A stretch of DNA of 40,724 nucleotides from Prevotellaceae bacterium (GTDB lineage Bacteria; Bacteroidota; Bacteroidia; Bacteroidales; UBA932), in assembly GCA_031276235.1 (NCBI GenBank), contig JAISNL010000050.1, positions 1-40,724 on the forward strand, given 5' to 3'. Shown piece after piece: positions 1 to 40,724 of this stretch. Positions within the stretch are counted from its first letter, which is position 1; the number at the start of each line of letters is the position of its first letter. A program made the translations under genes and the position numbers. Below the pieces are notes generated by a model. That model was given only the letters and a program-made list of their open reading frames with translations. It searched no databases and was not told the origin of the DNA.

Positions 1-73
1 TTTAGAAGTTTTAACTGTTTTTTCAATGTTATTACAGCAAAAAATCAAATCAGGTAATACCCTAAAACACCAC

Positions 74-95
74 AGCCCGCTTGAATTTGCGGGCT
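74..95. terminator. Hairpin, possible terminator of a gene left of the window
   Basis: A perfect 7-bp GC-rich stem (AGCCCGC / GCGGGCT) encloses an 8-base loop. No clear T-run follows on either strand, so termination is only a guess. It lies left of the tRNA-Arg gene and could end that transcript or a gene outside the window. Confidence 0.35.
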
Positions 96-185
96 TAGAA
101 GCAATTTAGAAGCACTTACTTCTAATTTTCTTACTCTTATATTATTATATTTCAGATACTTATAAAAATATCTTGTGTTGCTTTG

Positions 186-257
186 TGATCTCGGCGGGAA
201 TCGAACCCACATCAAAAGAACCGGAATCTTTCATTCTATCCATTGAACTACGAGACC
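186..257 (-). tRNA. tRNA-Arg (anticodon CCG)
   Basis: The minus strand folds into a full cloverleaf. The acceptor stem GGTCTCG/CGAGATC has one G-T pair, the T-loop is TTCGAAT, and the anticodon stem AAAGA/TCTTT encloses loop TTCCGGT, giving anticodon CCG for codon CGG. The discriminator base is A and the CCA end is not encoded. A promoter -7 element lies about 10 bases upstream. Confidence 0.96.
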
Positions 258-267
258 AAAATTTTTG

Positions 268-275
268 CAAAGATA
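268..275 (-). promoter_or_regulatory. Bacteroidota-type -7 promoter element for tRNA-Arg
   Basis: Read on the minus strand this is TATCTTTG, an exact match to the Bacteroidota primary sigma -7 consensus TAnnTTTG. It sits just upstream of tRNA-Arg. The -33 region is T-rich but has no exact TTTG at the ideal spacing. Confidence 0.7.
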
Positions 276-517
276 CGATAAAGTTTGCGAAATAATAAAA
301 GTAACTTCTAAAAACTAAAAACTCAGGTTTACAATAAACGCAAAAGTAAAATATAAAATCAACAGAGTATTTGGCTAACAAAGATAATACACTATAATAT
401 CGGTCATGAAAATAATCGCGCTATTTTATATAAAATTTTGCTATATACAGAAGATTTTTACACACTTTTGCGACTTTCCGAGACTATTCAGATATTTTCA
501 ACTTTACAAATTTATAG

Positions 518-525
518 TATCTTTG
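518..525 (+). promoter_or_regulatory. Bacteroidota-type -7 promoter element for fabD
   Basis: TATCTTTG matches TAnnTTTG exactly and is preceded by TTTT at 19 bases. It predicts a leader of about 20 bases before the fabD ATG at 551. Confidence 0.65.
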
Positions 526-550
526 CAGTTAAATCATAAATAATAGAAAA

Positions 551-1432
551 ATGAAAGCATATATTTTTCCGGGACAGGGCGCTCAATTTATAGGAATGGG
601 CAAAGACCTTTACGATAATTTTGAGCATGCAAAAGAAATATTCGAAAAAGCCAATGATATTTTAGGCTTCCGTATTACAGATATAATGTTTGCCGGCACA
701 GATGACGACCTTAAACAAACCAAAGTTACTCAACCTGCAATATTCATACATTCGACAGCGCTTGCTAAATTACTTGCCGACTTCAAACCCGATATGGTAG
801 CGGGACATTCGCTCGGCGAATTTTCCGCGCTTGTAGCGGCGGGAGCAATGTCGTTTGAAAATGGATTGAAACTTGTTGCAGCGCGTGCAAATGCAATGCA
901 AAAAGCCTGCGAAAAAGAACTATCCACAATGGCAGCGGTAATTGGTTTGGATGATGCCAAAGTTGAAGAAATTTGTGCAAATACCAATGGAATTGTTGTC
1001 GCCGCAAATTATAACTGTCCCGGACAGTTGGTAATTTCGGGAACTGTAAGCGCAGTTGAAACTGCCTGCTCAAAGTTGAAAGAGGCTGGAGCGCGCCGTG
1101 CGCTTATTTTGCAAGTAGGCGGAGCATTTCATTCTCCATTGATGGAATCGGCGCGTATTGAGTTGCAAGCAGCTATCGAATCTACGCAATTTAATGCGCC
1201 TGTTTGTCCTGTTTATCAAAACGTAGATGCAAAACCTCATACAGATGCAGAAATCATTAAGAAAAATTTGATACAACAACTTACTTCTCCCGTGCGCTGG
1301 ACTCAAACCGTTCAAAACATGTGTGCCGATGGCGCAACACATTTCATAGAATTAGGACCAGGCTCAGTGTTGCAGGGTTTGGTAAAAAAAATCAACAGCA
1401 GCGCAGAAACAGAAAGTAAGCAAACCATATAA
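551..1432 (+). CDS. fabD: Malonyl-CoA:ACP transacylase FabD
   Basis: This cytoplasmic enzyme moves the malonyl group from CoA to acyl carrier protein, the step that feeds type II fatty acid synthesis. The 293-residue length is normal for FabD. Visible signatures are the N-terminal FPGQGAQ (6-12), the nucleophile elbow GHSLGE with Ser87, the conserved Arg112 that binds the malonyl carboxylate, the NCPGQ segment near 155-159 and the catalytic His194 in GAFHSP. The ATG at 551 lies just downstream of a TAnnTTTG promoter. The next gene is 75 bases downstream on the same strand. No other fab genes are nearby, so it appears to stand apart from a fatty acid operon. The family call is essentially certain; only its transcriptional unit is inferred. 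Confidence 0.96.
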   Translation: MKAYIFPGQGAQFIGMGKDLYDNFEHAKEIFEKANDILGFRITDIMFAGTDDDLKQTKVTQPAIFIHSTALAKLLADFKPDMVAGHSLGEFSALVAAGAMSFENGLKLVAARANAMQKACEKELSTMAAVIGLDDAKVEEICANTNGIVVAANYNCPGQLVISGTVSAVETACSKLKEAGARRALILQVGGAFHSPLMESARIELQAAIESTQFNAPVCPVYQNVDAKPHTDAEIIKKNLIQQLTSPVRWTQTVQNMCADGATHFIELGPGSVLQGLVKKINSSAETESKQTI

Positions 1433-1507
1433 CTTTATGAAACTTACATTGATAATGGAAAAGAGAATTTGCATAAAACAGAAATTTACGATAGATAAAC
1501 ACAAAAT

Positions 1508-2800
1508 ATGAAATTGCTTTATACTCTGATTTTTTTCAGTTTTTTCCTTTCATGTATTCATGCTCAAGAAAAAACGCTGAAAGAGCAGGCTGTAGATGAA
1601 TTTAAAAAAGAACACTACGACGAAGCCATCGCTCTGCTTGAGAAAGCAGAACTTGAATCGCCAGATGATGCCGAAATTTACTTTTATCTCGGATGGTTCA
1701 ATCATTATAGAGCCTACGACAGCCGCCCGCTGCAAGGCTATGATTTTGAATATTCAAAAAAAATATTTGCATATATGGACAAAGCCATTTCGTTGAATCC
1801 CAAATATGGAAATGCAAAATATTTTTACGGCGCAGAATGTAGCGCCAATGCATTTAATGCCATGTATGATTACGATTTGAAAAAATTGAAATATTTCTAC
1901 AAACAAGCATACGAAAAAGGCGCATATCCTGCATGGCTGATAGAATTTGGGAAAAACATGATGAACACGTGCGACCGTAATGCAATTCTTTTTACAGGCG
2001 GAAATGCAGATTTTGATATTTGCATGTATTTACAATTACACCAAAGGCACAGAACAGATTTAACCGTTGTTTCGTTAGGATATATTGAAAGACCGTGGTA
2101 TGTAACATTTCTAAAAAACGGGCTTGAAGGCGGCGTAAAAAAGATAAATATTGCGCTTGACGACAGGCAAATTATGGATATTCATCCGTTCAAATGGGAT
2201 ACAACAGAAGTTTATATCAATGTTTCGGAAAAGATGAAAAATGAATTTCAACTTGCCGCCGATTATAAAATGAAATGGCGAGTAGAACCCGATTTACTGT
2301 CAAACCGCATGCACTCTAAAATTGAAAGCGAGCAGGCACGAAAACGGATTTATCTAAGCCCGTTACGCGCAATCTTGCTGCATATTATAGAAAATAATTT
2401 TGGCGAACGCCCTGTTTATTTCACTAATTTTGCCGAATCTACATTCTACGGAGGGCTTAATGCGTATTTCCGAAACTGCGGATTAACTTCGCAACTTACG
2501 CCTGTTAAAACTGTAAACACCGATAATTCAGGCGATGTTAGCAAATTGGAATTATTGTTTAAAGCCGAAAATTTCAAAGATTTGCCAAACTTGAAATCAA
2601 ACGATATTCCCAGAATATCAGGAATCATATTCGCCTATCATATTGCTGCCATGCAACTTGCTCGCACATACAAGCAATACGGTCAAATTGCAAAACTGAA
2701 AAAATTGATTGAAATATACAAATCAAATATTGCTATCGGAATAGACAAAGAATACGAAGATGAAATTTTAAACGAAATGGAAATCATGCCAGCAGATTGA
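1508..2800 (+). CDS. Secreted TPR protein with a region resembling the soluble part of DUF2723 proteins
   Basis: The 430-residue protein starts with a signal peptide (1-19, ending CIHA before Gln20), so it is exported. Residues 25-110 look like tetratricopeptide helices (DEAIALLEKA, AEIYFYLGWF). The middle (about 158-205: AILFTGGNADFD, then RTDLTVVSLGYIERPWYV) and residues 299-335 (GERPVYFTNFAES, then LTPVKT) resemble the C-terminal soluble part of Bacteroidota DUF2723 membrane proteins, which have a similar NGDNDTFP / RTDVRVVNLSLL / RPIYFA pattern. That resemblance is from memory, not a search. The function is unknown. It lies between fabD and gldB; gldB has its own promoter, so an operon is not implied. 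No membrane domain remains, so this could be a stand-alone relative of the soluble module. Confidence 0.8.
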   Translation: MKLLYTLIFFSFFLSCIHAQEKTLKEQAVDEFKKEHYDEAIALLEKAELESPDDAEIYFYLGWFNHYRAYDSRPLQGYDFEYSKKIFAYMDKAISLNPKYGNAKYFYGAECSANAFNAMYDYDLKKLKYFYKQAYEKGAYPAWLIEFGKNMMNTCDRNAILFTGGNADFDICMYLQLHQRHRTDLTVVSLGYIERPWYVTFLKNGLEGGVKKINIALDDRQIMDIHPFKWDTTEVYINVSEKMKNEFQLAADYKMKWRVEPDLLSNRMHSKIESEQARKRIYLSPLRAILLHIIENNFGERPVYFTNFAESTFYGGLNAYFRNCGLTSQLTPVKTVNTDNSGDVSKLELLFKAENFKDLPNLKSNDIPRISGIIFAYHIAAMQLARTYKQYGQIAKLKKLIEIYKSNIAIGIDKEYEDEILNEMEIMPAD

Positions 2801-2803
2801 CAA

Positions 2804-2834
2804 TTTGCAATATGATATAAAAAACTTATTTTTG
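2804..2834 (+). promoter_or_regulatory. Promoter of gldB
   Basis: TTTG (2804-2807), a 19-base spacer and TATTTTTG (2827-2834) match both elements and the spacing of the Bacteroidota housekeeping promoter. The gldB ATG follows 18 bases after the -7 element. Confidence 0.75.
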
Positions 2835-2852
2835 TAAAAAATTACAGACAAT

Positions 2853-3839
2853 ATGAAAAAAATCTATCTTTTATTTGTGATATTCGCTTTCGTTGCGTGT
2901 AAAAATTCAACAAAAATTCCTAATGTTGACAATATTGATGTAAATGTGCAGGTTGTGAGATTCGATAAAGATATTTTTTCGACAGATGACGTTGCCGTTT
3001 TGCATGAAAAATATGGCAGTTTTTTTGATAATTTTTGCGATTATATTCTCGGCATCGGACGCTCCGACAGTGCAGATTTTCAAATTAATTTCAACAATTT
3101 CAAGAACGACAGCATTGCACGTCTTGCTCAGTCCGAAGCTTCGGAAATATTGAGCAGTTACGAGCAGACATTGAACAAAGAATTAACGCACGCGTTTAAA
3201 TTATACAAATACTATTTTCCACAAAAGCCAATCCCGCAAATATACGTCCATACTTCTGGATTTAATACTTCGCTTATTATTGACAGCAACATTATCAGTA
3301 TAGGCATGGATAAATTTTTAGGCAGCGATAAAGATATATATAAAGCGCTCGGTTTCAGTAAATATCTTATGCAAAACATGAGAAAAGAACGAATAGTTTG
3401 CGAAGTTGCAGGAGCGCTTGGCACAGATGAATTTCCATTGAGCAATATACATTATACGCTTGTTGAAAAAATGATTTACGAAGGAAAAATCCTTTATTTT
3501 AAACAAAAATTATGCCCGCTGATACCCGAAAATGATATATTCGGATTTAATACGGATAATATGAAATTTTGTGTGAATAATGAACAGCAAATGTGGATAT
3601 ATCTTGTAGAAAACAAACTTTTGTATTCCGATAATTATACTGTTATTACAAAATTTACCGAAGAAGCGCCGTTTACATACGATTTTTCGCAGGCATCTCC
3701 CGGAAAAGCCGCAAATTGGCTCGGCTTCAGAATAGTAGAACAATATGTAAACAATACAAATGCAAGCCTTGCCGAACTTATGAACGAAACTTCTTACGAA
3801 AAAATATTACGGGAATCTAAATATAATCCGCGCAATTAA
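2853..3839 (+). CDS. gldB: GldB-family lipoprotein (gliding motility / T9SS associated)
   Basis: The 328-residue protein has a lipoprotein signal with lipobox FVAC and lipidated Cys16, placing it on a periplasm-facing membrane. The body matches what is known of GldB: VQVVRFDKDIF near the start, YYFPQKPIPQIYVHTSGFN, LIIDSNIISIGMDKFLG, VEKMIYEGKILYF, NEQQMWIYLVENKLLYS and the C-terminal SPGKAANWLGFRIV. In Flavobacterium, GldB is required for gliding. Homologues also occur in Bacteroidales that do not glide, where the role is unclear. Its presence fits the T9SS type B cargo proteins encoded at 29892-35583. It is followed by about 280 bases without a gene. The family call is strong; the role in this organism is inferred. 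Confidence 0.88.
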   Translation: MKKIYLLFVIFAFVACKNSTKIPNVDNIDVNVQVVRFDKDIFSTDDVAVLHEKYGSFFDNFCDYILGIGRSDSADFQINFNNFKNDSIARLAQSEASEILSSYEQTLNKELTHAFKLYKYYFPQKPIPQIYVHTSGFNTSLIIDSNIISIGMDKFLGSDKDIYKALGFSKYLMQNMRKERIVCEVAGALGTDEFPLSNIHYTLVEKMIYEGKILYFKQKLCPLIPENDIFGFNTDNMKFCVNNEQQMWIYLVENKLLYSDNYTVITKFTEEAPFTYDFSQASPGKAANWLGFRIVEQYVNNTNASLAELMNETSYEKILRESKYNPRN

Positions 3840-4037
3840 GCAGTCGCTTGCGAATAGCGTTTTGTTTTTTTATAGCGTCATATTGGTTTCAACTCATTAA
3901 AATTTTGATGAATAGTATGAGCAAATTTCTGCACAAGCATGTGCGATAATTTTCGGTGTTTCAGAACATTTTAAATTCTATTAGCATATAGGCACAACAA
4001 TTCTAATTACAAAAAGCAAATCGAAGAAAATAAAGAC

Positions 4038-4079
4038 TTTCCATTCCTCAATTCCGCCTGAATTTGCTTGGTAAGGAAC
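4038..4079 (+). repeat. Dispersed intergenic repeat, copy 1 of 3
   Basis: This copy shares the core TGAATTTGnTTGGTAAGGA with the copy at 10069-10112 (18 of 19 positions), and more loosely with 23589-23628. The full element is an imperfect inverted repeat: its left arm (CCATTCCTCAATTC) partly pairs with its right arm (GAATTTGCTTGGTAAGG) around CGCCT. It lies in the gene-free stretch 3840-4121, where nothing else was recognised. Confidence 0.6.
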
Positions 4080-4121
4080 GAGAACGAATAATTACTAACG
4101 ATTGATTTATGTCATTTGTTT

Positions 4122-5339
4122 TTAAAATTCAAAACCTGCCGCTTTCATTATTTTGCGGGGAATATCGGTATTGTCAAATTTACCTGTAAATAATTCTGCT
4201 CCCGCTCCAACTGCATATACGGGAACGACAATTCCTGTATGTCCTTTTGTGCTGAAACCAACTCCTGCCGCAATGTTGATAGAATCGCAGATGGCTCTTC
4301 CATTTTCTTTATCTAAAATTCCGACAGAACCAGTTTGTCCGTCGAGGCTTGAGAATCCGTTCTTGCCACCGCCTGTTCGCGCTAATGTAATTCCTCCTGT
4401 TTCGTGGTCAGCCGTAACTATTATAAGCGTTTCATCGGGATGCTGTTCATAAAAATCTATGGCAACCTGTACTGCTTCCGACAGGTCTATAACTTCTTTT
4501 ACCGTTCCTGCGGCATCGTTGTCGTGAGCGCACCAGTCAATAATTCCTCCTTCTGCCATAATAAAAAATCCTTTGTTTTCTCTTGCTTTGAGAAATTTTA
4601 TCTCTGCTTCTACGATATCCGAAAGTTTTGCTTCATCTCCTTTTCGGTTAATTGCATACGACAGGTTTTGTACTGCATTATTTTCGTTGAAAAAGGCTAC
4701 GACTTTTTCAACGTTTGCCGAAATTTCGTTTATTTCTTTTATTCCCCATGTAATAGCATATCCGTTATTTTTTGTTATTTCTTCCAACGATTGCAGGTTT
4801 TTGCCTTTGCCTTTATCCTGCATAAAACTTCCGCCGCCGAAGAAGTCAAATCCGCTTTGCCAAAGTTGAAGCCCTATTTCGTAATAGGCTGTTCTGCTGA
4901 TATTGTTTGCATAAAAAACTGCCGGCGTAGCATGGTTTATTGCAACATTTGAACTTATTCCGATTTTGAATCCTTTTTCTTTGAGTTTATACGACACGCT
5001 TTTGAGTTTTGTAACCGAGTCGGGGGCAACAGCGAGCATAAGGTTTTTTGTTTTGTATCCTGTTGAAAATGCTGTTCCCGATGCGGATGAACATGTTGTA
5101 AAACTGTTTGCTGAATAGGTTGTTACAAATCCTGTGTATGGAAATTTTGAAAACGACAAATATTCGCTTCCTGTTTTTCCCGCTTTATCTGCCAAATATG
5201 CTTCTGTGAGCGATACGTGAGAAATTCCCATTCCATCGCCTATAAAAAGAAAAATGTATTTAGCTTTTTTGCTGCTTTGAGCAAGACATGCGCCGCAAAT
5301 TACAGCGATGCATAAAATTGTGGTTAATATTTTTTTCAT
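4122..5339 (-). CDS. Secreted alkaline phosphatase, PhoA-like family
   Basis: The 405-residue protein has an N-terminal signal peptide (1-20, cleavage near CLA-Q). It belongs to the metal-dependent alkaline phosphatase family, which releases phosphate from monoesters outside the cytoplasm. Visible family motifs are IGDGMG (33-38, metal Asp35), TCSSASGTAFSTGYKT around the presumed nucleophile Ser85, NHATP (135-139), MAEGGIIDW (Glu263), AHDNDA (His272 region), TADHETGG (Asp311, His312) and KGHTG (His367). The residue before the nucleophile is Ser where E. coli PhoA has Asp. The gene follows a hairpin terminator and so probably has its own promoter, although no clear TAnnTTTG was found. The substrate is unknown. 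Confidence 0.92.
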   Translation of the reverse strand: MKKILTTILCIAVICGACLAQSSKKAKYIFLFIGDGMGISHVSLTEAYLADKAGKTGSEYLSFSKFPYTGFVTTYSANSFTTCSSASGTAFSTGYKTKNLMLAVAPDSVTKLKSVSYKLKEKGFKIGISSNVAINHATPAVFYANNISRTAYYEIGLQLWQSGFDFFGGGSFMQDKGKGKNLQSLEEITKNNGYAITWGIKEINEISANVEKVVAFFNENNAVQNLSYAINRKGDEAKLSDIVEAEIKFLKARENKGFFIMAEGGIIDWCAHDNDAAGTVKEVIDLSEAVQVAIDFYEQHPDETLIIVTADHETGGITLARTGGGKNGFSSLDGQTGSVGILDKENGRAICDSINIAAGVGFSTKGHTGIVVPVYAVGAGAELFTGKFDNTDIPRKIMKAAGFEF

Positions 5340-5359
5340 TATATTTAAATTGGAAACAA

Positions 5360-5383
5360 AAAGAGGTGCTTACACACCTCTTT
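5360..5383 (-). terminator. Rho-independent terminator of the exbB-exbD-exbD operon
   Basis: A 9-bp stem AAAGAGGTG/CACCTCTTT with a 6-base loop, followed on the minus strand by TTG. It sits directly after the last exbD and before the phosphatase start, so it separates the two units. Confidence 0.75.
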
Positions 5384-5399
5384 ATCTGTTAAATAAATT

Positions 5400-5864
5400 T
5401 CATTCTGCTTTGAGTGCATTATACATAATTTTCAATGCCTGACAGCGTCTCAGTTCTTCTTTCACATCCGAAACAACTCCCATTTTTGTTTCTTTATCTA
5501 TTTTAAGGGCAGTTGTCATGTATGGACGGTCTTTTTCATCCAAACCTTCGCGAAAAGCGGCGATAAAGTTACGTATATCGTCAATTGTTTTGAACGAATC
5601 GTTCAACTGAATACGTGTATCAGTACCGTATCTTGCCTGCTCGGATGCAATAGGAGGTCCTATGTTGATATAAACTGTAAGATCTTTACGGTCTAATTTT
5701 GCAACTTCCGAAGCTTTAGGCACATCTGTTCTTACTTTTACTTCGCTTTCGCGCATTGTTGTGGTTACCATAAAAAAGAATAACAAGATAAACACAATGT
5801 CGCCCATTGATGCAGTACTGAATCCTGCAAGTTGTTTAGCCTTTTTTCCTGTAAATTTTGCCAT
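5400..5864 (-). CDS. ExbD/TolR-family proton channel subunit (second of two)
   Basis: The 154-residue protein has one N-terminal membrane helix (about 19-40) that starts STASMGDIVFILLFFFMV. Asp22 is the conserved proton-pathway aspartate of ExbD/TolR. The rest is a periplasmic domain. ExbD works with ExbB as a proton-driven motor that energises a partner spanning the periplasm. It is the last gene of a four-gene unit whose upstream neighbour is another, longer ExbD ending 14 bases away. No tonB gene lies in this unit, so the energised partner is unknown; a TolR-like or distinct Bacteroidota system is possible. Confidence 0.87.
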   Translation of the reverse strand: MAKFTGKKAKQLAGFSTASMGDIVFILLFFFMVTTTMRESEVKVRTDVPKASEVAKLDRKDLTVYINIGPPIASEQARYGTDTRIQLNDSFKTIDDIRNFIAAFREGLDEKDRPYMTTALKIDKETKMGVVSDVKEELRRCQALKIMYNALKAE

Positions 5865-5878
5865 TGCAATTCCTCCTG

Positions 5879-6466
5879 TTATTTTTTATTTTTACGTGTA
5901 TCTTTCGGCGGTGATTCCGATATTCTTTGCTTATAAATTTTAGTAATTGCATCACGTTGCGTTTCGTTCAAGTCTGCAAATTTTCTACCGAATATTTCAA
6001 GAGCTGCCTCATCGCGCAGTTCGCTGTATGCTTTGGTAAGTTCGTTTTGTACTCGCAGATATGCTTCGTAACTTGTACTGCGCACATTTTGCAATGATAT
6101 AACTGCTTCCGATACCTGAACAATTCCTACGCCCGGTATATCTTCTTCTTTTTTACTCGATTTTGTCGGATCATTTGCCTCGTTTTTAATAAATTCCTTA
6201 GCTTCATCTTTCAAATCATTCAAATCCATTATTCTTGCATTTACAGAAAGCCTGTCCTGTCCATCAACGAGAACCTGCAATACGTTATGACCTTTAACTT
6301 TGTTTATAATTTCTTGATCATCTGGTGGTATTGGAGGTAAAACGCGATGTATCCCCATACTTTGATCCATGCTGGAGGTCATCAAAAAGAAGCAAAGCAA
6401 AAGAAACGATATGTCGGACATACCGGCGCCGTTTAGTTCGGGCATTTCTTTCTTCTTTCTTGCCAT
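5879..6466 (-). CDS. ExbD/TolR-family protein with an enlarged periplasmic part (first of two)
   Basis: At 195 residues it is longer than a usual ExbD of about 135-150. The N-terminal helix contains GAGMSDISFLLLCFFLMTSS with conserved Asp18. The periplasmic region includes a charged stretch around 95-115 (NDPTKSSKKEEDIPG) and a long helical, charged C-terminus rich in Lys, Glu and Arg. Start and stop lie 23 and 14 bases from its neighbours, so it is co-transcribed. Two non-identical ExbD subunits next to one ExbB suggests a mixed channel, but this is inference. Confidence 0.85.
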   Translation of the reverse strand: MARKKKEMPELNGAGMSDISFLLLCFFLMTSSMDQSMGIHRVLPPIPPDDQEIINKVKGHNVLQVLVDGQDRLSVNARIMDLNDLKDEAKEFIKNEANDPTKSSKKEEDIPGVGIVQVSEAVISLQNVRSTSYEAYLRVQNELTKAYSELRDEAALEIFGRKFADLNETQRDAITKIYKQRISESPPKDTRKNKK

Positions 6467-6489
6467 AATTGTTTTCTTTTTACAAAATT

Positions 6490-6942
6490 TTATTTTTTTA
6501 CAATTCCTTTAATTGCCGACCATAAAACTACAACAACTGACAATAGCAATGCAATTTCAACCGCAATTATGTTCATATTTGCAACCAGAGAATGTGATGT
6601 ATAATCATCTTGCTGTATTGGCGACAGGGTTTTCATGATTTCTTCGCCTTCGGGCGTGCCTTTCGACAAAATATAAACCAAGCCAACAGCAACAATAGCT
6701 CCAACAATAACAAAAAGCGTTCGTTTCAACAATTTCGGATTTTTAAGTATTGCAGGAAGCGGTAGCAGCAATGCCAGAACCACTGTAATAAGGAACAGTA
6801 TAAATGTCCAATAATACAGCGGATTTAATAATCCTGATTCTCCGCTTTCTATTGCCGAGGAATTAACAAATGTAAAAACTCCTATAATAATAGAAACCAC
6901 AAACAGGATTATTGTTATTATATTTAATGTTTTCCTTGACAT
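6490..6942 (-). CDS. Small four-helix membrane protein of the ExbB/ExbD operon, function unknown
   Basis: The 150-residue hydrophobic protein has about four membrane segments (roughly 6-24, 42-66, 74-92 and 124-145) joined by short loops. No enzyme motif is visible and I do not recognise a named family. It starts 5 bases after exbB and ends 23 bases before exbD, so it is translated from the same message. A membrane protein in this position between exbB and two exbD genes is, to my recollection, common in Bacteroidales, which suggests a dedicated subunit or assembly factor. That is inference. Confidence 0.7.
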   Translation of the reverse strand: MSRKTLNIITIILFVVSIIIGVFTFVNSSAIESGESGLLNPLYYWTFILFLITVVLALLLPLPAILKNPKLLKRTLFVIVGAIVAVGLVYILSKGTPEGEEIMKTLSPIQQDDYTSHSLVANMNIIAVEIALLLSVVVVLWSAIKGIVKK

Positions 6943-6947
6943 GATTT

Positions 6948-7667
6948 TTATTTGTTTTTATTTTTTATAACCAAATCTACAAGCGTAATTGATGCATCTT
7001 CCATTTTGTTTACAATGCTGTCAATTTTTGCGAGAATGTAGTTGTAGAATAGTTGAAGTACAATAGCGACAATAAGACCTGCAACGGTGGTAATAAGAGC
7101 AACTTTCATACCGCCAGCAACAACGGTTGGAGATATTTGACCGGCTTGCTCAATAGCGTTGAAAGCCTGCACCATACCGATAACTGTTCCCAAAAATCCC
7201 AACGAAGGCGAAATTGCAATAAACAATGCAATCCATGACAGGTTACTTTCCAGTTTGCCCATTTGTACTCCGCCATAATTAACGACAGCTTTTTCTACCA
7301 TTTCAACGCCTTCGCCTGCGCGGTCGAGACCTTGGTAAAAGATACTTGCAACAGGTCCGCGAGTATCGCGGCAAAGACTTTTTGCTGCTTCAACACCGCC
7401 ATTTTTTAGCGCTGTTTCAACATCATCTACAAGTTTTTTTGTGTTGGCATCAGCAAGGTTCAGATAAATAATTCTTTCGATTACAAATGCCAAACCCAGA
7501 ATAAGACACAAAATGATAGGGGTCATAAATAATGGACCTCCATCAATAAAGTTTTTCTTAAGCGTTTGGTGCAAAGGGACTGCAGTTTCTACTGCTTCTT
7601 GTGCGATTGCTAAATTTGCAACAACGGTCGTTCCTGTTGCTGCTAAAAACATAAATAGTTTTTTCAT
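6948..7667 (-). CDS. ExbB/TolQ/MotA-family proton channel protein
   Basis: The 239-residue protein has an extra N-terminal hydrophobic segment (1-22, ending LAIAQ) that looks like a signal peptide or first helix. GGPLFMTPIILCLILGLAFVIERI (about 43-66) is a membrane helix. The family-typical C-terminal half has LSWIALFIAISPSLGFLGTVIGMVQAF and a last helix pair at about 165-210. It forms the inner-membrane channel that ExbD couples to proton flow. It is the first gene of the unit ending at the 5360-5383 hairpin. A second exbB lies at 27591, so the organism has at least two such motors. Confidence 0.9.
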   Translation of the reverse strand: MKKLFMFLAATGTTVVANLAIAQEAVETAVPLHQTLKKNFIDGGPLFMTPIILCLILGLAFVIERIIYLNLADANTKKLVDDVETALKNGGVEAAKSLCRDTRGPVASIFYQGLDRAGEGVEMVEKAVVNYGGVQMGKLESNLSWIALFIAISPSLGFLGTVIGMVQAFNAIEQAGQISPTVVAGGMKVALITTVAGLIVAIVLQLFYNYILAKIDSIVNKMEDASITLVDLVIKNKNK

Positions 7668-7772
7668 GGCTCTTTAAATTTAATTTTTTTTAATTTTTTT
7701 GTTTTTTATTAATTTCAATATAGTTACTTTAAAATTTCATTTTTTATCTCTTTATATTCAGTTTGAAGTCGC

Positions 7773-7805
7773 CAAAGTACAAAAAAAATTTTTAATACAA
7801 CAAAA
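7773..7805 (-). promoter_or_regulatory. Probable promoter of the exbB operon at 7667
   Basis: On the minus strand, TTTTG (7805-7801) is followed after 21 bases by TACTTTG (7779-7773). The latter is one base short of TAnnTTTG, so the match is imperfect. It lies about 105 bases upstream of the exbB start. Confidence 0.4.
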
Positions 7806-7808
7806 TAT

Positions 7809-8831
7809 TTAAGAAATTTCTCCTCGTAATGATTTTTGAATTTTGTCTTTTACTTCTGTAAAAGTCTTATTATTAGCAAGTAAGAATGATAATTTTGTTA
7901 TTGCCGCTTCAAATGTCATATCTCTTCCACAAATTACTCCTGTTTTTTTGAACAGAATACCTGTTTCATAACGCTCCATTTCTACGCTTCCCACTTGGCA
8001 TTGACTAATGTTTAGCGCTATCAAACCATTATCAATTGCGCGTTTGAATTTTGCTAAAAATTTTTCGGATGTAGGTGTATTTCCCGAACCGAAAGTTTCA
8101 ATTACTATGCCTTTTAATCCTTTCATATTCAAAATATTATCAATGAAATCACAATTTATTCCTGGAAAAATTTTTAATCCTGTGACCGAAGTATCCATTT
8201 CGGTATAAATTTTTAACACTTTATGCGATTTTGGCTTTGCTATTGCAGGCAAATTATATTTGATTTCGACTCCCGATTCTGCCAGAGCAGGATAATTATA
8301 TGAACGAAATGCGTTAAAATTTTCAGCGCTGTGTTTTGTCGTTCTGTTTCCGCGAAACAATTTATTCTCAAAAAATATACAAACTTCTGGAACTATGGGC
8401 TTTCCGCCGCATTGCGATGCTGCTATTTCTATTGCCGACAGAATATTTTCTTTTCCATCGGTACGAATCGAATCTATCGGTAATTGAGAGCCTGTAAAAA
8501 TTATCGGCTTATTCAAATTTTCCAGCATAAAACTCAGTGCAGATGCCGAATATGACATGGTATCCGTGCCGTGCAGTATCACAAATCCATCGTATAAATC
8601 GTAATTGTTTTTTATGATTGTTGCAAGATTTGCCCAGAACGAAGGTTCAACATTTGAAGAGTCTATGGGATTTTTGAATGAATGGGTATCTAATTTATAC
8701 TTGAACTTTTTTAATTCGGGAACTTCTTTTTCTATTTCAGCAAAATCAAACGGAACGAGTGTTCCCGTTTTTTCGTTTTGCTTCATTCCTATTGTGCCGC
8801 CTGTATATATTACGAGTACCGATGTATCCAT
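7809..8831 (-). CDS. ansA: Type I (cytoplasmic) L-asparaginase
   Basis: The 340-residue protein hydrolyses L-asparagine to aspartate and ammonia. It lacks a signal peptide, which fits the cytoplasmic type I class. The two hallmark motifs are present: YTGGTIG with catalytic Thr13, and LHGTDTM (86-92) with the second Thr/Asp pair (Thr89, Asp90). IIFTGSQLP and RTDGKEN (123-129) are also typical. The length matches type I enzymes. A structured RNA candidate with its own promoter and terminator lies upstream on the same strand, ending about 115 bases before the start codon. It is either an independent small RNA or an attenuating leader. A weak promoter-like TACCTTCG near 8860 could serve ansA alone. 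Confidence 0.93.
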   Translation of the reverse strand: MDTSVLVIYTGGTIGMKQNEKTGTLVPFDFAEIEKEVPELKKFKYKLDTHSFKNPIDSSNVEPSFWANLATIIKNNYDLYDGFVILHGTDTMSYSASALSFMLENLNKPIIFTGSQLPIDSIRTDGKENILSAIEIAASQCGGKPIVPEVCIFFENKLFRGNRTTKHSAENFNAFRSYNYPALAESGVEIKYNLPAIAKPKSHKVLKIYTEMDTSVTGLKIFPGINCDFIDNILNMKGLKGIVIETFGSGNTPTSEKFLAKFKRAIDNGLIALNISQCQVGSVEMERYETGILFKKTGVICGRDMTFEAAITKLSFLLANNKTFTEVKDKIQKSLRGEIS

Positions 8832-8838
8832 GCCTTAT

Positions 8839-8852
8839 TACGATATTTATCG
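8839..8852. promoter_or_regulatory. 14-base inverted repeat in the ansA leader
   Basis: ACGATA-TT-TATCGT is a short perfect inverted repeat about 8 bases upstream of the ansA start. It could be an operator or a small leader hairpin near the ribosome entry site. No protein is known to bind it. Confidence 0.3.
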
Positions 8853-8946
8853 TGCGAAGGTATAAATAAATTGTGATTAAAAAATATTTTTTAATGTGAA
8901 AATTATGATAAATATTATTACTTGCAGATTACTAACATATTATAAA

Positions 8947-9060
8947 CAAAATAAAGGGCTGTGTACCCTTTATTTTTTCAATGACATTTGCACAAAGTAT
9001 CTATTTTGGGTAATAGGCTTTTGTGCAAAATTGTCATAACAACATCACCTATGTAAAACC
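8947..9060 (-). ncRNA. Candidate structured small RNA (or ansA leader) with its own promoter and terminator
   Basis: Transcription from the promoter at 9065-9094 would give an RNA of about 114 nt. It begins with about 23 unpaired bases. A long hairpin follows: ATGACA pairs with TGTCAT, a 2-base bulge separates this from a perfect 10-bp stem TTTGCACAAA/TTTGTGCAAA, and an inner 5-bp stem CTATT/AATAG caps it. Then comes a 10-bp terminator stem AAATAAAGGG/CCCTTTATTT with a T-run. There is no credible open reading frame. The rod shape and size suggest a 6S-like regulator of RNA polymerase as one possibility; an attenuator of ansA, which lies downstream on the same strand, is the other. The hairpins are seen directly; the function is inference. 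Confidence 0.65.
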
Positions 9061-9064
9061 GATA

Positions 9065-9094
9065 CAAAGGTAATTACTTTTTTTTGTTTGTCAA
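9065..9094 (-). promoter_or_regulatory. Strong Bacteroidota promoter for the candidate small RNA
   Basis: On the minus strand TTG (9094-9092), exactly 19 bases and TACCTTTG (9072-9065) fit the phylum consensus in sequence and spacing. The predicted start is near 9060. Confidence 0.75.
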
Positions 9095-9680
9095 TAGTTT
9101 TCTACATAAAATTTCAAAAAAAATGTTAAATGTGTAGATTTTTACGTATTTATTCTATTTTAGTCATAAATCAATCAAAAAATACAGGCTAAAAATAACA
9201 ATTATGAATCGATTTTAAAATTATTGCCGCTAAAGCCTTATAAACATTGAAAAAAAATGTAAGTAAAAATTATAAAATGTTTTTCAAGTCAATATGTGAA
9301 TTTGACTAAAATGTATGTTTTCAGATTATTATGATATAATTTCAGGATTGAAATAAATTTGGTATATCCCCCTGCTTTTTTCACATGAAATATTGTTTGC
9401 AAAATTTATCGCCTGCAATTTATTGCTTCGCATATCTTTTTATTGGGAAAAAAATGCAAAATAGAGATATTTGCAAAATCATTAGAGTTTTAAAATATTG
9501 AATTTACAACAATATGTTCACAAAATAATTATATATATTCGTTTGTTTCTGCAATAAGGTTTTGCAAAAATGCAAAAGCTGCAAAAAAAATTATTTAAAA
9601 ATCAACTCAATGAAAAAACTCAAAAATGTTTATACTATTTGATAATTTGAACATTTTGCAAAAGTCTCATAAATTATTAT
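9095..9680. other. Gene-free AT-rich stretch upstream of tRNA-Lys
   Basis: No credible coding sequence on either strand. It contains the 67-base dispersed repeat at 9503-9569 and several short TTTTGCAAAA-type palindromes. One of these extends to an exact 14-base match (TTTTGCAAAAGTCT at 9655-9668) with the flank of the second copy near 29614-29627. Otherwise I see only AT-rich spacer. Confidence 0.6.
9503..9569 (+). repeat. 67-base dispersed repeat, copy A
   Basis: Aligned without gaps to the reverse complement of 29619-29685, 56 of 67 positions match by my count. Conserved blocks are ACAACAAT, CAAAATAATT, TTTGT-TCTG and AATAAGGTTTTGCAAAA. It lies between the small RNA promoter and tRNA-Lys and has no coding capacity. 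Confidence 0.7.
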
Positions 9681-9688
9681 TACCTTTG
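9681..9688 (+). promoter_or_regulatory. -7 promoter element for tRNA-Lys
   Basis: TACCTTTG is an exact TAnnTTTG match, 13 bases before tRNA-Lys. The nearest upstream TTTG is 22 bases away, slightly wider than usual. Confidence 0.65.
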
Positions 9689-9701
9689 CGTTCATTAAAT
9701 T

Positions 9702-9774
9702 GACTTCGTAGCTCAGCTGGTAGAGCAAATGACTCTTAATCATTGGGTCCAGGGTTCGATTCCCTGCGAGGTCA
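9702..9774 (+). tRNA. tRNA-Lys (anticodon CTT)
   Basis: Complete cloverleaf. The acceptor stem is GACTTCG/CGAGGTC, and the anticodon stem AATGA/TCATT encloses loop CTCTTAA, giving anticodon CTT. The T-arm contains GGTTCGATTCC and the discriminator is A. CCA is not encoded. It is the only tRNA in the window on the plus strand. Confidence 0.96.
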
Positions 9775-9803
9775 CTCCTAATAAAATAGGCTAATGCAAC
9801 AAA

Positions 9804-9835
9804 AAAGCAGCGTCTCATTACAGAAACACTGCTTT
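9804..9835 (-). terminator. Rho-independent terminator after the gene remnant
   Basis: On the minus strand, AAAGCAGTGTTTC pairs with GAGACGCTGCTTT with one mismatch and is followed by TTTTG. It lies just downstream of the remnant at 9853-10078, so the remnant once formed its own transcription unit. Confidence 0.6.
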
Positions 9836-9852
9836 AAACTCAATTATCACTT

Positions 9853-10078
9853 CTACTTCTTTTTCTTTTTAGCGGCATAAGCTTTTTGCATTGCGGCTAC
9901 GTCTTTTGAAGAAACTGCCAAACCAGACCGCTCAGTATTCTACTTTGCCATCAGGAAAAGTACATTTGAACACCGTCATTCCTGTATCAGCATCTTCTAT
10001 AGAAGCGTATTTAAAAAAACCTTTGCAAGATAAAAATGTTCAATTTTTCCGCCGTTTTTTTCCAAAAATTTCCTTCAT
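9853..10078 (-). pseudogene. Frameshifted remnant of a small protein gene
   Basis: On the minus strand an ATG at 10078 begins MKEIFGK. After a frame change the reading continues with GGKIEHFYLAK, then in another frame KYASIEDADTGMTVFKCTFP followed by DGKVEY and a stop. A further one-base shift gives TERSGLAVSSKDVAAMQKAY and a lysine-rich tail ending at the stop at 9853. Read together these form one plausible protein of about 75 residues, broken by at least two or three frameshifts. I do not recognise the family. The alternating frames, protein-like composition and downstream terminator argue for a decayed gene. Assembly errors could mimic this. Confidence 0.6.
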
Positions 10079-10112
10079 TAATGCCACATGAATTTGATTG
10101 GTAAGGAGGAAC
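10069..10112 (+). repeat. Dispersed intergenic repeat, copy 2 of 3
   Basis: This is the closest match to the copy at 4038-4079: TGAATTTGATTGGTAAGGA differs at one of 19 core positions, and the flanks (TTTCC at the left, GGAAC at the right) also match. It abuts the 5' end of the gene remnant and the rpoC terminator. Confidence 0.6.
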
Positions 10113-10121
10113 TAATTATAT

Positions 10122-10155
10122 AAAAAGAGGCTGTTCGTCAGAACAGCCTCTTTTT
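10122..10155 (-). terminator. Strong Rho-independent terminator of the rpoBC operon
   Basis: A perfect 15-bp stem (AAAAAGAGGCTGTTC / GAACAGCCTCTTTTT) with loop GTCA lies just after the rpoC stop codon. It is the best terminator in the window. The A/T-rich stem ends make it usable from both strands. Confidence 0.92.
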
Positions 10156-10166
10156 TATAATGCTTA

Positions 10167-13100
10167 TCATTTATTATTATTTTCTATTTTCTCTTCAATT
10201 GTTAATTTTCCTGTCAGCATTTTCTGATAATCGTCCATCGAGGCTACGACAAGATTGTCAAAGTGCTTTAAGCCTGTGCCTGCCGGAAGTTGATGCCCGC
10301 AAATAACATTTTCTTTCAATCCTTCGAGAGAATCTACTTTTCCACGTACGGCAGCTTCGTTCAGCACTTTTGTTGTTTCCTGAAATGATGCTGCCGAAAT
10401 ATAACTTGTCGTTTGCAGCGCAGCACGCGTAATTCCCTGCAAAACTTGACTTGATGTCGCCGGCATTGCATCTCTTACGCTAACTTGCTTTTTGTCTTTG
10501 CGTTTGAGCATCGAATTTTCATCGCGCAAACGACGTGCTGTTATAATTTGACCTGGTTTCAGTTCCATGGAATCGCCGCTGTCTTCTACAACTTTTTTAT
10601 CATAAATCCAATCGTTTTCTTGCATAAATTCCCATTTATCTACAATCTGTTCGGGCAAAAATTTTGTATCGCCGGGGTCAATTATTTCTACTTTACGCAT
10701 CATTTGTCGGACTATTACTTCAAAATGTTTATCGTTGATTTTAACACCCTGCAATCGATAAACTTCCTGTACTTCGTTTACAATATATTCCTGAACTTTT
10801 GTAGGTCCTTGAATTAACAATATGTCCAACGGCGTTATCGCTCCGTCTGAAAGCGGTGTTCCTGCTCGAACATAATCGTTTTCCTGTACAAGGATTTGTC
10901 GCGACAGCGGAACAAGATATTTTTTTTCTTCGCCTGTTTTTGATGTTACTATAATTTCTCTGTTGCCGCGTTTTATTTTCCCTAACGAAACTTCGCCATC
11001 TATTTCGGATACGACAGCAGGATTGGATGGATTACGCGCTTCAAACAGTTCGGTAACACGCGGAAGTCCTCCGGTTATATCGCCTGCCTTACCTAATGAT
11101 CTTGGTATTTTGACCAAAATATCGCCTGCTTTAACTTTTTGGTCTTCTTCAACTACAATATGTGCGCCTACAGGCAGGTTATACTGTTTTATTTCAACAT
11201 TTTTCGAATCAAGTATCTTCACTATGGGATTAAGATTTTTTTCGCGAGATTCGATAATAACTTTTTCTCTAAAACCTGTTTGTTCATCAGATTCTTCTCT
11301 ATAAGTTTTTCCATCTATCAAACCATCAAATCCGATTTTTCCTGCATATTCGGAAATAATTACCGCATTGTAGGGGTCGTAATCACAAATTATGTCGCCT
11401 TTATTAACTATTGTTCCGTTTTTGAAATACAGACTTGCTCCGTAGGGAACATTGTGCGTATATAGTGTAATTCCCGTATTTATATCAACAATTCTCAATT
11501 CAGCCAAACGACCTATAACCATATCTGTGCTTGCTCCGTTATCGTTCACTTTTGTAACTGTACGAAGTTCGTCAATTTCGAGGCGACCGCCATAGCGTGC
11601 AACTATTTTATTGTCAGTAGCCGCGCCTCCTGCAACACCTCCAACGTGGAATGTACGAAGAGTCAACTGCGTACCCGGCTCGCCTATTGACTGTGCTGCA
11701 ATAACTCCTACGGCTTCGCCGCTTTGCACCATGCGTCCTGTTGCAAGATTTCGTCCGTAGCATCTTGCGCAAACGCCTTTGCGTGATTCGCATGTAAGCA
11801 CTGAACGGATTTCAACCTGTTCTATTGGAGATGAATCTATTTCTGTTGCTATTTCTTCGGTAAATTCTTCGCCTGCAGCTACAATAAGTTTACCTGTAAG
11901 CGGGTGAAAAATATCATGCACGGATGTTCGTCCCAGTATTTTTTCGTATAAAGATTCTACTACTTCATCGTTGTTTTTGATTGCCGTAACGGTAAGCCCG
12001 CGTAATGTTCCGCAGTCGTCTTCATTGATTATGACATCTTGCGATACATCCACCAGACGGCGTGTAAGATAACCGGCATCGGCAGTTTTGAGAGCCGTAT
12101 CTGCCAAGCCTTTACGCGCTCCGTGAGTTGAAATAAAATATTCGAGTACCGAAAGTCCTTCTTTGAAGTTTGCTAGAATAGGGTTTTCGATAATTTGTCC
12201 GCCTTCTGCGCCTGATTTTTGAGGTTTAGCCATCAATCCGCGCATACCGCCAAGTTGACGAATCTGTTCTTTTGAACCGCGGGCGCCCGAATCAAGCATC
12301 ATATACACGGGATTGAAGCCCTGTTTATCGGTGGCAAGCTGGTTCAAAAGTATTTTCGTTATGCGTGAATTTGTATGTGTCCAAATGTCTATAATTTGAT
12401 TGTATCGTTCGTTATTGGTAATAAATCCCATATTATAGTTATTCATTACTTCTTCAACCTGTGCATAGCCTTCTTCAACCAATTTGTTTTTTTCTTCTGG
12501 AACAATAACATCTCCAAGATTGAACGACAAGCCTCCTCTGAATGCCATTTGATAACCTAAGTTTTTAATATCATCAAGAAATTCGGATGTTCGTGCTATT
12601 CCTGTTTTTTTCAATACTTTGCCTATAATGTCGCGCAAAGATTTTTTTGTAAGCAATTCATTAATATAACCTACTTCTTTTGGCACAACCTGATTGAAAA
12701 TTATACGTCCTATTGTGGTTTCGATAATTTCGTTTTTTTCTTCGCCATCATCCGATTTTGTGCTTATTCGAACTTTAACTATGGCGTGCAAGTCTGCTCT
12801 TTTTTCGTTATATGCGATAATCGCTTCTTCCGTTCCGTAAAATACAAATCCTTCGCCTTGTGCATCTTTCCTTGGTTTCGTGATATAATACAAACCAAGC
12901 ACCATGTCTTGTGATGGCACTGTAATCGGAGCGCCGTTGGCAGGATTGAGAATATTGTGCGAACCAAGCATAAGCAATTGAGCTTCAAGAATTGCTGCAT
13001 TGCCAAGAGGCAAATGAACTGCCATTTGGTCGCCGTCAAAGTCTGCATTGAAAGCCGTACATGCAAGCGGATGCAACTGAATAGCTTTTCCTTCAATCAA

Positions 13101-14456
13101 TTTTGGTTGAAACGCTTGAATTCCTAAACGGTGCAATGTAGGTGCGCGGTTCAGCAAAACGGGATGCCCTTTCATCACATTTTCTAAAATATCATATACT
13201 ACAGGATCTTTTCTGTCAACTATTTTTTTTGCAGATTTTACTGTTTTAACTATTCCGCGTTCTATAAGTTTGCGAATGATAAATGGTTTATACAATTCGG
13301 CAGCCATATCTTTCGGCAAGCCGCATTCGTGCATTTTAAGTTCGGGACCGACAACTATTACCGAACGAGCTGAATAATCTACTCGTTTGCCTAATAGATT
13401 TTGGCGGAAACGTCCCTGTTTGCCTTTGAGAGAATCGGACAGTGATTTTAGTGCGCGATTTGATTCTGTTTTTACGGCATTTGATTTACGCGAATTGTCG
13501 AACAGCGAATCAACTGCTTCCTGCAACATGCGTTTTTCGTTCCTGAGAATCACATCGGGAGCTTTTATTTCAATCAGTCGTTTAAGTCGATTGTTGCGAA
13601 TGATTACTCTACGGTATAAATCATTTAAATCGGATGTAGCAAAGCGACCTCCGTCGAGCGGTACCAGAGGGCGCAGTTCGGGCGGAATAACAGGAAGCAC
13701 TTTCATAACCATCCATTCAGGTTTATTAATATCTTTGGATTCGCGAAATGCTTCGACTACGTTCAGACGTTTAAGCGCATCTGCTTTGCGTTGTTGGGAT
13801 GTTTCGGTATTTGCCTTGTATCGCAACGAATACGAAAGTTCATCCAAATTGAGTTCGGTAAGAAAGTTGTAAATAACTTCAGCTCCCATTCCTGCTATAA
13901 ATTTATTAGGGTCGTTGTCATCGAGCATTTGATTGTCTTTTGGCAATGTCGCTATCAAATCATCGTATTCATCTCCCGTCAACAAATCATATTTATTTAT
14001 GCCATCTGCTTTTTTGATACCGGGATTAACAACTATGTATTTTTCGTAATAAATAATTGCTTCCAGTTTTTTTGCAGGAATTCCAAGCAAATAGCCTATT
14101 TTATTGGGATTTGAACGAAAATACCAAATATGTGCAACCGGTACAATCAGCGATATATGACCTACTCTTTCGCGCCGTACTTTTTTTTCGGTAACTTCAA
14201 CTCCGCAACGGTCGCAAACTATACCTTTGTATCGTATGCGTTTATATTTTCCGCAATGACATTCGTAATCTTTTACAGGTCCGAAGATGCGTTCGCAAAA
14301 CAATCCGTCTCGTTCGGGTTTATATGTTCTGTAATTTATTGTTTCAGGCTTAAAAACTTCACCACTCGAATGTTCCAAAATTTCTTCGGGAGATGCCAAA
14401 CCGATTTTAATTTTATTAAAGTTGCTTTTAACTTTATTTTCTTTTTTCAAAGCCAT
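10167..14456 (-). CDS. rpoC: DNA-directed RNA polymerase subunit beta'
   Basis: The 1429-residue beta' subunit carries the catalytic centre of RNA polymerase. The N-terminal zinc-binding site is complete (Cys66, Cys68, Cys81, Cys84). The active-site motif NADFDGD with its three Mg-binding aspartates is at 470-476. The rudder and lid region ([20 protein letters not shown]) and the second zinc site with [13 protein letters not shown] are present. The length and the lack of the large gamma-proteobacterial insert fit Bacteroidota. It starts 88 bases after the rpoB stop and ends at the strong terminator at 10122-10155. No truncation or missing catalytic residue was seen. Confidence 0.98.
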
Positions 14457-14544
14457 TGTATTCTGTTTAATTAATAAGAATTTCTATTTTATGAATAAGT
14501 TTCAGATAATATGTATTTTAATACGCATAATGAAACAATTTTTA

Positions 14545-17500
14545 CTATTCGAGTTTCACGCTCAAAGCCAAACCTCTTAATTCGTGTAGCAATACATTTA
14601 GCGATTCGGGTATTCCCGGTACAGGCATCGGATCGCCGCGCACAATTGCTTCGTACGCTTTGGCTCTGCCTACAACGTCATCTGATTTTATGGTCAATAT
14701 TTCTTGCAAAATATTTGATGCTCCGAATGCTTCTAACGCCCAAACTTCCATTTCTCCAAAACGCTGTCCTCCGAATTGAGCCTTACCCCCAAGCGGCTGC
14801 TGTGTTATAAGCGAGTATGGTCCTATTGAGCGAGCGTGCATTTTGTCGTCAACCATGTGTCCGAGTTTTATGTAATATATAACGCCTACGGTTGCCGGCT
14901 GGTCAAACGGTTCGCCTGTTCCTCCATCGCGCAGATATGTTTTTCCGTAGCGCGGAAGTCCTGCTTTGTCTGTATATTTGCAAATATCTTCAAGTGTTGC
15001 TCCATCAAAAATAGGTGTTGCAAATTTAAGATTCAATTCTTTGCCTGCCCAGCCGAGAACTGTTTCGTAAATTTGTCCCAGATTCATGCGTGAAGGCACG
15101 CCAAGAGGATTAAGCACCACATCAACGATACTGCCATCTTCGAGGAATGGCATGTCGGCATCGCGCACAATACGCGCCACGATACCTTTGTTGCCGTGTC
15201 GTCCTGCCATTTTGTCGCCTACGCGTATTTTGCGTTTTTTTGCAATATAGACTTTGGCTAACTGTACTATTCCAGCAGGAAGTTCGTCTCCAATTGTAAT
15301 ATTGTATTTTTTACGTTTGTTTTCGGCATCCAGCTCTTTATATTTTATAAGATAATTGTTGATTAATTTTTTAATAAGTGTATTTTTTTCTTTGTCTGTT
15401 GTCCACTTGTTCGGATTAATCAAAATATAATCAACATTTTCAAGAACTTTGGATGTAAATTTTGTTCCTTTGGCGATAATTTCAACTCCGTAATAATCTA
15501 CAATCGACAGTGATGTTTTGCCATCAAGCATTTCTGTAAGTTTTCCTACAAGAATCGTCTTCAATTTGTCGGTACGTTTTTCAAAGTCTGTATCAACCTG
15601 TAGAAGCAACTGTTTTTCGTTTTGTTTTGATGATTTTTTGTTGTCTTTTATAACACGTGAAAACAGCATTTTGTTGATAACTGTTCCGCGTAACGATGGT
15701 GTTGCTTTAAGCGAAGCATCTTTTACATCTCCTGCCGTATCGCCGAATATTGCTCGCAGAAGTTTTTCTTCGGGAGATGGGTCTGATTCTCCTTTTGGTG
15801 TAATTTTACCTATAAGAATATCGCCCGGCTCTACATTTGCGCCTATGCGTATAATTCCGTTTTCGTCCAAATCTTTCGTTGCTTCATCGCTTACATTTGG
15901 AATGTCGGATGTAAGTTCTTCAAGTCCGCGTTTTGTTTCGCGCACTTCCATAATATATTCATCTATGTGTATTGATGTGTACATATCATCTCTTACCATT
16001 CGTTCCGACAACACAACGGCATCTTCAAAATTATAGCCTTGCCATGGCATGAATGCAACTTTCAGGTTGCATCCGAGAGCAAGTTCTCCTCCTTGTGTAC
16101 AATATCCTTCGGTGAGAATATCTCCTTTTTTTACCTTTTGTCCTTTACGAACTATTGGTCGAAGATTAATGCACATACTTTGGTTTGTTTTGCGATAAAT
16201 AGGAATTTTGCAAATCTTTATTTCCGGATCGAAGCTTATAAAACGTTCTGTTTCGGTTGCTGTATATTTTATATGTATTTCGTTTGCGTCAACATAGACT
16301 ATTTCTCCGTCATCTGCAGCCGTAATTTGCGTACGTCCATCAACTACAATATGGCTTTCCAGTCCTGTACCTACTATTGGCGCTTCAGGAGCAATAAGCG
16401 GAACTGCCTGACGCATCATGTTCGAACCCATAAGAGCGCGATTGGCATCGTCGTGTTCAAGGAAAGGAATTAACGATGCCGCTATTGATGCTATCTGATT
16501 GGGAGCTACGTCCATTAAGTCTATTTTGTCATGTTCCGCCAACGGAAAATCTGCTTCAACGCGCGATTTTACACGAGGTTCGGCAAAAATCCCATCTTTG
16601 GTCAATTTTGCATTGGCTTGTGCAATGGTTTTGGATTCTTCATCTTCGGCGCTGTAATATTTCACGTTTGCATTGTCCAAATTCACCTTACCATTATTCA
16701 CATCTCGATATGGAGTTTCTATAAAACCGAGATTGTTTATTTTGGCGTAAACGCACAGTGATGAAATTAAGCCAATATTGGGACCTTCGGGTGTTTCTAT
16801 AGGACACAGGCGACCGTAATGCGTGTAGTGTACGTCTCGTACTTCAAAGCCTGCGCGTTCGCGCGAAAGACCTCCCGGACCAAGAGCCGACAAACGGCGT
16901 TTGTGAGTCATTTCTGCCAATGGATTTGTTTGATCCATAAATTGAGAAAGTTGGTTTGTGCCGAAAAACGAATTTATAACCGATGAAAGTGTTTTTGCGT
17001 TTATCAAATCTATCGGTGTAAATACTTCGTTGTCTCGTACATTCATTCGTTCTCTGATTGTTCGAGCCATACGAGCCAATCCTATACCAAATTGGTTTGC
17101 AAGTTGCTCGCCTACAGTACGTACTCTTCTATTGCTCAAATGGTCAATATCATCAACATCGGCTTTCGAATTTATAAGTTGTATAAGATATTTTATAATT
17201 GCAATAATATCTTCACGTGTCAGTACTCTGATTTCAGGGGAGATATTCAGATTCAATTTTCTGTTTATGCGAAAACGTCCTACATCGCCCAAATCGTAAC
17301 GTTTATCAGAAAAAAACAGTTTGTCAATTACATCTCGCGCTGTTGCTTCATCAGGCGGCTCGGAACTGCGTAATTGACGATAAACATAAGTTACAGCGTC
17401 TTTTTCCGAATTGCACGGATCTTTTTGTAATGTATTGTGTATTATTGCATAATCGCCTGAATTTACGGTTTCTTTATGTACAAGTATTGATTTTGTTCCC

Positions 17501-18360
17501 GATTCCTTAATAGCTGTTATATGTTTTTCCTCTATTATTGTTTCTCTGTCAATAATTACTTCGTTGCGTTCTATTGATACAACTTCGCCTGTGTCTTCGT
17601 CAACGAAATCTTCTACCCAGGATTTAAGAACGCGGGCAACAAGACGCCGACCTGTTACCTGTTCCATATTTGCCTCGGTTATTTCTATTTCATCTGCAAG
17701 GTCAAATATTTCGAGAATATCCTTATCAGATTCAAATCCAATGGCACGCAAAAGCGTAGTTACCGGCAATTTCTTTTTACGGTCGATATATGCATACATC
17801 ACATTGTTTATATCGGTAGCAAATTCTATCCACGAGCCTTTGAACGGGATAATTCTTGCCGAGTATAATTTTGTTCCATTTGCATGTATGCTTTGTCCGA
17901 AAAACATTCCCGGCGAGCGGTGTAATTGAGATACGACAACGCGTTCTGCTCCGTTGATAACAAATGTGCCTTGCGATGTCATATACGGAATCATTCCAAG
18001 GTACACGTCCTGTATCACTGTATCAAAATCTTCGTGGTCTGTATCTGTGCAATACAGTTTAAGTTTGGCTTTCAGCGGAACGCTGTAAGTCAAACCTCTA
18101 TCGAGACATTCTTCGATTGTATAGCGAGGAGGATCAATAAAATAGTCAATAAACTCCAACACGAAGTTGTTTCGTGTATCCGTTATTGGAAAATTATCTT
18201 GAAAGACTTTAAAAAGTCCTTCATTTCTCCTGTTTTCGGCTGTTGTTTCTAGTTGAAAAAAATCTTTAAAAGATTTTAATTGAATTTCCAAAAAATCAGG
18301 GTATGGAAATTGATTTTTCGACGATGCGAAATTTATTCTGTTTGTTTTATTCTGAAGCAT
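14545..18360 (-). CDS. rpoB: DNA-directed RNA polymerase subunit beta
   Basis: The beta subunit aligns along its whole length with Bacteroidales RpoB. An upstream TTG at 18396 would add 12 residues, but it falls on the T-tract of a hairpin, and the ATG at 18360 ([16 protein letters not shown]) gives the N-terminus usual for the group. That start gives 1271 residues. The rifampicin-binding cluster reads [20 protein letters not shown] followed by LSALGPGGL. With the corrected start, the positions matching E. coli Asp516, His526, Arg529 and Ser531 are intact (476, 486, 489, 491), so no classic resistance change is present. [12 protein letters not shown] and the C-terminal [20 protein letters not shown] are conserved. 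It follows rplL after a terminator-like hairpin. Confidence 0.97.
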
Positions 18361-18394
18361 TTTTTTGAAATTTTTTCCAAAATTTTTTAATGAC

Positions 18395-18427
18395 AAAAAG
18401 GCTTAGAACCCTTTTGCAAGGTTCTAA
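18395..18427 (-). terminator. Terminator-like hairpin between rplL and rpoB (possible attenuator)
   Basis: On the minus strand a perfect 8-bp stem TTAGAACC/GGTTCTAA with a 9-base loop is followed by GCC and TTTTT, about 35 bases before the rpoB ATG. Partial termination at this junction is known in E. coli, where it sets the ratio of L7/L12 to polymerase. The sequence here suggests a similar device. Confidence 0.6.
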
Positions 18428-18461
18428 ACCTAAATAAAAGTCCGACAAGCGGAAATGAAAT

Positions 18462-18836
18462 TTATTTAATTTCAACTTCTCCGCCTGCTTCTTCTATTTG
18501 ACTTTTGATTTGTTCTGCGTCTCCTTTGGCAATTTTTTCTTTAATTGCCTTTGGTGCAGCGTCAACCAATTCTTTAGCTTCTTTCAAACCAAGTCCTGTA
18601 ATATCTTTTACAAGTTTTACGATTTGAAGTTTTGCCTGACCGGCTGCTTTCAAAATTACGTCAAATTCGGTTTGCTCTGCAACTGGAGCAGCGCTGTCTG
18701 CTGCAGGCGCCGCAACAGCAACAGCTGCCGCTGCCGGTTCGATACCGTATTCTTCTTTCAAAATGGTTGCAAGTTCTTGAACTTCTTTAACCGATAGATT
18801 TACTAGCTCTTCTGCAAATTTTCTTATATCTGCCAT
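18462..18836 (-). CDS. rplL: Ribosomal protein bL12 (L7/L12)
   Basis: The 124-residue stalk protein recruits translation factors to the ribosome. The N-terminal dimerisation helices (about 1-33) are followed by an Ala/Pro-rich hinge ([21 protein letters not shown] region, about 35-56) and the conserved globular domain with KIQ-like [21 protein letters not shown] and [12 protein letters not shown]. It starts 41 bases after rplJ and is followed by the rplL-rpoB hairpin. Several bL12 copies are needed per ribosome, which fits a hairpin that would lower rpoB relative to rplL. Confidence 0.97.
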
Positions 18837-18877
18837 TTTATGTTTTTTTATAATTATTAATAATTTGTTTTGTTTTT

Positions 18878-19399
18878 TTATTCTGATTTTTCAGACAATG
18901 TTTTAACTATGCCTGCCAATTTACCGCCGGCTGACTGTAATGCCGAAATAACATTTTTCGCCGGTGACTGTAACATTCCAACAATCTCGCCGATAAGTTC
19001 TTCGCGAGATTTGATGTATATCAATGCATCAAGTTTATTTTCTCCAATAAACAGACATTCTTGTACGTAAGCGCCTTTCAATACCGGTTTGCCATACTTT
19101 TTGCCAAATTCTTCAATCAATTTGGCTGGTGCGTTTGGCATGTCGGTGATCATTATTGATGTTGGTCCTTGCAGTATCGAATATAAATCTGTTTCGGGAA
19201 AATTCTTTTGTTCCAAAGCTTTTTTAAGCAGTGTATTTTTTGCTACTATGAGTTTGATATTCTTTTCAAAACACACTCTCCGTAATTTGGATGTGTTTTC
19301 TGCATTCAAACCCGAAATATCTGCTACATAGAAGTTAGGAGCTTTATTTAATTCAGCAACTAATCCATTAATTAACGCGTTTTTTTCTTCTTTTCTCAT
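18878..19399 (-). CDS. rplJ: Ribosomal protein uL10
   Basis: The 173-residue protein anchors the bL12 stalk on the large subunit. The N-terminal RNA-binding domain ([20 protein letters not shown], then [19 protein letters not shown]) and the C-terminal helix that binds bL12 dimers are present. It lies 11 bases after rplA and 41 bases before rplL. In other bacteria the uL10-bL12 complex represses its own message through a leader. The very short gap to rplA leaves no room for the long E. coli-type leader, so any control would differ. Confidence 0.96.
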
Positions 19400-19410
19400 A
19401 ATCTGACAGT

Positions 19411-20112
19411 TTAATTTGCGTCGCTTATTGTTTTAGGGTCAATAGCCAAGCCACGGCTCATTGTTGATGACATATATACGCTTTTTACGTATGTGCCTTT
19501 TGTGGCTTGCGGTTTCAATTTTATTATGGTATCCAAAAGTTCTTTAGCATTTTCGGCTATAGCTTCGGGGCTGAAAGATACTTTTGCTACCGATGCGTGA
19601 ATGATTCCGAATTTATCAACCTTAAAATCAATTTTACCTGCTTTAACTTCTTTAATTGCTTTGCCTACGTCCATTGTTACCGTTCCCGTTTTAGGATTAG
19701 GCATTAAGCCGCGTGGTCCGAGAATGCGTCCTAACGATCCGACTTTTGCCATTACGCTTGGCGTACAGATAATTACATCTACATCTGTCCAGCCTCCTTT
19801 AATCTTGTCAATATATTCGTCAAGACCTGTGTATTCTGCGCCTGCTTCTTTTGCTTCCGTTTCTTTATCGGGGGTAACAAGGGCAAGTACTCTCACCGTT
19901 TTTCCCGTACCATGCGGGAGTGTTACAACGCCTCTGACCATCTGATTTGCTTTGCGAGGGTCAACGCCAAGGCGAACATCCAAATCTATTGACGCATCAA
20001 ATTTTGTGTAAGATATTTCTTTCAACAATTTTGCGGCTTCAATCAGTTTGTAGTTCTTTCCTGATTCGATCTTGGCATCGGCTATTTTTTGATTTTTTGT
20101 AAGCTTACTCAT
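19411..20112 (-). CDS. rplA: Ribosomal protein uL1
   Basis: uL1 forms the L1 stalk that helps deacylated tRNA leave the ribosome, and in many bacteria it represses its own operon. Family blocks are [26 protein letters not shown], the [16 protein letters not shown] motif and the C-terminal [12 protein letters not shown]. Two in-frame ATGs are close together: 20118 gives [10 protein letters not shown], and 20112 gives MSKLTKNQ, which matches the usual Bacteroidales N-terminus and is preferred here (233 residues). It follows rplK by about 15 bases and precedes rplJ by 11. Confidence 0.95.
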
Positions 20113-20127
20113 TTCCACATGAAATTT

Positions 20128-20574
20128 TTAGTTTAACTCGGCAGGGATATCGCCTGTTACGGTAATACCCATACTTCTTGCTGTTCCTGCTACCATTCGC
20201 ATTGCCGAAGCAATGGTGAATGCATTTAAATCAGACATCTTACTTTCGGCTATTGCCTTCACTTGATCCCATGTAATTTTTGCTACTTTATTACGATTAG
20301 GTTCTGCCGAACCCGATTGTATTTTTGCAGCTTCTTTTAACTGTACGGCAACCGGTGGTTGCTTTACGATAAAATCAAATGATTTATCGGTGTAAACAGT
20401 GATAATTACAGGCAATACTTTACCTGCCTTATCTTGAGTTCTTGCATTAAACTGTTTGCAAAACTCCATAATATTTACGCCTTTAGAACCTAACGCAGGA
20501 CCCACCGGAGGCGACGGATTTGCCGCTCCTCCCTTAATTTGTAATTTTATTAGCCCAGCAATTTCTTTTGCCAT
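20128..20574 (-). CDS. rplK: Ribosomal protein uL11
   Basis: The 148-residue protein forms the GTPase-associated centre with 23S rRNA. The N-terminal domain has the Pro-rich linker ([25 protein letters not shown]). The C-terminal rRNA-binding domain includes [20 protein letters not shown] and the GTARSMGI signature. The spacing of 18 bases to nusG and about 15 to rplA marks it as an internal gene of the secE-to-rpoC transcript. Confidence 0.97.
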
Positions 20575-20592
20575 TTCAACATACTTTATTAA

Positions 20593-21132
20593 TTATTCTT
20601 TTTGTACTTGTACGAAGTCTAATTGCAGTGGCGTTTGCCGTCCGAAGATTTTTACCATCACTACAAGTTTTTTCGTCTCTTCATTTACTTCTTCTATAGT
20701 ACCCGAAAATCCGTTGAAAGGTCCATCTGTAACTTTAACGGGTTCGCCGACTACAAAAGGTATGATTATTTCTTCTCCATCCGAAGCCATTTCATCTACT
20801 TTTCCCAATATTCTATTTATTTCATTCTCTCTCAAAGGAATAGGATCGCCCCCTTTTTTTTCTGTAAGAAATCCCGAAACATTTGGAATATTGCGCAATA
20901 TATGCTGTACTTCGCCGGTAAGAACAACTTCAACTAAAACATATCCGGGGTAGAATACTCGTTCTTTCAGAATCTTTTTACCGTTTTTTACTTGATAAAT
21001 TTTTTCTGTAGGAATAAGTACTTGCGAAACATATCCTTTCAAACGTTTTTCGTTTTCTATGTATTCTTTCGCTTTTTTCTCTTTCCCGCCCGCAGCTCTA
21101 AGAACATACCATTTTTTTACAGGTTCGTTCAT
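20593..21132 (-). CDS. nusG: Transcription elongation factor NusG
   Basis: The 179-residue protein contacts RNA polymerase through an N-terminal NGN domain (about 7-110; KKWYVLRAAGGKEKKAKEYI, then ERVFYPGYVLVEV). It links to Rho or ribosomal protein S10 through a C-terminal KOW domain (about 128-179; GEPVKVTDGPFNGFSGTIEE, IFGRQTPLQLDF). No inserted third domain is evident. It starts 24 bases after secE and ends 18 bases before rplK, the standard bacterial order. Confidence 0.97.
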   Translation of the reverse strand: MNEPVKKWYVLRAAGGKEKKAKEYIENEKRLKGYVSQVLIPTEKIYQVKNGKKILKERVFYPGYVLVEVVLTGEVQHILRNIPNVSGFLTEKKGGDPIPLRENEINRILGKVDEMASDGEEIIIPFVVGEPVKVTDGPFNGFSGTIEEVNEETKKLVVMVKIFGRQTPLQLDFVQVQKE

Positions 21133-21156
21133 CTCAAATTCTCTGTTTTATTAAGA

Positions 21157-21357
21157 TTATAAATTTTTTATATTATAAATAAATTTCATGATATTTTCGA
21201 GAGCAATATCCATAGCAAACACAACTATTGCAAAAATTAACGAAGCAAGCATTACTAATAACGCACTGCTTTGCAAGTCTTTCCATGTTGGCCATGAAAC
21301 TTTGTTCACAAGTTCGGTGTAGGCATTTTTCAGATATATTTTAATTTTTTTTATCAT
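21157..21357 (-). CDS. secE: Preprotein translocase subunit SecE
   Basis: The 66-residue inner-membrane protein is the short single-helix form of SecE, which clamps SecY in the Sec export channel. An amphipathic N-terminal part ends in the conserved ELVNKVSWPTWKDL, followed by one membrane helix (about 33-56). Position between tRNA-Trp and nusG is typical of Bacteroidota. Confidence 0.94.
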   Translation of the reverse strand: MIKKIKIYLKNAYTELVNKVSWPTWKDLQSSALLVMLASLIFAIVVFAMDIALENIMKFIYNIKNL

Positions 21358-21455
21358 TTTTAATAATTTTTATTTGCAAACCTTTGGTATGGAAGCCGCC
21401 AATGTTTACCTGTTATTAAATACAAATTGCAAAGCCGTAACTCTTAACAATTTTG

Positions 21456-21526
21456 CAGGGGTGGAGAGATTCGAACTCCCATCAACGGTTTTGGAGACCG
21501 CTATTCTGCCCTTGAACTACACCCCT
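21456..21526 (-). tRNA. tRNA-Trp (anticodon CCA)
   Basis: The acceptor stem is AGGGGTG/CACCCCT with discriminator G. The anticodon stem GCGGT/ACCGT encloses CTCCAAA, giving anticodon CCA, and the T-loop is TTCGAAT. It sits between tuf and secE, 45 bases after tuf, and is probably excised from the same transcript. Confidence 0.96.
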
Positions 21527-21571
21527 GAAATTTCGACTGTTTATGTTATTTACAGTCGAATCTTTGTTATG

Positions 21572-22759
21572 CTATTCTAATATTTTGGTAATTTGTCCTG
21601 CGCCAACCGTACGTCCGCCTTCTCGAATTGCAAAGCGTAATCCCTGGTTGATGGCAACAGGGTAAATCAATTTAACGCTAATGGTTACGTTATCGCCGGG
21701 CATTACCATTTCTACTCCTGCAGGAAGTTGTACTTCTCCAGTTACGTCAAGCGTACGCAAATAGAATTGCGGGCGATATTTGTTGTGGAAAGGAGTATGA
21801 CGTCCGCCTTCTTCTTTCTTCAACACATAAATTTCAGCCTCAAACAATGTGTGAGGAGTGATTGATCCCGGTTTTGCTATTACTTGTCCGCGTTTCACTT
21901 CTTTTTTATCAATACCTCTAAGCAACAAACCAACATTGTCGCCGGCTTCTCCCGAATCAAGTATTTTGCGAAACATTTCCACTCCTGTACAGGTTGTTTT
22001 TCTTGGTTTTTCGCCAAGCCCTATAATTTCCATTTCATCGCCTACCTTAATAATGCCTGTTTCAATACGACCTGTAGCAACCGTTCCGCGTCCTGTAATT
22101 GAGAATACGTCTTCAACAGGCAGAAGGAATGGTTTTTCGTTATCGCGAACAGGAATAGGAATATACGAATCTACTGCATCCATAAGTTCCATAATTTTTT
22201 CTTCCCACTGTGGTTCTCCGTTTAATCCACCCAATGCAGATCCGCGAATAACTGGGGCATTGTCTCCGTCATAGTTGTATTTGCTCAACAATTCGCGAAC
22301 TTCCATTTCAACAAGGTCTAACATTTCTGGGTCATCTACCATGTCGCATTTATTCAAAAATACAACAATTTTAGGAACGTTTACCTGACGTGCCAAAAGT
22401 ACGTGTTCGTTTGTTTGAGGCATAGGACCATCCGTTGCCGCAACAACCAGAATAGCTCCATCCATTTGAGCGGCGCCTGTTACCATGTTTTTCACATAAT
22501 CGGCATGTCCGGGACAGTCAACATGTGCATAATGCCGTGTTGCTGTTTGATATTCAACGTGTGCAGTATTAATTGTAATACCGCGTTCTTTTTCTTCCGG
22601 AGCATTGTCAATCTGGTCGAATGTTTTTATTTCCGAAAGTCCTTTTTTTGCCAATACCATTGTAATAGCTGCGGTAAGTGTCGTCTTACCGTGGTCAACG
22701 TGACCTATCGTTCCTACATTCACGTGAGGTTTCGATCTGTCGAATTTTTCTTTTGCCAT
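21572..22759 (-). CDS. tuf: Elongation factor Tu
   Basis: The 395-residue GTPase delivers aminoacyl-tRNA to the ribosome. G-domain motifs are GHVDHGKT (19-26), the switch region [21 protein letters not shown] and the SAL-type GSALGG. Domains 2 and 3 follow, with [20 protein letters not shown] and the C-terminal [13 protein letters not shown]. It lies between tRNA-Thr and tRNA-Trp, the conserved tRNA-tufB arrangement. No clear promoter was seen in the 106 bases upstream, which fits co-transcription with the four tRNAs. Confidence 0.98.
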
Positions 22760-22865
22760 AATTTTTTTATTTTTTTAACGTTAAAAATATATTAATACTA
22801 TTTTATCTTTACAATTTTTATTTACTACTTTCATTTTGTATAAAATTATACTGCTTTTGAGTTAG

Positions 22866-22937
22866 AGCCGGCGGCGAGAATTGAACTCGCGACCCCTTCC
22901 TTACCAAGGAAGTGCTCTACCTCTGAGCTACGCTGGC
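22866..22937 (-). tRNA. tRNA-Thr (anticodon GGT)
   Basis: The acceptor stem is GCCAGCG/CGCCGGC with one G-T pair. The anticodon stem CTTCC/GGAAG encloses TTGGTAA, giving anticodon GGT, and the T-loop is TTCAATT. It is the last of four tRNAs ahead of tuf. Confidence 0.95.
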
Positions 22938-23044
22938 ATGCCTCGTTCTTACATTATACTTATCATAACAAAGACAGCGACTTTTTACAAACGCCAATAA
23001 ATTTCCGACAGCTTATGGTTTGCAATCGAAACTTATTTACATTG

Positions 23045-23117
23045 AGCGGAAAACGAGGTTCGAACTCGCGACCCTTAGCTTGGAAGGCTAATGCTCTACC
23101 AACTGAGCTACTTCCGC
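23045..23117 (-). tRNA. tRNA-Gly (anticodon TCC)
   Basis: The acceptor stem is GCGGAAG/TTTCCGC with a terminal G-T pair. The anticodon stem TTAGC/GCTAA encloses CTTCCAA, giving anticodon TCC, and the T-loop is TTCGAAC. It lies 8 bases after tRNA-Tyr in transcription order. Confidence 0.95.
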
Positions 23118-23125
23118 ATTATGCG

Positions 23126-23208
23126 TGGGAGAAGATGGATTCGAACCACCGAAGGCGTACGCCAGCAGATTTACAGTCTGCCCCATTTGGCCACTCTGGT
23201 ATTCTCCC
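23126..23208 (-). tRNA. tRNA-Tyr (anticodon GTA)
   Basis: At 83 bases with a long variable arm (CTGGCGTACGCCTTCG region) it is a class II tRNA. The acceptor stem is GGGAGAA/TTCTCCC, and the anticodon stem CAGA/TCTG encloses CTGTAAA, giving anticodon GTA. The discriminator is A. Confidence 0.96.
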
Positions 23209-23260
23209 CTGAAAAATTTATAACAGATTGTCAAAAAATCTTTATCAATTTTCAACGTTG

Positions 23261-23334
23261 AGCCTCTTGTCGGATTCGAACCAACGACCCCGAGATTACA
23301 AATCACGTGCTCTGGCCAGCTGAGCTAAAGAGGC
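23261..23334 (-). tRNA. tRNA-Thr (anticodon TGT), with a mismatched anticodon stem
   Basis: The acceptor stem GCCTCTT/AAGAGGC and T-arm (GTTGG TTCGAAT CCGAC) are perfect. The anticodon loop TTTGTAA gives anticodon TGT. The anticodon stem CGTGA/TCTCG has a T-T mismatch at its middle pair (29-41), which is unusual. It is the first tRNA of the four-tRNA and tuf cluster. Confidence 0.93.
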
Positions 23335-23377
23335 TTGTATGTCATCAAAATCGGAAAACCCCAAAATTTTGGAAGTG

Positions 23378-23407
23378 CAAAGATACAACTTTTTTCAAAA
23401 TCACAAA
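23378..23407 (-). promoter_or_regulatory. Promoter of the tRNA-tuf-secE-ribosomal protein cluster
   Basis: On the minus strand TTTG (23407-23404), 18 bases and TATCTTTG (23385-23378) match the Bacteroidota consensus. It lies about 44 bases ahead of the first tRNA. No other good promoter was found before secE, so it may drive the whole tRNA-tuf unit. Confidence 0.72.
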
Positions 23408-23462
23408 TATATTTTCTTTTTTTTGTGAAATATTTTTTCTTTCAGTATAATTTTGTCATGCC

Positions 23463-23490
23463 GAAGCGCTGAATTTACGCTTCTTTTTTT
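23463..23490 (+). terminator. Small hairpin with T-run in the gap before the 23683 gene
   Basis: GAAGCG/CGCTTC with a 9-base loop is followed by seven T on the plus strand. No plus-strand gene lies upstream, so what it would terminate is unclear; it may be a remnant. The rest of 23408-23588 shows nothing recognisable. Confidence 0.4.
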
Positions 23491-23588
23491 ATTGGCGCTT
23501 CTAAAAAACTCTTTTGCCTAATCGTTCTTTACTAACTTATTATTTTATGGATATACCAAAGAAAATAATCGCAAGTTTTGTCTCACAA

Positions 23589-23628
23589 TTTCATTCCTGA
23601 ATGTCGCTTGAATTGGTTGGTAAAAAAC
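23589..23628 (+). repeat. Dispersed intergenic repeat, copy 3 of 3
   Basis: This is the most diverged copy. CATTCCTGAATGTCGC is followed by TTGAATTGGTTGGTAA, aligning with the copies at 4038 and 10069 with one missing base and several substitutions. It lies directly upstream of the promoter element of the 23683 gene. Confidence 0.5.
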
Positions 23629-23655
23629 TACTGCATGGCTGCTTGAATTATTTAT

Positions 23656-23663
23656 TATCTTTG
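23656..23663 (+). promoter_or_regulatory. -7 promoter element of the 23683 gene
   Basis: TATCTTTG matches TAnnTTTG exactly, 19 bases before the ATG at 23683. No good -33 TTTG lies at the expected distance, where the diverged repeat begins. Confidence 0.55.
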
Positions 23664-23682
23664 CATAAAATTTTTGAGAGTG

Positions 23683-25887
23683 ATGATAAAAAAAACAATT
23701 TCCATATTATTTATAGCTGTATTGGTTATCGTATGCGTGTTAGGCTATATCAGCATCAAAGACAAAAGCAGTTCGCCGCTGTATAATTTTTTCAATGTTG
23801 CAGGCAACGATGCCGCTGTTTATTTTAGAGTGAACAATCCCGCGCAGATTGCCGTTGATAATGAAAACTCTCAATTTCTTAATTTGATTTATGAAAACGA
23901 TAAATTTATTGTTCCTCTTGTTACAAATCTGATTCCGGATATTTCCGATACGAATTTTGTTATTCGCCGTAATTCGATTTATATTTTGACAGCAGCATTT
24001 GCCAGTCAAAACAAATCACTTGATTTTGTTCATTTTATTCCTGCAAAAAAACATGCAGATATTAATAAAATTTTAGCCGATATTGCACAAAAAACGAGCG
24101 ACACTCTAAACACAGACAAGGATATTGTATGTTATACATTCAACAATTCACAATTTTATATTCACATATTCGGCAATATTGTTGCTGCAAGTTCGTCGCC
24201 TGATGCATTAAAAAATAATTTAAACCGCGTTAAAAACAAGCAGACACTTGCCGAAGACGCACTTTTTATGGATGGAATCCGTACTGCAGGGCGGCATGTA
24301 GATGCAAATATTTTTATCAATTCAGCACAATTGCCTGATATTATAAATATTTTGCTTGCAAAAAATATATCTGAAGATGATTCCGATTTTATAAAAAACA
24401 TTGCACGCTGGTTTATTCTTGATGCGGATATTACACAAAATCTTTGCAATTTCAATGGTTTTGTCTATACAAACAATCGCAATTTTTTGAACCTGCTGAA
24501 AACACAGCAAAAAGCGGACTTTAAAACATTAAAAGCACTATCGCCCGAAACGCTTGTAGCATATTCCATGCAAATCAGCCATATCGACAGCCTGCTGAAC
24601 GAATACAATACGTTTTTCAGCAACGAGTCAGGCAGTTATTCCAACAAACTTGCACAGATAAGCGATTCGCTTTATTTTGATGTTGCGGAGTTTATAACAT
24701 CGCTTTATCCCGAAGAAATTACACTTGCTTACAATCAATCTTATGGATGGATAACGCTGATAAAAGTGCTGAACGTCGAAGCTGCGGTAATCGAACTCAA
24801 TAAACTTGCCAGCCAAAGCGTTGTTTCTGATATTATAACAGCAATGTTTGGCAAACTTTTCAGCCTGAATAAAGGAAACGAAATAAGCGTGATAAATAAT
24901 TTTATAGTAATATCAAAACATAAAATAAAAAACTTGAATAATACAGGAATATTGTCTATAAATTCCGATTATATTATTGACGAATCTTTAGCTGTGCTGT
25001 ATGCAAATCCAATCGGCATAAGCAAATTATTTGATGCGCAGAAGAAAATAAATCATGACTTTTTCAAAAATATCTTTATTGAAATCATCCCTTTGAATAA
25101 TAAATTTTATCTGAATTCCAACATGCTGCTGGCATCGTCTGCAACACAAAACAAACCGCACGAAACGCCCGAAAATAATGTTGCTGCCGCCGTTGATACA
25201 GCCGAAAGCACAGATGCTAAATTGACAAATGTAATTTTTACGCAGCACATAGAAAACAATATTGATCAACAAAAATATACTTTGCTGCAATACGGCGACA
25301 ACTCAATAGAACTTATTGATAACAGTGCAAAATCGCTGTGGACAATAAATACGGAAGAAAAAATCGGAAGCGATGTGTTTGTCGTCAATCCGTTTAACAA
25401 AGGAATTGCATATTTGCTTTTTAATACAGAAAATAAAATTTACATGATTGATTTTAACGGAAATACGATGCGCGGTTTTCCTGTTACATTACCTGCCGCA
25501 GCAACAAACAGCGTGTCGGTTTTTGCTTACGACCGCACATCCGATTTACGTATTTTTATTGCATGTACCAACAAAAAGATTTATCTGTACAATACGGACG
25601 GCGAAAACATAGAAGGATGGAAAATCCCGAAAACAAAAGGAATTGTGCAATCTCCCATACAGTTTTTGCGCATGGAAACAAAAGATTATCTGCTTGCCTT
25701 TGATGATCAAAAAATATATGTTTTCAACAGAAAAGGCTACGAGCGCATAGATGTAAAAGAAACAGTGAAAATTCCTGTAAACGCCGAATTTGAAAAACTT
25801 TACAAACCTTCTCGATTAAGAGTGAAAGACATATCGGGAAAACAGATAACCATAAATCTTGCAAACGGTAAAATAACCCGCAAGTAA
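23683..25887 (+). CDS. Membrane-anchored extracytoplasmic protein of unknown function, DUF3352-like
   Basis: An in-frame TTG lies 9 bases earlier, but the ATG at 23683 (MIKKTISILFIAV) is the better start and gives 734 residues. One N-terminal helix (about 5-22) acts as an anchor or uncleaved signal, and the rest should be outside the cytoplasm. The first 450 residues resemble Bacteroidota proteins annotated as DUF3352 (AAVYFRVNNPAQIA near the start); this is from memory. The last 200 residues contain repeated beta-strand units with aromatic and charged turns (KIYMIDFNGN, KIYLYNTDGEN, KIYVFNRKGY), suggesting a small beta-propeller or sheet. No enzyme motif is visible. It stands alone, convergent with radC, and has its own promoter element. 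Confidence 0.78.
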   Translation: MIKKTISILFIAVLVIVCVLGYISIKDKSSSPLYNFFNVAGNDAAVYFRVNNPAQIAVDNENSQFLNLIYENDKFIVPLVTNLIPDISDTNFVIRRNSIYILTAAFASQNKSLDFVHFIPAKKHADINKILADIAQKTSDTLNTDKDIVCYTFNNSQFYIHIFGNIVAASSSPDALKNNLNRVKNKQTLAEDALFMDGIRTAGRHVDANIFINSAQLPDIINILLAKNISEDDSDFIKNIARWFILDADITQNLCNFNGFVYTNNRNFLNLLKTQQKADFKTLKALSPETLVAYSMQISHIDSLLNEYNTFFSNESGSYSNKLAQISDSLYFDVAEFITSLYPEEITLAYNQSYGWITLIKVLNVEAAVIELNKLASQSVVSDIITAMFGKLFSLNKGNEISVINNFIVISKHKIKNLNNTGILSINSDYIIDESLAVLYANPIGISKLFDAQKKINHDFFKNIFIEIIPLNNKFYLNSNMLLASSATQNKPHETPENNVAAAVDTAESTDAKLTNVIFTQHIENNIDQQKYTLLQYGDNSIELIDNSAKSLWTINTEEKIGSDVFVVNPFNKGIAYLLFNTENKIYMIDFNGNTMRGFPVTLPAAATNSVSVFAYDRTSDLRIFIACTNKKIYLYNTDGENIEGWKIPKTKGIVQSPIQFLRMETKDYLLAFDDQKIYVFNRKGYERIDVKETVKIPVNAEFEKLYKPSRLRVKDISGKQITINLANGKITRK

Positions 25888-25916
25888 TTTGAAGTCATTC
25901 ATAATGTTGATTTGCA

Positions 25917-26600
25917 TTACAATAAACCGTTATCGGCAAAGCTGAAATAATTGCTGTCGGAAATTATCAAATGGTCGATAAGGTTGATACGAAAAAGATT
26001 GAGAGCCGACTTCACTGCAACTGTCAATTTTTTATCTTCCTCGCTTGGCTCTACATTTTGCGATGGATGATTGTGAACAGCAACAACGCTTGATGCAAGA
26101 TTGTCGATAGCATGTTTTGCTATCAGTTTTATATCTGTTGCTGTGGATGATATTCCACCCTGACTTATCCTGTATTTGGAAATTACCCGACATGCATTGT
26201 TGAGCAGCATAATCCAAAATTCTTCATGCATCAAATCACTGAACACGGGCTGAAATATGTTGAAAATATCGAAACTTGTTTTTATCGTTGCCACAGTCGA
26301 ATTATCATTGCGGCAGCGGTGACCAAGTTCCAATGCCGCGGCAATGCTTACGGCTTTGGCTGAACCTATTCCTTTTATTTTCACAAAATCGTTGATTGAT
26401 TTTTTTCCCAACTCGCAAATGTTGTTGTTTGAACTGACAAGCAACTGTTTTGCAACATCCACTGCCGTTTCGTTTTTAGAGCCGCTGCCTATAATAATTG
26501 CAAGCAGTTCTGCATTACTCAGGCTTTTTGCCCCGTATTGCAGCATCTTTTCACGCGGACGATCGTCAGGCGACCATTCTTTTATTTTCAACGATTGCAT
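25917..26600 (-). CDS. radC: RadC family JAB/MPN-domain protein
   Basis: The 227-residue protein has an N-terminal helix-hairpin-helix region (about 25-90; SNAELLAIIIGSGSK, KGIGSAKA) and a C-terminal JAB/MPN metalloprotease-like domain. Its JAMM motif is complete: Glu127, His176-x-His178 in VHNHPSQ, and Asp189 in PSEEDK. The family was once linked to DNA repair, but its true role is unsettled; the motif suggests a zinc-dependent hydrolase. It is transcribed from its own promoter at 26630-26659. Confidence 0.94.
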   Translation of the reverse strand: MQSLKIKEWSPDDRPREKMLQYGAKSLSNAELLAIIIGSGSKNETAVDVAKQLLVSSNNNICELGKKSINDFVKIKGIGSAKAVSIAAALELGHRCRNDNSTVATIKTSFDIFNIFQPVFSDLMHEEFWIMLLNNACRVISKYRISQGGISSTATDIKLIAKHAIDNLASSVVAVHNHPSQNVEPSEEDKKLTVAVKSALNLFRINLIDHLIISDSNYFSFADNGLL

Positions 26601-26629
26601 TGTATATACTCATTATAAATTTAATTCGG

Positions 26630-26659
26630 CAAAGTTATGAAAAATAGATATTACCGCAA
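26630..26659 (-). promoter_or_regulatory. Promoter of radC
   Basis: On the minus strand TTG (26659-26657), exactly 19 bases and TAACTTTG (26637-26630) match consensus and spacing. The leader would be about 25 bases. Confidence 0.72.
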
Positions 26660-26666
26660 TAAAACA

Positions 26667-26697
26667 CAAACCCTCTTACCGTGCGGAAGAGGGTTTG
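26667..26697 (-). terminator. Hairpin terminator after rpsT
   Basis: A perfect 11-bp stem CAAACCCTCTT/AAGAGGGTTTG with a 9-base loop lies 27 bases after the rpsT stop. The T-run on the minus strand is interrupted (TGTGTTTTATT). It ends close to the radC promoter. Confidence 0.75.
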
Positions 26698-26723
26698 CCC
26701 AATAATTAAAACCATTAAAAAAA

Positions 26724-26975
26724 TTAGAGAGCGTTAACCTTAATAGCAAGTTTGCTTTTAAGATTTGCCGCTTTATTTTTGTGTATAATATTCTTTTTAG
26801 CAAGCTTGTCAAGCATTGCCGACACTTTCGGAAACAGTAATTCGGCGGCAGCTTTGTCTGTTGTATTACGCAAGGCTTTTACCGCGTTACGCGTTGTTTT
26901 GGCGTAGTATTTATTATGTATTCTACGCGTTTTTGTTTGTCTTATTCTTTTTATTGCCGATTTATGATTTGCCAT
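26724..26975 (-). CDS. rpsT: Ribosomal protein bS20
   Basis: The frame is open back to 27026, but that would run into tRNA-Glu. The ATG at 26975 gives the classic [20 protein letters not shown] start and 83 residues, normal for bS20. The basic helical protein binds 16S rRNA early in small-subunit assembly. Conserved RNAVKALR and the C-terminal [16 protein letters not shown] are present. Its start lies only 19 bases after the 3' end of tRNA-Glu, so the two are almost certainly on one transcript, with the tRNA cut out. A hairpin terminator follows. Confidence 0.95.
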
Positions 26976-26994
26976 AATTTTATTGTATTTATTG

Positions 26995-27066
26995 TAGTCC
27001 ATAGCGGAATCGAACCGCTGTTTCAAGGATGAAAACCTTGCGTCCTAACCCCTAGACGAATGGACC
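26995..27066 (-). tRNA. tRNA-Glu (anticodon TTC)
   Basis: The acceptor stem is GGTCCAT/ATGGACT with a terminal G-T pair. The anticodon stem CAAGG/CCTTG encloses TTTTCAT, giving anticodon TTC, and the T-loop is TTCGATT. The discriminator is A. It leads rpsT. Confidence 0.95.
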
Positions 27067-27112
27067 CTGTGTCGGATTGCCTTTATTGGCATTATTTTCC
27101 GATTTCGGGCTG

Positions 27113-27143
27113 CAAATGTAGGTTTAAATTTTAAACCTGCAAA
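27113..27143 (-). promoter_or_regulatory. Promoter of tRNA-Glu and rpsT
   Basis: On the minus strand TTTG (27143-27140), exactly 19 bases and TACATTTG (27120-27113) match the phylum consensus. No second promoter fits between the tRNA and rpsT. Confidence 0.77.
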
Positions 27144-27537
27144 ATTTTTTTTAAAATATTTATAACAGTCAAAATAAAATACGAGTTTGCTGCGGCAAAA
27201 ATTTACTTTCTCACATAGCGATGCTACCCGCTGATAATACATTTCAATACCCTTGACATTTCGTTTTCATCAATAGTCTGTTTATTCCTCTCAATATTGT
27301 ATTTGTTTTTTCCAATCTCCTGTGGTGAGTTAAGCAATAATATTTGCTTATAATATATTGATCAATATGAGTGTTTTTTTTGAGACTTGAATTATCATTT
27401 TCAACTATCAACCATTTCGTTTGCTTCGGGCTGCATTCTTCACAATGAAATATTATATACGAACAAATTATATTCATAAATAGCATCTGTAATGATTTAT
27501 TTTTTAGTTAAGAAAACTTAAACATATCATCAGTAAA
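27144..27537. other. Intergenic stretch with an inverted repeat and a palindrome
   Basis: An 80-codon frame on the minus strand (27244-27486) has no recognisable domain and no clear promoter, so I do not call it a gene. At 27331-27350 TAAGCAA/TTGCTTA forms a hairpin. At 27355-27368 ATATTGATCAATAT is a perfect 14-base palindrome, a possible protein-binding site. Nothing else was seen. Confidence 0.45.
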
Positions 27538-27567
27538 TTGCCGAGTATTAATAATTTTATAACTTTG
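27538..27567 (+). promoter_or_regulatory. Promoter of the exbB-exbD-tonB operon
   Basis: TTG (27538-27540), exactly 19 bases and TAACTTTG (27560-27567) match the consensus. The exbB ATG follows 23 bases after the -7 element. Confidence 0.77.
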
Positions 27568-27590
27568 CCGCAAAAATTAATTTATAAACA

Positions 27591-28283
27591 ATGATAACAT
27601 TACTACAAACAGGAATTGCCGACTCTACGGCATTAGCGACAGCAGCCAACATGCAAGACAGCATGAGTTTATTCGACCTTGCCGTGAAAGGCGGCTGGAT
27701 AATGATAGTACTTGCATTTTTATCGTTAGCTGCGGTTTATATTTTTGTTGAACGCTGGCTTGCAATAAAAAATGCATCACAAATTGACGTTCACTTTATG
27801 AATAACATCAAGGAAAATATCCATGATGGAAAAATCAAATCGGCAATAACTTTGTGCCAGCGCAACAACAGCCCCGTTGCACGAATGATTGAAAAAGGCG
27901 TGGAACGTATCGGACGCCCGCTGAACGATATTCAAACATCAGTCGAAAACGTGGGCAGTCTCGAAGTTGCCCGCCTCGAAAAGGGAATGCCTATTCTTGC
28001 AAGCATATCAGGCGGAGCGCCCATGATTGGATTTCTTGGAACGGTAATAGGAATGGTTCAGGCTTTTTACGAAATGTCAAAAGCCGGAGGCAACAACATA
28101 CAAATATCGATGCTGGCTGGCGGAATTTATACCGCAATGATAACAACAATCGGCGGGCTTATTGTCGGCATTTTTGCATATTTTGCATACAATTATCTTG
28201 TTACACGGATAAATCATGTTGTTTATTCAATGGAATCAAAAACAATAGAATTTATGGATTTGCTCAACGAACCGATAAATTAA
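27591..28283 (+). CDS. exbB: ExbB proton channel subunit of a TonB system
   Basis: The 230-residue membrane protein has the three-helix ExbB/TolQ plan. A helix at about 33-54 (GGWIMIVLAFLSLAAVYIFVERW) comes first, then a cytoplasmic loop with CQRNNSPVARMIEKGVERIG. Two C-terminal helices carry the family core ISGGAPMIGFLGTVIGMVQAF and AMITTIGGLIVGIFAYFAYN. Together with ExbD and TonB it uses the proton gradient to power outer-membrane receptors. It is the first of three co-directional genes, 106 bases ahead of exbD. It is clearly different from the ExbB at 6948-7667. Confidence 0.94.
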   Translation: MITLLQTGIADSTALATAANMQDSMSLFDLAVKGGWIMIVLAFLSLAAVYIFVERWLAIKNASQIDVHFMNNIKENIHDGKIKSAITLCQRNNSPVARMIEKGVERIGRPLNDIQTSVENVGSLEVARLEKGMPILASISGGAPMIGFLGTVIGMVQAFYEMSKAGGNNIQISMLAGGIYTAMITTIGGLIVGIFAYFAYNYLVTRINHVVYSMESKTIEFMDLLNEPIN

Positions 28284-28389
28284 ACTGTAATAAAATAACA
28301 GTAAAATTAAGTTCAATCACATATTATGATGCAGTAATTTTACATCTGTTATGAATTAAAAACTTCATATAAATTTTAATCGAATAAAA

Positions 28390-28794
28390 ATGGCAATAAA
28401 AAGAAACACAAAAGTAACAACAGAATTCAGTTCTTCATCGATGAGCGATTTGGTATTTTTGCTGCTGATATTTTTTCTTATAACATCTACTCTTATCAAC
28501 AACAATGCACTTGATTTACTGTTGCCGAAAAGCACAAATCAGGTACAGAAAAAACCGCCTACAGATGTTTCGATGAAATATATAGATGCCGAAACGGTGG
28601 AATATTATTTTGGACCGAAACCTGTATTGCTCGATGAACTGGAAACATTGTTGCAATCCGATTTGAAAGATAATCCTGAACCTACATTCACAATTTCACC
28701 AGACGAGCGTATAGCGGTCGGCAAAGTTGTATATGTGATGAATATTGCAAAACGCAACGGATATAAAGTTTTATTATCAACAATTCCCGAATAA
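28390..28794 (+). CDS. exbD: ExbD proton channel subunit of a TonB system
   Basis: At 134 residues it is the normal size for ExbD. The single N-terminal helix has SSSSMSDLVFLLLIFFLITS with conserved Asp20 in the proton path. The periplasmic domain ends with DERIAVGKVVYVMNIAKRNG and KVLLSTIPE, as is usual. The next gene, a tonB homologue, starts 4 bases after its stop, so translation is probably coupled. Confidence 0.94.
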   Translation: MAIKRNTKVTTEFSSSSMSDLVFLLLIFFLITSTLINNNALDLLLPKSTNQVQKKPPTDVSMKYIDAETVEYYFGPKPVLLDELETLLQSDLKDNPEPTFTISPDERIAVGKVVYVMNIAKRNGYKVLLSTIPE

Positions 28795-28798
28795 ATAA

Positions 28799-29593
28799 AT
28801 GGATAATATCGACAACAACAGCAGCGGCAGAAAAATAAAAGGCGCAATAACAAGCATTGTCGTACATGCAGCAATATTGCTGTTGCTGATATTTTTTACA
28901 ATAGTTGTAAGTATTGAAGATGATATTTCGATTCCTGTTCCCGAAAAAGAATTTATTGCCGTAGAACTGACCCAACCGCGACGAATAAATATAAGCCATA
29001 TAGACAGAGTTACGGCAAAACCAGTTCAGCAAGCGCCTGCGACAGTAAAAATTTCAAATCAAATCCGCGAACCGAAATCAAACAACAAACCCGATACAAA
29101 AGCTGTAACAGCAGGCAACGAAGGCGATGTGGAACGATACGAGCCACCGCAACCCAAAGTTGACCCAAAATCACTTTACCAAAGCACAACAGACGGAACG
29201 GACGAAGGAAACGAACGTCCCAAAATAAAAGACAACACCCTGTATAGCGGATCGGGTACAAATGATGAACCTACACGTACATCAAACACACCAACAGGAG
29301 TTGCTACAAGCAAAAACGGAGTATCGTTCAGCCTTGACGGGCGTTCGGCAGCAGGAGGATTTCCCAAACCTGCATATAACCTGCAAAAATCAGGCAAAGT
29401 TGTTGTTGAAATTAAGGTTGACCAAAACGGAAAAGTTACCAGTGCGCGAGCTATAGCAAAAGGCTCTACACTGCAAGATGCAACGCTCTGGAAAGCCGCC
29501 GAAGATGCCGCGCTTCGCGCACGATTCAATGCTGACAAAGATGCTGCAATGTCTCAAATAGGCACTATCACTTATATTTTTACTCTTAATTAG
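28799..29593 (+). CDS. tonB: TonB-family energy transducer
   Basis: The 264-residue protein has a single N-terminal membrane helix (about 16-40; ITSIVVHAAILLLLIFFTIV). A long periplasmic linker rich in Pro, Lys, Thr and Asn follows (about 60-170). The C-terminal TonB domain (about 195-264) contains SGKVVVEIKVDQNGKV and ends in TYIFTLN. It carries energy from ExbB/ExbD to TonB-dependent outer-membrane receptors. No receptor gene lies nearby, so it probably serves receptors elsewhere. A 67-base dispersed repeat lies 26 bases after its stop. Confidence 0.9.
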   Translation: MDNIDNNSSGRKIKGAITSIVVHAAILLLLIFFTIVVSIEDDISIPVPEKEFIAVELTQPRRINISHIDRVTAKPVQQAPATVKISNQIREPKSNNKPDTKAVTAGNEGDVERYEPPQPKVDPKSLYQSTTDGTDEGNERPKIKDNTLYSGSGTNDEPTRTSNTPTGVATSKNGVSFSLDGRSAAGGFPKPAYNLQKSGKVVVEIKVDQNGKVTSARAIAKGSTLQDATLWKAAEDAALRARFNADKDAAMSQIGTITYIFTLN

Positions 29594-29618
29594 TCGTTAC
29601 TTGCAAATATAATTAGAC

Positions 29619-29685
29619 TTTTGCAAAACCTTATTTCAGAGACAAACAAATGTATGCAATTATTTTGTTGATAAATTGTTGTAAG
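29619..29685 (-). repeat. 67-base dispersed repeat, copy B (inverted)
   Basis: The reverse complement matches 9503-9569 at 56 of 67 positions. It lies in the convergent gap between tonB and the T9SS surface gene. The block AACCTTATTT...GACAA..ACAA recurs loosely at 29710-29737, which may be a further decayed copy. The rest of 29686-29891 shows no gene and no good terminator. Confidence 0.7.
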
Positions 29686-29891
29686 TAATGAAAAACAAAT
29701 AAAATGTAACAACCAAACCTTATTTTCTCGACAACACAACCACAGTAGCCGAAATAAACCAACAATTACGACCTCATTTACTCATTAACCGATGTTGTTT
29801 TGTTAGTTTTGAATTAGGTGAAAATTAGGTTTTATCATCGCTTGGCAACATTAGGAGTTGTTATATTCTATTAATTTTTCATCCTTTAATT

Positions 29892-32800
29892 TTACCTTTT
29901 CAGCACTTCTACGCTGCTTTTTATTCTCGGTTTTCCGCTTGAATTGTAAAGGATATAAAAATACAGTCCCGGCTCTACATTTTGCCCTCTGGCGTTTCGT
30001 CCATCCCAGCCTGATGCCTGTTCCTCTTCGGTTTTTGTTTCGTAAATAATCGCTCCGTAGCGGTTGAAGATTTGAACCTTAAAGCCTGCCATAAAGTAAT
30101 CGTTTATTCCATCTTTGTTCAATGGCGAAAAGGCTGTTATTGCAGACGGATAATATATTACATCAAGATAAAGGTTTATAATGCTGTCGCAGTTTTCGGC
30201 TGTCTGCAAACTGGCAATATGCAATCCGGGAGTATTATATTTGTAATTTCCTACTTCATAAAATTCATCTTCATAAATTTCTACATGTATATATTCATCA
30301 TAATTCGGATTTACTGTTAGCAGCAATGTTGTGATGCTGTCGCAATTTTTGGAAGTTGTCAAGTCGTGAACGTATGTGAAAACTCCACGTTGAACGGGTA
30401 CAATATAAAATCCGTAATCGTCATAATATGCATTCATACAAATTGTGGTTCTTATTGTGTCGTGATATGAGCGGTTTACTGTTAGCAGCAATGTTGTGAT
30501 GCTGTCGCAGCCTGAGGCTGTGGTTTCAGTATTCACAAATTGGAAATTTCCTGCATGTTCAGGCTTTTCGTTAAAATTGTATTCTGTATATGTGTCGCCC
30601 AAACATATTGTATCAATTATTGTATCGAAATATACGATATTAACTGTAAGATGCAATCTTATAATACTGTCGCAACCACCAATGGCATCAAGTATCACCG
30701 AATCTGTTATTATTCCTGAGGTTGTAGGGTTTTTATAAAAATTGTCATCATCATCTCTGTAATCCTGCCCCAAACATATTTCGGCATAAATTGTGGTGTC
30801 ATATACGGGATGTGTTGTTAACTGCAATATTTTCATGCTGTCGCAGCCTAAGGTTGTAGTATAACTTCGCGTATAATACGTAATTCCTGCGGTTGATGGC
30901 GTTTCATTAAAATTTTCGTCTGTATAATTTCCACCCAAACATATTTCTGCTTTAATTGTGTCGTGATATGCGGGTCTGACAAGCAAATTTAATGTTGTTA
31001 AACTGTCGCAGCCATATATTGTAGTATCATGATGAGTGTAAATTAGTGTTCCCGCCTGAGTCGGTATGGTATCGAAACCATAATGATTATATTCATCGCC
31101 CAAACATATTGCCGCCTTGATGGTATCATCATATTCGCGATGCGCAACAAAATGCAGGGTTACAAGGCTGTCGCAGCCTGAGGCTGTTTGATATGATTTG
31201 GTTTGCATTATGGTTATTTCTCCGTTTGCACAAATATTAAATCCATTTTCGGTGTAACAGTCTCCCGGACACCCTTCAAAATAAATAGTATCATTATACG
31301 CAGGATTTACCGTTAAGTTTAATACAAAAATACTGTCGCAGCCTAAGGTTGTAGTATAAATTAGCGAATCGCTTATAAATCCTTCTGCTGTTGGAACAAT
31401 GTCAAAATTATCATCATGATATTCTCCGTCCGAACAGATTGTTGCGTTAACTATGTTGCGATACGCAGCATCAACGCCGAATGTCGCCGAAAGCGTAATG
31501 GTATCATTGTCCATATCCAGCACTTTTATATAAACATTATGAACGCCGACTGGCAGCGTGCAACTCCATTCCAAAATATCGCGTGCAGCAGTCTGTTCTA
31601 CTCCATCAACGTACCATTTAAGGTAACCGGGAACTGTATTCATTGCGTATTGCAGCGATGCTCTGAAATTGACAACAGTATCGCATAGCAGATTTCCATC
31701 CAAATCCTGATAATGCACATTGTTTGCGTAAAATGCCGCATCCAAATCGCGCGAAGCCGCGCCTGCCAGATAATAATATGATTCGGTATTGCCAATGCCA
31801 TAACCCATTACGGTTAATCCGTAAGGATTGGCAAAATAATAGGCATCGCTTGTATTATTATTTAGAGGTATGGAATAAAATGAAAAGTTTGAAGCCGTAT
31901 TGTCGCACCATTGCCCTCCGCTCAAGCCTGTTGGAGGATTTGTTCCTATTGCCATTGTGGTTTGATTTTTGGTTGCAGTTGGCGTTACAATTAAGGCAAA
32001 ATGTTCATCTAATTGAGATGCACCTCCTGTCGGTATAAACGGAGCAATTAGAGCGCCGTTAATTGACTGCTCAACAGGCGGAACCCATCCTATTGATGGA
32101 TCGCCTTTGCTGACAGGCGGGGAATAATATTCTCCAACCAAATAAGTACATACGCCTACGGGTTTATTGGATGATATATAACATCCGCAAGTATTCAAAT
32201 TTGTTTCCAGTTCAACAAACTGTCCTCTGTTAAGATTTAACGAAGGTGTGCTGTAGCCACCATCATCTGTAGTAATTGTTCCTCCTGACTGGCTTATTAC
32301 CGTGCCATCCTGAGATGCAACAATTCTTACGCGTTCTATGCCTCGATGCGTAACCGGAACTAAAAAATTATTTCCCCATTTGTTTACAGGAACTAATTGC
32401 TGATATAGACAATCTGCTCCATTTCTTAAACTAGTTGGGAGCCAAACTCCGCCGTTTGTTACAAAATATGCTACAGGATGATTTGATGTGATATGTTTTC
32501 CTGTTACATCTGTAGCGCCGAAATAAGCCGAATACACCTGACCTTTTTGCAAAGTTTCTTTCAATATTCCATCTTCATAAATTTCGGTATTATTCTCTGT
32601 GGCTACCAAAGTATAGCCATCATTATAAGTATAATCGTTACTTTTATATGAAATATGATAATAGTCATTTCCCAATCCGTTTATCGGCAATATATTAGTC
32701 GCATCGGCAGTGTATTCTTTCTGATTTAATGTATAAACAGAAACAGGCACATCCGATTCTATATGCAGAGATTTGCTTGTTGTTCCTGTATAGAATGAAT

Positions 32801-33089
32801 AAACTCTGCTTCTTTCCGAAGATAAAAATGCATGAGTATAAACGCTTCCTGCTGCAATGTTTACGGTATTTGTTGTTCCCGATTCGGTATAGGTAAATGT
32901 AACTGTTGCCGCATCGCCTGTTACTATGCGCACTTGCAGATTAACCACTGTATAACTAATATCTCTATTGCGTCCGAAGGACAGCCAAAAATCCGTACCC
33001 TGCGTAGAGGTAGCCTGTGAGTATATTTTTTCTCCAAAAGAAAAAAGCAGCATTATGATTAATATTTTTAAAATTGCTTTCATGTTCAT
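29892..33089 (-). CDS. Large T9SS type B cargo protein with IgGFc-binding-like N-terminus and eight GCDS repeats
   Basis: The 1065-residue exported protein has a signal peptide (1-25, ending IYSQA). Residues about 28-455 resemble the IgGFc-binding-like domain common in Bacteroidota surface proteins (GTDFWLSFGRN, SDVPVSVYTLNQ, ATNILPINGLGNDYYH). From about 545 to 980 there are eight repeats of about 50-65 residues, each with an ICxGxxY segment and a GCDSI/NCDSI motif followed by xxLxLTVNP. The last 82 residues (ITAFSPLNKDGINDYF onward) form the gliding-motility-associated CHU_C domain that targets proteins to T9SS. It should end up on the cell surface or be released. Adhesion is a reasonable guess, but the ligand is unknown. 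It follows its paralogue by 40 bases without a visible promoter. Confidence 0.88.
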   Translation of the reverse strand: MNMKAILKILIIMLLFSFGEKIYSQATSTQGTDFWLSFGRNRDISYTVVNLQVRIVTGDAATVTFTYTESGTTNTVNIAAGSVYTHAFLSSERSRVYSFYTGTTSKSLHIESDVPVSVYTLNQKEYTADATNILPINGLGNDYYHISYKSNDYTYNDGYTLVATENNTEIYEDGILKETLQKGQVYSAYFGATDVTGKHITSNHPVAYFVTNGGVWLPTSLRNGADCLYQQLVPVNKWGNNFLVPVTHRGIERVRIVASQDGTVISQSGGTITTDDGGYSTPSLNLNRGQFVELETNLNTCGCYISSNKPVGVCTYLVGEYYSPPVSKGDPSIGWVPPVEQSINGALIAPFIPTGGASQLDEHFALIVTPTATKNQTTMAIGTNPPTGLSGGQWCDNTASNFSFYSIPLNNNTSDAYYFANPYGLTVMGYGIGNTESYYYLAGAASRDLDAAFYANNVHYQDLDGNLLCDTVVNFRASLQYAMNTVPGYLKWYVDGVEQTAARDILEWSCTLPVGVHNVYIKVLDMDNDTITLSATFGVDAAYRNIVNATICSDGEYHDDNFDIVPTAEGFISDSLIYTTTLGCDSIFVLNLTVNPAYNDTIYFEGCPGDCYTENGFNICANGEITIMQTKSYQTASGCDSLVTLHFVAHREYDDTIKAAICLGDEYNHYGFDTIPTQAGTLIYTHHDTTIYGCDSLTTLNLLVRPAYHDTIKAEICLGGNYTDENFNETPSTAGITYYTRSYTTTLGCDSMKILQLTTHPVYDTTIYAEICLGQDYRDDDDNFYKNPTTSGIITDSVILDAIGGCDSIIRLHLTVNIVYFDTIIDTICLGDTYTEYNFNEKPEHAGNFQFVNTETTASGCDSITTLLLTVNRSYHDTIRTTICMNAYYDDYGFYIVPVQRGVFTYVHDLTTSKNCDSITTLLLTVNPNYDEYIHVEIYEDEFYEVGNYKYNTPGLHIASLQTAENCDSIINLYLDVIYYPSAITAFSPLNKDGINDYFMAGFKVQIFNRYGAIIYETKTEEEQASGWDGRNARGQNVEPGLYFYILYNSSGKPRIKSSVEVLKR

Positions 33090-33129
33090 AAATGATTATT
33101 GTAATCTTATATTTGTAAATTTCATGTTT

Positions 33130-35583
33130 TTATTTTTTTAACACCTCAACGCTGCTTTTTATTCTCGGCTTTCCGCTCGAATTGTACAGGATATAAAAAT
33201 ACAGCCCCGGCTCTACATTTTGTTTTTTTGTATTTTTTCCGTCCCAGCCTAATGCCTGCTCTTCTTCGGTTTTTGTTTCGTAAATAATCGCTCCGTAGCG
33301 GTTGAATATTTGAACCTTAAAGCCTGCCATAAAGTAATCGTTTACGCCGTCTTTGTTAAATGGCGAAAATGCTGTTATTTCATACGGATAATATATTACA
33401 TCAAGGTAAAGATTTATAATGCTGTCGCAGTTTTTGTCAGTCTGCAAGTTGGAAATATGCAATCCGGGCGTATTGTATTTGTAATCTCCCACTCTGTAAA
33501 ATTCGTCTTCGTAAATGCTTCCGTATATATATTCTTCATAGGCAGGGTTTACGGTCATATTTAATGTAAAAATACTGTCGCAGCCTAAGGCTGTGGTTTC
33601 ATTGCGTACAAACGTGAAGTATCCCGACTGCGCAGGCGATTCATTAAAATGGTCATCAATATAAGTTTCGCCCAAACAGATTGTTGTATTAACTGTATCG
33701 TTGTATGAGGGATGCGCAACAAGATGCAATGTTACAATGCTGTCGCAGCCTGAGGTTGTTTGATATGATTTTGACTGAATTATGGTTATTGCTCCGTCTG
33801 TACAAATATTAAAATTATTTTCGGTGTAACATTCTCCTGCGCATATTTCAGTATAAATGGTATCGTCATACACAGGATTTACTGTCAGATTTAATGTGGT
33901 TATGCTGTCGCAGCCTAATATTGTGGTTTCACTGTGTACAAATGTGAAATATCCCGGCTGCGCAGGCGATTCATTAAAATTATAGCCTGTATAAGTTTCG
34001 CCCAAACAGATTGTTGCGTTAATTGTATCGTGATATGCAGGATTTACCGTTAAGTTTAATATAAAAATGCTGTCGCAGCCATTTAATGCGGTCATATTGT
34101 CGTAATAAATGCCGGTAGTGTAATAGAGATTGCTGCGCCAAATATATGGCGCAAGGTCGGAACAAATTGTATTAATATCAACAAATCTGTAAGATGCTGT
34201 ATCAATATTTATTGTAATACTGGCAGTATCGGAGCAGCCGCCATCATTTGTTACTGTAACGGTGTAAGTTTCTGCGGCTGTAACAACAAGTTCCGCGCTG
34301 TTTCCAACAACGGCGCTGCCATTGCTCCACGAATATGTTACCCCGCCTGATGCCGTTAAAATAACCGGCTGACTGCAAGTTACCGTACTTGAACTGGCCG
34401 AAATTGCAGCAACAGGATATGTACTTATCATCACATCTGTCGTCTCTTCCTCTCCAATTTCATTATCTACACTGATAATTAGCGTATAAGTTCCTGCATC
34501 TGCTACTGTTACATTATAGATAACAGGATTTTGCTGCGTAGAAGTCCATCCGTTTGGTCCAGTCCAGTTATATATTGCACCCGCAACAGGGTTTGTTACC
34601 ATTAATTGCAGACTGTCGCCTTCGCATAAAGGTCCGTTGTTTGTTACAGGCGGAGTTACTATTCCGCAGTTTGTAGATGCATCTCCTCCTGTCTGAAGAA
34701 ATCTTATATCTGTAACCCGATTACTGAAATTGGTAATTAAAAGCAGATAAATCTCTCCGTTTTGAGCATTATTGATATGGCATACTTCAAAATCAAGAGG
34801 ATCATAGCTGCAATCTACAATATTTCCATACGGATAATTTGCATCTACATCTGTGTTATTTGGGCAACCCACAGGACAAGTCGGCAAAAAATTTTGGCAT
34901 GCATCATTTAAGTCGGTAAATGGACCCCACGCTACAAAATCCACATCCCAATCGCTGGTAATAGTAATTTCCAAAACGCCCGGATCATTTATCTCCATCC
35001 AGTACCATGCAGGATTTGGGGTTTTGAGACAACAACCTAAATGTCCCAAATCGGTTACATCCGTGGCTGCAGGAAATCTATACTGATTGCTTGTGCAAAA
35101 GGGAGCGGCATCAATGCAACCGTCCCGCATATCCGACACACTTGGCGGCGGCAATACCGTTCCGCTTTCTTCGGTTTGGCTGTCAGCATAACCGTCTTTT
35201 TTCATATTCATTAAAACATTATTCATATAAAAAACCACAGAATCTGCAGAAAAAGAATGGTTTGCTTCAAACAGATATTGAACGCCTGTTTGCGAGGGAA
35301 TTTTCTTAAAACGCAAAATATTTTGATTTTTTATCAATTCTTGTTCCATAACTGCATTTTCTAAGTTGGAAAGCAGATTATTGATTTCAAAATAAACAAT
35401 TTTAGTGTTGTCAGGATATGTTTTTTCTGCAATAATTTTACTTAATGAAATCTGCGAAAAGGCGGCATCTTCATGATTGTGAAAATACGGTAAATCGGTA
35501 TCGGTTATCTGTGCCTGTGCGTAAATTTTTTCTCCAAAAGAGAAAAACAGCATTATGATTAATATTTTTAAAATTGTTTTCAT
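33130..35583 (-). CDS. T9SS type B cargo protein, paralogue of the downstream gene, with Ig/PKD-like domains
   Basis: The 817-residue protein begins with a signal peptide almost identical to its neighbour's (ILKILIIMLFFSFGEKIYAQA). Residues about 155-310 are a Cys-rich module (AAPFCTSNQYRFPA, NPAWYWMEI, DVDFVAWGPF) common in Bacteroidota surface proteins. Two Ig/PKD-like domains (about 312-387 and 390-462) follow, then five GCDSI/NCDSI repeats and the CHU_C sorting domain (736-817). That domain differs from the neighbour's at only 8 of 82 residues. The protein should be exported by Sec and then T9SS. It starts 9 bases after the nucleotidyltransferase stop, so the three genes are likely one transcript. 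The function is unknown, with an adhesive or structural surface role likely. Confidence 0.88.
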   Translation of the reverse strand: MKTILKILIIMLFFSFGEKIYAQAQITDTDLPYFHNHEDAAFSQISLSKIIAEKTYPDNTKIVYFEINNLLSNLENAVMEQELIKNQNILRFKKIPSQTGVQYLFEANHSFSADSVVFYMNNVLMNMKKDGYADSQTEESGTVLPPPSVSDMRDGCIDAAPFCTSNQYRFPAATDVTDLGHLGCCLKTPNPAWYWMEINDPGVLEITITSDWDVDFVAWGPFTDLNDACQNFLPTCPVGCPNNTDVDANYPYGNIVDCSYDPLDFEVCHINNAQNGEIYLLLITNFSNRVTDIRFLQTGGDASTNCGIVTPPVTNNGPLCEGDSLQLMVTNPVAGAIYNWTGPNGWTSTQQNPVIYNVTVADAGTYTLIISVDNEIGEEETTDVMISTYPVAAISASSSTVTCSQPVILTASGGVTYSWSNGSAVVGNSAELVVTAAETYTVTVTNDGGCSDTASITINIDTASYRFVDINTICSDLAPYIWRSNLYYTTGIYYDNMTALNGCDSIFILNLTVNPAYHDTINATICLGETYTGYNFNESPAQPGYFTFVHSETTILGCDSITTLNLTVNPVYDDTIYTEICAGECYTENNFNICTDGAITIIQSKSYQTTSGCDSIVTLHLVAHPSYNDTVNTTICLGETYIDDHFNESPAQSGYFTFVRNETTALGCDSIFTLNMTVNPAYEEYIYGSIYEDEFYRVGDYKYNTPGLHISNLQTDKNCDSIINLYLDVIYYPYEITAFSPFNKDGVNDYFMAGFKVQIFNRYGAIIYETKTEEEQALGWDGKNTKKQNVEPGLYFYILYNSSGKPRIKSSVEVLKK

Positions 35584-35592
35584 AAAAATGGA

Positions 35593-36495
35593 TTACAATA
35601 TTTTTTTGGGATATTCGCCTTTTTTTATTAATTGTTTTATATTTGATATGGTTTGAATTTTGTCTTGCGCATAAGTTATTCCAAACCATTTTGCCGTTGT
35701 TTTCAGCGCTGTTACTTCTGCCTGTCGGTTTTGTATCAAATTATTTACGACTGTTGGTATATAAAATTCAGCGTTACTGTTGCTGCCGTTTTCTTGCAAA
35801 AAATTTATAAACATTTTTTTTGAAAACTCAAAATAATCAGGAGTAAATCCCCAAAAATTCATTGATACTATTGAATTGTCAGGTATTTTAACATTATTTC
35901 CACTGTCATCAACATATAAAATTGAATTATTTATTTTTTTAATTTTTGTGCGTTCTGTTATGCTTGTCAGCATATTATTTTTGTCAATTCTGCATACGCC
36001 GCGCGAAACAAAACCCGATTCGGAAAGCGTATTGTTGATCACATAGCCTACCATAGAATATTTTCCCTGCGATTGTTGCGTTTGTTGCAAATATTCACAG
36101 GTTACGCAAAAAGCATCGTAACCGTAAAAATCGTCTGCATTGATTACCGCAAAGGGAGTATCTATAGATTTTTGAGCAACCATAACAGCATGTCCCGTTC
36201 CCCATGGTTTTTTGCGATTCGCATCAAATTTGCAATTTTCGGGAACATCTGTTATGTCTTGAAAAACATATTCAGCTTCGATTTGATTTCGGTATTTGCT
36301 TAATATTTTTTTTTCAAATTCCATTGCAAAGTCTTTACGAATTACAAAAACAATTTTTTGGAATCCCGCACGTATGGCATCAAACACTGAATAATCCATT
36401 ATGGTTTCGCCATAAGCGCCTACCGCATCCAATTGCTTCAAGCCTCCGTATCTGTTTCCCAGCCCTGCTGCAAGTATCAACAAAGTTGTTTTCAT
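35593..36495 (-). CDS. Nucleotidyltransferase of the sugar-1-phosphate type
   Basis: The 300-residue cytoplasmic protein has the Rossmann-like nucleotidyltransferase fold. Nucleotide-binding LILAAGLGNRYGGLKQL (6-22) is followed by PWGTGHAVMVAQ (97-108) and the metal-binding NADDFYG (119-125). This family joins NTP and a sugar phosphate to make NDP-sugars; the exact sugar cannot be read from the sequence. It has a good promoter at 36519-36550 and is followed after only 9 bases by a T9SS surface protein gene. It is divergent from nagA, an amino sugar gene, which hints at hexosamine metabolism, but only weakly. Confidence 0.82.
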   Translation of the reverse strand: MKTTLLILAAGLGNRYGGLKQLDAVGAYGETIMDYSVFDAIRAGFQKIVFVIRKDFAMEFEKKILSKYRNQIEAEYVFQDITDVPENCKFDANRKKPWGTGHAVMVAQKSIDTPFAVINADDFYGYDAFCVTCEYLQQTQQSQGKYSMVGYVINNTLSESGFVSRGVCRIDKNNMLTSITERTKIKKINNSILYVDDSGNNVKIPDNSIVSMNFWGFTPDYFEFSKKMFINFLQENGSNSNAEFYIPTVVNNLIQNRQAEVTALKTTAKWFGITYAQDKIQTISNIKQLIKKGEYPKKIL

Positions 36496-36518
36496 AAATA
36501 TAATCCATTAATTTTGCA

Positions 36519-36550
36519 CAAATATAGTAATTTATTGTTAATACAACAAA
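36519..36550 (-). promoter_or_regulatory. Promoter of the nucleotidyltransferase / surface protein unit
   Basis: On the minus strand TTTG (36550-36547), 20 bases and TATATTTG (36526-36519) match the consensus. The start codon follows about 24 bases later. Confidence 0.72.
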
Positions 36551-36614
36551 CATTTATTAACAAACGCGCATTAAAATAAATCATAAAAAGAATATTTTAT
36601 GTCTGTAAAATGTG

Positions 36615-36622
36615 TAATTTTG
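36615..36622 (+). promoter_or_regulatory. -7 promoter element for nagA
   Basis: TAATTTTG matches TAnnTTTG, 42 bases before the nagA ATG. No TTTG lies at the ideal -33 distance, so this is tentative. Confidence 0.45.
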
Positions 36623-36664
36623 TAAAAAATAAACTATAAGATAACTTATACTTTACGGTTGTAA

Positions 36665-37831
36665 ATGAAACTCTGTATCAAAAATATTGATATTTACAGT
36701 GAAAGTGGCTTTATTAAAAACGGCTCGCTTATTGTTGATGGAGAAATTATTGCGGAAATATCTTCCGAGCAGGTAACGCATCGCAATTCAGAAATAATCG
36801 ATGGCGAAAATCTTATTGCAATTCCGGGTTTTATCGATTCTCATTGTCATGGCGGCGGCGGGTTTGACTGCAACAATGGCGATTTGGAATCAATACTTGG
36901 CGCCTGCGATTTTCACGGCAAACACGGAGTTACTCTTATTTATCCTTCGCTTGCGGCAAACGATTTGGATACAATGGAAAAAGGTTTGAAATCTATTCGC
37001 AAAGCTATGAAACTTAACAAACCGGGAAAACCGCAAATAGGCGGATGCCATCTCGAAGGACCTTTTTTAAATAAAAAGTACAAAGGCGCACAAGCCGAAG
37101 AACATATACTTACACTTAATGATGAATATTTAAAACTCTACGACAGATATAAAGATGTAATACGCCGCACAACCATAGCGCCGGAAGTAGAACAGAATGT
37201 AGAATATTTTCCATCAATAAAATCTATGGGAATACAAATATCGATAGGACACAGCTGTGCAACAATAAATGAAGTTGAATACGCCATCAACAAAGGCGCA
37301 ACAAGCGTTACGCATCTTTATAATGCAATGTCGCAAACAAAAAAAGAAGGCGCATTCAGAGTTGGCGGCGTTGTTGAAGCAGCATTAACTTTCGATTCGC
37401 TTTATGCGGAAATAATTGCAGATGGCTGGCATTTGCCGAAAGAATTACTGCAAATTGCCTATAAATGCAAAGGCGCAGACAAATTGATAATATGCTCTGA
37501 CGCAAATATGGCTGCAGGCAGCAAACATGGACAGATTATACATTCATGCGGAATGACGTACATAATAGAACATGGCGTTGCGATGAACGAAACGCGGACT
37601 TCGCTTGCATCGTCTATTTCGCCAATAGATACAATGGTGCGCCACTTGATTTTCAATGTAAAGCATCCGATAGCAGATGTTATAAAAATGTCTGGCGCAA
37701 CAGTCGCAAAACTGTTGAATATATACGCACACAAAGGCTCTGTAAGTACAGGAAAAGATGCCGATATTAATATCGTTGATAAAAATTTTGACATTGTAAT
37801 GACTTTATGCAAAGGAAAAATAAATTATTAA
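36665..37831 (+). CDS. nagA: N-acetylglucosamine-6-phosphate deacetylase
   Basis: The 388-residue amidohydrolase converts GlcNAc-6-phosphate to glucosamine-6-phosphate, feeding amino sugar use and cell-wall recycling. Metal and active-site motifs are visible: HCH (His60, His62) in FIDSHCHGGGG, Glu131 in HLEGPFLN, His196 in IGHSCAT, His217 in THLYNAM, His256 in DGWHLP and the catalytic Asp279 in ICSDANMAAG. The C-terminal GKDADINIVD is the usual composite-domain end. No nagB or transporter lies beside it. A division gene follows after 19 bases on the same strand. Confidence 0.93.
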   Translation: MKLCIKNIDIYSESGFIKNGSLIVDGEIIAEISSEQVTHRNSEIIDGENLIAIPGFIDSHCHGGGGFDCNNGDLESILGACDFHGKHGVTLIYPSLAANDLDTMEKGLKSIRKAMKLNKPGKPQIGGCHLEGPFLNKKYKGAQAEEHILTLNDEYLKLYDRYKDVIRRTTIAPEVEQNVEYFPSIKSMGIQISIGHSCATINEVEYAINKGATSVTHLYNAMSQTKKEGAFRVGGVVEAALTFDSLYAEIIADGWHLPKELLQIAYKCKGADKLIICSDANMAAGSKHGQIIHSCGMTYIIEHGVAMNETRTSLASSISPIDTMVRHLIFNVKHPIADVIKMSGATVAKLLNIYAHKGSVSTGKDADINIVDKNFDIVMTLCKGKINY

Positions 37832-37850
37832 ATCATTAAAAAAATATTTC

Positions 37851-38156
37851 ATGGATAAACTAAAAAAAATATTAAAACGTTACGCAGGCAGTAAATATGT
37901 TTTAACATTGGCAGTGTTTGGCGCATGGCTTGTATTTTTTGATAATGCAAACATAGTAAGCTGGCTAAGCGATTTGACCGATGTGAAAAGTAAAAGGAAA
38001 CAGAAAATATATTATCAAAAAGAAATACAGCATATAAAAGAAAACATTAAAGAACTCAGCGAAAACACCGAATCACTTGAAAAATACGCACGCGAAAATC
38101 TGTACTTCAAAAACGATGATGAAGACGTTTATATCATTGAAGAAGATGAAGAATAA
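37851..38156 (+). CDS. DivIC/FtsB-like septum formation initiator protein
   Basis: The 101-residue protein has a single membrane helix (about 17-33; VLTLAVFGAWLVFFDNAN). A periplasmic coiled coil (about 45-80; KRKQKIYYQKEIQHIKENIK) follows, then ARENLYFKNDDEDVYII, the typical end of FtsB/DivIC proteins. These form a complex with FtsL and FtsQ/DivIB in the divisome. It starts 19 bases after nagA and is followed by a terminator, so the two may share a message. The topology and C-terminal motif support the family; the length is normal. Confidence 0.88.
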   Translation: MDKLKKILKRYAGSKYVLTLAVFGAWLVFFDNANIVSWLSDLTDVKSKRKQKIYYQKEIQHIKENIKELSENTESLEKYARENLYFKNDDEDVYIIEEDEE

Positions 38157-38338
38157 ATGTTCGCTACTAATGTGAAAAACATCAACGTTGAAGTAAACAT
38201 GGTAATATCATATATTGCATGATGTGCGAGGAACATCAAGACGAAGCAATACAGAAAAACCTGAACTTTTGCACAGGGATATTGAAATATTTAGTAATTT
38301 AACCGACAGATTTCTTCTTTGGATAGCTTCAATTTTGT
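38157..38338. other. Spacer between the division gene and its terminator
   Basis: Apart from a 21-codon frame directly after the stop codon, with no supporting features, nothing is recognised here. Confidence 0.5.
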
Positions 38339-38384
38339 AAGCATCTTTTTATGGGATTAACACCACAAAGATGCTTGCTTTTTT
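38339..38384 (+). terminator. Rho-independent terminator after the nagA/division gene unit
   Basis: A 10-bp stem AAGCATCTTT/AAAGATGCTT with an 18-base loop is followed by GCTTTTTT. It lies about 180 bases after the division gene. The stretch 38385-38528 beyond it shows only a short GC-rich inverted repeat (GGCGCCTTGCGCC near 38506). Confidence 0.75.
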
Positions 38385-38528
38385 CTTATTTTCATCTCAC
38401 ATTTTTAGCCCGCGATAAGTTGACATAACCTTCTACCGTGCGATTTCCAATTGCTAACTTTATTTTGTTCAATTTAAAACCATCTCTCATTATGAATATG
38501 GGCGCCTTGCGCCTCCTGTTTGTCAGGC

Positions 38529-39635
38529 TTAGGATATTACTTGTTTATAAGTAAGTTTCTGATTATCCGTCCACCTGTATTTCCCATAAAACAGTTGGAT
38601 GATCGGTTTGGGAATAAACTTTTCAAGACTGCGCAACAATACGATGTCATATTTCCTGTGAAAATTTATCCAGCATTGATTACAGGTTTTCGCATATTTC
38701 TTTTGCAACTCAATGGAATCTTTACTGTTATAAATGCTGTCGAGAGACTTTTCATAAATGTTTCCAAGTTTGACGTCCAAATTTTGACATAAGGGAACAT
38801 TGCCGTTGGGATGAATAACCAGCGAATCGAAAATACTGTAACAGTTGAGCTTTAATTTTCCCGTTCGCCACTCATTGTATAGAATCAGAAAATCATAATT
38901 TTCCGATGTATCCTTCACGTTTTCCGGTATATTTTCGGCAGAACAGTGTAGGTAGTTGCTGTTTAATCGTGTGTCTTTGTCTTGGTTTTTCTGCTTGGTA
39001 TCAGGCACGTGCGCTGTATCAACAGTATCAAAAAAATCGATATTGTTGTAAATGCCAATTCTGATGTCGATATTGTATTTTTTTGCGATTTCAACAACGA
39101 AATTCAAATCGTCGAAACTGTTGTAGGGCGAAAGCGTGAACATCAACGAAACGGGTACAATATCTTTACAGCCTTCAATGACTTGGATAACTTTGTCGAA
39201 ACCGTCGGCGCCCCGCATGTATAAATAGGTTTCCCTGTCGCCGTCGAGCGACAAATACAATCTCTTGGGAGGATATTTTTTCACGGTATCAATCACCCTG
39301 CGAGCTTGCAGGCAATTGGACAGTAATTCAAAGTTCTTGTGATTTTCCGAAAACCATTGCAAGATTTCATTTGCTTCGGGATGCAGTAAAAATTCACCGC
39401 CTTCGAGTCCAATGGTTGTATTTTGGGAAACGCATTTACTGCTCATTATTTCCACCATTTTAGCTTTGGAAATATGAACAACCGGACGTTGCGCCCAAAC
39501 AAAACAGTGTTTGCACTTGGAGTTACAGAGGTTTGTACTGTAAAACATTAATGTTGAAAGTTTTTTCCGGCGGGGAAAAAGTGTATTGTTGGCGAACATC
39601 AGTCCGCGATTCACATAATCTTTGATATTATACAT
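38529..39635 (-). CDS. Radical SAM protein with a SPASM-like C-terminus
   Basis: The 368-residue protein has the radical SAM iron-sulfur motif CxxxCxxC (Cys37, Cys41, Cys44 in NLCNSKCKHC). A GGE-type segment (LEGGEFLLHP) and a later LSLDGD follow, as expected for the SAM barrel. The C-terminal part has further cysteines in LNCYSIFDS, VPLCQNLD with GNIYEKSLDSIYNS, and CNQCW, matching the SPASM/twitch pattern that binds extra iron-sulfur clusters. Such enzymes modify peptides, proteins or sugars by radical chemistry; the substrate is unknown. Its start overlaps the end of the oxidoreductase gene by 8 bases, so translation is coupled. The context suggests carbohydrate or polymer modification, but this is a guess. 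Confidence 0.88.
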   Translation of the reverse strand: MYNIKDYVNRGLMFANNTLFPRRKKLSTLMFYSTNLCNSKCKHCFVWAQRPVVHISKAKMVEIMSSKCVSQNTTIGLEGGEFLLHPEANEILQWFSENHKNFELLSNCLQARRVIDTVKKYPPKRLYLSLDGDRETYLYMRGADGFDKVIQVIEGCKDIVPVSLMFTLSPYNSFDDLNFVVEIAKKYNIDIRIGIYNNIDFFDTVDTAHVPDTKQKNQDKDTRLNSNYLHCSAENIPENVKDTSENYDFLILYNEWRTGKLKLNCYSIFDSLVIHPNGNVPLCQNLDVKLGNIYEKSLDSIYNSKDSIELQKKYAKTCNQCWINFHRKYDIVLLRSLEKFIPKPIIQLFYGKYRWTDNQKLTYKQVIS

Positions 39636-40668
39636 GTTTTTCTATTTTCGTAAGTAATTCGTATGTATTCATGAGTGAGGATAATGAGGAGAGATTTTTT
39701 GATTTCCTGTTTTCGCATATATTTACAAAAGCTTTGATTTCAGTAAAATATCCTTGCGATACGATTGGATTGTTTTCAAAAACCGGCAAAAAATTATTGC
39801 CGTTGAACAGGTATTTTTTTTCCGGAACGGTATGAAATATTTTTTCTCTTGGGATGGATAATACCGGTGCGCTTTTCGGTTCAAAAGTTAACGATTGATG
39901 ATTTTTTAGCGTATAAACGCCTTTTTCCGTGTTAACGGAAAGAAACTCCATCGGCTGATTCCATGAATATTGCGTTGAAATTTCTATCTGTCCGACGATT
40001 TTATCGTGCTTTGTCTGCAAAAAGATGGAATTGGCCGATTTCGACGATTGGGTTTCGGCAACAGATAATAATTGCGTTTCGCCAAACAGAAAAGTGATTA
40101 AATCAACGGGATGAATGTATAAGTCCCACAGCGTATTTCCCTCAGGATAAACGCCAAGTATAAAACGATAGTTATACGAAATTATATGGTTGGGGTTCAA
40201 TTGTTTTTTCAATATATTCACGCAGGAAGAATATCTTTTCTGAAGTCCGGCAAGGCACATTTTCCCCGATGTTTTTTCGGTATCAATCAAATCGTTCAGT
40301 TCGCCGGTTGTTTTGCATGGCGGCTTTTCCACAAAAACATTTTTTTTATGCAACAGGCATTTTTTCACCAAACCATAATGTGAATCAGGGGTTGCACAGA
40401 TAAAAATGCCGTTGATTTCGGTATCATTCAAGACGGATTCCAAATCGGCGGTTGCCCGTATTCCCCATTGACTCTTGTTGATAAGATTGGCTGTTTCGCA
40501 ACTTCTTACCACAATGTATTTAAGCGGTATATGCAAATATTGGATGGCAGGATACAGGTTGTTTATACTGTGATTGCCGGCGCCAATAAAAGCATAAGTC
40601 GAATGATATCCGGCATGAAACCGGTGTTTTCTCCGTATTTTCTTGAAAAGTTCTATCAGATTGTTCAT
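39628..40668 (-). CDS. Gfo/Idh/MocA-family NAD(P)-dependent oxidoreductase
   Basis: The 346-residue protein has an N-terminal Rossmann domain with FIGAGNHS (28-34). It also has IFICATPDSHY (88-98) and the family signature VEKPPCKT (113-120), where Lys115 is the usual catalytic lysine. The C-terminal substrate domain includes DLYIHPVDLI (182-191) with a likely catalytic His186. Members oxidise or reduce sugars and related polyols. Its ATG overlaps the stop of the gene upstream (ATGA), and its end overlaps the radical SAM gene. The three genes form a tight operon. Similar proteins sit in Bacteroidota polysaccharide clusters, so a sugar substrate is likely. Confidence 0.87.
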   Translation of the reverse strand: MNNLIELFKKIRRKHRFHAGYHSTYAFIGAGNHSINNLYPAIQYLHIPLKYIVVRSCETANLINKSQWGIRATADLESVLNDTEINGIFICATPDSHYGLVKKCLLHKKNVFVEKPPCKTTGELNDLIDTEKTSGKMCLAGLQKRYSSCVNILKKQLNPNHIISYNYRFILGVYPEGNTLWDLYIHPVDLITFLFGETQLLSVAETQSSKSANSIFLQTKHDKIVGQIEISTQYSWNQPMEFLSVNTEKGVYTLKNHQSLTFEPKSAPVLSIPREKIFHTVPEKKYLFNGNNFLPVFENNPIVSQGYFTEIKAFVNICENRKSKNLSSLSSLMNTYELLTKIEKHV

Positions 40669-40724
40669 TGTTTGTTATTGTTGTTGGCGGTATAAGCGGC
40701 GGCGGCTGTGGCGAGCAGCGCATC
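40665..40724 (-). CDS. 3' end of an upstream gene, cut by the window edge
   Basis: The last 60 bases on the minus strand read as an open frame of 19 codons (DALLATAAAAYTANNNNKQ) ending in TGA. That TGA overlaps the oxidoreductase ATG as ATGA, the usual mark of translational coupling. The tail is too short and low in complexity to identify the protein. Confidence 0.55.
   Translation of the reverse strand, partial: DALLATAAAAYTANNNNKQ

Follow-up and report, generated by a model that had tools for sequence, protein, structure and literature searches.

The minus strand of the window, by which we mean the whole analysed stretch of 40,724 nucleotides, carries at about 9060 to 8946 what is very probably a real stand-alone small RNA gene. 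While the gene is well supported, its targets are a prediction from sequence: we lean towards a trans-acting RNA which would pair through its 5' end with the leaders of SusC mRNAs, in the manner of GibS and FopS. Most likely it represents a new, uncatalogued family of small RNAs that would work like these two.

A small RNA gene with its own promoter and terminator

The features of the region are listed below; type A denotes the form in the window and type B a diverged paralogue.

9065..9094, minus: sigma-ABfr-type promoter, exact consensus; both boxes kept and spacer variable in 10 genus genomes
8946..9060, minus: small RNA gene, about 115 nt, type A; from fold and conservation
9038..9060, minus: unpaired 5' region GGUUUUACAUAGGUGAUGUUGUU, invariant among type A copies and almost so in type B
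9059-9052, minus: predicted seed for SusC leaders, nt 2-9 GUUUUACA; complement TGTAAAAC in 21 of 105 SusC leaders
8981..9037, minus: rod; from the fold, and from 7 pairs that differ on both sides, with pairing kept, between types A and B
8948..8976, minus: intrinsic terminator, 12-bp stem and 5-nt loop; 1 found against 0.0 expected
8842..8880, minus: ansA's own promoter region, outside the RNA unit; -7-like TACCTTCG in TTTATACCTTCGCAC
7809..8831, minus: ansA, type I asparaginase, a neighbour outside the RNA unit; TIGR00519 above cut-off
9230..9429, minus: decayed remnant of a yjjG 3' end; from DNA alignment with yjjG 3' ends of relatives

The promoter consists of TTG (9094-9092), a 19-nt spacer and TACCTTTG (9072-9065), an exact match to the Bacteroidetes consensus with the perfect spacing pointed out in an earlier sequence-only reading; six such matches occur in the window against 1.5 expected. 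G9060 was taken as the approximate, inferred transcript start because conservation begins there, and the resulting transcript of about 115 nt, ending at about 8946, agrees with the 114 nt first proposed. It folds with a minimum free energy of -32.8 kcal/mol, while its shuffles average -19.4 (z -4.1) and 0 of 200 do as well. The rod is built from 6 bp (ATGACA/TGTCAT), a 2-nt bulge and 10 bp (TTTGCACAAA/TTTGTGCAAA), and holds an inner 5-bp stem, a loop with ACCC and a small 3/4-nt internal loop, which confirms the 16-bp bulged hairpin with inner stem described before. A short linker separates it from the terminator, whose stem (8976-8948) has 12 bp and not the 10 bp claimed; in relatives this stem is kept and its loop varies. 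We also considered a pseudoknot of GGUGAU with the rod loop (AUUACC) and dropped it, as it fits type A but not type B.

Conservation and a paralogous type

Of the 11 genomes of this gut Bacteroidales genus, 10 hold the RNA (the window's copy counted), with 91-97% identity over 161 nt; the eleventh genome is only 69% complete. Among the eleven type A copies the first 80 nt vary at three positions only, and this body is near-invariant while the promoter spacer, the upstream region and the flanks drift. One genome (G005) has a pair of copies, separated by about 1.5 kb, of which one ends in a different terminator. An exact motif scan of the genome collection gave promoter plus rod in genus members only, among the matches listed, the others listed being chance matches. 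Genus contigs such as JAIRRX010000047, JAISOH010000006 and JAITOP010000126 were deposited as 'Prevotellaceae bacterium' MAGs, which we take to come from termite guts.

Type B, present in four genus genomes, has the same promoter class and almost the same 5' region, followed by a rod of different sequence but the same shape and by a different terminator:

L071 2359-2431, plus: type B RNA
L072 4876-4948, minus: type B RNA
L073 467-539, plus: type B RNA
L074 4683-4756, plus: type B RNA

A comparison of the two types for covarying stem pairs, as had been suggested, showed 7 rod pairs kept by changes on both sides (14 compensatory cells). No shuffle reached 7 pairs or 14 cells and slid controls gave 0-2 pairs; it should be noted that the alignment of the types was fitted to the model structure, which somewhat favours the count. 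The autonomous promoter, the strong conservation, the covarying rod and the RNA's own terminator together support the small RNA that the sequence-only reading had offered as one option.

In the type B copies read, a promoter-like TAnnTTTG lies just after the terminator, and in 4 of 4 genomes the RNA stands about 100-180 nt upstream of a gene for an outer-membrane beta-barrel of about 190-200 aa (NF049866-like). A DUF805b RNA (RF02914) was seen at L073 3041-3075 (minus strand), near a DUF805-like gene.

The RNA is independent of ansA

The other option raised at the outset was an attenuator leader that would control ansA, which in the window starts 117 nt past the terminator on the same strand. 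In all nine relatives, however, yjjG (TIGR02254) precedes the RNA by about 210 nt, the gene on the RNA's other side varies, and ansA is found on other contigs with no RNA upstream; only in the window's genome are the RNA and ansA neighbours. Of yjjG the window retains the remnant at 9230-9429, with no recognisable protein left in it. Further, a promoter-like element of ansA (TATACCTTCGC or a near variant) is kept in 11 of 11 genus genomes, those without the RNA next to ansA included, and in the window it sits between the RNA terminator and the ansA ATG. With the RNA at yjjG in relatives and a conserved promoter-like element of ansA's own, synteny largely refutes the attenuator, which we regard as extremely improbable.

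Comparison with known RNA families

A covariance-model search of Rfam, 6S included, had been recommended and gave no meaningful match: at gathering cut-offs no family reached threshold at the RNA site, and at E 10 nothing credible appeared in 8840-9200, with no RF04319, RF00013 or RF01685 match. In the whole genome RF00013 had no match and RF01685 none above cut-off, a 19-bit chance match elsewhere being the only one. The idea of a 6S-like rod, and with it of a polymerase mimic, draws on the rod shape and on a length near that of 6S-Flavo (108 positions). Besides the covariance-model result, the rod spans only about 57 nt, its interruptions are limited to the 2-nt bulge and the 3/4-nt internal loop in place of the large single-stranded central bubble of 6S type, and the conserved unpaired 5' tail is unlike 6S. 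That the RNA is a 6S RNA is therefore scarcely credible.

The RNA bears more resemblance to two small RNAs of Bacteroides thetaiotaomicron. FopS is a paralogous family whose 5' seed pairs close to the start codon of SusC mRNA and so blocks its translation (PMC11697453), and GibS uses a conserved, single-stranded seed at its 5' end to pair with translation starts (PMC7366714). In common with FopS (RF04319), our RNA has the promoter class, a conserved 5' end that stays unpaired and contains a G-UUUU-N-CAU core, a hairpin terminator and paralogues within genomes; pairing at SusC translation starts is predicted for it and may be a further likeness. FopS, however, measures about 65-70 nt and lacks a rod between seed and terminator, whereas our RNA has about 115 nt with the 16-bp rod and inner stem, and its seed would pair with TGTAAAAC, a leader element different from that of FopS. 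The repression of susC translation by FopS is antagonised by RbpB. The RNA was not filed as a FopS member as it falls below detection by the FopS model; RF04319 gave nothing above its cut-off (gathering 56 bits) in the 11 genus genomes. GibS, about 145 nt long, is likewise intergenic, with a conserved single-stranded 5' seed, a Rho-independent terminator and translation-start targets (predicted in our case), but it is largely unfolded with metastable hairpins, in contrast to the strong rod seen here, and has another promoter motif (PM2).

SusC leaders as predicted targets

SusC was chosen as target class because of FopS, and our sample consisted of 105 start regions of SusC/TonB-type genes, drawn from eight genus genomes. 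Start codons were placed by a simple rule (upstream ATG, then early Lys/Arg), which may have put some leaders in the wrong place. The 8-mer of the RNA with the most complementary SusC leaders is nt 2-9 (GUUUUACA): its complement TGTAAAAC occurs in 21 of the 105, always beginning -21 to -11 from the ATG, while it is found at 0 of 90 other gene starts of the genus and upstream of the ATG in 0 of 80 SusC leaders from ten genera in which the RNA was not detected (Fisher p 5e-6); three of these 80 have it downstream of the ATG. A looser site pattern gave 29 of 105 against 0 of 80. Thirteen of the 21 site-bearing leaders have a TAnnTTTG -7 element about 66-85 nt before the ATG, which would place the site inside the mRNA. 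SusC leaders are paralogous and related by descent, so the 21 cannot be counted as independent. When the 5' end was dinucleotide-shuffled, 21 leaders were reached with the 8-mer in 51 of 1000 trials, and the observed 9-mer count, which is 10, in 25 of 1000. For the window's genome by itself, an energy test gave p 0.015; the best duplexes reach -18 kcal/mol, accessibility not counted, with strong pairing limited to 8-10 bp and a second weak pairing of UUGUU with a GACAAA-like sequence. Long antisense sites (17 nt, at most 3 mismatches) showed no excess in the genomes over a reversed-pattern control.

Around the predicted transcript start of many genus SusC genes (e.g. L403, L377 and L407) we also observed an inverted repeat, TTGTCCTATAAT-N-ATTATAGGACAA, which is likely an operator or a 5' stem common to that SusC group.

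The most probable role of the RNA is in trans, at translation starts, with SusC leaders as the best-supported target class. In the mechanism we propose, the housekeeping Bacteroidetes sigma factor would transcribe about 115 nt up to the RNA's own terminator; rod and terminator would protect and delimit the molecule and the unpaired 5' end would be its working part. Nucleotides 2-9/10 (GUUUUACAU) would pair with (A)UGUAAAAC, some 11-21 nt upstream of the start codon, in the mRNAs of a group of SusC-type outer-membrane importers, and in some leaders nt 19-23 (UUGUU) would add weaker pairing with a GACAAA-like element further upstream. Such pairing would keep translation from starting, which is how GibS and FopS work in Bacteroides thetaiotaomicron. 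The data show the structure of the gene, its conservation and covariation, its independence from ansA and the match to SusC leaders, whereas expression, intracellular pairing, repression and any protein partner of the RNA are inferred.

The 5' region of a stand-alone small RNA might instead serve another partner, be it a different set of mRNAs or an RNA-binding protein which it would titrate, and the SusC match would then be a by-product of common AU-rich leaders. We consider this rather unlikely since the match lies at the extreme 5' end, is position-specific and is absent from the controls. On the other hand, the shuffle p is only 0.02-0.05, the 5' conservation extends to nt 23, well past the 9-nt match, no partner was found for the GGUGAUG part, and type B is closely followed by an outer-membrane barrel gene in 4 of 4 genomes.

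The description of the transcript as non-coding holds with a reservation. A 19-codon ATG...TGA frame (MTILHKSLLPKIDTLCKCH) does exist in the rod, ending just before the terminator, and might make the RNA a short translated leader or give it a dual function: with a single one-base exception, both types keep, 6 or 7 nt before an AUG, an AGGUGAU whose complement is the extended anti-SD of 16S rRNA. Yet the frame is not kept in the paralogue, where it becomes 9 codons, 19 unrelated codons or one running through the terminator, and 3 of 3 substitutions in the type A body change the peptide. AUGACA is, moreover, already accounted for as the rod base. Bacteroidota rarely use SD sequences, and translation of this frame appears improbable to us.

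We retain the pairing of a trans-acting RNA with SusC leaders as the likeliest mechanism. Only few trans-acting small RNAs of Bacteroidota are understood, and to our knowledge those tested come from human-gut Bacteroides. If the prediction is true, it would suggest that control of glycan importers by small RNAs is general in Bacteroidales and can be rewired; a concrete pair of seed and site (GUUUUACA/TGTAAAAC) is now open to experiment.

FopS-like RNAs in other genera

AACCTA-type sites, which fit a FopS-like AGGUU seed, occur in 10 of the 80 SusC leaders of other genera against 0 of the 105 in the genus of our RNA. We speculate that the RNA may derive from FopS-type small RNAs of other Bacteroidales, with its seed changed together with the targets, a rewiring of the regulon in step, although we would call this doubtful.

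When a covariance model built solely from the RNA was applied to 300 genomes of the family, it recovered, besides the genus, four FopS-like RNAs in two other genera. These (L220, L221, L223 and L224) begin with AGUUUUUCAUAGGUUAAG and end in a terminator, and one of them scores 38 bits against RF04319 (gathering 56). The matches of an order-wide mixed model were mostly FopS-like terminator RNAs and in part chance, and were not taken as members of the RNA's family; L219- and L305-type matches were set aside since they had no promoter or resembled coding sequence. Two FopS-like terminator RNAs lie in the window's own genome, beginning with AGTTTTTCATAAGTTAAG (L297) and AGTTTTCATAGGTTAAG (L298), and were not found by the Rfam FopS model.

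At six loci FopS-like small RNAs lie directly downstream of sigma-54 promoter matches (TGGCAC-N5-TTGC); these are possibly sigma-54-driven FopS relatives outside Bacteroides, as judged from sequence. The FopS-like RNAs are the following:

L220 1501-1580, minus: FopS-like small RNA beside an apparent peptidylprolyl isomerase gene
L221 1501-1579, plus: FopS-like small RNA beside an apparent peptidylprolyl isomerase gene
L223 1501-1580, minus: FopS-like small RNA beside an apparent peptidylprolyl isomerase gene
L224 1501-1575, minus: FopS-like small RNA beside an apparent peptidylprolyl isomerase gene
L269 1501-1579, minus: FopS-like small RNA with sigma-54 promoter match
L279 1501-1577, plus: FopS-like small RNA with sigma-54 promoter match
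G000 C21:238-319 (L297), minus: FopS-like terminator RNA, window's own genome
G000 C164:22019-22089 (L298), minus: FopS-like terminator RNA, window's own genome
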